Shown: piece by piece, positions 1 through 64,000 of the stretch
Layout of the letters: each line of letters starts with the position of its first letter
How positions within the stretch are numbered: position 1 is the first letter of the stretch
Origin: Theristus sp. LFF4_11
Taxonomy: Eukaryota; Nematoda; Chromadorea; Monhysterida; Xyalidae
Length of the DNA: 64,000 bases
Direction: 5' to 3'
Assembly (NCBI GenBank): GCA_030248135.1
Contig: JASANC010001587.1
Location: 1-64,000, forward strand
The notes under the pieces: generated by a model
What the model was told of the DNA's origin: nothing
The model's database searches: none
What the model saw: the letters and a program-made list of their open reading frames with translations, nothing else
Position numbers and translations under genes: made by a program

Positions 1-3000
1 CCAGTTTTCCAGTTGCCCAGTTAACTGGTCAACTGGAAAACTGGTAAACTGGAAAACTGGAAAACTAACCAACTGGAAAACTGGTAACTGGAAAACTGGA
101 AAACTGGGCAACTGGAAAACTGGCTAACTGGAGAACTGGCCAACTGGTGAACAGGACAAGTGGTAAACTGGAAAACTGGTAACTGGAAAACTGGAAAACT
201 GGCCAACTGGAAAGCTGGCCAACTGGAGAACTGGTCAACTGGACAGCTGCAAATCTTCGCGCGTTAGCTTATGAACGTGTGCGCTTATGAACTTCAAAAC
301 TTTGTAACTTTTTAACTATGAAACTTTTTAACTTTGTAAGATTGTAGCTTTTTGGTTGCCCAGTTTTACAGCGGTCAGTTGCAAACATATGGGCTAGAAA
401 ATATGCACTTTGGAATTTTGTTCTTTACCACCCCTCCTTACGTGGAATGTATGCCAAGTTAACTCATCGATTTTTGCAATACAGTGGTATAGCGCCACAG
501 CCGTTTCGCTCGTGTTTCACGCACATTTCTATAATAGCACTTTTTTCAAAGAAGTAATGTTTCTAAGTTTGCATAAAAGACGGAATGTGTGAGCAACTTT
601 TTTAACGCGTTTTTTCGCTTTGCAGTCATGGCGCAGCGGTTATCGCTTTCGCCTAGCAGGGCGGGGGTCTTCGTTCATCGAATCCCATCGCTGCAAAAAA
701 AATCTTAAAAAATTTGGTTTTTTTGCTCATGCTTCGTGTTTTTTTTAGCAAAATGCGGTCACCTAATCTATTCCTGACACAATAAATGAACGAAATAACC
801 AAGTAAACATGAAATATTTTTTTAGGATGCAAGGAGCACGCAGACTTTGAATGAGAAAAAAACAGTTCCAGAAAACCATTTGTGTATCAAATGTTTTGTG
901 TTTTTTTGAAGTGTGTATATACGATTGAGGTCAACACCACCATTGAAATGAGGTGTCGGTCAATACCACACGACCGTTTTTTTGATTACCCGGTAACTTC
1001 ATGGCCTGGCCACACAGCCGAAACGTCATTGGTTTTCCAGTCTTCCAGTTTTGCAGTTGCCCAGTTTTCCAGTTGGTCAGTTTTCCAGTTTTCCAATTAT
1101 CAGTTTTCCAGTTGGCTAGTTTTCCAGTTTACCAGTTTTCCAGTTACCAGTTTTCCAGTTTTCCAGTTGGTTAGTTTTCCAGTTTTCCAGTTGCCCAGTT
1201 AACAGTTCCAGTTAACTGGTCAACTGGAAAACTGGTAAACTGGAAAACTGGAAAACTAACCAACTGGAAAACTGGTAACTGTAAAACTGTAAAACTGGAA
1301 AACTGGAAAACTGGCTAACTGGAGAACTGGCCAACTGGTGAACAGGACAAGTGGTAAACTGGAAAACTGGTAACTGGAAAACTGGAAAACTGGCCAACTG
1401 GAAAGCTGGCCAACTGGAGAACTGGTCAACTGGACAGCTGCAAATCTTCGCGCGTTAGCTTATGAACGTGTGCGCTTATGAACTTCAAAACTTTGTAACT
1501 TTTTAACTATGAAACTTTTTAACTTTGTAAGATTGTAGCTTTTTGGTTGCCCAGTTTTACAGCGGTCAGTTGCAAACATATGGGCTAGAAAATATGCACT
1601 TTGGAATTTTGTTCTTTACCACCCCTCCTTACGTGGAATGTATGCCAAGTTAACTCATCGATTTTTGCAATACAGTGGTATAGCGCCACAGCCGTTTCGC
1701 TCGTGTTTCACGCACATTTCTATAATAGCACTTTTTTCAAAGAAGTAATGTTTCTAAGTTTGCATAAAAGACGGAATGTGTGAGCAACTTTTTTAACGCG
1801 TTTTTTCGCTTTGCAGTCATGGCGCAGCGGTTATCGCTTTCGCCTAGCAGGGCGGGGGTCTTCGTTCATCGAATCCCATCGCTGCAAAAAAAATCTTAAA
1901 AAATTTGGTTTTTTTGCTCATGCTTCGTGTTTTTTAGCAAAATGCGGTCACCTAATCTATTCCTGACACAATAAATGAACTAAATAACCAAGTAAACATG
2001 AAATATTTTTTTAGGATGCAAGGAGCACGCAGACTTTGAGTGAGAGAAAAAACAGTTCCAGAAAACCATTTGTGTATCAAATGTTTTGTGTTTTTTGAAG
2101 TGTGTATATACGATTGAGGTCAACACCACCATTGAAATGAGGTGTCGGTCAATACCACACGACCGTTTTTTCAATTACCCGGTAACTTCATGGCTTGGCC
2201 ACACAACCGAAACGTCATTGGTTTTCCAGTCTTCCAGTTTTGCAGTTGCCCAGTTTTCCAGTTGGTCAGTTTTCCAGTTTTCCAATTATCAGTTTTCCAG
2301 TTGGCTAGTTTTCCAGTTTACCAGTTTTCCAGTCACCAGTTTTCCAGTTTTCCAGTTGGTCAGTTTTCCAGTTTTCCAGTTGGTTAGTTTTCCAGTTTTC
2401 CAGTAGCCCAGTTAACTGGTCAACTGGAAAACTGGTAAACTGGAAAACTGGAAAGCTGGCCAACTGGAGAACTGGTAACTGGAAAACTGGGCAACTGGAA
2501 AACTGGCTAACTGGAGAACTGGCCAACTGGTGAACAGGACAAGTGGTAAACTGGAAAACTGGTAACTGGAAAACTGGCCGACTGGAAACCTGGCAACTGG
2601 AGAACTGGTCAACTGGACAGCTGCAAATCTTCGCGCGTTAGCTTGTAAACGTGTGCGCTTATGAACTTCAAAACTTTGTAACTTTTTAACTATCAAACTT
2701 TTTAACTTTGTAAGATTGTAGCTTTTTGGTTGCCCAGTTTTACAGCGGTCAGTTGCAAACATATGGGCTAGAAAATATGCACTTTGGAATTTTGTTCTTT
2801 ACCACCCCTCCTTACGTGGAATGTATGCCAAGTTAACTCATCGATTTTTGCAATACAGTGGTATAGCGCCACAGCCGTTTCGCTCGTGTTTCACGCACAT
2901 TTCTATAATAGCACTTTTTTCAAAGAAGTAATGTTTCTAAGTTTGCATAAAAGACGGAATGTGTGAGCAACTTTTTTAACGCGTTTTTTCGCTTTGCAGT

Positions 3001-5060
3001 CATGGCGCAGCGGTTATCGCTTTCGCCTAGCAGGGCGGGGGTCTTCGTTCATCGAATCCCATCGCTGCAAAAAAAAATCTTAAAAAATTTGGTTTTTTTG
3101 CTCATGCTTCGTGTTTTTTAGCAAAATGCGGTCACCTAATCTATTCCTGACTCAATAAATGAACGAAATAACCAAGTAAACATGAAATATTTTTTTAGGA
3201 TGCAAGGAGCACGCAGACTTTGAATGAGAAAAAACAGTTCCAGAAAACCATTTGTGTCCAGTCAAATGTTTTGTGTTTTTTTTGAAGTGTGTATATACGA
3301 TTGAGGTCAACACCACCATTTGAAATGAGGTGTCGGTCCATTTTCCAGTCGTCACGTTACCGTTTTTTTCCCGGTAACTTTCAGTTTTCCAGTTGGCCAG
3401 TTTTCCAGTTGGCTAGTTTTCCAGTTTTCCAGTTACCAGTTTTCCAGTTGGCTAGTTTTCCAGTTAGCCAGTTTTCCAGTTGGTTAGTTTTCCAGTTTTC
3501 CAGTTACCTGTTTTCCAGTTGGCTAGTTTTCCAGTTTACCACTTTTCCAGTTTACCAGTTAGCCAGTTCTCCAGTTAGCCAGTTTTCCAGTTGGTTAGTT
3601 TTCCAGTTTTCCAGTTACCTGTTTTCCAGTTGGCTAGTTTTCCAGTTTTCCAGTTGGCTAGTTCTCCAGTTTACCAGTTTTCCAGTTGCCCAGTTAACTG
3701 GTCAACTGGAAAACTGGTAAATTAAAAAACTGGAAAACTGGGCAACTGGAAAACTGGCTAACTGGAGAACTGGCCAACTGGTGAACAGGACAAGTGGTAA
3801 ACTGGAAAACTGGTAACTGGAAAACTGGAAAACTGGCCAACTGGAAAGCTGGCCAACTGGAGAACTGGTCAACTGGACAGCTGCAAATCTTCGCGCGTTA
3901 GCTTATGAACGTGTGCGCTTATGAACTTCAAAACTTTGTAACTTTTTAACTATGAAACTTTTTAACTTTGTAAGATTGTAGCTTTTTGGTTGCCCAGTTT
4001 TACAGCGGTCAGTTGCAAACATATGGGCTAGAAAATATGCATTTGGAATTTTGTTCTTTACCACCCCTCCTTACGTGGAATGTATGCCAAGTTAACTCAT
4101 CGATTTTTGCAATACAGTGGTATAGCGCCACAGCCGTTTCGCTCGTGTTTCACGCACATTTCTATAATAGCACTTTTTTCAAAGAAGTAATGTTTCTAAG
4201 TTTGCATAAAAGACGGAATGTGTGAGCAACTTTTTTAACGCGTTTTTTTCACTTTGCAGTCATGGCGCAGCGGTTATCGCTTTCGCCTAGCAGGGCGGGG
4301 GTCTTCGTTCATCAAATCCCATCGATGCAAAAAAAATCTTAAAAAATTTGGTTTTTTTGCTCATGCTTCGTGTTTTTTAGCAAAATGCGGTCACCTAATC
4401 TATTCTTGACTCAATAAATGAACGAAATAACCAAGTAAACATGAAATATTTTTTTAGGATGTAAGGAGCACGCAGACTTTGAATGAAAAAAACTGTTCCA
4501 GAAAACCATTTGTGTCCATCAAATGTTTTGTGTTTTTTGAAGTGATGCATTCACAATTGAGGTCAACGCGCACAAGTTAAATGCTAGTTGTCGGTCAGTA
4601 CCAATGACCAGTTTTCCAGTCGTCAAGTTACCCTGTTTTCCACTTTCATGTTCTGGCCACACAGCCGAAACGTTCCATTGGTTTTCCAGTTTTCCAGTTA
4701 CCTGTTTTGCAGTTGCCCAGTTTTCCAGTTGGTCAGTTTTCCAGTTTTCCAATTATCAGTTTTCCAGTTGGCTAGTTTTCCAGTTTACCAGTTTTCCAGT
4801 TACCAGTTTTCCAGTTACCAGTTTTCCAGTTTTCCAGTTGGTTAGTTTTCCAGTTTTCCAGTTGCCCAGTTAACTGGTCAACTGGAAAACTGGTAAACTG
4901 GAAAACTGGAAAACTAACCAACTGGAAAACTGGTAACTGGAAAACTGGAAAACTGGGCAACTGGAAAACTGGCTAACTGGAGAACTGGCCAACTGGTGAA
5001 CAGGACAAGTGGTCAACTGGAAAACTGGTAAACTGGAAAACTGGAAAGCTGGCCAACTGT
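1..5060. repeat. ~1.2 kb tandem satellite with inverted CCAGTTTT/AACTGG arms
   Basis: About four copies of a unit of roughly 1190 bp; the same landmark recurs at 622, 1813, 2996 and 4256 (spacings 1191, 1183, 1260). Each unit has a low-complexity part made of the motif CCAGTTTTCCAGTTGG on the top strand (for example 1026-1205), immediately followed by its inverted form AACTGGAAAACTGG (1206-1436). After that comes a nearly invariant ~600 bp spacer with AT-rich flanks. The junction is palindromic (around cagttaactggtcaactgg), so each unit can form a long hairpin or cruciform. The arms vary in length between units while the spacer is almost identical, which suggests recent array homogenisation. 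The array lies just upstream of the anoctamin exons and is probably intronic to that gene. Small ORFs here only read the repeat motif and are not genes. 5061-5262 is a T/G-rich stretch of tttgattgtag repeats. Confidence 0.9.
622..694 (+). ncRNA. tRNA-like module inside each satellite unit
   Basis: A 73-nt segment. Its first seven bases GCAGTCA pair with the last seven TCGCTGC at six positions (one wobble, one mismatch). It carries a good Pol III A-box (TGGCGCAGCGG at 629-639) and a partial three-pair D-arm. The anticodon stem is out of register and the T-arm is a non-canonical four-pair hairpin, so it is not a functional tRNA but may be a tRNA-derived SINE remnant. Homologous copies start at 1813, 2996 and 4256; the fourth has mutations in the 3' acceptor strand. 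The match to tRNA length is seen in the sequence; the origin is inference. Confidence 0.25.
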
Positions 5061-5262
5061 GTGCGCTGACTGAAAACAACAAGTTGATTGTAGTTTGATT
5101 GTAGTTTGATTGTAGTTTTTTGATTTAGTTTGAGTTAGATTGTACAATGTAGTTTGATTGTAGTTTTTATTGATTGTAGTTTGAGTTAAATTGTAGTTTC
5201 TGTCAACACAAGTTTCTGTTTGATCAAAGTGTTTGATTGTAAAATGACAACATTTAAACCAG

Positions 5263-7653
5263 GATGTCTATTGGACGTGGCCATTCAGCTGCTGATTATC
5301 ATGACTGGTCTGCAGGTGCTGCCAAATCTGTTGCAAATCGTTGGACCCGCGCTGCGATCCAGCTGCATCTGGTGTTCTAATAAAATTTCCAACTTTAGAA
5401 AGGTAAATGCTTTAGTGGTGACAACTTTCAAAGTTGTTCAAACGAGTGCAAAAGCGCCGATTCTCGAACATCGGTGTTTTCCACCCCTTGATTTCAATTT
5501 TTCGCCGTAGCGAGTGGGTGAGTATTCGCAAAGCGACCAATCATCGGAACGTTGGACGAGCGACGAACGGCTGGCGGACGCCGACCATCTGCAGCTGTTC
5601 CACGACTATCTCTCACTGACGGTGCAGTTCGGCTTTGTGACAATGTTCGCTGCTGCGTTTCCATTGGCACCGGCGATTGCGCTCGTCAACAACGTGTTCA
5701 GGCTGAGACTGGACGCGTCGAATGTGCTCACGCAGACCAGGAGGTTCGTAGCTTGTGAAATGCAATTCCTGTATGTCCAAGTTTTATGTTTTGTATTGTT
5801 CTTTGTATAGCTGTTCACACTGGTTTACGCTGTTTGTATACGCTTAGAGAATGAATCTTACCGTTTCCAAGCATTTTGTCAAACATTTTTGTGTCGTAAA
5901 CTACTGGAAGCCAACAAAATTTCATTTTCAAAACTGCCTGCTCCATTTTTTGGCCACCAATGTTAGCTAAACCTTTTGAAAAGATGGAAGCGAGCAGTCC
6001 GTTTGTTTGTCGACCAGCGGTCACCACACAAAAAGTTTGGAAACGATTTACACTGGCTACTAAAGCGTGTACTAAAACTGTGTTCACGTGTTACAATGTA
6101 ACAACGCGCAATGTCCATTTCAGTAGCTCTTCCCTTACCGTAGCAAAAATGTTCTTGTCATTCGCCAAGGTTCATTCCGACGCGAGCAAGTGGCATCGGC
6201 GCTTGGATGGAGCTGCTGGCCGCGTTGTGCAAAGTGGCCGTGCTGACGAACGCACTGCTGATGGCTGTCACGTCCGGATTCCTGGACAGGTTGCACGTTG
6301 CACACTATTGATTGATCACAGCTACCAATCAGCGTGGCGCATTTGAAAAAGTGATCATTAGTGATAAACATGTCAGGGTGGTTTTCGACGCCACGATGGC
6401 GCACCGAAGTGCCAACACAAACGCCAGTGGCATCCAGTTCATGCGTTTCGCACTGACGCCGTTCGACACGACCGACTGGTGCGACTCAACGGTGTTCCCG
6501 CACGTGGCCGACTGCAATCGGCTGAGACGCATTTATGTGCCCAAGGGCGTCGCTGTGCACAACTCCACAGAGCTCAGTTCAGTCGCTGAACACCATTTCC
6601 AGACATTTTAGTGATCGCTCCACTCACTGCCGGTGCAGCCAAACACGATGCAGCCGGACAAGATTCGCTGCAGGTTTTGTTTGACTACAACCGGCAACCA
6701 ATGGAGCGTTCAGAAACATGTTTGGGAAAATACCTGGAACTGGTTTTTCACTGGTTGAAGTTGAAAATTTTATTGTCTTATTTGACGTGGGCGGTATTGA
6801 AAAGATGCATTATTGATTTACAGTTTCGAATCCTGAAATGGCGCGTATCAAGCGGACGTACACCGACGACAACGTACTGGACACACTGCCTCTGATGTAC
6901 ACCGCACTAAACTGGACACGGGGGGCTCAAAATGTGATCGTTGAAGTATGTTCGCCTCGAGCGTTTCTTGCAATTTTTGGTTGGCGAAGTTAAACAGAAA
7001 TCTTTGGAAAGAAAATATTTGCAAAATAAAGCTGGAACTGTCTGATCAGGTGTGCTACCGCCGCGAGTACCGTCACCCGACGTACCCGTATTCGTTGTCC
7101 ACCTCATTCTACTACGTGCTCATGGCACGCTTCTGTTTCATCATTTTCTTTGAGCATGCCGTGCTGCTCGCACAGGCGTTCACCCAGTAAGATTAGTGCG
7201 CTTTCAAAGGTTTTTTCCAACTTTATTTTCAAAATCAAAAAAGAAACCACATGTGTCCAAATCGTCGTGTTTGCCAACTTTCGTAAACCACCTGGGATTT
7301 CATAGATTCACTTTCATAAATTTCACTTTTCACGACCACGCATCTTTCTCGTGTTGAGATACGCGATCGCAGACGTGCCCGACCACGTGCTCGTGCGACT
7401 GCAGCGCGAGAGTTTTCTGCAACGCGAATGGTTCAAACAGCGAGAACTGGGCAAACACTCTGCGCATGGCGGCGCCACGTTGCCGGGCGAAGGGCAACTG
7501 ACCGACAGTAGCTCCGACACAGAGCCAGCCGCTGCGGCGACGCACGACGAGGCGACATTCGATGTGGGGCAGTTCGCCAGGCAGCTGCCGGAAGGAACGG
7601 CCTTGAAAATTGTGCATCAAGGGGAAACCATTGGGCGACTCAGCCTCAAGTGA
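5263..7653 (+). CDS. Anoctamin/TMEM16 family protein, C-terminal exons (5' part outside window)
   Basis: Anoctamins are ten-helix membrane proteins acting as calcium-activated chloride channels or lipid scramblases. Seven exons keep frame: 5263-5402, 5511-5743, 6170-6289, 6377-6576, 6824-6945, 7050-7186, 7359-7653; stop TGA at 7651. The first begins in phase with two spare bases, so upstream exons are missing. The encoded ~414 residues show family hallmarks in order: GCLLDVAIQLLIIM-like helix, VQFGFVTMFAAAFPLAPAIA, RLRLDASN, RRFIPTRASGIGAWMELL, a long cysteine-containing luminal loop, then VLMARFCFIIFFEH and the ADVPDHV region. The calcium site looks weakened: the usual helix-7 EYMEM reads DYLSL, and the usual E of EIRLD is R (RLRLD). 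That resembles divergent anoctamins without classical calcium gating. A satellite array occupies the upstream intron or flank. An AATAAA polyadenylation signal lies at 7922. Family assignment is secure; paralogue not assigned. Confidence 0.88.
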
Positions 7654-7921
7654 TGTCAGCTCGATGTTTCAGTTCAGTTGCGTTCAGTTGTGAAGCTCAG
7701 CCAATCGACTCGCTTCACAGAAATGCATCTTTAAAAAATTATAAAATCAAACCAATGCGTGCATCTGCAGGATTTTGTTTTACATTGTGTTATCGTGTGC
7801 AAATATGTTGCGTGTGTGTGTCACCTGAAGATGTTCAATGCAAATCTTTTTTAATTTTTCAATTGTTTTGCATTCGTTTACCACGGAATTTATTTCTGTT
7901 GTCAATAATCTACTGTTTTAA

Positions 7922-7927
7922 AATAAA
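7922..7927 (+). terminator. Polyadenylation signal of the anoctamin gene
   Basis: AATAAA about 270 bp after the anoctamin stop codon, within an AT-rich 3'UTR, and about 100 bp before the next gene's start codon. Confidence 0.5.
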
Positions 7928-8026
7928 ACTGTATACGCAATAACGCAAAAGTTCACGACCCTGTTGTGATCTCAAATTCATTTCAACTCTGATTGTACAC
8001 GTTGTGCGGTTTTTGTTTGCTTCACA

Positions 8027-9675
8027 ATGCGACTTCTTTGCGTGTTTCTTGTTCTGGCAGCCGACAAATTTACAGGTAATACAGTTTTTTGTCTATCTTT
8101 AATCTTGACATGGTTTTGCAACTTTAAACCTTTCCAATTCAGTGTTCGAAGCGCGCTCAATGCGGCCTAAACGCCAAGTGCTCTCGCATTCGTTCTTTGG
8201 CGAAACGCTGCCGTCCTTCAACTTTCAATCGACCAGTGAAAAGAACGCACCCCGTCCTTTGTTTCCGTTCGTGACACGACAAGGCTTCGGTTTTGCTGTT
8301 AGTCCGGGAGGAAATCGCATCCTCAGCACCGATCTGAATTTGAACGTGCGTTGTGGCATTCAGATTGTTTTGAAACTGAATTTGAATTGCTTTGAAATGT
8401 CGATTTCTCTAAATTTCTAAAACTGAGACCATCCGCATCTGTTGGAATTGCATTTTTAACAATAGTTGGAAATGAAACTTTCCCCATGCAGCTGCCAGGC
8501 TTGCCACCGCTGGGCAGAATCCGTGGCCTTCTGCAGTCTGGTGTGACACCGATCGAGTTCGACTGGGGACTCTTGGCGAATCCAACCAACGAAGAACACT
8601 TGAATCCAGCCACGGTGCTCAGTGCAATCAGCGACGACCCTGACCTTTATCAACATGGTACTGCGCGAGTCGAAATTAGTTTTCCTTCTAAAATTTCTGA
8701 GACTGTTCTCTTATGCAATGTACAGCTGTAGCAGGGGACGCAGTCTCAAATCATCTATTGAAATTTCGACAATTCTCCAGATTTTGCCAATTTCGGGTTG
8801 CGACTGCTGGCTGCTTTTCAGGCAGCACCAAGAGCGTGCCGGTGGCGCGTCTGCCCGGCGACTACGAGCCTCTGCACTGCATCCCGCCGCTCTGCGACCC
8901 GTTCACCAGCAACGTCGCCTTTGGCGTCAAGGTCGTCTCAGTCGTTGTTCAACCAGTGTAGCAATGCCAACGATTTGACAAGCGCACACATGTGTACACC
9001 CATCCACTGACATTAAAAACTAAGCCCGAGAACGCCTGCTCAACAAATCACTTAAAAATATGGCGAAAACGCTGATCACTGTGTTGAGTAACTTGTTGAG
9101 TTGAGTTGTCAGTGAATATACCAAGCCGAATAAGTCGCACACAGGTAAATCCGCACCTGAACCGCTACTTCGAGGGCGGCCTCGACTTCCCGATCGATGT
9201 GGACGATCACGGGCGCATCGTGCAGTTCCCCTTGTCCGGCGGCATCTTCCCGCGTCGGTCGCCAGTGCTCGTGCAGTACGGACAGACGCTGAGTGCAACG
9301 GACGCGCTGTTCCGTGCCTACGAACAGTATCTCCGTGAAAAACAGGCCGACAATCTGCATCGCTTCATACACGAAAGCCTGGACGCGAACGGACAGCGAC
9401 GCCGGCAAGGACATTTGACGACGCACACGAGTGAACCGAGAGAGGCTGGGGGCACAGGCGACTGGGGCGCAGGTGTGGACGACGCACTGAGACGCTTTGG
9501 CACGGTCAGTGTGGGCACACAGCAGCAGGTTGGCCCGGTCGCCATTGGAACGCAACGCCAGTTTGGTCTGATTGGGAGCCAGCCAGGCGTTGGATTCACG
9601 GAGCAACGAACGTTCGCAGTGGCACCGATTGGAATCGTTGGGCGTGACACTGCGATTGGGAGTGAATATCAGTGA
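8027..9675 (+). CDS. Unrecognised secreted protein, 352 aa, five exons
   Basis: Exons 8027-8075, 8143-8345, 8492-8657, 8822-8931 and 9145-9675 join in frame (1059 nt). Exon 1 encodes a short hydrophobic signal peptide (MRLLCVFLVLAADKFT). It is followed by a basic stretch MRPKRQ, a possible propeptide cleavage site. The middle contains a paired-cysteine segment HCIPPLCDPF and then a conserved-looking block (FEGGLDFPIDVDDHGRIVQF, PLSGGIFPRRSP). The C-terminal ~70 residues are low complexity: repeats of the form VGTQQQVGPVAIGTQRQFG. I do not recognise a named family; the cysteine motif and G-rich block resemble what I recall of uncharacterised secreted nematode proteins, a weak impression. The gene starts ~370 bp after the anoctamin stop on the same strand. 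A possible polyA signal is at 10131. Confidence 0.75.
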
Positions 9676-11009
9676 TCCAAGGCATCACTGCTGGTGTTAT
9701 TTATATGTATCTGGAAAGTGGATGATCGACGCCGCCACATTTTCAATTTCAACGAACTCATCGTTTGTTAATAGTAAAACAAAGTTTTGATTCGCATGCA
9801 GATTCAATATCGAGATTTCGTTCGAAAACTGTTTGCAAGCTACATTGGTTATTCACTGTGTTTCGTGTCGAAATCGGACTTAAAGCTGTGCTGAGTTCAA
9901 AAGAAACCGAACTAAACTTGCTGACTGGTTATGCAGCAAGCTTGTGCAACCCGTCAACGTGCACAGGTATTTTCAAGTGGTGAAGATCATCTGATGCTGT
10001 ATATGCAGGGCGATAAACAACCCATCATGTGGCCACAGAAGAGTAACAAATACCCCTGATTAAAAAAACACTGCAGTGAGCAGGGAGCAACTGAGATTTA
10101 TAGTTCACGTCTGCATGTTGCGGTGAAGTCCAATAAAAACGAGTTTTTATGAGCGACATCAAGAATCGCAGCATTGCATGTGCAGCCAACTCGTGTCTCA
10201 TGCCTATCGCTAATGCGGTCGACAGGTTTCAAGCAGAAAAAAATCAAAATCAAAGAGCATGCAAATGTAAATTGCGCACGTCGGCAATTTCAAAAACGTT
10301 TGTGAGCTGGGTCTCCAAGTCTTTTTACGATGTTTTTACTTTTTTTTGTTTTGCCTTCATGAAATCATCTGCTTCCAACGCAGTTTTTGGAAAAAACACA
10401 GGTTAGCCCAAAACATAACATTGCAACCGAGCATCGATCACGTGAATCCTTTGAATCTGGTCGGGTCTTGCCATTTGCTGTGAAAATTATTGGTATATCG
10501 CCGCGCTGTGTGATTAGATACGTTGGTGAAAATGCTGTGGCGCACACAGATGAACTTGACAACATCAACAACAGTTGTTTCAAAGTCGTTTCATCTGGCT
10601 AAATGAATGCAGTGCATCTCTGAAGATCGTTAGGTTACGCACACATTCTCACGGCAAACATAAAAACGTTGCTTTTATTTTTGAAAGCAGATTGCCTGCA
10701 GGCTGCAGCTACTGTTTGTTTACAACGTATTTTGTCTACCAGACCACACATTCGCTGAATTTATGGTGATCTCATTTTTCCTACTGGTTCGATCACTTTT
10801 ATCGCAAAGCGTTTTTATTGACATTATAAAAATTTACTGTGTATGACTAGATGCTGCAGTCAATCAAAAGCTTGTCAAATGGTTGTCAATCAGTCAAGTG
10901 CGTGTACGTTTCTAGTTCATGTCCAATTGTTGCAAGCCTGTATTGTTGTGCCGTTCGACTGCTGCTTTTTATAACCACACCGTGGTAACAAATAACTTTT
11001 TCTTGCAGA
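9676..11009. other. Intergenic region, no supported gene
   Basis: I see no exon with a convincing reading frame or family match. AATAAA at 10131 may end the upstream secreted-protein transcript. A 71-codon ORF at 10387-10602 has no signal peptide, domain or splice context that I can support. Confidence 0.5.
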
Positions 11010-11045
11010 CCAATCAGGAATAAAGTGCAGCAGCGTATTTGCAGA

Positions 11046-11468
11046 ATGGTGCACCTGAAGCAGGAGTTGCTCTGGTGGGACTACAGCGGTTTCGTGGTCG
11101 TCTTTGTGCTCTATTTCATCATCGTGTTTGTCGTGTTGATCACGTGCATTGTGCCCTGTTGCATCGGCAAAGAAGAAGATGCCGGCTACATGAACAAGGT
11201 AAAGCTTGCTCTGGCACGCAGCGACTCTCTTGAACCGCATGAAGCGCTCCAGTATCACGTAAACTTCCCCGTGGCGTTTGCAACACCAATCAAGTTTCGA
11301 CATGACCTTGTCCAATACAGGCTTGCGAAACCAGCACCACCGCAGAACTTTGTTGCTAGTAGAGTAAATGTGTTCTTTTCAGCACAGTTGAAGATTGTGA
11401 AACTGAACCATAACAATAAGCAGCGAAAAGGCTGTTGGGCAACAAAGTTCCACAGCTGTCCTGCCTGA
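11046..11468 (+). CDS. Hypothetical small single-pass membrane protein
   Basis: A splice-acceptor-like tcttgcag ends at 11008. The reading frame is open from there through ATG at 11046 (MVHLKQELLWWDYSG) into a strong ~25-residue hydrophobic segment (FVVVFVLYFIIVFVVLITC). A CC pair and a charged tail GKEEDAGYMNK follow. The string AACAAGgtaaag at 11193-11204 is a good donor, so the real coding exon may be 11009-11198, with the remainder to the stop at 11466 being intron read-through. No family recognised. The transmembrane segment is clear; gene structure is uncertain, and no downstream exon was found. Confidence 0.4.
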   Translation: MVHLKQELLWWDYSGFVVVFVLYFIIVFVVLITCIVPCCIGKEEDAGYMNKVKLALARSDSLEPHEALQYHVNFPVAFATPIKFRHDLVQYRLAKPAPPQNFVASRVNVFFSAQLKIVKLNHNNKQRKGCWATKFHSCPA

Positions 11469-12499
11469 GGCTTCGCAAGCCTTTGTAAAAGAAATAATTT
11501 TAAATATTTTAAAATTAAAAAGCTTAAAACAGCCTGCTGCACCTAAAACAGCCCACCTTGGTATAACCAGGTGACGGACTTAAAGCAACGCACGGGGAAG
11601 TTATATATTACGACAAAAATTTCCTTCACGGGAGTTTATGATACGAATTTAGGAGGGAATCAACAATCAACCGTCGTGACGTGATACACCACCCTTGCAC
11701 GGGTCTAATAGGCACTGAACCGATTTACAAAAGTGCAATAGTGACAGTTGATTTCACGATGACCAAAGTTTGGAATGAGTTCATCAATTGAAACCAAAAT
11801 TTGTACAACATAACAGAACAAACAAACAACAACAAAAGGATTTTGCATTTTAGTGGAAAATCGGCATAAACCGAAAGAAGAAACGACAGCACCACATTGA
11901 ACTCGACGACGACCCCGACCACGAATTATGATGAAATTTAAAAAATGTGTTTCTCCACATTTTACCAACGACTAATGTCAATCTTGGAACATCAAACTGA
12001 TAACGAATAGATTGAATAGTTCATGAGCTTTTAGTTTTACTGAATAGCTAACCGCTATGACATCCAAATAAAAACAATCAAATTATTTGGTCAACCGATG
12101 CAAATAATTGCATTGTTCAATGTTAGAGATCAGTTTGTTTGGTGAAAAGAATCAGTTTATAGCACCTTACGCTGGATCAAGTGAAATTGATAAATCAAGT
12201 GAAAAAATCAATGACAATAAGGAACAAGGAAGCCATAACAATTAACAGTGACAAGGAATACAGAAAGAAATCCTTGGTTAGTGAGAGGAAGTTAAAGCAG
12301 AATTCGAAATGGTTTTGCTTTCCATTCTAATTAAAGGTAAAAAACACACAGAGAAATTGAAAAAAAGAACTTTTCCATCAAAAATGAAAAAAATAACGAC
12401 AAAACAATATTTAAAACACATCACTGAAAAAGTGCTAGAGCTCAGCTCAGGAACAAAAAAGGAATCGATGTGGGGAATGAAAAGTACCAACTTGCAGTC
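11469..12499. other. Intergenic, AT-rich, nothing supported
   Basis: Between the small membrane ORF and the 3' end of the minus-strand coiled-coil gene. No repeats or coding signatures recognised. Confidence 0.45.
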
Positions 12500-14201
12500 T
12501 CATCGTACAATCTTAGTGCGTTTAAGATTCTTCATCATGTCAACCTCACGATTCACAAGCGCTAGTTTGTTCTCAATCTGCAAAAAGTGTTTTACTTCGT
12601 GGCCATCAGAAACGCTTTGGTTGAGAAATAAATTGTCGAATCTCTTAACAAAATTTTGATGCATTGCACCCAATTTTCATCAAAATCAATACAAAACAGA
12701 CACGAAAACAAACGAACGAGAAACAGACCACGACGTGCTGCATGCTGTACCTGTGCGAGTTTCGACGCGAGCGTGTCCAGCATTTGCGCGTCTGCGGTGC
12801 AGTGTGCCTGTTCAAGGCGATCTCTCAACTGCCGTGCCTTCTGCTGCAGCGAATCCATGTGATCACGCAGTGACTCATCGATTATGGACACATTCTGAAA
12901 TGAGGTTGACCAAATGAATAAAAATGTCGATTGTTTGTGCTGCCATCAGTTTTCGTTGCCAACGAATGCAGACGAGAGCTGGGGCGTGGAATGACCTCAT
13001 CGGTGATCATGCGGGTCTCTGTTACAAATTATAAAGCTCAACTCCAACCCAAAGCATACCCGTGCTTAGAGATGTAAGAATCAAAAAAAAATTTTTTTTT
13101 TAATTTTTAAAAAAAAAAAGTAAAAAAAATGAGCATTTTTTTTTATTTTTTTTATTAAAAATTTTTGAAATTTTTTCTTTAATGTGCCCTGAAAATGCCG
13201 TTTTTGGCATAATTTTTCGAAAGTTCAACAAAAATTTTCTTTGACTTCACCTTGTCACTTAGTCTTCAACGCTGCAGGTGGTATTCTGGATTGATTTATC
13301 GACTGTTTTCAGCCTTGGTGAGTGATGATCGACTCGCGCATAGAAGTACTTGAGCGTCGCAAAGGCTAGTTCAACAAATTCCGATGTCGCTAAGGTGAGA
13401 TAGAAGCAGAGAACTCACATTTACGCATCGTTTTTCAGGATCTCGAAAGGTGGAAATTGCACTGTCTGCCACTGCAAGCGTAACTTCGTTGGTTGCTCGT
13501 TGCTGTTTCGCCTCGTGTCGTCAGCGTGATCACACCGGTTTGTTGTGGAACTTGTTTCCATGTTATTTGAGGTGAATTGAGAGGCAAAACACGAGACGTG
13601 ATGTCGTCGGTGGGAAAATGGGGTCGCCGAAACCAAGTCTGAAATTTTCACCCTCCTCCCATATGAGTGGGGGTCATATGGTAAGTCGGTGGCTCCTCAG
13701 ATGGTGATATTCGGACTCCCTGAAAAATTCTGAACAACTTTCATTTTAAAAAAAAAAATTTAAAAAAAAATTTTTTTTTTAAAAGAAAAAAAATAGAAAA
13801 TTTTTTTTTTTCTTGACATCTCTACCCGTGCTACAATGCGAGCATGTGCGCGCATGATGCGGCTGCAGCAACGCGGTGCTGGTTGCCGCAAATCGATTCG
13901 CCATAATCATAACGCCATTGCGGCAGGCAGCCGCACCACGCTGCACCACAGCATCGCACGCGCAATGCCCATTGCCCCCCCCCAGCAAACAACAACCATT
14001 TGCGTACAGCATTGTGAATGCGTGCGTGGTGCGTGCGTTGCATGGCACGCATCAACTCTGCCGGCTGCAGCACACGCGCGTCCACGACCGTCTGCAAGTG
14101 CTCGTCCATGGCACGCACCAGCTGCTCGTTGAAGTAACGTCGTTGCTCAAACAATTCCTCTGCGCTCACGTCACCACTGCCCGTGGTGCTGTCGTTTACA
14201 T
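12500..14201 (-). CDS. Coiled-coil protein, 3' exons only (5' end not identified)
   Basis: Three minus-strand exons join in frame: 14201-14008, 12894-12751 and 12577-12500 (stop). They encode about 138 residues, rich in E/Q/R/K/L with heptad-like spacing: VSAEELFEQRRYFNEQLVRA, IIDESLRDHMDSLQQKARQL and LASKLAQ joined to IENKLALVNREVDMM, ending KRTKIVR. Boundaries are gt...ag (donors gtacgc and gtacag; acceptors tttcag, tttgcag). The first listed exon starts with two spare bases, so earlier exons exist, but I could not place them; a foldback element at 14444 follows. I do not recognise the family. The large intron 12895-14007 contains a complete hAT-type MITE with 8-bp target duplication. Confidence 0.55.
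13067..13824. mobile_element. hAT-type MITE, family A copy 1
   Basis: A 758-bp non-autonomous element with terminal inverted repeats TAGAGATGT...ACATCTCTA, flanked by a perfect 8-bp direct repeat CCCGTGCT (13059-13066 and 13825-13832). That is the hallmark duplication length of hAT transposons. The subtermini are long A/T runs. No transposase ORF. It sits in an intron of the minus-strand coiled-coil gene. A truncated second copy is at 25278-25722. Confidence 0.88.
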
Positions 14202-14443
14202 CTGCGAAGCAAGTGAAATCAGCTTTGATAAATGTGCCGATTACACTTTTTTCAGGATGTGAACAAAACGTTCTGCTGCATGTGGTAAAACGCTGTCAGT
14301 TCAGCAGTTCTGCCATGTCGCACTGACGAGCAAGGTGGTTGTTGTTCATCGCCAAACACGTGGGAAAAAAGTGACGTAATTTGGCCGATCGAGCGGTCTG
14401 GTACGAGCCAGGTGGCACCGCACCGCGGTATGCGTCTACCTGA

Positions 14444-14896
14444 GCCCGGTTTCATAAAAGTGAGGAGTGAGTAGTGAGGGGAAAATTGTTGAAAGTAGTT
14501 GAGTCGGGATTAATAAAAGTGAGGAGACTTTTTGCCTGTAAATCATGTCCGAATGCAAAAAAACCCAAAAATTATTGTTTTTTTTTCATTAAAACCGGCG
14601 ACAAAATAAAACCAAACCGCCAAAAAAACACGCTACTCAAGTTTTTACTCGTCTAAGTGGTTTTTATTTGACTTGTAAGATTTTGTGAGTAGTTTCGGGT
14701 TTGAGAATTCTTTTATAAAACCGAACACAAAATGAAGAGTAAATACACTTTTTAAATCAACCAATTTGAATGGTGGTAACCTAAAAAACCTGAACTCCTT
14801 GTTCCTCACTACTCATTCTTATGAAACCCGTTTTCTTTTGAGTAGAAAGCAAAAGTGAGTAAAACTCCTCAACAACCCACTTTTATAAAACTGGCC
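14444..14896. mobile_element. Foldback/MITE-like element
   Basis: A ~450-bp segment whose ends are inverted (left CCGGTTTCATAAAAGTG; right complement CCAGTTTTATAAAAGTG, two differences). A second, inner inverted pair is gtgaggagtgagtagtgagg near the left end against cctcactactcattcttatg near 14810. It carries no coding capacity; a clear target duplication is not visible. Confidence 0.6.
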
Positions 14897-15232
14897 ACTG
14901 GCGACACTGCAAACAGCGAACTTCTATGTGTGACGTATGTAATAGTATTACAACATCATGTGATGGAACTCGCAAAAAGGCCAGTCAGCACCAGCCTACA
15001 GCGTCGTGGCATGATTTGCTAAGTCGGAAAAAAGCTTTTGAACATAAAAACTTGCCAGCACTAAGTAATCAGCCAAAACAATGCAGCGATGACAAAAAAA
15101 CTTGCACCAACGCCAAGTGCCACTTACTTGTGTCCATTGCAAGTTTAGCGTCAGAGTTTTGCGTCATTGCAGATTCAGATCGTAATAGAAATAGAACGAT
15201 GTCACGCTTACGGCTTGCCACGGTTAGCAAAG

Positions 15233-15470
15233 GCACTCTGATTTCATTTTGTCTGAATCAGATCAGACTAAATCGCCATTTTGACGTCCAGAAAGATTTT
15301 TGGATCGTTTTGGAGATCGCATAGGGAGGACATAGGGTTCGAAAAACAAAGTAAAAATCCCAATTTTTTTATCAGCACTCTGATTTCATTTTGTCTGAAT
15401 CAGATCAGACTAAATCGCCATTTTGACGTCCAGAAAGATTTTTGGATCGTTTTGGAGATCGCATAGGGAG
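15233..15470. repeat. 96-bp direct repeat pair
   Basis: 15233-15328 and 15375-15470 are nearly identical copies, each reading cactctgatttcattttgtc onward to gcatagggag, separated by 46 bp. The second copy abuts the G-tract element at 15474. A 132-codon ORF spanning the region has no recognisable domain and was not called. Confidence 0.7.
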
Positions 15471-15473
15471 CAG

Positions 15474-15607
15474 CATAGTTGTTCCAGAGCCGAGGGGTTG
15501 GGGGGGGGCCGATATAGATAGCTGGAGCAAATTTTCTAGATAGATAGATAGCTGGAAAATTTTGGGGGGGGCCGCGGGGGGGGTAGGGTTAGGGGAAAAA
15601 AAAAATC
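15474..15607. mobile_element. G-tract (hAT-like) element, 5' fragment
   Basis: Begins with the family terminus CATAGTTGTTCCAGAGCC, then has GATA-rich repeats (gatagatagatagctgg) and long G runs. It is cut off where the Penelope-like element begins at 15608. The full-length relative with target duplication is at 26365-27297. Confidence 0.65.
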
Positions 15608-15779
15608 CGGGTTGAAACTCCACAAGACGACGACAATGACAGTTGTATCACCGATGAAGAACAGGTGTGTTGATCGGTAAATTGTTACTGTTTTTCTGTT
15701 TTGTTTTTTATTGTCTGTGCTTTGTTTAAACCAAGGACAACTTTATCCAGCTGTTGCATGGTTCCTTTCTTCAATTGGG
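15608..15779 (+). repeat. Left copy of Penelope-like element terminal direct repeat
   Basis: Near-identical to 20650-20822. It contains the end of ORF1 exon 1 (ETPQDDDNDSCITDEEQ), the donor CAGgtgtgt at 15663-15671 and the start of the ORF1 intron. The 5' UTR and ORF1 start codon are missing from this copy. Confidence 0.85.
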
Positions 15780-16001
15780 ATTACCACAGGTCTATGTGTG
15801 AGGCGTGGTGTCTCTGGCACCCGCTCCAGATAGAATTGTGGCTTTTCTTACTGTTTCCATTTTCTAGTTTTTGTTTTCGTTCTTTTCTACGTCTGCTTGC
15901 AGTTTGTTTCTCTTTGTTGCTCAATTTCAGTAACAGCATTTAGTTTTATTGTTGGCTCATCATCTTTTTAGCCCTTTCTGTCCTTTTTGCCCTTGTGGCA
16001 T

Positions 16002-16190
16002 GCATTACCGACGTTTGTCGGCCGCCCCTTCTTGGGGACTGCATTACCGACTTCGGTCGGACGCCCCTTTTGGGGACTGCATTATCGGCGTATGCCGACC
16101 GCCCCGACTCTGGTCGGGGACTGCATTAACGGCCTCTAAGGTCGTCCACCCTTCGGGGTACGCATTTTGGGCCTTCTGGCCCATTTCCAC
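16002..16190 (+). ncRNA. Tandem array of paired hairpins in the ORF1 intron
   Basis: Units start at 16002, 16041, 16079, 16123 and (partial) 16162, each opening with GCATT. Each full unit has two small hairpins. First stems: CGAC-gttt-GTCG, CGAC-ttcg-GTCG, CGGC-gtat-GCCG, CGGCC-tctaa-GGTCG, GGGCC-ttct-GGCCC. Second stems: CCCC-ttct-GGGG, CCCC-tttt-GGGG, CCCCGAC-tct-GGTCGGGG, CCACCC-tt-CGGGGT. Stem bases change on both sides together while loops drift freely, which is covariation supporting structured RNA. A short TGCC/GGCA hairpin precedes the array. It lies on the sense strand of the ORF1 intron (15669-16303). Function unknown. Confidence 0.6.
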
Positions 16191-16303
16191 TTCTCTTTTC
16201 TTCTTTTGGATATAGTTGATCATACAGATTTTTCGATTAATTTTTATATGCTGTTTTTAGTCATAGTCACTTCTTGTTTTGCTACGATCTATTTGTTATT
16301 TAG

Positions 16304-17008
16304 GAGGCTGATACTGGTAATCGTTCGCACTCTACCAGCTCTGCTAAGTCGAGTTCAGGCTCTAGTGTTGCTAAACAGGCTGAGTTGCGTAAGGCTATTC
16401 AGCGAATTGAGGCGCTTGAGCGAAATGGTGCGAGTGCACGCAAGCAAATTGGTGCGGTTTCTAAACGACTTGACCACGTCGAACGCGCTACAAAGGCCAA
16501 CGGCATTCGCATCTATTGGATGGATCGCGAAACCGGTGGTCCGAATCTGGAGCAACAAGTTCGGCAATTTTTTGTCAAGTCGCTAGAGATGCCCGCCGAA
16601 GAAGAAGCTGGTCTGCGTATTGCCAACGTCCACACCGAAGAGCAAGGCAAGTGCGTCGTCGTCAACTTCTGCGAATCGCGCCACTTCTATCGTGTCCTAG
16701 AACTAAAGAAGAACCTCAAGAAGCACCCAAATGCGCAGAACAAGCCGGTGTCGATTGTCAAAGATCTGAGTGAAGTCGACCGTTTCGAGCAGCGCAAAGC
16801 CGCGCTTGTGCGCAAACGTCTGGAAGAGAAAGAAAAGAAAGTCGTGAACAAAACGCACGTTTTTCTGGTCGTTGATTCGGTTGAAGGTCACTATTCGAAG
16901 TTTCTTGCGATGGCCGACATCTCAAAAGCACGGCTTGAAAAAGAAGTGATCGATCAAATGAATAAGAAACGTGCTGAAGCCATGAAGAATAAGACGGCGG
17001 CAAATTGA
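16304..17008 (+). CDS. Penelope-like element ORF1, exon 2 (coiled-coil, L1-ORF1p-like)
   Basis: The frame opens right after an acceptor ttgttatttag (ends 16303) and runs to TGA at 17006 (234 codons). It joins in phase 0 to exon 1 ending ...ITDEEQ/gtgtgt, seen fully at 20584-20706 and partly at 15608-15668. N-terminal Ser-rich linker, then a coiled coil (LRKAIQRIEALERNGAS), then a globular part (IRIYWMDRETGGPNLEQQVR, KCVVVNFCESRHFYRVLEL, VSIVKDLSEVDRFEQRKAAL). The order of coiled coil, RRM-like and basic C-terminal domain recalls LINE-1 ORF1p/Transposase_22 RNA-binding proteins. This is a recognition by pattern, not an alignment. No in-frame ATG exists in exon 2 before the coiled coil, which supports splicing from exon 1. 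This copy lacks the start. Confidence 0.65.
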   Translation, partial: EADTGNRSHSTSSAKSSSGSSVAKQAELRKAIQRIEALERNGASARKQIGAVSKRLDHVERATKANGIRIYWMDRETGGPNLEQQVRQFFVKSLEMPAEEEAGLRIANVHTEEQGKCVVVNFCESRHFYRVLELKKNLKKHPNAQNKPVSIVKDLSEVDRFEQRKAALVRKRLEEKEKKVVNKTHVFLVVDSVEGHYSKFLAMADISKARLEKEVIDQMNKKRAEAMKNKTAAN

Positions 17009-17315
17009 CTGTTTTAGGCAAATTGTGTGCTTTGGTTTTTAGCCTTTGAGCGTTCTGTCACTGGTATTAGTTCCATTGGTTCGTGATTTTGTTTTTCTTA
17101 TTTTTGTCTCATTTATTCCCTTGGGTTATTTGACAGTACGTCCTTTTTGTTGCTGCTTTGTGTTTTTCGCGGTTTTTAGTTTTCGACCTTTAGTTTGCTA
17201 ACTATTTTAGTTGCATAAAAGTCTGTTTAGTGCTTTGGTTTCTGCTTCTTTCTTTTTGCATTAATGGGGGGAGCTGTACCTCCTGCGAAGAGCAAAACAA
17301 CCAGCGGGACCGGGT

Positions 17316-20300
17316 ATGGATCTGGTTAAAAGTCACGGTGTATGCCGGCACATGTGGCGCCTAGCCTCCGGTCTGACGGTGGTCGTACCTGGGAAACCGG
17401 GGAGGGACTTCCTTAACCGCGGCAGCCCCGCGGATCCCTCCGGCATCTTCTATCTCATAGGAGGAGTCGCCTATGAGAACGGAAGTAAAACCCATCGGCC
17501 CACGAACCAAAACAATACTTATACCAAAAAAGTTGCATGCATTAAGCTTAACCTCAATGATGACACTTCGCCAGCTGTAAGTTGGTGGTCTAAAAAGCTG
17601 ATTGGAACCAATGCAACCAAAGCCTGTGGAGAACGCTTTTGTAAAGTTTGTGTCAGTGTTGATCAGGATAAACTAGTTACTGCTCACGCAACAAATATCC
17701 AATATCAAATGATTTCTTACTCTCAATCTTCGTGCAAATCCAAAAATGTTGTTTACCTCATCTCCTGTCGTAAATGTGGTTTTCAGTATGTCGGGCAGAC
17801 AGCCCGAATGCTGAAACAACGAATTATGGAGCATCAACGCAGTATTCGTAACAAAGATAAACAGACGTTGCTGGTGCGTCACTTTACGCAAAATGGACAT
17901 TGTGTTGACGATCTCAAGGTGAGGGTGTTGTTCTGTCTGGAGAACGAAAATGTTGATAGTTCAAAAATGAGGTCTCAATTACTTATTGTTGAGAATTTCT
18001 TGATTCGGCTACTTTGCACTGCTTTTCCTTTTGGTCTGAATGACAAGATTGACAACTACGGCAAAATTACAGAAGATCTTTCTTGTTTCAAACAAAAAGG
18101 TTCACCTTTTTTCACTCAGTCAATCCGCCGTAGAAGAAGGAATCACGGTCAGAAGAAACACAGAACCAAAAGGAAATGTGCAACAAACACTGCTAATAGG
18201 TTAGCAACGTTATATCAGGAAAATCCTTCCGATAGAAAAGGCATGTTTCACACTCTGAACTCTGCACGTAGATGTGAATTGATCCAGACCGAAAGGACAG
18301 TTCTTAAAGAAAACTGTACTGGACAAAGTGCAACCGTAAGACGTATTGTTCAAGCTTTTCTTTCAGGCAAGTTTCACAACAGACTAGATGAAAGGGCTCG
18401 TAAAGAGCCCTCGACTTTTTGCAATATTCCGTTTGTTGATAAGAAGCTTGAATTCCTGAAGTTGGAAACTTTGTTTAAAGATCATCGCATTTTGTCTCTT
18501 GCACCTACACGCACTATCCAGAAGTTGAAAAATGTAAGAGTTGTGTATTCTTATGATAAACCTATCAGTGGACTGCTCTGTAACCACAGTAAACTGCTCA
18601 AATCCCTTACGCCCCCTCTTCTCTCTTCAATTATTCACGGCGTTTGCGAGTGTGAACAAAGTGAATTCAAGCATCCTGTTTTCAATCATGTTATCACTGG
18701 GGACCTTAATATTATTCAAGATGACAAGCTACGTGAACTGTTTAGCAAAGGTTCAAAATTCAGACTGTCTAATAAAAGTAAGTCGTGGACCGAAATTCAT
18801 GATATTTTGATTGAAGCTGTACATGATTTTTTGTGTAAAATCGCTAAATTATGTCATGTTAATGTTCATGAGCTTATTCGTGTTCGTATTCTTTTGGAAA
18901 AATTGATTTGCAATAGAATCAGTTTTTTCAATACAGTTCATCGCAATTCTAGTGCTTACTCTGTCAAATTTCCTCATTTCGAACTCAAAAATCTTCATGC
19001 TCGATATGTCATTGCCCAAGCCGATAAAGCGAGTAACAATTTTGTTGTTATCTGTAAAAAGTTTTATCTCCAAGTTATGTGCACTGAAATGGGAGTCCAA
19101 TTTGATGGAGAAGGGAATATGAGGAATGGTGGCAATAATGTTTATCATCCTGTTGCTAAAAATGAGTTTGACATTGTTGATTTTCATTCTAAAGTTAGCT
19201 CAACCTTTGGTGTTGTTTGTCAAAGCTCTGATCTTGTTCTCCCTACCATCTTCACTATTCCAAAGCTGCATAAAGATCCGTACTCATTCAGATTTATTGC
19301 TGGTGCCAGGCAATCCAGTTGCAAAGCAATCAATACCTTGCTTCACAAGATTCTGTGTGCCCTTCAAACGCATTTCAGGCATTACTGCAGGCAGGTTTTA
19401 TCAAACAACGGCATACATTGTTTTTGGGCCGTCAAGAACAACCTGGACGTGTTGGGTATGTTACAAAGTCTTGATAAAATTGACAGCATTGTTTCGGCTG
19501 ATTTTAGCACGCTATATACTGCCTTACCTCATCAAGTTATTTATGACAGCCTTGACAATATTGTCAATATTTGTTTCAAAAACTCCAGAAAGAGATTTCT
19601 ATGTCTGTCAAAACATTCTGACTACTACCAATATTGTGATAGCAAACTGCCTGGTTTGCTGTCCTTCGACAGCACTGAGATCAAAGACATGATTAGATTC
19701 GTAGTTGGAGAAACTTATGTTAAATTTGCAGGGGGTATTTACCGCCAAGTTCTAGGCATCCCAATGGGTTCAGTTAGTGCTCCTAAACTTGCTTGTTTAA
19801 CCTTAACAGGACTTGAATACAAATATCTTACTGATCGCAGGAATAAAGAAAATATTGCGAAACTTGGCTATGCATGTCGTTATATTGATGATTTACTTGT
19901 TTTGAATTGTGAGAATTTTATGGATATCGCTAAAGATATTTATCCCCCTACCATTCCGCTTAATAAGTCTAACGATGTTAAAACGGAGGCCAACTTTTTG
20001 GACCTTAAAATCAACGTTGATAGGGGGTTGAAGGTTGACATTTACGATAAAACTCGAGATTTTCACTTTAAAGTGCTCAAGTATGTTCATGCAGATAGCC
20101 TGACTCATTCCTCTGTTGGCTATAACATTTTTTCTGCCCAGTCCATGCGCTTTGCTCGCGTTTGTTCCGACAAAAAAGACTTTGCTCACAACGTCAAACT
20201 TCTTTGTTCCACTCTCATTGATCAAGGGTTTACAAGAGAAAAGATTCTTTGCCGTCTTTTCCGTTTTGGTGCTTCAAATACTAATGCTCTTCTCAAATTC

Positions 20301-20351
20301 GGACTTGACCAACCAACTAAAATGGTTGCCTTTGCTCTGTCTGTTGTTTGA
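17316..20351 (+). CDS. Penelope-like element ORF2: N-terminal GIY-YIG endonuclease plus reverse transcriptase
   Basis: 1011 codons with no frameshift or stop. Residues ~108-120: cysteine cluster CGERFCKVC. Residues ~144-180: GIY-YIG nuclease core (VVYLISC ... YVGQTARMLKQRIMEHQ). A basic linker (RRRRRNHGQKKHRTKRK) lies near residue 275. The RT occupies ~580-940: upstream block ADKASNNFVVICKK, IPKLHKDP...RFIAGARQSS, motif A DFSTLYTALPH (~729), motif B VLGIPMGSVSAPK (~814), motif C YIDDLL (~856), and NFLDLKI. The C-terminus has no second nuclease. Penelope-like enzymes copy their RNA by target-primed synthesis; GIY-YIG supplies the nick. ATG at 17316 is the first in frame but lies in a GC-rich hairpin-dense stretch, so true initiation could be further in. 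Confidence 0.93.
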   Translation: MDLVKSHGVCRHMWRLASGLTVVVPGKPGRDFLNRGSPADPSGIFYLIGGVAYENGSKTHRPTNQNNTYTKKVACIKLNLNDDTSPAVSWWSKKLIGTNATKACGERFCKVCVSVDQDKLVTAHATNIQYQMISYSQSSCKSKNVVYLISCRKCGFQYVGQTARMLKQRIMEHQRSIRNKDKQTLLVRHFTQNGHCVDDLKVRVLFCLENENVDSSKMRSQLLIVENFLIRLLCTAFPFGLNDKIDNYGKITEDLSCFKQKGSPFFTQSIRRRRRNHGQKKHRTKRKCATNTANRLATLYQENPSDRKGMFHTLNSARRCELIQTERTVLKENCTGQSATVRRIVQAFLSGKFHNRLDERARKEPSTFCNIPFVDKKLEFLKLETLFKDHRILSLAPTRTIQKLKNVRVVYSYDKPISGLLCNHSKLLKSLTPPLLSSIIHGVCECEQSEFKHPVFNHVITGDLNIIQDDKLRELFSKGSKFRLSNKSKSWTEIHDILIEAVHDFLCKIAKLCHVNVHELIRVRILLEKLICNRISFFNTVHRNSSAYSVKFPHFELKNLHARYVIAQADKASNNFVVICKKFYLQVMCTEMGVQFDGEGNMRNGGNNVYHPVAKNEFDIVDFHSKVSSTFGVVCQSSDLVLPTIFTIPKLHKDPYSFRFIAGARQSSCKAINTLLHKILCALQTHFRHYCRQVLSNNGIHCFWAVKNNLDVLGMLQSLDKIDSIVSADFSTLYTALPHQVIYDSLDNIVNICFKNSRKRFLCLSKHSDYYQYCDSKLPGLLSFDSTEIKDMIRFVVGETYVKFAGGIYRQVLGIPMGSVSAPKLACLTLTGLEYKYLTDRRNKENIAKLGYACRYIDDLLVLNCENFMDIAKDIYPPTIPLNKSNDVKTEANFLDLKINVDRGLKVDIYDKTRDFHFKVLKYVHADSLTHSSVGYNIFSAQSMRFARVCSDKKDFAHNVKLLCSTLIDQGFTREKILCRLFRFGASNTNALLKFGLDQPTKMVAFALSVV

Positions 20352-20381
20352 TTTTTGCCTTTTGTATTTCAGCTCCTTGTT

Positions 20382-20463
20382 GTTCGACTAGCATCACACT
20401 GATGATGGGCCACTAGTCGAACGAGTCGAACACGTCTGTGATTCGGGCCCGAAACGTGTTCGA
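20382..20463 (+). ncRNA. Candidate split hammerhead ribozyme of the Penelope-like element
   Basis: Two adjacent hairpins. Hairpin 1: GTTCGACTAG (20382-20391) with CTAGTCGAAC (20413-20422), loop 21 nt containing ATCACA-CTGATGA-t-GGGCC. Hairpin 2: TCGAACACG (20426-20434) with CGTGTTCGA (20455-20463), loop containing TC-TGTGAT-tcg-GGCCC-GAAA. The loops complement each other: ATCACA with TGTGAT (6 pairs, stem I) and GGGCC with GGCCC (5 pairs, stem II); hairpin 2 is stem III. All conserved hammerhead residues are placed correctly: CUGAUGA, GAAA, and a GUC cleavage site (after 20436). One extra U follows CUGAUGA. Hammerheads are established in Penelope-like elements, but here strand order is not a cyclic permutation of the known types. 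Cleavage is inferred, not shown. Confidence 0.6.
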
Positions 20464-20583
20464 TTCCATAATTTTCTCTCGCTGATCTACATGCTATTTT
20501 GTGCTGTTCCAGGTTCACCGTCTGTAGAATTTCGACAAAGGACTGTTGCTGGCTTCAATTTCGATCATTTTCACAACGACATA

Positions 20584-20706
20584 ATGGGACGTTCGCACAA
20601 ACACGCTGGCTCGAATGATAAACGACGTTTTGCAACCGCTAAGCGACAACGGGTTGAAACTCCACAAGACGACGACAATGACAGTTGTATCACCGATGAA
20701 GAACAG
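20584..20706 (+). CDS. ORF1 exon 1 of the downstream partial Penelope-like copy
   Basis: Starts at ATG 20584 and ends at CAG before the donor gtgtgttg (20707). It encodes 41 residues: a basic, nuclear-localisation-like N-terminus (MGRSHKHAGSNDKRRF, AKRQR) and an acidic tail (DDDNDSCITDEEQ). Splicing would be in phase 0 to an exon equivalent to 16304-17008, but that exon is absent downstream because this copy stops at 20822. Confidence 0.6.
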
Positions 20707-20822
20707 GTGTGTTGATCGGTAAATTGTTACTGTTTTTCTGTTTTGTTTTTTATTGTCTGTGCTTTGTTTAAACCAAGGACAACTTTATCCAGCTGTTGCA
20801 TGGTTCCTTTCTTCAATTGGGG
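20650..20822 (+). repeat. Right copy of Penelope-like element terminal direct repeat
   Basis: Matches 15608-15779 almost perfectly and then stops abruptly at the junction with the long foldback element (cttcaattgggg / attggcgagagc). Confidence 0.85.
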
Positions 20823-21390
20823 ATTGGCGAGAGCCCACTCTTCAAATCATCGTATCGAAAACACGTACCATGATTTCGCGATCACGTTGCGGGCAACTGA
20901 CAGACGCAAGTTTAACACGTTAGTTTAGCTCAGCACGCAAGTTTTAACATGTGGCCATGTTATCGGGTATCTGAAAAACGGTCGTGTGATGTGGTATTAA
21001 CCAACATCTCCGCTCAAATTGTTTAACAATATATCGCACAACTCCATTGTAGACCTATAACATACGCCAATCAACAAGATATCATGTTCATCTCATGGCC
21101 TACCGACTGAAAAACATGTTCTAAGTTGCAAGAAAACGATTTCTGAAACGATATTTCAATTCAGTTAAGTCATTTCAACGCTAAAAATTGACTCTAGAAG
21201 TCATCCAAATCGAAAAACATGGAGTACGTCGGTCAAAATGACCAAATAATGACATTTACCTAAGCACACAAAGAAGTTGGGAAGAAAATTTGGTTTGAAC
21301 TTTCAAAAAATTATGCCATAAATCGAATTTTCAGAGCAAAGTAGAAGAAAAAATTTTCAAATTTTTTTTTTAAGTTTGAAAAAAAAATCC

Positions 21391-21430
<40 letters not shown>

Positions 21431-21453
21431 TTTTTCAAAGCCCCTAACCCTAG

Positions 21454-21831
21454 GGGGGGGCCATGTGACTTTGGGGGGGCCGGTCAAAATTTTGAAATTT
21501 GATCGATAGATAGCTAAAACGCTAAAAAGCTATAAAAACAGCAAAATAATGCTAAAAATACACTAAAAATCAAGTATAAACGCGTATTTTACCTAAAATT
21601 AGCGAAATTTTCAAGAATTACGAGCAAAAATGGTCAATTTTGGTCAAAAATTGACTCATTTTATGTCTTCGAAGACAAAAATTTTCAGATAGATAGCTGG
21701 CTGAGAATTTTTTTTAGATAGATAATAGCTGAGCCGAAAAAACCTGTTTGATAGAGATAGATTCGAAATTTTTTTTGGGGGGGGGGCGGCCGCCGGCCCC
21801 CCCCCCCCAAGAACAACTATGGGGAGCAGTA
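21454..21831. mobile_element. G-tract element, 3' part (copy 2)
   Basis: Starts inside the element at the gccatgtgactttggggg segment, contains the common AT-rich core (gctaaaaagctataaaaaca), and ends with the family terminus GAACAACTATG. 21832-21960 is low-complexity G-rich sequence. Confidence 0.6.
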
Positions 21832-22093
21832 CCGTGGGCCCAAAAAATTTTCGAAGGGGGGGTATGGTGCCGTGGGGGGGGGGGGGGGGGTGCCGACCAA
21901 AAAGTGAGGGGGGGTCCAAACTATGGTAACGTGGGGTGGGAGGGACAAGGAGGGTAAGGGCATAGTTGTTCCAGAGCCATAGTTGTTCCAGAGCCGAGGG
22001 GTTGGGGGGGCCGATATAGATAGCTGGAGCAAACTTTCCAGATAGATAGATAGCTGGAAAATTTTGGGGGGGGGGCCGCGCGGGGGCCATGTG

Positions 22094-22811
22094 TAGGGTT
22101 GTTAAAAAAAACAAAAATCGTCATTTTTGTTTGTTTTTTTTTTAAATTTTTTTTTTTAAATTTCAAAAATCAAAGTTGTGCTAAATCAATCAGGGAGTCC
22201 GAAGAACCACATATGATATGCAAGCGCCTCCCGAATGACTCCCGTATGGCGGAACTTTGCAGATTTTGTTTTGGTGACCTCAATTACCCCTTTTCCAAAC
22301 CGTCACCATGCCTCTTCTTGTGTTTTGACCTCCAAAACGTCACTAATTGTCCCCAGCTAAGCTAATGCTGAAGTGAAGACAAACATACCGCCTTGAAATT
22401 CGATCAATTCTTCTGATGGTGTCGCGACGACACGACACGAAGCAGCAACCAGACAACGTAGCGCTTGCAAACGGAGCAGCGAGCGCAATCGGACGCTCTG
22501 CGATGCGAATCGTCACCTTATCTGCATCGGAAATGGTAGGCTAAGCTTTGGGACGCTCAAAAACTTCATCGCAGATGTTGTCGAAGCCTAAAATCAGTCG
22601 GTAAAACGGCCCAAAATCGACTGCTAAAGGTTTTACGAGGTATAATCAAAGAAATTTTTTGTTGAACTTTCGAAAAATTGTGCCAAAATTGAGGTTTTCA
22701 GAGCATATTAGAGGAAAAATTTTCGAATTTAAAAAAAAAAAAAAATCGGCATTTTTGTTTTTTTAATCACTTTTAAAAAAAAAAAATTTTCATTTTTGTT
22801 TAACAACCCTA
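22094..22811. mobile_element. hAT-type MITE, family B copy 1
   Basis: Termini TAGGGTTGTTAAA and TTTAACAACCCTA, flanked by the perfect 8-bp repeat GCCATGTG (22086-22093, 22812-22819). 718 bp, non-coding, with long A/T runs beside the ends. Nearly identical to the copy in the HSP90 5'UTR intron (53064-53806), so the family moved recently. Confidence 0.9.
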
Positions 22812-23162
22812 GCCATGTGACTTTGGGGGGGCCGGTCAAAATTTTGAAATTAGATAGATAGATAGCTAAAATGCTAAAAAGCTATAAAAAACAGCAAAAT
22901 AATGCTAAAAGACACTAAAAATAAAGTATAAACGCGTATTTTACCTGAAATTAGCGAAATTTTCAAAAATTACGAGCAAAAATGGTCAATTTTGGTCAAA
23001 AATTGACTTATTTTATGTTTTCGAAGACAAAAATTTTCAGATAGATAGATAGCTGGCTGAAAATTTTTTTCAGATAGATAATAGCTGAGCCGAAAAAACC
23101 TGTTTGATAGAGATAGATTCGAAATTTTTTTTGGGGGGGGGGGGCCGGTCCCCCCCCCCAGG

Positions 23163-23440
23163 CCCCTGGCGCTTCTTTTTTAAAACGCACGCGCACGCGG
23201 CATCGGCATGCTCATGCTCATGATCCACTAGCGCGCGTGCACACGCTCCGGCCTCAACAAAAACTTGTTAAAAACGCAATTGTTCTGACATCTTCCTTTC
23301 TGAAAAGGCTTGGCTTAGGTTAGGATTAGGTTAGGATCATGTTAGGCTTAGGATTATGCTTTAGGAGTAGGATTAGAATTAGGTCCGTTTAAACAATGTC
23401 CGACAACGAGCGTGTCGGTTTTTTAGAAAAGAAGGGCAAC
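23163..23440. mobile_element. Small MITE with telomere-like TTAGG core, copy 1
   Basis: Ends resemble CTGGCGCTTCTTTTTTAAAA and its approximate inverse (TTTTTTAGAAAAGAAGGGCA). The interior has degenerate TTAGG/TTAGGC repeats (ggcttaggttaggattagg). It is flanked by ccccccagg-like sequence on both sides. Inverted relative to the copy at 24064-24349. Confidence 0.65.
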
Positions 23441-23474
23441 CCCCCAGGCCCCCCCCCCCTAGAACAACTATGTC

Positions 23475-23931
23475 CAGAGCCGAGGGGTTGGGGGGGGGGC
23501 CGATATAGATAGCTGGAGCAAATTTTCCAGATAGATCGATAGCTGGAAAATTTTGGGGGGGGCCGCGGGGGGGGGGCATGTGACTTTGGGGGGGGCCGGT
23601 CAAATTTTTGAAATTTGATAGATAGATAGCTGAAACGCTAAACAGCTATAAAAACAGCAAAATAATGCTAAAAATACACTAAAAATCAAGTACAAACGAG
23701 TATTTTACCTAAAATTAGCGAATTTTTCAAGAATTACGAGCAAAAATGGTCAATTTTGGTCAAAAATTGATTCATTTTATGTCTTCTAAGACAAAAATTT
23801 TCATATAGATAGCTGGCTGAAAATTTTTTTTAGATAGATAATAGCTGAGCCTAGAAAACCTGTCTGATAGAGAGATTCGAAAATTTTTTTGGGGGGGCCG
23901 GCCCCCCCAGGCCCCCCCCTAGAACAACTAT
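23475..23931. mobile_element. G-tract element (copy 4)
   Basis: Starts at tccagagccgaggggttggg directly after the end of copy 3 (sharing its ctatg), has the full core and ends CTAGAACAACTATG. Tandem nesting of this family suggests a preferred target within itself. Confidence 0.6.
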
Positions 23932-24063
23932 GGGTTAGGGGCTTTGAAAAAAAATTTTTTTATTTTTTTTTTCGTTTTTTTTTAAATTTGGATTTTTTTT
24001 CAAACTTAAAAAAAAAATTTGAAAAACTTTTCTTCTACTTTGCTCTGAAAATTCGATTTATGG

Positions 24064-24349
24064 GCTGCCCTTCTTTTCTAAAATCCGCTTCAGATAAAAC
24101 ACGCTCGTTGTCGGACATTGCTAAAACGGACCTGATTCAAATCTTAATCCTAAAGCCTGATCCTAAGCCTAACTTGATCCTAACCTAATCCTAACCTAAG
24201 CCAAGCCTTTTCAGGAAGTAAGATGTCAGAACAATAGCGTTTTGAACGAGTTTTTATAGAGACCGGAGCGTGTGCAGGCGCGCTAGTGGATCATGAGCAT
24301 GAGCATGCCGATGCCCGTGCGCGTGCGTTTTAAAAAAGAAGCGCCAGGG
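24064..24349. mobile_element. Small MITE with telomere-like core, copy 2
   Basis: Inserted in the right arm of the foldback element; flanked by ATTTATGG at 24056-24063 and 24350-24357, an 8-bp duplication. The uninterrupted left arm of the foldback has a single ATTTATGG equivalent, giving a natural empty site. Core has cctaagcctaacttgatcct-type telomere-like repeats. Confidence 0.75.
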
Positions 24350-24916
24350 ATTTATGGCATAATTTTTTGAAAGTTCAAACCAAATTTTCTTCCCAACTTC
24401 TTTGTGTGCTTAGGTAAATGTCATTATTTGGTCATTTTGACCGACGTACTCCATGTTTTTCGATTTGGATGACTTCTAGAGTCAATTTTTAGCGTTGAAA
24501 TGACTTAACTGAATTGAAATATCGTTTCAGAAATCGTTTTCTTGCAACTTAGAACATGTTTTTCAGTCGGTAGGCCATGAGATGAACATGATATCTTGTT
24601 GATTGGCGTATGTTATAGGTCTACAATGGAGTTGTGCGATATATTGTTAAACAATTGGAGCGGAGATGTTGGTTAATACCACATCACACGACCGTTTTTT
24701 CAGATACCCGATAACATGGCCACATGTTAAAACTTGCGTGCTAAGCTAAACTAACGTGTTAAACTTGCGTCTGTCAGTTGCCCGCAACGTGATCGCGAAA
24801 TCATGGTACGTGTTTTCGATACGATGATTTGAAGAGTGGGCTCTCGCCATGTGGCAGATAGCATAGCTGGTTGAACCTGAAAGTAAGTGTCTTGGGGGGG
24901 GGGCGACCGGGTCGAC

Positions 24917-25253
24917 AGGGGTTGCCGACTTAGCTACAGCAAACAGGAATTTTTGAACACAGTCAAATTTTGGTAATTTTCTAAAGAGGAACAACTAAGA
25001 ACGGTTCAATATTCAAGTACACGTCGAAAATTGTCCTGTTTTACTGTTGAAAATGCAACTTTCCCTCTATGAAATGGATATAATTTCAATAAAACACGAT
25101 TTTCGCTCTTATAGTTTTCCGGATCGTTCTGAAAATAGTCTAGATGAACTCAGCTCGACGAGACGCTTCGAACGAACCAAACTTGTAAAAAAAATTTTTT
25201 TTATTTTTTTTTTAATTTAAAAAAAATCCGGTTTTTTTCCCCTAACCATAGGT
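24917..25253. mobile_element. Dispersed repeat E, copy 1
   Basis: About 335 bp shared with 58079-58411 (from ttagctacagcaaacaggaa to the ttttttcc-ctaacc end), ~85-90% identical by eye. No coding capacity and no obvious terminal inverted repeats. Confidence 0.7.
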
Positions 25254-25277
25254 GGGACCCCCGGCCCCACCCCCCCC

Positions 25278-25722
25278 TAGAGATGTAACGGTCAAAAAAT
25301 TTTTTAAGTAAAAAATGAGCATTTTTTTTATTTTTTTATTAAAAATTTTTAAAATTTTTTTTTAATGTGCCCTGAAAATGCCGTTTTTGGCATAATTTTT
25401 CGAAAGTTCAACAAAAATTTTCTTTGACTTTACCTTGTCACTTAGTCTTCAACGCTGCAGGTGGTATTCTGGATCGATTTATCGACTGTTTTCAGCCTTG
25501 GTTGGTGAGTGATTATCGACTCGCGCATTGAAGTACTTGAGCGTCGCAAAGGCTAGTTCAACAAATTCCGATGCCGCTAAGGTGAGATAGAAGCAGAGAA
25601 CTCACATTTATGCATCGTTTTTCAGGATCTTGAAAGGTCGAAATTGCACTGTCTGCCACTGCAAGCGTAACTTCGTTGGTTGCTCGTTGCTGTTTCGCCT
25701 CGTGTCGTCAGCATGATCACAC
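25278..25722. mobile_element. hAT-type MITE, family A copy 2 (truncated)
   Basis: Starts TAGAGATGTAACGG and follows the copy at 13067 closely until cagcatgatcacac, where another repeat (TAGGGTTGGCACAGG...) takes over. The right terminus and target duplication are missing. Confidence 0.75.
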
Positions 25723-25723
25723 C

Positions 25724-26347
25724 TAGGGTTGGCACAGGAAAAAAAACCGGTTTCTTTTTCGTTTTAAAACCGGTTTTTTTCCAGTTTTTTTTGAAAAAAT
25801 AAAGAACCGGTTTTTTACCTTAAAAATTTTCAAACTTCGTGGCCAAAAATCACAATTCTTCGTTTGATTGATAAATGTAAAATTATATTTTTGAAAAAAC
25901 GGTGCAGTGAACTGTGTCGAACTGAACTGGTGAAGCATCGACGGTTATCTTGTGATGTTTGCTGATTAACGAATGATTAACAGTGACCATTCTTCTGATA
26001 ACGTAACACAACACGTCGCCCAGATCACGATTTCCTCGGCCGATTTCGACGATCGATGGCTCAATCAACTCAGCAGAGCATCCGGAACACGATGATGTGT
26101 CGATTGTGGTTGGTTTTGGTTTTATTTAACATTGGTCGTTGTGCAATAAAAAATTTACGAAAAAACACAAAACACCAATTTATTGTGATTTGGATTTTTT
26201 TCGGTTTTAAGAAAACCGTGAAAACCAACCACAAACGAGGCATCATCGTTTTCCGGGTGCTCCGCTGAGTTGATTGAGCTATCGATCGTTGAAATCGGCA
26301 TTTTTGTTTTTTTAATCACTTTTTTTAATTGATTTTTGTTTAACAAC
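25724..26347. repeat. Mixed repeat: accggttt-rich segment, a long hairpin, and a family B MITE end
   Basis: 25724-25850 is rich in aaccggttttt motifs. 26049-26097 and 26239-26289 are inverted copies of one another (cgatcgatggctcaatcaac and its complement), enclosing ~140 bp that could form a hairpin. 26296-26347 matches the right end of family B (tttttgtttaacaaccc). Confidence 0.5.
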
Positions 26348-26364
26348 CCCCCCAGTCGGTCGAC

Positions 26365-27297
26365 CATAGTTGTTCCAGAGCCGAGGGGTTGGGGGGCCGA
26401 TATATGTAGATAGCTAGAGCAAATTTTCTAGATAGATAGATAGCTGGAAAATTTTGGGGGGGGCCGCTGGGGGGGCATGTGACTTTGGGGGGGGCGGTCA
26501 AAATTTTGAAATTTGATAGATACCTTATTACCACCATTAAACCCCCCCACCATTAATCCCCCCCACCAATAAACCCCCACCCCCCCCGACCAGTTTCCGA
26601 ATAATCCCCCCCCCCACAAATAATCCCCCATGGGGGATTATTGGAGACCTGTTTGAAACACATACCCAGCGAATTCAGTGGCTGGTTGCAGTGAAAATGA
26701 TGAAATTGTGCTACCAAAGGCCCCAAATGGGTGAGTTAATAGTAATTTCATTACAAAAGGCTGTTATAAAAGAAAATTTCTATGTAGAGTAGAAGTTTCT
26801 GCGACTTTCTTGCCTGCCATGCAATGTATTTTTGCCATTTTTCAACAAACCCCACCCCCAGGATTTTTTTGTAAATAAACCCCCCCCCCCCCCACCAATA
26901 AACCCCCCCACCAATAATCCCCCCCACCAATAAACCCCCACCCCTAAAAGTCGCTGACGTATTAATCCCCCATGGGGGTTTATTGGGGGTAATACGGTAG
27001 ATATCTAAATCGCTAAAAAGCTATAAAAACAGCAAAATAATGCTAAAAATACACTAAAAATCAAGTATAAACGCGTATTTTACCTAAAATTAGCGAAATT
27101 TTCAAGAATTACGAGCAAAAATAGTCAATTTTGGTCAAAAATTGACTCATTTTATGCCTTCGAAGACAAAAATTTTCAGATAGATAGCTGGCTGAGAATT
27201 TTTTTTAGATAGATAATAGCTGAGCCAAAAAAAACCTGTCTGATAGAGATAGATTCGAAAATTTTGGGGGGGGCAGCTCCCCCCTAGAACAACTATG
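26365..27297. mobile_element. G-tract hAT-like element, complete copy 5 with target duplication
   Basis: Termini CATAGTTGTTCC and GAACAACTATG, flanked by a perfect 8-bp duplication CGGTCGAC (26357-26364, 27298-27305), supporting hAT-type transposition. Subterminal G-runs and gatagata repeats enclose an AT-rich core. A C-rich element (26523-26998) is nested inside. No ORF. Confidence 0.8.
26523..26998. mobile_element. C-rich nested element with inverted TATTACC ends
   Basis: Left end ccttattaccaccattaaac and right end complement ccgtattacccccaataaac are inverted copies. Both subterminal regions are strings of accaataaacccccc. About 200 bp of ordinary sequence lies in the centre (26640-26870). 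TAGATA borders both sides, but the host sequence is itself a GATA repeat, so a target duplication cannot be judged. Confidence 0.55.
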
Positions 27298-27305
27298 CGG
27301 TCGAC

Positions 27306-27947
27306 GACCATCAAAGTTTTCTTCGGCATTTTAGAAAAAAAATTAATAAATAAAAAAAATTATTTTTTTTATTTATTGAAAAAATCGAGATTTTTACTTT
27401 TTCGAACGCTGTTCCAGAGCCCGGGATTTGGGGGACCGGTATAGCATGCAAAAGGTTTTGAAGGATGTAGCAGCACGCAAAATTTCGGGGGGGGGGGGGG
27501 GGGGGGGGGGCAAGATCGTTAGAAAACTGCGGACGCGGAGCTGTATCTTACTTCTTGAGCGGGCTAAATTCAAATGTCTGTGTGTACGTTGTTGTGGCTA
27601 CAGTCTTCTGTTGAAAATCAAAGCGTGCACAAGCTGTAGAGAGAAGCCACTCATGCTCCAGTCGATCATGTTGATCATAAGCCGCTAATTTGTGGTTCAA
27701 AAATGTTTGCATTATGTTTCGGGGCCGGAGGATGGCAAACAAAACTGTTTTTCATGTTTTTTTCACGACAAATCACCCTTCTCCTGTTTTAGTCTAAGAA
27801 ACAGCACTCCCTGCATGTGACGTTTTTAAAATTGTGGACGTTTTCGGATTCTGTCAGTCATTTTCTTTTCCTACTTGATCCATTGGTCCCATCATCAACC
27901 GCAACCAACATCACTAAAATCAAATCCTCAATTATCATCAACCCTCC
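27306..27947. other. Low-complexity boundary and 5' flank of the membrane-protein gene
   Basis: Contains an A/T run (27329-27380), a run of more than 20 G at ~27487-27510, and otherwise unremarkable sequence leading to the signal-peptide exon. No coding exon recognised. Confidence 0.45.
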
Positions 27948-30262
27948 ATGATGTACTATCAGTCGCCAATTGCATTGTTGCTGTTGCTGTTGCTGCTCGC
28001 TGCATCGGCTGGCCCGTCGACTTTCCGTGGTGCCTCCGGTATGAGATAGATAAATTGATGATTGAGATATTGATTGATTGGTAGTTGGTTGATTAACTTT
28101 TTTTGGTTGATTGATAGAGATATTGGTGGCTGGTTGATTGACTTAATGGTTAATTGATTGAGATATTAATTGATTGGTGGTTGGTTGATTGACTGATTGG
28201 CTGATTGATTGAGATATTGATCTGTTAGTGGTTGGTTGATTGACTTATTGGTTGATTAATTGGTAGTTAGTTGATTGACTTATTGGTTGGTTGATTGAGA
28301 TATTGATTGATTGTTGGTGTGTTGATTGGCTGATTGATTGAGATATCGATTGATTAGTAGTTAGTTGAGTCACTTATTGGTTGATTGAATGATATTTATT
28401 GATTGGTGATTGGTTGATTGGCTGATTGATTGAGATATTGATCGATTTGTGGTTGTTTGATTGAGACATCGATTGATTAGTGGTTAGTTGATTGACTTAT
28501 TGGTTGATTGATTGAGATATTGATTGATTTATGGTTGGTTGGTTGACTGATTGTCTGATTGATTGAGCAGTTGATTGACGTGTGTGCGTGCGTTTCGAAG
28601 TTGTAACTGAGTAACCGCACCTCCACCCTCTGATCTGGCTCAGCTGCCTTATATGTGGTTTTGCGACTTGTACTATGCGTTTGCATAACTACCGTACAAA
28701 GATAATACCATTGTTTTTATTTTGACACATTGTGCTCAGAAAAACGTTTTTTAACCTGTGTGTTTTCTTTTTAGCGAATGATGATAAGATGAGCAGCAGT
28801 GAGTATATGGATTTGGAGTTGACACTTCACTCTCAAGGCCATGAACACCGACACAATAAGCGACATATAACTGATGAACATAATGACACTGCGAACAACA
28901 TTCATGCAAAGACACAGCATCAACCAGGTACATGTGAAGCCATTTACACATACCTGTCATATGCCACAAATATGTTTGTTTTTATTTTATTTGAAGTCAC
29001 CGATTCCAAAAACCCGAAGATACCAAACTGGTGGGTTTCGGGGAAACGGACGGCTTTATCATCCCGTGCAGCTAATGCATTTATGTATTTGAACCCTCGC
29101 CACGTGAAGGGAAGAGGCTCAAAGCCTTGCTCTGTTCTGGGGCCTCGTGTTCTTCGTCCGATTTCGGCTTCGGTTACCAAAATCCCGAAGGGTTTTTTTG
29201 TTGAAAACCATGTGTGGTGTGTGTTATCAGTGAAGAGCCAGACTAGCGGCAGTGTGTCTTCCTCCGTGGGGAAGGTGCGGGGATCGAACCTTCACCTGGG
29301 TCGAAGACAGCGTGATACCCACCGAGACACGGAGAAATGTTCCACTTAAACGACGACATCGACATCCAACATTCAGCATCCAACATCGGAGCCACATCGA
29401 CCGACCATCAGCTGAGCACTGGTCTTGTGCTAATGCTGATAGCCATTTTGCTAGTGCTTCTGGCTGCTGCTGTTGTGGCGATTGTGCTGTGGCGTTCACC
29501 AAAACTGTTCAAGAAACTTTTTCACGGCCCTTCTGATGGCACTCATTTTGGCAATCACCAACGAACGATCATCATCCCCAGTTCAAAGTCAAAATCAACA
29601 AACAATGTCAAACAGGTTTTTTTAATTGAAAAATTTTGAAGTTTCAGTTTAGAGTGATGCTTGCTGTTTCATTGCTGCGGAGGTCCAAATGGTTTCTAGT
29701 GGTTCCAAACGTTTAGTAGACGTACCAGAGTTTTCATGTTTGGATTGACAGGGACATCCAACAAACGACAATCCTTCAAAGAACGGTGAGGCGGATGTTA
29801 GAGTCAAAAAGTGCACATCCGATGTGACCGCGAAAACGCCCGAGTGGCTAGGCGACAACGACATTTGGGTGGAACTCGACGAAGCATTAGACAATGTACA
29901 GGTCTCGCTTGCTGCAAATTTCATTGCTAATATTATCACTGTTTGGGTTCTGCGACCCAAATGCGTTTGCAGTCGGCTAAAGGAAACTAGATGCAATCTT
30001 TATGTGGCAATTCAAAACAGCCTAAGTGAACCGGCCCCATTTAAGGGACTCGGATCATTTTACCAATTTTGAATTCCGCGTCATGCATGAAACTGTTTAC
30101 CCAATCTATGCATGCAGTGAGTCTCGGGCCAAAATAAAAGATAGTAGTCATTAGCGACAAGACCAAAAATTTTTTTTCCATTTTCAGCCAATCTTATCCG
30201 AAAGTCTTCTGGAATCAATTTCCTGTTCTTCCGAAGAAACAAACAATAAAACGCCTGACTAA
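27948..30262 (+). CDS. Unrecognised type I membrane protein, 235 aa, five exons
   Basis: Exons 27948-28038, 28775-28927, 29377-29615, 29752-29901, 30188-30262 keep frame (708 nt, stop TAA). Exon 1 is a typical signal peptide (MMYYQSPIALLLLLLLLAAS). The extracellular part is short, His/Asp/Asn-rich (HSQGHEHRHNKRH). A single membrane helix (LVLMLIAILLVLLAAAVVAI) is followed by a basic stop-transfer stretch RSPKLFKKLF. The cytoplasmic tail is hydrophilic with an acidic C-terminal part (PEWLGDNDIWVELDEALDN). Either of two adjacent ATGs could start. No family recognised. Intron 1 carries a GATT-rich minisatellite; intron 2 carries tRNA-like (SINE-like) sequence. It converges with the TMTC gene. 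Confidence 0.7.
28040..28585. repeat. GATT-rich minisatellite in intron 1 of the membrane-protein gene
   Basis: Irregular ~45-60 bp units built from gagatattgattgattggt and ggttggttgattgactta blocks, at least nine occurrences of gaga(t/c)at. Strongly strand-asymmetric (almost no C). Confidence 0.85.
29262..29334 (-). repeat. tRNA-like / SINE-like sequence in an intron
   Basis: A 73-nt minus-strand segment whose ends CTCCGTG and CACGGAG pair perfectly. It has a B-box-like GGTTCGATCCC and an A-box-like region, but the B-box sits ~8 nt too far from the 3' acceptor strand for a real tRNA. Probably a tRNA-derived SINE head or coincidence. It lies in intron 2, just before exon 3 of the membrane-protein gene. 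Confidence 0.25.
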
Positions 30263-30687
30263 GAGAAATATGGATATGGTTTCCGGAACCGGTACGCGAA
30301 GAAATAAATGTAAAAAATTAAAATTGTAAAGACTGGTATACATAATTCTCCTCTGCAGCTCGTGCTGTATCACAAATGTTCTTTGCTGATCCAATTATTT
30401 TTTCAACAACCAAAACATCTCAAACAACTTTAGCCATCAGCCAACGCTAATCCACTAGTATCAAACAGATTTCAAAGCATTTCCAGTGGTTTAAAAAACA
30501 CTCCCTATGTATTTCATTTTCATTGCTTTATTTTTTTTATTATTAAACAGGTTCAAAAAATTAACCTTTCTCGTTTCTCCAACTTTTTTGTTAGAATGTA
30601 TCACAGAACTGCATCACACTACGGTATATACATTTAACATTGCATTCTAATCTGTAGTCACCCATTTGAATCGCATATATCGAATAT

Positions 30688-33600
30688 TCACAGTCCCTTT
30701 GCGCTTTTACCAAGCAACGCAAGGTTCGAGTGCACCAGTTCAAGGTTCGGATCAAGTTTCAGCGCGAGTCGATACTGACGATCGGCTAGGCCAAATCGTT
30801 TCCATCGGTGGTAGAGAACACCTGAGTGATTGATAATAGAAATCATTCATGGTCTGTGAGTCGAGTCACTGACAAAAACAGGCTACTACCGTCCACAACT
30901 AGCACTAAAATCAAACTAAAATCAATCAAAAGTTTCTCAGTGGTTGCCTCAAATCAAAAGAATAAGGGACCGATTGGCTGCACGCACTAGACAGAAAAAA
31001 CTGTGAGTCGGCCACCACGGCTACTCTAACCGACCATCGGTACAAAAATAACAAAACAAATGTGGAAATCAGTGTCGTTGGGTGTTCAATCAGATTCAGC
31101 TGGACACACCAAGCGCACCTAGATTCGCAAAGCTGCTAGCGGTCGGCTGCCGTTCGAGCGCTTTGAGCAGCTGGCGTTCAGCCTCGTTGAAACGTCCAAG
31201 TTTTGCGAGACACGAGCCGAACGTCGCCAACACGGCCGCGTCGTCGCCGAGCGCACGCAATGCCCGGGGCGCCACCGAGTGCACAACTGTCTCGCAGTCG
31301 CCGAGCTCATCCAGCAGCACCAACCGATTGATCCACGCCTTTCGATGGGCCGGCTGCAGATCGGTGGCGTTTGTCCAACAGGTCAGCGCTTGCGAGTGAC
31401 GATGCGCTGCGAGATACAGGTTGCCCAGGTTGTAGTGGCAGTCAGCGTGATGCGGGCGTTGCGACAGTGAACGACGATACGCAGACTCCGCCTCGGCCGT
31501 TTGATTCTGCGCCGCGAGCACAATGCCGAGGTTCATCCAGGCGGTCGCGAAGTCCGGTCTGGACAAAAGAATGTGTGTTTCATTGTCGGGTATAAAAGAA
31601 AAAAGGTGCTTTTGTTATTCTGGAACTGAATCTCACCGAATTCGAACGGCCTTCCGCAGCAGCACACCGGCCTCGCTGAACTGACCACGTTTCTCGAGAA
31701 TGTTTGCCAGATTGTTCATTGCCTGCTCGTACGTTGGGTTTAGTCTGTAAAAAGACAGCATCACAAAATGTGACAGAACGCAGAACGCAAACAAGCACAA
31801 AACTTCACGGAAGAAGGTGAAACGCACTTCAAAGCCAGTCTGTACCGCTCCTCCGCGAATCGCTCATCACCGGTGTCAGCTAGCACTTTTGCTAGATTAT
31901 AGTGAACTTTAGCATTGTTCGGGCAGACGCGCGCGCCACTCGTGTACAACTGAATCTCGTCACCCCACTCGGTGCTCCTCTGCAACAAAATAGATTTGCT
32001 TTGTTTTCGATTCATGAACAATGACGCTGATGCGAGCAACTCTTTCAAGTCTGATTTTAACAAAGCAGACGAACCAGAAACGATTTGTACGCAAAGGAGA
32101 CTAGCAGCACAGTGAGCAACGTGAGGAAATGCTCTCTGAACCATCGCAGCGACTGAGCGTTACGAGCAAGATGCCGAAAGAGACGCTCAATGGCAACGGC
32201 CGACAACAGGCAGAACCCAATAGAAGGAATGTACAACACGCGCTCAGCAAGCACGAAGCCGACGCGAACGAACAGGTTGCTCGCTGGCAGGAACGGCAGC
32301 ACCAGCAACATTGCAGAAGCTGTCAGCAACCTGCATTGAAATTCACTTGAATCAACTCATTCCTCCATGTTGCACAGTGAAAAGCAATGAACGAACTGCA
32401 ATTCTGCAAATCAAGATGACACAAGTTTACAGTTAGTTGTTGAATCCATATTTAGTCAACATTCACTGTTAAAACACCCACATACCTAGTTTGTGGTGTC
32501 ATCCTAGTTTTTGAGCATTGCACCAAATGAAACACAGCGAACAGAACGGCCAAATCAACGGCAACGATAATGAGCAATCGGAGATCAGTGGATTGTTCGA
32601 TCAGGGGCACACAGCCCATGCTGTAGTCGAAACACAACTCGGACGGATTCAATAGCAGCCATGCGTTCAGGATGTACAAGTAATTGTAGTTGAGCACCTA
32701 TAACAAAAACAAAAAATGTTCACCGACATCTCAGTACGATCTACTGATATTATCTCTCAGCGACAAACAAACCCGAAATATAAGCGAATCCATGAACGAT
32801 GCGGGATTATCGAGCGCCGTGAACGTTGGTGTGCTGAAGCCCATCAGCCAGAATCGAACGAACGCAACAGTGACACCACAGATGACCATCGTGCACAGAC
32901 GCGTGGCAAGATGCAACAGAGCTGACACCTGAAAAAAAAACATTTGCAACTGAAATGAATTGACTGATTTGAAAAATATTCAGTTGCTTGCAAAACAAGC
33001 TCAGAACTGCTGCCGACGCACATACCTGATCACCATTGTCCTCTTCACATTGATTGTTATTCTGAATGTCCGCGAAACGACGTGCTCTGCTCTCTCGTAG
33101 CTTCTGCCAGTCCACGCTGCACAGCGTCTCCATCAAGTCGAAGCCGATGTTGACTGCCTGACAGCCAGAGGACAAGCAATTTGTTTTAAAAACACGTTTC
33201 ATTATCACTTGCAAATTCACACGTTTACTCAAAAGAAATCGCATGCGATTGTGCTGGAGAGATTGTCTGTTTGCCGTTCCAAAATATAATCCATTTTACA
33301 AGATGCATTGGCCAGATGAACAAAAAAGAACGTCAGACCGTGGACAAGAAACAACGCCTCAACTGTATCACTCACAAGCACTGTGACTGCTTGCTCTTTG
33401 AAGAAGACTCCAACGGATGCAAAGACACACGAGGCAATGCCGCACGAAGCGCCCGACAGTGTTGCGCTTTGTTGATCTCGACATTCTGCTGTTGCTTTTC
33501 GTCGCCATTTTGAATGAAACAGAAAGGACAGCACAAAACACAACGCTGATAGCAGCTCGGCACGGCCAGTCACGTTCGCTACCTGAACAAAATGGTTTCA

Positions 33601-36600
33601 CTGAGAAAAAATGTGTATAACTAGCCTGTTTACAGCTTATTACGGGCAAGGACAACCAAAGTATTAGATACACAGTGGCAAAAAAGGTGAATTTCGAGTG
33701 GTTGCGTGCTGTCCCCACGCATTCTATTTGTGATCACGATATCGATGACGTGTCTTTATGACAATTCAATCGACTTACACATTCTGCGTGGATCGGGTGA
33801 ACGGCAAACAGCAGCGCAGCCACACTGTTGACGAACGAACACTGCACGGGGTCAGCGTTATTGACAGCGTCGAACAAGTCCACCATCAACGTTGACACGA
33901 TTGCATGCAGCACAATGTTGACTACGTGGAAACCAACGGGCGATCCGTGCAAACGGTGATTCAGGCTGAAATAAAAGTTGAAATGTTAAATTTTAGAATC
34001 GAGCCGATTAAGGCGTTTTCTTGTCGTGTTTCATGATTTTGTATGACGTCAACCCTTCCACCAACGTCCCATTGGAGATGCAGAATAAAACAAGGTTTCA
34101 ATAAACAAACACACACATTCCATCCTATACTGCGTTCAATAATCTGTTTCAGTAATCAAATTACGAACACTATAGTTGTTTCAATAAAATGACAACATTA
34201 ACAAACGGCATATTGGTTCACGTGTCAATGTGCCTGATCGGAACACACAGGGGTAACCGCTGTTGGGCATTGTAAAGCGCCCTAATTGCATACAAATACG
34301 CAATACTGACCGCCGATCAGCCACGGCGAAATGATAAAACTGACACACAGATGTGACAATATTACTCCCAGAAGGCATTATTAGTATGGTGGCATCGGCA
34401 TGTGCACCCAATGCTCTTCTGGCTGGAATTCAATTGCCCATGAACCTACGCCGAAGCCGACAACTCGTGTGTGTTCAATATTTGCTGCTACCTCAGCTCA
34501 AAATATGACTGCGTTCAAGTCAGCACTTCAAACTGGATCGCAGTGTTTTGCAACAAACTGAAGATTCCCTCGCAGACGTAGAAAAATAATTATGTTCGTA
34601 TCATCACAATATTACATCAAAAGCAAATAATACAATTCACTAGTATGCAAGACACGCCTTATTAGAAACACACCCATTGAAAAGCAGCAAAACAACCTTT
34701 AATACCATTCATTTATGGAAAGTGCATTAAAAATATCAGAAATGAACACAATTTAGTACCTTTGAAACACAATTTCGGCGCCAGCTTTTGAGTTCAATAG
34801 CGTCTCGAGGCTAATGCATGATGCTCACGATAACCCATGATTTACGGTGTCTAATGACAGTCAGTGACCCTCTGAGTGCTTACCTGTGCAGGCTAAAAGG
34901 CTTTTCACCCCTTAAGCTAGAAAACGCATCACACAGCACCCTAATCACCCCCGCAAAGCCAACGAGGCGTGAAATATTACGGCCATTACATTGGTCAACG
35001 CATTTCAGTTGGACAGTATCGAATTATTGTATTATCGTTGTTGAAAAATGTGAAATACGCGCGACACAGTGCGTAATGTGGCGTAAGCAAGGCGTTCGAA
35101 CGCATGTGTCAATAAAAATGCTCATAAATGCGCGCGCAAATTATTGCGATGCACACACATTTTTCTGGTGAGACTGAATGCGGCATGCCTAATGGCATAT
35201 GGCTGAAGAAAGAAAACGTCTGAAGATTTATGCTTATGACATGGCACTTATCACGCCTCTCAGAACGGATGCGAAGCGAAAACAAAACCAAAAACGCGTA
35301 ATATTGCCACTGACAACGTGTGTCTGTTTTCTGATGTGAACGTTGCTTACGAGACCCCATTGGCATTGGTTTTTTGCCAATTTTTTTATTCATAACTCTG
35401 ATTCAGCAAAAATGCATCACTTGAACACCCAAATCATTCGGCCCTGCACTCAGACAGAATCATCGGGGTCAACTGACTGTAAATTGAACACCACGACTGG
35501 TGCAAAAGCAAACATTAGCTTTGTCAAGAATCTGGGAGCCACCAATTTGGTTTTCTTTGCGTGATGCTTGTTAATGAGCACTTTGCTGAGAAAGGGTCAC
35601 CAAGCTTGCTCCTTGGTTTGTAAACATGTAAATCGTTTGAACCATCCACTGCAACTTTTTTTGCATATTGCATTTGAATGCATTGGTTTACTTCTCGACG
35701 TTTCTTAAGCTGCCCCGCAACACCACTCACTCAAGCTCATAACTGTCCTTTCACAATACTTTCAACCAAATCCAAAGAATCCAAAGTCACAGCAAAAATT
35801 TCAGTTAGTCACACAAATATGGGAAAAAGTTACTTCATCACCAGCTTCTGCATCATTTTAAAATCCGGAACAAGCATAATCCCACAGCTAGCACTGATTT
35901 ATATGCTCGCTTGAAAACATGATTGCTTCGATTTGTCACTTCTTCATTCGGTCGGTATGATAAAGTGAAATCGGAAAATCCCCTGAGCAACTCGACACAC
36001 ATGGCACGGTGTCGAAAAGTGACACGTTAAAATATAGTCGTTTCCATTTGGAGAGGAAAAGAAAATTGTTCTTTTCTCAAATAACGTCAGACGGATCAAG
36101 CGGCTGGTATGTGCGCGATAGATTTGGTTGCTTGGTAGACAGGAGGGAGACTGTACATTTGCACACACATTCAAATTTTTAAATGAAAGACGGGAAACGC
36201 TGTGTTCAGGCAAGAACGTTCATGTCTGCCCCTTTCTTGAGCAGAGAAATCAAATCGGAAATACCACAACATCGCGAAACTCCCGAAATATGTACATAAG
36301 CAGCATTAAAAATAGGCACGGTGTTTTCTCACGTTTTAGACATTCGGTAGCCATAATCACACAAATCAAAGAAACTAATGCGAAAAATCGCGGGTGCGTA
36401 ACATTCTGAAATTGAAACTAATGGGGCGCAACCAGCGAACACCACAGCAACGTTTCAAACGTTTTCTGTGTTGGCGGGCGATACAACTGCACAGTAGCAA
36501 AAGTGTCATTGCCATTTCACGCTTCTTGCGTTTAAGATCGTATATTTGCTGAAGGTCAAATTGAGGTTGACCAAAGGTTTCGAGAGACATCCAATCAAGG

Positions 36601-37044
36601 TATTACACACTTCATTCAGTTAACGATTAGCAATAGTCAACATGACAGACAGCCCTCATAACCAAATCTTCACCGGAATCAATCAAAAGCTGGCGCAACG
36701 AACCGAAACGTCAGCGTTGTGAGTGGGCGATACGATTTGTGCGAGTGATTCGAGCGAATGTCGTTGCCCCAGTAGTCGTGCGCGAACGTGCGCCACCAGG
36801 CGCCGGTGGATCCGGTGACGTCGTCGTTGTTGACGATCGTCTCCGCGTCGTCGAACACGAAGCGTCCATTCCAGCTGGGCACGTACACGAGCACGGACAC
36901 CACGAACAGCACCGCACGGAGGCGCCATCGATTCGTGCGCAACCAGTCAAACAACGACAACGACGGTCGCTCGTACTCGCAACAGTGCTTGTACGACGGG
37001 CGTGGCTGCTGCTGCTGCCTGCTCGGTGCTTTTTGCGGGCGCAT
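30688..37044 (-). CDS. TMTC family transmembrane O-mannosyltransferase with TPR repeats, complete
   Basis: TMTC proteins are ER membrane enzymes that O-mannosylate cadherin-type domains. Eleven exons (minus): 37044-36704, 33965-33779, 33582-33376, 33157-33026, 32928-32773, 32697-32486, 32330-32075, 31979-31828, 31744-31637, 31558-31119, 30821-30688; every junction keeps phase; 774 aa. N-terminal helix then [18 protein letters not shown] and [12 protein letters not shown] (GT-C acidic loop), [57 protein letters not shown] (DUF1736 region), [32 protein letters not shown]. The C-terminus has about eight TPRs ([57 protein letters not shown]). Intron 1 is 2.7 kb with nothing recognised; AATAAA on the minus strand at ~30530-30525. 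The paralogue (1-4) is not assigned. Confidence 0.93.
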
Positions 37045-40000
37045 TCTGGTGAAAGAAATTGTCTAGTCTGGCTCGATGCTTGAAGGAATCATTGTCGGTC
37101 GAGTCGTCGCGGTGTGTCGAATCAAGGACTGTTCGGTCGAATCTCTTGGGCTCCTGAACTGATTTTAAATACAGATGATTTTTGAAAAATCAACACATGA
37201 ATCAGAAATCAGCAAATCGCACCGCTTTGATGACACACCCACAAAGACACACAAACGGGGGGAACGCGCACGACGGGCGGTAACAACAACCAACAGCAAT
37301 GAAGCACATGGACGAAATGAACGCTGTGAACAGCCATTATTATTACAGCTTAATGATGATCAGCACATTTATTGAGGTTATTAACACAAGAGCTGCGACC
37401 GCATGTGTATCAAAAATAATGCTGCACACTCTCTCGAAAAAGAAAGCACAGATAATGGAGTGCGACGAAATCAGAGTCTTTCATGATGCCTCTTCAATAA
37501 TTGTGTATTTTATATCGATGATTAGAGACAGAGGAGGGTCTGAAAACAAACCGACACCCCGCGCGAACAGAATCCCACGGGCACGATTATGGATGATGAA
37601 TCCTTGTGTGCATGTATACAGTATATGTAAGCGGCTTTTTGATGCTTGACAGCTTGCTGAGTACATCGTGGTGAAACTCAAGTGTTCTTTTATGTCAGCT
37701 TTTTCAAGATGCGATGACACATTTTAAAGTTAGCAGTTCCGTTCGCAACGCTTCGAACGGCACCGAGTTTTTCGTTTTTCTGCTTTCGAAGCACAGCTAC
37801 ACAAAGTTCAACCCTGAAAGCGATGCATTATTTACACCGAGAAACAATTTTGCCAGCGCTATAACAAAATAATGGGAGAAAGAAAAACAAGCGTCGCTAA
37901 AAGGCGATTAACTAAAGATTTACTTTCACCCATCGATTCATGAAAATGCACCCATCGATTCAGAGGGACAAAAACGTAAGATTTAACAGTACGCAAAGAA
38001 TGACGCCAGAAACTACGGAAAGCATCTGCGCATTCAGAAGGAACACTTTCGCACAAAAGGTACATGGCAATTATTACCATAGTAATCTTCAAACACCAAC
38101 GTATTCGTCAAAGAAAACCGTTATTAGCTAAAAACAAGCCTCCTGCGGCGAAAAAAAAAACTAAAAGCGTTGTAGGAGGTCTTAGAAAATCATCCGTAAT
38201 CATAATCTGAATAAATCCGTCACCACCGTCAACAACTGCACGCATTTTCAAATGTGAAAAAGCCGCAGCTTATGGCACCGTTGCAGGAGAAAATATGAAA
38301 CGACTAAAAATAAGAATGTGTAAGCGTGCGTGATTCAAGCAAATAAGCAAACAACACCGATGATGCCTTAGAAGCAACGCGTAGAAGCAAAGACATGATC
38401 TACATTCACAGCTTATGTGATCTTGGATGGAGCTCAGTGAATAAACATTTGCCAACTCAAAGGTTCTTTATTTGCAGCGGCTAAATGCACAATAACAACA
38501 GTGCTGTATGAACGTTTGTATGTTTATTATTCTTGGGCGGCATTTCAATATTTGTGTTGGAACTTGACACCAACACAACGTCAAAGCCATTTTCTTACAT
38601 CGGTAACTGTACATCTCCTGTTTCAGCAAACATGGGCGCGCCATATTGCACATTATAATTGGCTTTCACTCTTGCAAAATCGCATAAATCTGCCAAAGTA
38701 AATCGGCACAAGCGAGCTTCATAATGGCGCCATCGCAAAGTTTGCGAATGCCACAGAAAGAGTGATGATTTGTTGCTACACGTTTGCTGTTTATGTTCCA
38801 TTGCAGCTTAGTATGGTGCTGTAGGTAGAGTTGGATGAAATGCAATGATCGATGTCAACTGAGCATCGACATAACTCACAACAGACACACCGTATATTAT
38901 AATCAACGGTTATGCACTGTGACAGCTATATACCGTTCAATTTGCTACGTTATTACTAAAAACGATAATGCCTACATGTAAACTGTGTATTTAGACTTCC
39001 GTTTCAACCACAACTCCATCTCGGAAAAGCTACATTGTACAGTTACGTTTAGACGAGTCCAGGTGGTGGTTAAAAGCGCCAGGATACAGGAAACGTCCAT
39101 CAATCACTATATTTCACAAAGCAGTTTATCAGCCAGCACTAATGTGCATGCACTTTAACAGAGCAACTAAACTTTGCTTTTGAACGCCACTTTGGTTTGA
39201 GCCGACCTTCGCAAAGCGACGTTGGAATTCGGATACAAAATATGTAAAATGAGCAGGGCACATTATTCTTTGAAAAGTTACTTTATCTTGGGGTTGCGCG
39301 ACAACGGTTTTTGCGATGTAAAAAAGTTTCTTGCGCCCGCCAGATCGCTGGATTCCATGTTGAATGACAACTGCAGAAAGCATGAAACAATAACAAAACC
39401 ACAGATGCATGAAAAAAGATCGCAGAACGAGATACGGGCGTTAAAAAGTCTAAATAAGCCGCTCCTGCCGCTTGGGAACAGTTTCGGCACTATACCACAT
39501 AACCAACAAACACAGAAGACGCCTGAGACGCGACTTCAACAAGCCAAAATGGTAATACTCACGCAGAAATGTACACGGCTGCCCACAAGGGTGTATAAAA
39601 ATATTGCTTGGCGCACATGCATCAAGATCGCCTTTCACCATCGTATATACAATCGTAAATCGTAACACTTGAAATTGCGCGCCAAATCGAATGGCGACTA
39701 ATCGCCTTTCATGACGGCAAATGGAAATCCTATGGACAAATTTTCAGTAGTACTAGACTGGAGTGAATACCGTACACATGCCCAGTCGATGCTGAAAGGC
39801 AATCGAGTTTGATAGCGAGAACGCTAATAATCATAACGCATGTTTCTGGAAGAGGCGGAGTGTTACATGCGTGGCGCAACGATACGATGAGTACTATTGA
39901 GACTAATGGCGCCCAGGCACCGACACTGCGGTTGCATCCCACAACAGTGCCATACTCTCAATTTGTGTCATACAGAGATGATAAATTTTTGTCAGTCCGC

Positions 40001-43000
40001 CGCATGCGTATCTCTTCTGATCGGACACAATCAACATCGGGCGTATAAGTTTGAAAACTGCAACAAGTTTTCTCGTGATGAGCGCATGAGAGCATTTTCG
40101 TATTACTGCCCTCCAAGAGTAGGCACACTGTCTAGCAACAACGTCCGTCGACGTCACTCAAAAACTAAGAAACTGAAAATCTAATATTCACGTCGCAAAT
40201 GATGTGAACGTACGATGCAGATTAGTCGGACGAACCATGGCCTGATGGCCGAACCGCAAGCGGTGGTGGTCACACGCACACACAGTTTAGTGTCATTATA
40301 TTTCATTATTATGACAAAGAACGCATGTTGGCAAGCGGCAACAATTCTGCGCAATAGAAATATCTTTTCTCGCAAAACTTTCGCGCAATTTATGTCATAA
40401 ACCCAGTGAAAATGATGCGCATATGTAATTGGTAGTCGCACACAAATATGAGTTGTGACTAACGAACACGGATGTTGGCCAGGACGAACGTTGATTATGC
40501 GCCATATTAGAAGCTCAGTTGTGATTTGACGCCTTGTGCGCTGCACGGGAAACGCAATTGGCTATGCCCTTTTTGGTAGTTCCTGTGTGCCCACAAAATC
40601 AGCGCAACATTGTCGGACGTTTTACCGAACAGTGCATATTCATCCATGCATAATGCGGTTCATCATTACTTGTTGCGAACAAAATCTGTGCACTTGGGCA
40701 TGTGTATGAAATGTGGCAGCAACAGTTTCGTGAGAAAACAGGAAAAACGGCAGCGGAATCGGATTATTTGGGAACACTGTGGTGTCTGTCGAACGAGACT
40801 GACATTCGAATCAAGGCACTCAACCGTGTGTGCACTTCAATTCAGCTTCGGTCATGCGATGTTTGAGCCAATAAGCTGATCTTACGTCATTTGGTTGAAA
40901 ATGACAATCATACATTATGTATGGAGCATTAGCTTTTGATGTCTTTCGTCGCCGACAAATCACGGTGTACGTAGTACGCTTTTAGCAATGAAAATTGACT
41001 CACCGGAAAAACAACAATAAATTATATCCTTTCATGTGTTTTTACGCGTGAAAGAAAAGGAAAATTTGCAGGCCGCGGTTACTATTTTTGTTTTAAAACC
41101 TCAGGAAAAAACGGTACTTTCGCACCAGCTTCAATAAAAAATGTGCTAATGCAACGAATCAGTGACTATACGATCATTGGAGAGAGCGAGGACGCCCGGC
41201 TGTCTGCAGCGGAACCCACATTTTCCACGAAATACGCTAACTGTTTGTCGTAAATCACGAGCGCAATAAACACACGCGCTGCGGTGACCGGCTTCCACGC
41301 GCGCTCGTTTTCTCCCGGTTCTTTTTTTACGAGTTTCAATGAGACCGCATTTCTGGAAAGCCGCAAAATTTCATTCTACCAGAGGAGAGAATACGTAAAA
41401 TAATTATTTCAGCCATGGAAACAGATCAGGATGCAATCGGATCGATCGAAAACTGATGCGCAAGCGCAAGCGAACGAGAGATAAAAAATATTTTGTACCT
41501 GCATCTTCCTAAGAAACAAATAAGGAAATCTTAGTTTTCACGCTTTGATGCATGACTTGAATGAACATAAGACCAGAAATCTGTTTGCAAAAAGTACACA
41601 AGTTCAATCGAGATGGTCCAGCCCTGGTAACGCATGCAGACTTTTTCTTTCACTCTTTGAAAGCAAATTGAGTGTGTAGACTAGTGGTCACGCGATCAAA
41701 CGATAAAAGATTGTACTTGGCACTCATTTATTACGACAGCTAGCACGGCGCAGCTAATGGACCATGAGCAACAACACAGCACTGCAACAGCAAATCACAA
41801 CAAACCGATCGACTTGCGCTGACAGTGTGACACACGCAACCACAGGAATGTACCCGTGCCCAGAAAAAATCAGCGGAATGTGCGACAAAAACAGTGAACT
41901 CGGCAGTGAACGAACACGCACCAAACAGAATAATAATAATAATAATAAGCGGCAAAGGTTGCGCAAGGGGTTGAGCGAATGTTGAAAAAACTCTCATTAA
42001 CGTTGTATTGAATTTTTTTTCCGATGCCGCAATTTATCCGCGCTCAAACACACCCAACACTGGATGTTCTTTATTACATCAAGCATCGGCAGCGGTTTTT
42101 TCTCTGCGCCGCAATTTTAGTCCGGTCACGATGCATGATTAGGCAAACAAACGTGTGCTCTGAAACGCACCGCTCGGTGTGCTCACAGAAAAAAACGCTA
42201 GAATTAGGAAAGATATGAAATCTAACCCAAGAAACGAGCAAATGACGTGCGGAATGAACATGTGAGCGAATGTAAGATACGAACGAGAAAAAAGTTTGCA
42301 GACGAATAGCAGAATGAACCAGCCGACAAAACAAAAGATGGTCAGCTTTCAGAGAAAATCCATTCAAGAATATATTGCCATTTATTTTCTTCTGTATTGC
42401 ATTGTATTTCTAAAATGCGAAAATGCAATTTTGCCATTGGCCACACACACACACACGAGCAAAACATGGCCGGTGGGAATATAAACACTTTCTACTTTTA
42501 TGTTTCACAATTCTCTTTGGCCGCCGGAGATATATGTTCTCAGATTGAAAATTTGCATCGAATCTTTTTCTTCGAGCCTTAATTGATTCTGTACACACAT
42601 TCTGAACACTTGTGATGCTACATTGTAACCAGAAGCTAACTTTAATTCAAATAATCTGGCCTGGCTCAAAGCACACTCCGTACATCTTGAAATGGTTCAT
42701 AAAATGCAAAAATCTGTGGCATCCAAAACTTATTGAAGCTGAATTTCCAAAATTTCTTCCATAACTACAGGGTGTCCTAAAACACATGACAAAAGTAAAA
42801 TGGCTCGTGCGGTCGACTGGTTGCATGTAAAGCCATAAAAAACACATATAGAACCACACAACAATTTTTTTATGCTACTCAAATGTACTACTAAATTTGA
42901 ATAACTAGTGTTCACTTAATTTTGACTCAAATTGTTTGCTCAAATTTGTGTTCACTCAAATAGTGTAAAGTGTATAGCGATATGCCAGCAGCCGTAAAAT

Positions 43001-45490
43001 AACAAAACTTAAAAATGAAAAGGCACAACCACTGGCGAAAAGAAGAAAATAAAAAGGCAATTCATTCCAACAATTTTGTGTCGTCGACACAACTCAGCAA
43101 CTGAATTCAACACAATTCTGTTGAATAAGGCAGCACAACAACAATCGAAAATTGAGTGTGCCCCAACAATACATGCAAAGATTGTTCAAAAGATATGGCG
43201 TGACGATGAAGAACGAAATCGCATGTGCGAGGCCATTTCTCGCGTGTTTCATGGCACGGCACACAATGGATATTCAACAACAAACGTCTTCAACAGACTC
43301 GCACTCAACACAATTCTGGTTGTGTCACAACAGTGGCTGGCTCGATTGAGTACGGCAGTGCCCTGGCTGCAACACAAATTGATTGCATATTACGGTGTGA
43401 GTGTGACTGCGAAGCAACACTTATTCGGCTGAAGAATCGACGAAACTGAAGAAAAAAATGCCACCTTGGCTTAAAAAAGACTCAGTCAACTCAACAGGAA
43501 GCATAACTGATGAGTCATAAAAAAAGTTCGAGTGAACGACGCAAAAAAAACACGATGACAACATAAACACTTTATATGAACATAAAATTACACGATCTTA
43601 CGAGTGAAAAGAGACAATCGTCTTGCAAGAAATGTCATGATTGGCCGGAAAGACTTGGACTGCAACAAATAAATTGTGGAGAGGCACGGACGCGCGCACT
43701 TCAAGGTCGTTTTTGCAAGAAAAACAGGTGAGTAAGGAAAGGAAAAATCAAACTCTACATAACATCGGTCAAACCATGGAAAGGAACATGATCAATTGTA
43801 GTAACCAAAAACCAACAACAGGCGCTGAGCGCATACAAATGGGGATACAGCATTATTTGGACGAAAAACCAACCGAAATTATATGCATATCTTCGCATAT
43901 ACTTTGATGACGTGCATGTAAACAACAACGACAGCACGGCATGACACAAAGAAAAACCAAGAAAAAACGAGTCAGCGAGCATGGCTAAAATGAGGGAAAG
44001 AAAACAATTGAGTTCTAGACCAAAAGAGCGCAGAGAGTAGTAAAAATATTACTACTCTCACGGGGTCAATTCATGTGATTCTTTGCCCGTTATGCTGAAC
44101 TATTGCGGGTTGGGACAAGAAGCAAGCATTGTGGTGCTACGAAGTATCAACCTTTCAGTTGTCCACTGCACAGAATGGACTCCATCACAATGAGAATTTG
44201 TTCTTTTTGAGAACAACGACAAAAATTCTCTTCTCCATGTCTTTCATGACACGCACTCATTTTCTCAAGCCCATTGTTCCCGACAATCAGGTAGACTCCG
44301 ACACGAAACAGGAAAAAATAATTCCACGAATCTGTTTTTATTGCACCATGATTATCGCCGTTGTAAACACAAGATGACAGGAAAGGTGCGAGGTCCGGTT
44401 TTGTGCTCTGCACTTTTGGACACTACTGGATGGTTCGACACTTCCGTGGAAATTGGCCGGGTCAACGATAAATGTGCGCTCATACACGTTAATTCAAGAT
44501 GTACAAGGAACAACTAACAACTACGTCCTGTCAGAATTGTGTGAAATAAAAATGTCCCAATCCGTCGAATCATCGTGATCGTCGAAAGTGGACAAATTGT
44601 AGATCGATGACGATCAGAAAAAGAAACCATGTGAATGAACGGATGTTTGAAAACGACAAACTAAAAAATGCAAGAAAATTTTTGTTGGTCTCAAACGTTT
44701 TTGAACACAAGCTTCACTAAAGAGTCCTTTGTGACAATGACAAGAACACGATCCTCATTGCGCGGATAACGAGAAAAAAGTGTGTGAAAGACCACGCCGA
44801 TTAGCACGGGCAAGGTAACACGCTTTCCGTTCTAGCGTGTTGTAAATAATTGTAGTATACTATGTGTTACATGCTCAATTGCACATTATCGCACATAATC
44901 CATGTGAACACGGTTTACGGCGACGAGAAAGGGAATGCTGTGTCGAGGTCACCACCACAACAGTCATACCCATTTTGTGCCACAAGCTCCACCCAAATTG
45001 CTACGTGCAATGATTGATGTAAGAGCAAGAAAAAATGTCGCTGACACTAAGAACAACCAACAGGCTTTGAAGCAATATGCGGCAATAACGTTTGATCACT
45101 GACACACAGCAGTTTATGCCCGTGTGGTCAATGGTAAACATAGTGAAAACAGTTCGAAGCACACCTGAGAACTGAGAGGAGATAAGAGACGTCACCGTCA
45201 CACTTTTGGAGCAGCGTGGCACTGGCTAATCAAGGAGAAAAACGTTTACATTAAAAAAAAGCAGCATACTAGACTGCTGTTCACTGGCAAATAATTTACC
45301 TGTCCTGGATCCAATGAGGAAAGCAAGCAGAGTGAAATATGCAATACGGCTTCCTATCTTGCGGAGTTCTGCGTCCTGGAAAACCATTACACCTCACATT
45401 ATTTCACGATTTTTAAATTTTCAATCACCCCCTTCCCCTTGGCCAAAACCAGGAAGGCTCGAACACGGAAATTTCTGACAAAATACATAG
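37045..45490. other. Gene-poor intergenic region (8.4 kb)
   Basis: No exon chain, family match or transposon recognised. Many ORFs of 60-147 codons exist, but none has domain-like composition or splice context. The one possible exception is the zinc-ribbon-like ORF at 40610. Sequence is not notably repetitive: short CA and AAT runs at 42440 and 41930. It may hold regulatory sequence for TMTC, whose start is at the left edge. Confidence 0.5.
40610..40879 (+). CDS. Hypothetical ORF with CxxC...CxxC zinc-ribbon spacing
   Basis: 89 codons. The only feature is MCMKCGSNSF ... WEHCGVCRTRL, two CxxC knuckles 22 residues apart with a Lys/Arg-rich linker. This could be a single-exon small zinc-ribbon protein, a stray exon, or chance. 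No start context or neighbouring exons support it. Confidence 0.2.
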   Translation: MSDVLPNSAYSSMHNAVHHYLLRTKSVHLGMCMKCGSNSFVRKQEKRQRNRIIWEHCGVCRTRLTFESRHSTVCALQFSFGHAMFEPIS

Positions 45491-45495
45491 CAAAA

Positions 45496-45893
45496 AGTTG
45501 GACAAACGGAGATGGGCAGACAGATTTAGTAACGATCTTAGTATTACAGATTACAGAAGTTTGAAATTTTTTTCCTTCGTGAGGGGGTCAGGCAGCAGGA
45601 GGGACAGAACTGGCCACAGGGACAGAATCTGTAACCGGGACTTCAATTTGGACTGCGGCAAACCTGTAGTGCTCAGCAGCCTTGAAAACCATGAAAAATG
45701 CCAGTTAAGACGCGGAAACTTTTTGACACAAACAGTCGGACAAACACAGACAGGCTCTGCTGCAATCTTAGTATTCCAGAAACAGGTTTGCAATTTTTAC
45801 CTTCCTCGTCACCCACAGATAGGAGGGTGAAAACGGACAGCGGAACAAAACGGGATCCAATCTGTCACGTTCAGCTGCCCTCGAAAACCTTGC
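45496..45893. repeat. Diverged ~240-bp tandem duplication
   Basis: 45496-45692 and 45736-45893 share ordered blocks: ggacaaac(g/a), gatcttagtatt(a/c)cag, ttgaaattttt versus ttgcaattttt, ccttcgtgaggg versus ccttcctcgtcac, ggacag, cagcagccttgaaaacc versus cagctgccctcgaaaacc. Old duplication, non-coding. Confidence 0.5.
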
Positions 45894-46049
45894 CAGTATT
45901 TTTTATTTGAGTTTTGACGCAATACAGAGAATTAATATTTATTTTCACAGTAACGATTAAAAAATGTAAATCGTTGGTTGCATAGTAAATGCACAAAAGC
46001 ACAGCAAACCGATTTATGAAAGAGACATTCTCAAACAATAAACAATGGT

Positions 46050-46829
46050 TCACAAATTCTGATGTTTAAATAAATGTCTCGGCACCCTGATCATCGCATT
46101 CGGCTGCGTCTCGGTCGAGCTGAGCAGCATCGGTTTCTTGTATTTCAGTTCGTCGATTGCTACCTTCCCTGAATGGTTTGGTCTGGTTGGTTGATGCAGT
46201 TGGTGTTGTTGGTGCTGTAGAGGAACTGGCGGCGCCTGCTGCAGCGACAGCGCACCCCAAAACAGTCGAAATTCGTATTTGAACGCCAGGAATATCAGCA
46301 GCAGCATCGCAGCACACAACGTTGCGAGCACTGCGATTTGATGCAGCCACGACATCGGCGCAAGAAACTGCGACCAGAACTGGCCGAGTGCACGGCCGAG
46401 CGAATGCGACAAATCGGCAATGACGTCACCGAACAAGGTGACAATGATACGCAGCGGATTCAGTCGCCACAGAAGTTCAACGGAATCGTAGTGATTGGCG
46501 ACACGAGAGGCGTCATCACATGACACGAACGAGCCAATGAACGGCAACCGGCAATAGTAAACGGACCAATCAGCGTCAGCAGTAATAGTGGTGGCCAATC
46601 GATGTTCGTGATGCCAGTATTTCAGTAATTGAAATAGCACGCAGATGATCAGCAGCGAACTGAGCGACTGTGCTAGTGCGGTTGAGTTGACGATGGAATG
46701 ATGATGATGGAATCGGCCTTTGAGAATATGGGTGCTCGTGTGCCAGATCAGATAGAACGTTGTGTACCACAGCAACAGGAAGAAGCACAGTTGGACCAGC
46801 CAAGTGAACCAGTACAGCAGCAGGAACAT
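46050..46829 (-). CDS. CLCC1-like (chloride channel CLIC-like 1) membrane protein
   Basis: A 259-codon uninterrupted ORF from ATG 46829 to the stop at 46050. Order of features matches the membrane core of CLCC1: two N-terminal helices (FLLLYWFTWLVQLCFFLLLW; ALAQSLSSLLIICVLFQLL), a loop with cysteines (YYCRLPFIGSFVSCDD), then YDSVELLWRLNPLRIIVTLF corresponding to the KYYELLLVNPIW-type segment, an amphipathic LGRALGQFWSQFLAPMSWL segment, and a last helix (QIAVLATLCAAMLLLIFLAF). The tail is Q/H/P-rich. It is shorter than vertebrate CLCC1, lacking the luminal N-terminal domain. The ATG is ~98 bp after the POLR3K stop, with an acceptor-like gttcgcag between, so the mRNA may be trans-spliced from an operon or have unseen 5' exons. 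Minus-strand AATAAA near 45905. Confidence 0.5.
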   Translation of the reverse strand: MFLLLYWFTWLVQLCFFLLLWYTTFYLIWHTSTHILKGRFHHHHSIVNSTALAQSLSSLLIICVLFQLLKYWHHEHRLATTITADADWSVYYCRLPFIGSFVSCDDASRVANHYDSVELLWRLNPLRIIVTLFGDVIADLSHSLGRALGQFWSQFLAPMSWLHQIAVLATLCAAMLLLIFLAFKYEFRLFWGALSLQQAPPVPLQHQQHQLHQPTRPNHSGKVAIDELKYKKPMLLSSTETQPNAMIRVPRHLFKHQNL

Positions 46830-46927
46830 TGTCAAAATGTTTGTTGGGTCGTGTTGAACTGTCAATTGAAATAGCAGGCAAACTTGCGACCTGCGAACAC
46901 ACAACGGAGCGTGCAGTGTGGCTGAGC

Positions 46928-47480
46928 TCACTCGTTCCACCGATGCGCGCACGTGGCACACCGAAAGAACAACGTCATCGGCTCGTCGCCGCTGCGCGTC
47001 TGCAGCTCCATGAAATGAGCACGCTCGTGCGCGCACTTCGGGCATTTCGCTGCAATCGCACACGCAACGCCAGCGGTCAGCTTCCACAGCGCATCACTCA
47101 CGAATCGTAACACTGGTTTCCTCAGAATTACAGTTCTAACTGGATCGCTTCTTTTAGAAATCACAAGAGAACAGAACACCACCAACCAACCGTCAGTGAT
47201 TTGCGCATTCTCCCAAGCGCCCGGCCCACCAAGCACGTCATCAGCCGCCTTCATCTTTGGATACAGCGTACCAATGATCTGCATCAGGTTTTCAATGTTT
47301 GCACTCTGTTCGAACCGTATTCGAAAACAGCAATTATACAAAATAAACACCACCAATCGACTGCACCTTTTCTCTAACCGGATGCACGTACGGGCATGTG
47401 GGACAAACGAATCGCACTCGCTCAGTGCCCTCGTCCACGCCGAGCAAATTGCCACAATGTGGACAAAATAAGTAAACCAT
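46928..47480 (-). CDS. POLR3K: RNA polymerase III subunit RPC10 (POLR3K / Rpc11), complete
   Basis: Three exons (47480-47367, 47278-47191, 47049-46928) give 107 aa, matching the ~108 aa family length. The N-terminal zinc ribbon reads CPHCGNLL...FVCPTCPYVHPV. The linker YPKMKAADDVLGG and AWENAQ follow, then the C-terminal TFIIS-like ribbon CPKCAHERAHFMELQTRSGD with EPMTLFFRCATCAHRW. The acidic RSGDEPMT hairpin loop, which enters the active site for RNA cleavage, is intact. This subunit mediates intrinsic RNA cleavage, termination and reinitiation by Pol III. The second exon could alternatively start at an upstream acceptor (47298), adding a few residues; the shorter form fits the family better. 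Confidence 0.93.
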
Positions 47481-48254
47481 AACGCTCTTCAGAGCATGCC
47501 TGATCACAAGTCAAGTCCACAAAAGTAAAGACCAATCAGCAAACCTCGAAATCAGCGATGCAGTTATGAATTGTTTGGAACCCCAAACGAGGAAATAAAC
47601 GTATCGGTTTTCAAACCGTTTTACTTCCAAATCTCGCAAACAACCAAATACGACCACGTTTCAACACAACAGATTTTATTCACTCTATTTTTCTGTTGTT
47701 AAACAAAAACAAACGTTGTGATGAGCGAACACAAAATTCAATACCATCACAAAACGTGTCATCCATAACACTCAAGAACTCAACAGAACAACGGCCACCG
47801 TGAGAATAACAATAACAAAAGAACAAAGACGGAAAATGCTATTCAGATACCTAAAAAACACAAAAACTGGATTTAGAAATGAATTCAACGAACGTTGTGC
47901 ATGTGCGGAATGAGTTATTTTACAATAAAAAACACAAAACACGCACGATCAACCAGGAAACAAAAAAAACATTTGCGCAAAACTGCAACATCACCATTTC
48001 AGAAAACCGTAAATGACAGAAGTGACCAGAAACGTTTTGCTTGTGCAACCCAATGTAAATAACCGTACTGGATTTGATTTGAAAAACGCAGTTCAAAATT
48101 TTCAAAATCTGGTAAAAAACAAAAAGTGCATTACTAAACAAGTTCTGCTCGGGTGGTGGAATTGGAGAAACAATAAAAAACCATCGACAACTCCTTTCGA
48201 AATCGAGATTGCAAAAAGCGACAAAAAGCGACACTGCTACTGCTGCGCTGCGCT
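47481..48254. other. HSP90 3'UTR and spacer before POLR3K
   Basis: No coding potential. A minus-strand AATAAA at ~47678-47673 could be the HSP90 polyA signal, ~575 bp after the stop and ~190 bp before the POLR3K start. HSP90 and POLR3K are on the same strand. Confidence 0.4.
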
Positions 48255-51200
48255 TCAGTCGACCTCCTCCATGCGCGACGCGTCCTCGGCTGCGTCAGCG
48301 ACCGGCGTCGCCTCAACGTCAGCCTCCACACCGGATGCACCGGCCTCGTCTTCATCGTCGTCAATCGCTGAAACAGAAAATCGCTGAGTTTGTCACAGGA
48401 TTCGCAATTTGTGACATTCACTCGAACAGCTAGCACCACAACGCAGATTAGACTGATCAGTGAGCATTCACCAATTCATCGTTCACTCAGTTTGTGTACT
48501 TGAATTGAGCTCACTATGGATGGTACAAAACAGTGTGAATAATGTCAGCGCCGTACGAAAACCTTAGCATACTGGAAAGCAGCTAAAGAGCAGACAACGC
48601 AGAACAAGGTTACATTCTTGCTTCTCGTACTTACTGCAGCTTGGCGCGTGACAGCCGTTCAAGATGCAGTAAAAAATCAAGAAGCTGTGGTGAACTAGTT
48701 CCTCATGTCGGGCCGAAATGACTTCATGTATTGGATTTTGAATCCCATCACACAAAAAATGTGAAATTGAATCACTTGACAAATCACAACTAAAAATCTG
48801 GTGCACGAACATGCCAAACGGGCGTTTATGGCGTCATTTTGTGCCAACACGTTCGACAACATAGAATTCAGTTGCAATTTCAAACAACATGCAGTTTCTA
48901 AACAACAACATAGAAATGCAAACGAAACAACAAAAGACAGAGACGGTATTGCGAACCAAGGCCGAGTTTGATCATGCGATAGATGCGGTGCGCGTGCGTC
49001 TGCGGCTCCTCGAGCGTGAAGCCGGACGAGAGGAGCGCCGTCTCGAACAGCAGCATCACCAGATCCTTGACCGTCTTGTCGTTCTTGTCCGCCTCGACGC
49101 GCGTGCACAGCTGCTTCATGATCGCGTGGTCCGGGTTGATCTCGAGGTGCTTCTTCGCTGCCATGTAGCTGAAACCGGTGCACATGTTGATGTTGGTGAC
49201 ACCAATCCACCTTGTTCATTCGCTTCCATTCGAAATTTGCTTTCACCAACAAAATGGGGTCTCATCAGCGTCGGTGCTTCAAACGTACCCCATGGTGGAG
49301 GAGTCCCTGAGCGCCTGCGCCTTCATGATGCGCTCCATGTTTGCCGACCAGCCGTACTCAGACGTCACGATGCAGCACGGAGAGCTCACCAACCGGTTGG
49401 ACACGGTCACCTGCGATACGATGCTCGGGTTCGATTTATCCGCCAATTTCTTTATTCATGATTTCAAACTTCAGTTCAAAAGTCAAAAATTCTAAATTCC
49501 CTGCTAGTTCATGCGATGTCATTTAATTCACTTCTAAACTATGCGATATGAATTAACGCTCAATCAAACTGCAGCTCACCTTTTCGACCTTCTTCTCGAG
49601 AATGTCCTTCATGACCTTGCACAGTTTCTCGAATTTCACCTTGTCCTCCTCAAACTTCTTCTTTTCCTCGTCGTCTTCCGGCAGCTCAAGGCCTTCCTTC
49701 GTGACCGAGACCAGCTTCTTGCCGTCGAATTCTGAAAAAACAGTCGACGAAGTAAGAGATTTGTAGCAACCAGCCAAGTGAATAAACAAAACAGTGTTCA
49801 AATAAAAGACTGAGAATCAAATGAGACGCGTCACCTTTCAGCTGCTGCACAGCGTACTCGTCGATCGGGTCGACCATGTAGAGCACCTCGAAGCCACGCT
49901 TCTTGACCCGTTCGACAAACGCAGAGTTGGCGACCGCCTCGCGAGATTCACCCGTGATGTAGTAGATGTGCTTTTGGTTTTCCTGAAATCGTTTTGCAAT
50001 TCAGTTTTTTAAACAAATCATAATCACTCACTATTATAAGTGCATCCAATTTCTTTTAGCGTACCTTCATCCTGCTGACGTAGTCCTTGAGCGACGTCGT
50101 CTCCTCGCCGGACGATGAAGAATGATAGCGCAGAAATTCAGCCAACTTTTTGCGATTCACCGAATCCTCGTGAATGCCGAGCTGAAATGAAACTCGAGAA
50201 ATGCGTAACTTGCGCGATAGAACTCCAGTGCTCGACTGAGTAAACTTTGCAACTCAGCAATTGATAGAATGTCAGTCACTTCTGTCACGGGGACAGTTTC
50301 AGTCCCGAAAGATGTGAAAACCATCATCGTTTGTGAAAATATGAAACATCTCCAATAATCCAGTGAGCGATTCAACCAACCTTGACATTTTTGCCGAACT
50401 GATCGTAGAACTTCTTGTAGTTGTCCTTGTCCTCGGCGAGTTCACTGATCAGCTCCATGCACTTCTTGACGAGATTCTTCCTGATGACCTTGAGGATCTT
50501 GGACTGTTGCAGCATTTCACGACTGATGTTCAGTGGGAGATCTTCGCTGTCGACGACACCCTGCAAATGTGACATTCACAGCACAGCGGAGGACTCGAGG
50601 CAGTTTATTTGTAAGTAAACCAGTGCGGCGAGTGGTAACATCAAAAGCTGTCGCCCAGTTAAGTTGCAGTGCTTTTAGGAAACTGTCCCGTGTGAATCCC
50701 TGACAACTCCAAGAACGCACCTTGATGAAGTTGAGGTATTCGGGCATGAGCTCCTCGCAGTTCTCCATGATGAAGACGCGGCGAACGTAGAGCTTGATGG
50801 CGTTCTTGGACTTGCGATTCTCGAACAGGTCGAACGGAGCGCGCTGTGGCACGAACAGGAGGGCACTGGAAACAGCAATATGTTGACAGTGGTATGCGAT
50901 TAAATAGAGAGAATTTTGATGCATGACAAAGCTAATCAGTTTCGCAACTAACCGCTCGATCTGCAAACATATGTAAGCTCAGCTCACTTTTGGTCCAACC
51001 ATCTCGATGCAGCCAAACAGCCAACGAGCTAGCTTCTTGGACCAGTGACTCGGAAACAGCCAATCAGCCGTGTGCCCATAATTTACAGTACGATTGTGAA
51101 GTTTTCTGAAAAGACACCAACCGGAACTCGAGTTGCCCCTCGACCGAGAAGTGTTTCACGGCCAAATGGTCCTCCCAGTCGTTCGAGAGCGACTTGTAGA

Positions 51201-52951
51201 ACTCGGCGTACTCCTCGTTCGAGATGTCGTCAGGATTGCGCGTCCAGATGGGCTTCGTCTTGTTCAGCTCCTCATCGTCCATGTACTTCTCCTTGATCTT
51301 CTTCTTCTTCTTTTTCTTGTCGCCCTTCTTCTCCTCGTCCTCTTCCTCGTCGCTGCCGACGTCCTCCAGCTTCGGCATGTCCTTGTCCTCTTCGCCTTCT
51401 AGAAAGTTTGAGAAAAGTAAATTTTCAAAAAGGGATCAGTTTCAAAGCTTCTCAATCTCAATCTCACTTCAAACCTTCAATTGTCAATCTCACATTTGCC
51501 GCTGCAAAGCACAGCATAATCAAACGCATGACCCTTCAAACGCCACGCACCTTTCTTCTGTTCGTCCTTCTTCTCGTCCGCCTCCTCCTCGTCGTCGCTG
51601 ACCTCCTTGTCGCGTTCACGCTCAATCAGCAGCCTGATCGGATAGCCAATGAACTGCGAGTGCTTCTTGGTGACCTCCTTGATGCGGCGCTCCTCGAGGT
51701 ACTCCATCTGGTCCTCCTTCAGGTACAGCGTGATCTTGGTACCGCGGGTCAGCTCCGGGTCTGCAAACAAACACACCTGGTTGCGTTCTAATGTGAATCA
51801 GGCTAACAATTCCAGTTGGACAGTTGTTTCGTTAATCAGGAATCGATTCATCAGTGCCTTGTACAGGAATTATGCATCATTATTCTTTCAGAGACTCTAG
51901 TCCAAAAGGCAGGAACTCATCACACGATTTCGATTCACAGCTATATCCTATGCATCGCAGATGACAGGACACCAGCGCAGTTGCTTGTGAATGCAGTGCA
52001 CCACCAACCAACAGAGGCAACAACCCGTTGCTGGTGGCCACCAGCATTTGTCTCATCACTCGATCACCAGACCAACCGTTATACGGTCGAATGGTGAACG
52101 ATCCGCCGGCGGACGACTCCCACTGGTGTCCGTCGTCGTCGTTGTGCTTGCTCGTCACGACCACGCGGTCAGCGACCAAGTACGCCGAATAGAAACCGAC
52201 GCCGAACTGGCCGATCATCGAGATGTCCGCACCGGCCTGCAACGCCTCCATGAACGCCTTCGTGCCGGAGCGCGCGATCGTGCCGAGGTTGTTGATCAGA
52301 TCAGCCTTCGTCATGCCGATGCCTGAATGCGTTTGGGCTTGCAAAATCACATGCACGGGGACGGGGGAAAACTAAATTAACTTAGACAACAAACAGAACA
52401 GCCTCAGCTCGGTTCGAGTCGTCACACAAAGAAAACATGGCGGCATTGTTGGCTTCTTGCTCGCAGAACAAGCAAAGGAACAGAAAGCAAAACTCGTGTT
52501 CTTAATTTGAATGTACCAGTGTCAATGATGGTGAACGTTTTCTCGGCCTTGTTTGGCACAATCTTGATGTAGAGATCGCGGCCGGTCTCCAACTGTGACG
52601 GATCCGTCAGCGACTCGTAGCGGATCTTGTCCAGAGCCTGAGGAGCATAGAGATACGCGAATTGAATCCGAACACCGAAACTCCGTAACGCCGCTTTGAT
52701 CTTGTCTTGAATCCACGCTGTTGGCGTTTGTTAGAAAACCAGTTTCAAAGCAATAAAATCTTGCTATCCTCGATCACTTCACTTACATCACTGGAGTTCG
52801 AAATCAACTCGCGCAGGAAGATCTCCTTGTTGCTGTAGAAGGTGTTGATGATCAGCGACATCAACTGCGCGATCTCAGCCTGGAACGCGAACGTCTCGGC
52901 CTCGCCGGCGACAGCACCATCGGCCATGTTCTCAGTGTTGTTCTCAGACAT
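48255..52951 (-). CDS. HSP90: Cytosolic HSP90 chaperone, complete, 13 coding exons
   Basis: Exons (minus): 52951-52787, 52637-52517, 52322-52077, 51760-51551, 51398-51122, 50865-50721, 50560-50381, 50181-50065, 49982-49835, 49731-49580, 49410-49289, 49168-48957, 48367-48255; 735 aa. The N-terminal ATPase has [28 protein letters not shown] (catalytic Glu and ATP-binding Asn), DTGIGMT and [13 protein letters not shown]. An acidic charged linker ([15 protein letters not shown]) follows, then the middle domain with its Arg loop region and the C-terminal dimerisation domain ([16 protein letters not shown]). The last residues MEEVD form the TPR-cocha­perone docking site typical of the cytosolic form. 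There is a 5'UTR intron (52964-53818) with a hAT MITE. Upstream heat-shock elements indicate HSF control. Some donors are non-consensus (gttggt, gttcgc, gtacgt), but phases all agree. Confidence 0.97.
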
Positions 52952-52963
52952 GCTGCTTGATTT

Positions 52964-53818
52964 CTGAAGTGAAAAACACAGATTTCCTTTTCACGTATTT
53001 GGGTTGGGTGTGTGTGTGTGTGCATCATTGATTTCTCATTTTTTTGCAAAACAAATGCTCAACTAGGGTTGTTAAAAAAAACAAAAATCGTCATTTTTGT
53101 TTTTTTTTTAAAAAAAAAAATTTTTTTTTTAAAAAAAAAATTTCAAAAATCAAAGTTGTGCTAAATCAATCAGGGAGTCCGAAGAACCACATATGATATG
53201 CAAGCGCCTCCCGAATGACTCCCATATGACGGAACTTTGCAGATTTTGTTTTGGTGACCTCAATTACCCCTTTTCCAAACCGTCACCATGCCTCTTCTTG
53301 TGTTTTGACCTCCAAAACGTCACTAATTGTCCCCAGCTAAACTAATGCTAAAGTGAAGACAAACATACCGCCTTGAAATTCGATCAATTCTTCTGATGGT
53401 GTTGCGACGACACGACACGAAGCAGCAAGCAACCAGACAACGTAGCGCTTGCAAACGGAGCAGCGAGCACAATCGGACGCTCTGCGAGGCGAATCGTCAC
53501 CTTATCTGCATCGGAAATGGTAGGCCAAGCTTTGGGACGCTCAAAAACTTCATCGCAGATGTTGTCGTAGCCTAAAATCAGTCGGTAAAACGGCCCAAAA
53601 TCGACTGCTAAAGGTTTTACGAGGTATAATCTAAGAAAATTTTTGTTGAACTTTCGAAAAATTTTGCCAAAATTGAGGTTTTCAGAGCATATTAGAGGAA
53701 AATTTTTCGAATTTTTTTTTTTAAAAAAAAAAATCGGCATTTTTGTTTTTTTTTTAATCACTTTTTTTTTTAAAAAAAAAATTTTCATTTTTGTTTAACA
53801 ACCCTATGCTCAACTCAC
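52964..53818 (-). other. 5'UTR intron of HSP90
   Basis: On the minus strand the donor TG/gtgagt lies at 53819/53818 and the acceptor cacttcag ends at 52964, leaving a 12-nt leader before the ATG in exon 2. Without the inserted 743-bp MITE and its duplicated 8 bp, the intron would be ~104 bp, the usual size for this gene. HSP90 genes commonly have a 5'UTR intron. Confidence 0.65.
53064..53806. mobile_element. hAT-type MITE, family B copy 2, in the HSP90 5'UTR intron
   Basis: Termini TAGGGTTGTTAAA and TTTAACAACCCTA; perfect 8-bp target duplication TGCTCAAC (53056-53063, 53807-53814). Near-identical to the copy at 22094-22811. Its right end lies only 12 nt from the splice donor of the host intron. 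Confidence 0.92.
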
Positions 53819-54061
53819 CAAATTCTTGTTTGGATGCGATGAGGATTCTCACGTAGAAAGAAAATAAACGAAACGAATGAATAATTTTCAAAGCACGGCG
53901 CCGAAAATCAATTGTCGAACTGAAAGGTTTTCAAAATATATCAATTTTTCAGAAAACTGGTCTTTGCCGCCACACAAAATTCGATGGGACACGTTGCAGT
54001 AAAACAACAATAAAGCTGAATCTGACGAATCTGAATGGAGGGCGCTGTGCAGGCAGAGCAG

Positions 54062-54339
54062 ACTTTTATGAAATTGGATTGTTCTAGAACATTCTATGTG
54101 AGTCACATGTGCTGATTGGTCCATGCGGTTTTATTTAACCAATCATTAGTGTCCATCTGACTGTGGTGAAACATACAGTAGGCGGGAACAGAATGTTCCA
54201 GAAGCTTCCACACGTTTTGCAACCAATCAGAGCTGACAACTGCGTAAGGCGGATTTTTCAAACACACTTGCTGTGTTGTTTTGTGTCACAACAACACCGC
54301 GCTGGCTGAATTACGTTCCAGAAATTTTCCAGAAATTTC
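54062..54339 (-). promoter_or_regulatory. HSP90 promoter with three heat-shock element clusters
   Basis: Heat-shock elements are alternating GAA/TTC pentamers bound by HSF trimers. 54082-54094 reads TTCtaGAAcaTTC (three perfect units). 54191-54208 reads GAAtgTTCcaGAAgcTTC (four perfect units). 54316-54339 has TTCcaGAA and TTCcaGAAatTTC. On the minus strand a TATA-like CATAAAAG lies at ~54073-54066, immediately downstream of the first cluster; transcription would start near 54040 and reach the 5'UTR donor at 53819. CCAAT motifs also occur (54137, 54222). The divergent cathepsin gene begins at 55030. Confidence 0.75.
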
Positions 54340-55029
54340 CAGCAAAATCAGTCACACTCCGCTTTCGTCCACTTGCTGTGCGGTGTGTCGTCTTGCTCCG
54401 TCTTTGTGCTTGCTCCGAACAAAGTATTCTTGTATGTAGCCAGCGTGTGTTCTTGTAGCCAGCGTAGCGTACCCTGCGTACCTCGTACTTTACTTTTTGT
54501 GCTTTTTTTCGCTGAAAGAAAGACAGTGTTTTGTGTTTTTCAAAATCAGCATTAAAAACAGATGAATTTAAAAATGAAAGCAAACATCCCCGCCTTTTCT
54601 CTATGACTGAATGGGCTGGTAAATTTTTTGGGGTTCTCTTTGAAAAATTGAAAGTTGGATTTGGGAAAGTGGATTTGTTCAAACTTTTCGAAAAGGCTGT
54701 CAGCAACTGTATTTTTTTCAAAATAGTCATCGGTTCCTTAAATATGACTGCTTGTGAATTGTGTGAATGAAAAGGCAGTTCAAATGGGAAGGAGAGTTCA
54801 AAGGAGAATTGCATATTGCGATTGCGATCGGGTTGAAAACGGTGCAGGGTTTGTTTGATTTTTTCGTTCATGAGATTTTCGTTCAACCTGGAAAGTTGCT
54901 GAGAAACTGTGTCTGAGAAAAGCTCCTCTTTAAACGACGGTACGGCTGAAAGAGCGTTCAGTTAGGTTTAAAGCGAGAATCAGAGAGTCGTCTTGGTTTG
55001 ATCAAGTCATTTGCTACTTGAATGTGATA
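54340..55029. other. Shared upstream region between HSP90 and the cathepsin gene
   Basis: No gene supported. A 191-codon minus-strand ORF (54311-54886) overlaps the heat-shock elements and has no domain. Confidence 0.45.
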
Positions 55030-57435
55030 ATGTTCCGTTTTGTGTCTCTGTGCACTCTTTTCGCTGCTTTGGTTGTGGCACAAGAGGTACGGCAACAAAG
55101 TTTCTGCAGTAACAGAACAACACACATGAGTGATCAAAAAACACGGCATTTTCTGTTTTTGTTCAGAAGAAACTGCCAATCGACTGCGAAGCTCCGGTTG
55201 CATTGGATGAAACTGAAAAGGAAGAAGCATTTCAAAAGGCTCTTCGGGAACTTGGTGACGAAGATCAAATGACAGATGGTACATCAATTTTTACCAGTTT
55301 GAAACATGGAATAAAATCGAAAACAAAAATCGTGTCATTTTCAGAAGTGAATCTGGAACCAAAAACCAAGGAGCAACGAAAGGCCATTTTCGAGCAAAAC
55401 CTTGCCAAAATTGAGCGTGAAAATGCGAAGGCCGACAAAACGTTCACCCAAAAAGCCAATATGTTCGCTGCCAAAGTGAGTAGAAGGGAGTGTTCAGAAA
55501 AGTTTTGCCAGAGACAGTTGAAATTGAAACTGTCAGTCTTTATTTACAGGATGAAAATGAGTTGGCAAAACTAGCTGGAAGCCTTGTGCCTGAAGAAGAA
55601 AAGGCGAAGATTGAGGCGAAAAAGCAACAAGCTCTGAGCGAACATAGTCACCGACGACGCAAACGGCAGCAGATTGCGCCGTCCGTTGACCACTGTGCGC
55701 ACACGGGGCCTGTTGAGGATCAGGGGTGCTGCGGCAGTTGCTGGGCGTTCGCTGCGGTAAATCTGTACCAACTGGCCCCCATTGCGACTTCTGAGTGTAT
55801 TCGTTGAATGCATCTTTTTTTAACGTTAACCGTGGCCGTGAGTACAATTGTGTCCTTCAGAGCCATGTGCTGTCCGCACGTTTGCGGATGCGCGACGGAC
55901 TGAACTCACCAGCGATTCGACTTTCGGAGCAACAAATTGTTGACTGTTATGGAAGGTGTGACAACGCTTTCGCTGTTTTAAAATAAGTTCACACAATCAA
56001 TGTGACAATCAATCACATTTCGGTGCCTTCTTTTCTTTCAGCTTTGTACAAAAAAAAATTTGCAGCTATGTACACTAAAAAACGTTGCTTTGCTATGCTA
56101 CCGACTTTCACCGCCAATTTCAATGTTGAAACTGAGTTCACGTGTTGTAGGCAAATTTCATTATTTTTACCACTAATTTTTCTGCTAATCTAACACTCAC
56201 CTACAACTCAACCTGGCTCAATTTTGTATAGTGTATGAAGTTTGAAATAACGTATAACGTTTTTAAAGAAAACTGTTTTCTGTTCTTCAACTGATGCATA
56301 GTATTCTGTTTGTACGCAGAGAACTCAATAGCCAAGGAGCTAACGGTTGCAATGGCGGCTTCTCACCACATGCGTGGCTATATTTTCGAACACAAAATGC
56401 AACTACAGATGCACAAAACCCGTATGCTGGAAAGGTACAGATGATTACCAGGACTTAAATTACAATGTAGCTGCGAAGTTCCGCTACCGGGACAATCAAA
56501 CGCATTGCTGACAAATGCTATTAGTGCCTTAGACCATGATTGTCCTTTTGCTAACTTAATAAACCTGATTTCACAGTACAAAGGCTACGGTCCGCATTGT
56601 GAAGCTGCAAGCGCGCGGGGCGTCAACGTCAACATTGACGACAAGGAATACTTCGATGTGACCGCAAAAGAACTTGGTATTGATGAAATGAAAGCTGAGG
56701 TTGGTTTTAAAAGTGAACGTTGTTTTCATTCGTGAGGCATTATGCGGTCTGATCTGGATTCCGTAAATCATTTCTCATATTCAAGCTTTTTGGTGTAGGG
56801 TTTTCTGGCTTAAAACCATTTATCCAACCTCGATTCTGACTGCAAAAATACATACCCATGTCCATATTCTTGTATTTTAAAAACATAATTTTAAAAAAGC
56901 CCGCAACAACAGGTTGCCAGAGGGCCAGTGGTAGCGATGCTGCACACGCGTACGTTCACGGGATTCACAGCCTATTCGAAAGGTATCCACACAAAAGCAG
57001 CTGATGCGCAAGCGGAACAGTCCTTACTTGCTTACAACATTTTTTAGACATCTTGCGACTTATCTTTTTGCACAATGTGCAGGAGTGCTGACCGACCCGT
57101 ACAAAGAGTGTGCTGGAAAGCCTATAGATCATGCAGTGCTTGTCTGTGGCTATGACCGCGATCAATCGACTGGCTTGGAGTACTGGATTGTCAAGAACAG
57201 GTAAAGTCGGTTTGTTTTGAGGTAAAATACAAATTGTGCATTTTGATGCGGTGTGTTAGTTCAGCGATTTTGCAGCTATGGCACGCTGTGGGGTGACGAA
57301 GGGTACATAAAGATTGCAATCGGTCAAGACGTCTGCGGAATTGAATCGGCCAGTTTTTTCCATCCAAAACTCAAATCTGAGCCGACCGACGTCTCAGCCT
57401 GTTTGTTGGACGAAATTTCTTTCAATGAGAGATAA
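55030..57435 (+). CDS. Papain-family (C1A) cysteine protease, cathepsin-like
   Basis: Ten exons in phase: 55030-55086, 55167-55278, 55345-55475, 55550-55756, 55861-55955, 56320-56434, 56577-56699, 56913-56982, 57083-57200, 57276-57435. Signal peptide MFRFVSLCTLFAALVVAQ. The propeptide resembles I29 (KEQRKAIFEQNLAKIERENA ... QKANMFA) and ends in a furin-like RRRKR. The mature enzyme has DQGCCGSCWAF (oxyanion Gln and nucleophile Cys, with an extra Cys at the position usually Q/H), LSEQQIVDC, GANGCNGGF, DHAVLVCGYD (catalytic His) and KNSYGTLWGDEGYIKI (catalytic Asn), ending CGIESASFFHPKL. All catalytic residues are intact, so an active secreted or lysosomal protease is expected. The reading frame can stop at 57433, or may splice into the cysteine-rich exons downstream; no phase-1 donor that clearly does so was found. 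Confidence 0.93.
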
Positions 57436-57516
57436 TGTGTCATATCATTGTGGTCAACAACTTATTGATCAAACGATCTACATACGTGGAAGTTCCGTCT
57501 TTTTTACCAAACCCAG

Positions 57517-59831
57517 TGTGCACGAATGGTCGCGCGTGTGAAACAGACAGCCAGTGCAATCACATCGTTGATTCGTGCGTCGACGGCGTGTGTGTCTGCG
57601 TTCGTAAGCAAACTAACGTTTTAGAGTTACTGCTGTTTGTCATCATAGTTTTCGACTACGACAATTAACTTCCGGTATACACAACCTTAAATGTCGATAC
57701 ACTGACACGTAAATGTGCCTCGTAAAACCCGGAATTATACGAATGCCATGTTTATAAGAAAGTAACTAATGACGATTAGCTGTTATGATCCAATTTCTGA
57801 ATGAGCTGATAAGAATGGCGAATGATCTTACTTATCGTTCATACCGCATTTCAAATGTGTACGCAGCTTGCAAAGACAATGTGAGATGCGACTCAGACGC
57901 ACAATGTGGTAACAAAGCGGGCGCCTGTGTCTGGGACGGGTACACATGGCTGCTGACACAGAATGGCAGAACACAGTTCAAGAAATGCAGGTGCACCACA
58001 CAAGACCAAACAGGTCAGGCTGAGCTTGGAAAAGCAATTGATTGACTGTCACACGCTAAAAAAATGTCCAAAGTGGTGTCGACAGGAGTTCCGAATTAGC
58101 TACAGCAAACAGGAATTTTTGAACACAGCCAAATTGTGGTAATTTTCTAAAGCTAAATAACTAAGAACGGTTCAGTATTCAAGTACACGTCAAAAATTGT
58201 CCAGTTTTACTGTTGAAAATGCAACTTCCCTCTATGAAATGGACAAAACATCAATAAAACATTATTTTTGCTCTTTTAGTTTTCCGGATCATTCCGAAAA
58301 TGGTCTAGCTAAACTCAGCTCGACGAGACGCTTCGAACGAACCTAACTTGTATTAAAAATTTTTTTAATTTTTTTTTATTTAAAAAAAATTAAGTTTTTT
58401 CCTTAACCCTAGGTGTCCTATCGGCCACAATGGACGGCGTGTGTGTCTGCGTTCGTAAACGAACTAACGTTTTAGAGTAACTGCTGTTTGTCATCATAGT
58501 TTTCCACTGCGGCAATTAATTTCCGGTATACAACCTTAAAAGTCGACACACTGACACGTAAATGTGCCATGTAAACCTCGGAATTATACGATCCGTTCGT
58601 TATGAAGCGCATGTTTACAAGAAAGCAGCTAATGCTGATTAGCTGTTATGATTCAATTTTTCAATGAGCTGATAAGAATGGCGAGTGATCTTAATTATTG
58701 TTCATACCGCATTTCAAATGTGTACGCAGCTTGCAAAGACAATGTGAGATGCGACTCAGACGCACAATGTGGTAACAAAGCGGGCGCCTGCGTCTGGGAT
58801 TCGGGAATGTATCTGCTCACCGGCAAAACAGAGTTCAAGGCATGCAGGTGCCAGCAAGAACAAACAGGTCAGGCTGAGCTGCAAAAGCGATTGATTGACT
58901 GTCACACGCCAAAAATGTCCAAAGTGGTGTCGGATGTCCTATCGGCCACAGCGTCCGACTCCGAAGTGCTGTTTTGTCCCGGACATAAGCGTGGCGACCA
59001 AAAGTTTGAAAACCCCTGCGTGCGCTGCATATCGATTGGATGGGTATTTTTTGCGTTACTACTATGCACATAAGCAAATATTTTTGATTTTTGGAACACA
59101 GTAATACAGTGTCCACTTTAGCATAACACAGTCCGTGTTATTTTTTATACCCACCATGATACGCATTGCTTTGAATGGCATGCGAAACATCAGCGGCAGG
59201 TGTGAACGTTACGATAACGTGTGTTTGGATCACGCCTGCTCACTTTTTTCGTCACAAATACAGTATGGCGAGAATTCACAGGCCACTGGAGTCGCTCCAG
59301 CAAACAGTTTACCAAAAACAGCCACCGGACTGCAATTCAATCACTTTCATTTCATGTCAGAAGCGATCAGTACGCAAAGTGTGGGGTTGGGTGGTGGGGC
59401 ATGCATGTGTTCTGTACAGTGTGTATTATGCACTGTACAGTGTGTCATGTGTTTTGTGTTCATAAAAAACAAAGCTAGCATGTGTTGGGGACAGACGGAC
59501 AATAAAAGCACGCATATACCACCACACACACGCGTGCATGGGGTTTCCAAACTTTTGGTCGCCACCATTACGTATATACCCTATCACCGGACATTTTTAT
59601 TTAGCGTGCATTGAGTTTGTGTCTTCTTGGCAGTGCTATTCACTAAAAATTGTGAGTTTAATATACTTAAAATCACAACCGATTGCTTAACGCATGTATG
59701 CAGGTTGCCAGCAAGGAGCATCGTGCAATGACGACGCAGACTGCGGTCAAAAGTCCGGTGCTTGCAGGTACACGCTTTCATGGATGCCCCCCTACAATTC
59801 AGTACCCGAATGGAAATGCAACTGTGCTTAG
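57517..59831 (+). CDS. Cysteine-rich repeat exons, probable C-terminal extension of the protease
   Basis: Four exons, phase 1 at each shared internal junction: 57517-57603, 57867-58013, 58730-58867 and 59704-59831 (stop TAG). Each encodes one module with six cysteines of the form C-x5-C-x2-D-x(A/S/Q)-x-C...C...C-x-C: CTNGRACETDSQC, CKDNVRCDSDAQCGNKAGAC (twice) and CQQGASCNDDADCGQKSGAC. Being symmetric phase-1 exons, any number can be added or skipped without frame loss. Exons 2 and 3 come from a recent ~500 bp duplication but differ at the C-terminal half. They share strand and spacing with the protease and have no start codon or signal peptide of their own, hence the link is inferred. The module resembles small disulphide modules such as EB-type repeats; no firm family. 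Confidence 0.6.
57583..58932. repeat. ~500-bp tandem segmental duplication interrupted by dispersed repeat E
   Basis: 57583-58078 and 58432-58932 are ~90-95% identical by eye, including a cysteine-rich exon and both flanking introns. Between them sits dispersed repeat E (58079-58411). The second copy reads through the insertion point intact (gtgtcggatgtcctatcgg), so the insertion happened after the duplication. Confidence 0.85.
58079..58411. mobile_element. Dispersed repeat E, copy 2
   Basis: Homologous to 24917-25253; inserted in an intron between the duplicated cysteine-rich exons. The empty equivalent site is visible at ~58928 in the sister duplicate. Confidence 0.7.
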
Positions 59832-61436
59832 GAGACTGGCGACTTTTAGGGTTTCTTTGTGTGTGAAACGTTTTTGTGCACGTAGTTCTAAAACTACGTT
59901 TGGCTGGTGTTTTGACCATTTGAACTTATCACAAAACTACTGACTGCGGTGGGTGCTAATCAAACTTCGCTGAACTTGTGGGCTCGAAATTATAATAACT
60001 TGAAACAAATGGTTTTAGTAACCCATTGAACTGAAAGTGAAAACACAGATATTAACATGAACACGCAGTTCTATGAACAGTCTGCTGTTTTACTGTGATG
60101 TATTCGTGTGATTTTCCCTCGTGTTTTAGACACGTCACTTACAAATTGTACGTACACGCATTCTGAAGTTAATTTACGCAAAAATTCGATAAATTTCAAA
60201 ACCGGTTTCGACAGCAATAAATGAGAAGAGGGTGCGTGCCCAGGCCCAGGCGTTTGTTTTATTGCATTAATTCGTGTAAAAATGTGGGTTTGCCCGTGTG
60301 ACTTCAGTGTGGTGTTCAATATCAAACTTTACCAATGAGTGAACACTACTGGCACCTTTCTAATGGCAGTGATTAAGGAAACAAACGTGATCATAAGAAA
60401 AATGTAACACTGACGATGACACACATCACGCGGGCGTGTATTTGCCCGCAAATGAATTACGGAAAACACAAAAAAGTGTACAATATTGTACATTAATGTG
60501 TAGTATCCGCAAATGTCTTTATATTGATTTGAACCGTTCATGTCAATTGAAACTGCATAATGCGCAAACTGACACGAGTTTAAAACTATGTTGGACTTTG
60601 GCGCCAAGTCTGAGAGAGAAAACCCAAAGATCGACTGCGCATGCGCAATCTTGGTGAGAACGCAAGAAGACGATATGCACGAACAGTCTGTGTTCCCTTC
60701 ACAGGGTGATGTTCAATTGAAAACTGCTCAATACAATGTACGTCTTTGCGTTCAAATGTTGTTACACGAGTGGAAAAGCGCGAAATCGCATTATCCACGT
60801 GTGTTGCTTTCGCGCATGCAAGCTAGATATTCATCAAATGCCTGTTCGTGCGCATTGTTTTGTGACGTTTTTTCTTTTAATTCGTGTAACAATTCACCAG
60901 AATTCGTTAATTTACCGCAGCATTACAAAGCAGCTGTTTCTATGTTTGTCTCAATGTCACACAACTGCTAACAATGCTACAAATTTCAGTAAAACTGTGA
61001 ATTGACGAACGTTTACGAACAGCAGACATTTTCGGTCTTGGGTGTTTTCGTTCAGAAATTACACAGCGTTTGAAGCATATTTTCTCACAGATTGTTTCAG
61101 TGTTACCATGATGTCACACGCATGTGCGTGCGCCAAACAGAAGCCGCTGAAGGACACATGCCCGTTGAAAAAACTAAACCTGTTTACTTTCAACGCTTGC
61201 GCAAAAACCCAATTTTATGTTTGATTCTGTTGTTACTAGACTGAAGATCGTCATAAAAAACGAAGTGCTCGCTCACTCAACTGCTCGTTTTGCTTTAGAC
61301 AAAAAAGACGAGATGAAGAAACGAAAAGAAAAGTACGGTCCCTGAACGTTCACTGCCACGAGCCCGCACATCCATTGCGCATGTGTGCACGTGCGCATTC
61401 CGTTGCAGCATGCAAATGCGCATGATCTCTCCAACA
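59832..61436. other. Intergenic region between the protease genes
   Basis: No supported gene. The 127-codon ORF at 60588-60971 has no signal peptide, domain or biased composition. Sequence rich in TTCGTG/CACGTG-like words but not repetitive. Confidence 0.45.
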
Positions 61437-63837
61437 ATGTTGCATCATTTCGTTTGTGTCACACTTTCGTTTGCCACCGTGGTCTCAGCGACGCGACGCA
61501 CCTGTCAGCAGTACATCGAGTGTGTCAAGATGCATGGCGAGGACAACTGCCTCAGGGGAAACATCATGCCCTGCCACTCGTTGGTTGGTTCCTGTTTCGC
61601 TGGGAAAGCCGGCTGCTTTGCTTGGTTCCATGTTTTTTTTATTTATAATACCCTAATGGATGTTTTATCCATTTTTAGGCCGTGCTTGACAAGAAAATCC
61701 CAGCAGGTGCGTTTGTTAACTTGGTCCCCCCTCCGGTGGAGGTGAATTGGTGCTGAGCGTCTCGTGTACCAATGAGAGGAGGACACAGCTAAACTTAATT
61801 GGAATTTTTCTCGAAATTTAAAAAAATTGATTTTTCTTTTTGTTTCAGTAATCGCTTTTGTTTTACTTTCAGAATTTATCTATTGGCCGTCTGGTCTCAA
61901 TCGAAATGGTCATCTTCAATCGATCTATGCTACCGAAACTGCCACAGACAGTCGCTGGCCAAACGGTCTTCTTCCATACACGATTCAACTGGCAGACAGT
62001 GATTCTAGACTTGCGAAACAAGAAGTAACAACATGGAACTTTAGTCAAACCTTTGACGAATGCAAACTATAAACGTTTGCAGAGCACAATTCGATCTGCA
62101 GTGCGTCGTGCGATGCGTTTGATTGAAGCGATCAGCTGCGTTCGTTTCGTGCCAGCAAAAGGCAGTGAACTGCACTCACTACGAATTGACATTCACAATC
62201 GCTATCGGTGCTCGTCGGCCATTGGTCGACTGCCTCATCGGTTGCTTTGCTTTAATGACGTCTTGATTGGCTGAGTTTGAATTATAAATGCACTGATTGG
62301 TTATAAGAGGTGGTCATTGAGTTTTCTATGTCGTCTTGCTAACTTTCACTGAACATCAATGAGTCTAAGGTTGTCGATTCTTAATTTTACTGCCCTGCAA
62401 ATTATCTCTAACAAACAAACTGAATGAAACGAAAAATCTTCCAGAAATAGACTGAATTTACTGTTCGTTGCGTCAAGTCTTTCACCTTTCATTGCGGGTT
62501 ATTGTTCACTAATAAGCGACGAACGCAGTTCCAGCCACAACAATTCAACATTTCCTTTCTCAACTTCAGCTATCAACCGCAAACGATCTCGCTCGGCCAC
62601 TGGTGCACCAGTGGTCAGTGGTACGGCGAGCGTGTGGTCGTGATGCGCATGGTTCACCAGCTGCTGCACACCCTTGGCCTCACGCACGAGCATCAACGTG
62701 CTGATCGTGACCAACATGTGCACGTTGCACAGGACAACATCATTGTACGTTACAACTGACACCGGTGACTTATAGAAACGTGTCACACCTAAATGGCGTC
62801 ATTTGCTTTGAAAACGCCTGTCTCTTATGTAGCCACCAGACCAGAATGGCAAGTTTAGTTCATTCCTTCACCAACATTTTTGTTACAGTACGGCCAAATA
62901 AATAAGGCAGTCCTTGTATTCACCTCAAGACGAGACAAGTCGCAGACTAGGAGTTGTCTTTTTCAAGAAAGCCAATATAAATCCCAATGGTGCGTGCGAG
63001 GGAGAAAGAATGAACAAAACAAGCACGAAGAATCATTTAGTTTAAAAAACACGTCACCTTTGACACATAACTGGGTTTCTAAGCGTCCTTTTGTTTTCAT
63101 TCAAATTTCGCGCGCTCCTTGCACCCTGAAAAAAAGCTGCCATGTTTACCGGTCATTCCGCATGTGTATGGATGACCAACGAGCGCATGACATCATTTCA
63201 GTCAGACACGTTCGAAAAAATCGGCCATACACAAGCTGAATGAGTTGAACCCAATGTCAAAATCAGAATACTGACAACTTGTTTCAGAAATCAGACAAAG
63301 CGAACTACGAGAAGTACGAGCGTCTGATTGTGCGAACATTCGGCATTGGCTACGATTATGATTCTCTGCTGCACTACGGGTCTGATGCAGCACGCAACTC
63401 GACGGCCAGAGGGAGCGTGCTCTGGGCGCTCAGCGGCACATCCGTCGGCCAAGAGGACAGACTGAGTGCAAAGGACAGGCAGCGACTGAATCGGTTGTAC
63501 TCGTGTGATGATCGCAAGAAAGTCACCCCGGCGACGACGGACACGGACACGAGACCTGGTAAGACTCAATATGCTCAGTGGAAGGAAGCAAAGTGAGAGG
63601 GCAGGAAAGGTGAGGTTGAAAGAAAATGAAAGATAGGAGGGTAGGAAACTGAGGAGAGGAAAAGAGAACAGATTAACGGAGATAAGAAGGCAACCAATTG
63701 ATTGTGCTGACCACACAAAAAATGTTGGTGCAGTGCGATCGTCGAAGTGCCGTAAGCCGTCGCAGTGCTCCCGGCGTGCATTCCAGAACAGCACGGTGTG
63801 CAAACGGTGGAACGCGCTGGTGTGTGTCGACACAGAC
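61437..63837 (+). CDS. Astacin-family metalloprotease-like protein, catalytically degenerate (continues past window end)
   Basis: In-phase exons: 61437-61583, 61679-61706, 61873-62024, 62083-62240, 62570-62744, 63288-63558, 63734-63837; a further acceptor at ~63966 suggests more. The first two exons (signal peptide MLHHFVCVTLSFATVVSA, a cysteine-rich stretch, then AVLDKKIPA) are assigned less surely. The domain follows astacin order: SRWPNGLLPYTIQL (mature N-terminus), ISCVRFVPAKG, CSSAIGRLPHR, QTISLGHWC, the zinc site HQLLHTLGLTHEHQRADRD, NYEKY, the turn YDYDSLLHYGSDA, IG/VGQEDRLSAKDRQRLNRLY. All three zinc-ligand His are present, but the catalytic Glu of HExxH is Gln and the Met-turn Met is Leu, so peptidase activity is unlikely. 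A C-terminal cysteine-rich exon (CRKPSQCSRRAFQNSTVCKR) follows, as in nematode NAS proteins with ShK-like or other tails. Confidence 0.85.
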
Positions 63838-64000
63838 GTGCGTTTGCTGGGGGCAACTCACGAATGACGCAGCATTTTTATTCAACACATTCGCATTCGG
63901 TCAATCATTGTGTTCTAAAATTGAATCCTTGCAATGAATACTGCAACTAATTGATTGATTCTTGCAGAAAATGCATCAACCCCCGAAGAATCCAACAACT

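Follow-up and report, generated by a model that had tools for sequence, protein, structure and literature searches.

The closest described systems to the RNA considered here are the hammerhead ribozymes of type CSG, one of three strand orders (SGC, CSG and GCS) that were described, and found to cleave, in 2023 (Eckert et al., PMC10085705). Block C carries CUGANGA, block S the cleavage site and block G the GAAA, and the classic types I, II and III have the cyclic order C-G-S. As presented in that paper, type CSG comprises two metagenome sequences, which resemble each other and show modest covariation, and its authors place it exclusively in metagenomes; CSG-1 and CSG-2 are single RNAs of 77-78 nt which cut themselves during transcription, with in vitro cleavage at 0.004 and 0.03 per minute (PMC10085705). 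At most 1-2 nt separate CUGANGA from its stems in the hammerhead alignments given there (PMC10085705). The hammerhead of the Anolis Penelope-like element PAc cuts only with added protein; in vitro, the main substrate is RNA left unprocessed, and insertion persists when the hammerhead is mutated (PMC11167929).

The window analysed here (the whole stretch of 64,000 nt) contains a frame of 1011 amino acids (17316-20351, + strand), with an N-terminal GIY-YIG endonuclease followed by a reverse transcriptase (RT), recognised by profile match and by motifs. Endonuclease profile PF01541 matches residues 144-185 of this frame at 22.0 bits, just below the 22.6 cut-off; it exceeds the cut-off in the related loci L031 (28.2 bits) and L032 (29.7 bits), and is weak in L034 (17.0 bits). 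RT family profiles gave no match to the window frame at 1e-3; the RT motifs are invariant in our alignment A1, and the CxC between endonuclease and RT (C444, C446) is invariant in 16 sequences. Penelope-like elements with an N-terminal endonuclease (Naiad/Chlamys) were reportedly defined by Craig et al. 2021 through a GIY-YIG domain before the RT, a CxC between the two, pseudo-LTRs and tandem copies, and it is by these features that we liken the present elements to them. The window copy is 5′-truncated (15608-20822, +); its stretch 15608-15779 repeats 20651-20822, giving a unit of 5,043 bp, and its 3′ end at 20822 is common to many copies. The pseudo-LTR unit (20027-20822, +), bounded by the ends of other copies, contains the RNA motif that concerns us.

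This motif occupies 82 nt (20382-20463, +) and begins 30 nt past the RT stop, where an earlier note on this DNA had placed it. Direct reading gives two adjoining hairpins which carry hammerhead strands in a non-cyclic order. Hairpin 1 (20382-20422, +) is closed by helix P0, of 10 Watson-Crick pairs (20382-20391 / 20413-20422), which connects stems I and II at their outer ends. Its loop (20392-20412) holds, in order, the 5′ strand of stem I (AUCACA, 20393-20398, block C), the core CUGAUGA (C3 to A9, 20399-20405, also block C; read directly and required by the descriptor used below), one unpaired U (20406) and the 5′ strand of stem II (GGGCC, 20407-20411). Hairpin 2 (20426-20463, +) is formed by the 10 pairs of stem III (20426-20435 / 20454-20463) and has the loop 20436-20453, which starts with C17 after GU, so completing the GUC triplet of block S (20434-20436). 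There follow the 3′ strand of stem I (UGUGAU, 20437-20442), a 3-nt bridge (UCG, 20443-20445) joining it to the 3′ strand of stem II (GGCCC, 20446-20450, block G), and GAAA (G12 to A15.1, 20451-20454, read directly), which leads into stem III. Stems I (6 bp) and II (5 bp) can form only from loop to loop. The cut is predicted between C20436 and U20437, by analogy with hammerheads and with CSG-1 and CSG-2.

The earlier note had thus correctly described both the adjoining hairpins, with hammerhead residues in their loops, and the loop-loop complementarity of 6 and 5 bp at stems I and II (20393-20398/20437-20442 and 20407-20411/20446-20450). Its hairpin lengths of 10 and 9 bp hold for the first; the second has 10, or 9 when the pair 20435-20454 (U16.1-A15.1) is assigned to the core. 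The unpaired U20406, absent from that description, recurs in L031 and is missing from most other families. The note's reading of a complete hammerhead core in non-cyclic strand order, its stems I and II made by pairing of the loops, beside a Penelope-like RT is supported by our analysis, but its premise that only cyclic hammerhead orders are known is not, SGC, CSG and GCS having been described as cleaving in 2023 (PMC10085705).

The order found in the window is C-S-G, and the cyclic order C-G-S was not found there; the arrangement is that of type CSG, and its topology was already known. In common with CSG-1 and CSG-2, as they are described rather than by letter-by-letter alignment, the window motif has loop-loop stems I and II, a helix joining these stems, the full core and a similar size (82 nt against 77-78 nt; PMC10085705). 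It differs from those two metagenome sequences, for which the parts of that paper used here give no host, in being represented by 14 variants, in a host assembly and in a defined retroelement. With types I, II and III, including the PAc ribozyme (PMC11167929), it shares core residues, the three stems, the kind of host element and the place in the pseudo-LTR, but its strand order is no cyclic permutation of theirs and it has two pseudoknots. What is new is therefore the host element and the sample of type CSG: we found no literature joining the CSG motif with N-terminal-endonuclease Penelope-like elements, although an earlier report in print is possible. We consider it very probable that the motif represents a hammerhead of type CSG (non-circularly permuted), which is carried by the pseudo-LTR of a GIY-YIG Penelope-like retroelement and cuts itself after C20436.

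Both hairpins are present in the minimum-energy fold, computed under a model that disallows pseudoknots, and none of 200 shuffles folded as well (z -4.35 for 106 nt, z -3.38 for the 82 nt). The same fold contains a competing hairpin within loop 1 (CAUCA/UGAUG) which masks core residues; this, together with the U that separates A9 from stem II in the family of the window, counts against the ribozyme reading. The loop 1 self-fold (20392-20406 in the window) can also form in L031 and L058, and core position 7 seems, by eye, to covary with its self-fold partner in several families. The self-fold could be an off state of the ribozyme.

Ordinary hammerhead models do not see this motif: in Rfam neither the window nor 20 loci reached a gathering threshold, and the best weak match scored 13.4 bits where type III requires 48.5. 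We searched with a descriptor (core letters, stems I, II and III, and closing helix P0), preferred since a covariance model of the two hairpins alone was weak: it gave 7 weak matches over 25 sources, missed most extended forms (described below), and scored the window motif (E 0.48) much like another place in the window (E 0.62). RNAalifold on a full-length alignment was likewise set aside, giving a poor structure of 6 pairs. The descriptor finds a single match in the window, with a score of 35. When the window was shuffled 2,894 times with its dinucleotides preserved, to a total of 370 million strand-bases, the descriptor gave, with no insert allowed, 4 matches at 21 or above and none at 23 or above; with inserts of up to 69 nt there were 86 at 21, 14 at 25, 2 at 27 and none at 29 or above. 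A chance or decayed resemblance deserves consideration, as a single sequence could mislead and the descriptor was composed after seeing the window motif. But shuffled DNA never approached the window score, as the earlier note had expected, and the recurrence and covariation set out below are further against chance, which we regard as scarcely credible. A descriptor for all six block orders, applied to 17 and to 19 loci, found nothing convincing beside CSG, and scans of viral contigs with the RT and a plasmid search with the ribozyme stretch gave no match.

The motif recurs widely in the window's own assembly (159 Mb, 3,744 contigs), where the ribozyme stretch gave 40 scored matches of 66 candidates. 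Among 30 loci fetched from close relatives of the window, 26 parse and 4 do not: L019 has a stem I mismatch, L020 and L021 begin after hairpin 1, and L022 is the fourth. The RT gave 88 scored matches of 219 candidates, and in the DNA beside 59 of these 88 (the 30 best, and 29 chosen for spread) the motif was found in 46, an extended form in 6 and neither in 7. All 30 of the best RT matches have the motif (L062 with one P0 mismatch), and the 29 spread-chosen elements comprise 16 with the motif, 6 with the extended form and 7 with neither within roughly 0.6-1.7 kb. The same arrangement follows own-assembly RTs of 33-36% identity, and RTs of 32% identity in L031 and L032. Five motif-less elements (C932, C2777, C1252, C2833 and C1794) have RT identities of 33-34%, and the two of them included in the RT tree (L119, L120) are near-identical; the match in C851 reaches only RT residue 400, and C1858 is a broken copy containing stops. 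Extra DNA around C932 and C1794 still contained no motif, and the descriptors found no hammerhead in L075, L078, L084, L087 and L090 (own assembly, RT identity 33-34%). From other genomes, seven loci encoding relatives were taken, on contigs binned as bacteria which we take as eukaryotic: two have the motif (L031, L032), one the extended form (L034) and four neither. Two of those four are RT fragments only, and a weak relaxed-core match in L035 (score 20) was not counted. Among relatives, scores of the standard form range from 22 to 37, with the L068 family as the weakest (score 22, stem II of 3 bp).

The covariation in related elements that the earlier note had asked for is seen in most elements examined. 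Fourteen distinct variants were placed in equal-length rows built from the motif blocks; since these are related, their cells are not independent events. Across them 98.9% of 266 cells are paired, a value owed partly to selection by a descriptor that requires pairing and core letters, and 17 of 19 pairs show double-sided changes (96 cells); none of 500 shuffles equalled these variants in any of five measures. Such changes affect 5/5, 3/4 and 4/5 pairs in stems I, II and III, and 5/5 counted pairs in P0, where 100% of cells are paired; sliding the partners out of register lowered pairing to 29-47%. CUGANGA is retained in 14/14 variants of alignment A3, the descriptor having required these letters.

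Because the descriptor selects for pairing, the choice of sites was repeated with P0, CUGANGA and hairpin III as the only criteria and blind to stems I and II, a step which removes selection for those two stems only. One site each was recovered in 13 of the 14 variants (L080 was missed), with at least 4 pairs in stem I and at least 3 in stem II; in L032 a second parse of the site has a stem I of 1. Shuffled loop-2 letters reached the same stems in 128 of 65,000 cases, and when strands were swapped between families (19 rows, extended forms included), full pairing was kept in 25/342 cases for stem I and 46/342 for stem II.

These data also bear on where the core forms. Hairpin 1 could act on the hairpin 2 of another RNA, or of another unit in one tandem RNA; each hairpin is stable alone, the elements can be tandem, and short Penelope-like hammerheads were reportedly seen to cleave as dimers (Lunse et al. 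2017). On the other hand, the hairpins adjoin in 14/14 variants (U16.1 follows the end of CUGANGA by 18-39 nt) and P0 covaries, both as expected of a unit acting in cis, and the type-CSG RNAs cleaved in cis (PMC10085705). We therefore hold a core formed exclusively between two RNAs or units to be improbable and infer that the motif folds, and is predicted to cut after C20436, in cis.

The type-CSG reading suggests the following course of events. Hairpins P0 and III would form first, and their loops would then pair through stems I and II, so rebuilding an ordinary hammerhead core, with P0 and the 3-nt bridge keeping these stems side by side. The RNA would then cut itself after C20436, leaving a 2′,3′-cyclic phosphate and a 5′-OH. 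Two occurrences of the motif stretch on one strand, separated by 4.96-5.04 kb, are found in 9 contigs (C825, C1818, C2632, C3612, C2555, C2619, C1861, C788 and C720), and both motifs of the pair were checked by descriptor in C825 (L009, L010) and C2632 (L025, L026). Since elements with both terminal repeats thus have two motifs about 5.0 kb from each other, cuts at both would free a unit-length RNA, which would start 147 nt before a candidate first exon (ATG 20584). The first-exon-like stretch beginning at this ATG ends before a GT near 20706.

The ends of inserted copies do not follow the predicted cut. This too counts against the ribozyme reading, as do the behaviour of PAc, the elements without the motif and the four close-relative loci that do not parse. 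Five copies have their 5′ end exactly at 20027 (L004, L006, L014, L025 and L028) and L015 at 20026, with differing flanks; other 5′ ends are scattered (for example 19125, 19735, 20035, 20098 and 20136, and 20651 in the window's own copy), and none lies at cut site 20437 among copies with a visible 5′ end. Position 20027 falls inside the RT frame and is possibly the start of the template RNA. As this commonest 5′ end precedes the cut by 410 nt, the RNA that served these copies as template was uncut at the first ribozyme, in agreement with PAc, for which unprocessed RNA is the main substrate (PMC11167929). Cleavage may trim, separate or limit transcripts rather than make template; the trimming or separation of tandem transcripts is a purpose that we suggest with reserve. 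The short copies L020 and L021 have their 5′ ends at 20423 and 20427, where a reverse transcriptase would meet the base of hairpin 1.

Insertion ends that ignore the cut site would also suit a structured RNA for protein binding or RT initiation, with hammerhead catalysis incidental or lost, and in another Penelope-like element the RT does initiate at an internal stem-loop (PMC11167929). But a plain protein-binding hairpin needs no catalytic letters, and here CUGANGA, GAAA and NUH are kept while four helices change; these letters were required by the descriptor, yet the motif stands behind 46 of the 59 RTs. A purely structural role accordingly seems to us quite unlikely, more so than a core formed between molecules.

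The extended form (L070, L076 with its copies L083 and L092, L079, L081, and the distant L034, which has it in both terminal repeats) has all parts of the motif, with 29-45 nt between CUGANGA and stem II, in each case two hairpins by eye. Whereas the window has a gap of 1 nt here, within the 1-2 nt limit of described hammerheads, the six own-genome extended elements and L034 exceed it. With scores of 21-28 they are less certain than motifs of the standard form; going by the shuffles, chance should give about 0.001 matches of at least 21 in a locus of 1.5 kb, and about 0.003 in L034. The RT tree unites the three extended rows of the own genome in a single branch (98/99) and has L034 on a long branch of unsure placement. 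Only 1 of 11 diverged L076-family copies fetched keeps all parts by the descriptor and the rest look decayed by eye; consequently no covariation is available for the inserted hairpins.

We suggest, at about even odds, that type CSG is the ordinary, long-inherited ribozyme of N-terminal-endonuclease Penelope-like elements, and that one branch accommodates two additional hairpins between CUGANGA and stem II and still works. These elements, to our knowledge, have been thought to have no self-cleaving ribozyme, and Craig et al. 2021 are said to have found them without canonical hammerhead motifs. The elements described here differ from that account in carrying a non-canonical one, which would reconcile the two; since ordinary hammerhead models miss the motif, the reported lack of a ribozyme may be an artefact of searching. 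Type CSG, which had been represented by two metagenome sequences lacking context, thereby becomes a recurring component of a class of animal retroelements, in variants numerous enough to define a consensus, and the N-terminal-endonuclease elements gain a candidate ribozyme missed by Rfam. It can now be tested why a non-cyclic order is retained, and whether helices inserted between A9 and stem II are compatible with the core.

Two further observations concern the surrounding DNA. An upstream frame in the window (16385-17008), to which Pfam gave no match, resembles positions 226-870 of L032 (20% over 134 amino acids, E 1e-4 in a single comparison). COX1 was not found in the own assembly, and an HSP90 gene, identified by its sequence relatives, lies in the window at 48952-51704 (- strand). 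Among the best 120 of its 7,993 matches, the nearest named relatives are mostly nematodes (72-79% identity), and the host is probably a nematode; the top match comes from a sand fly (71% over 85%), with sequences from fish, crustaceans, a centipede and a wasp also present.
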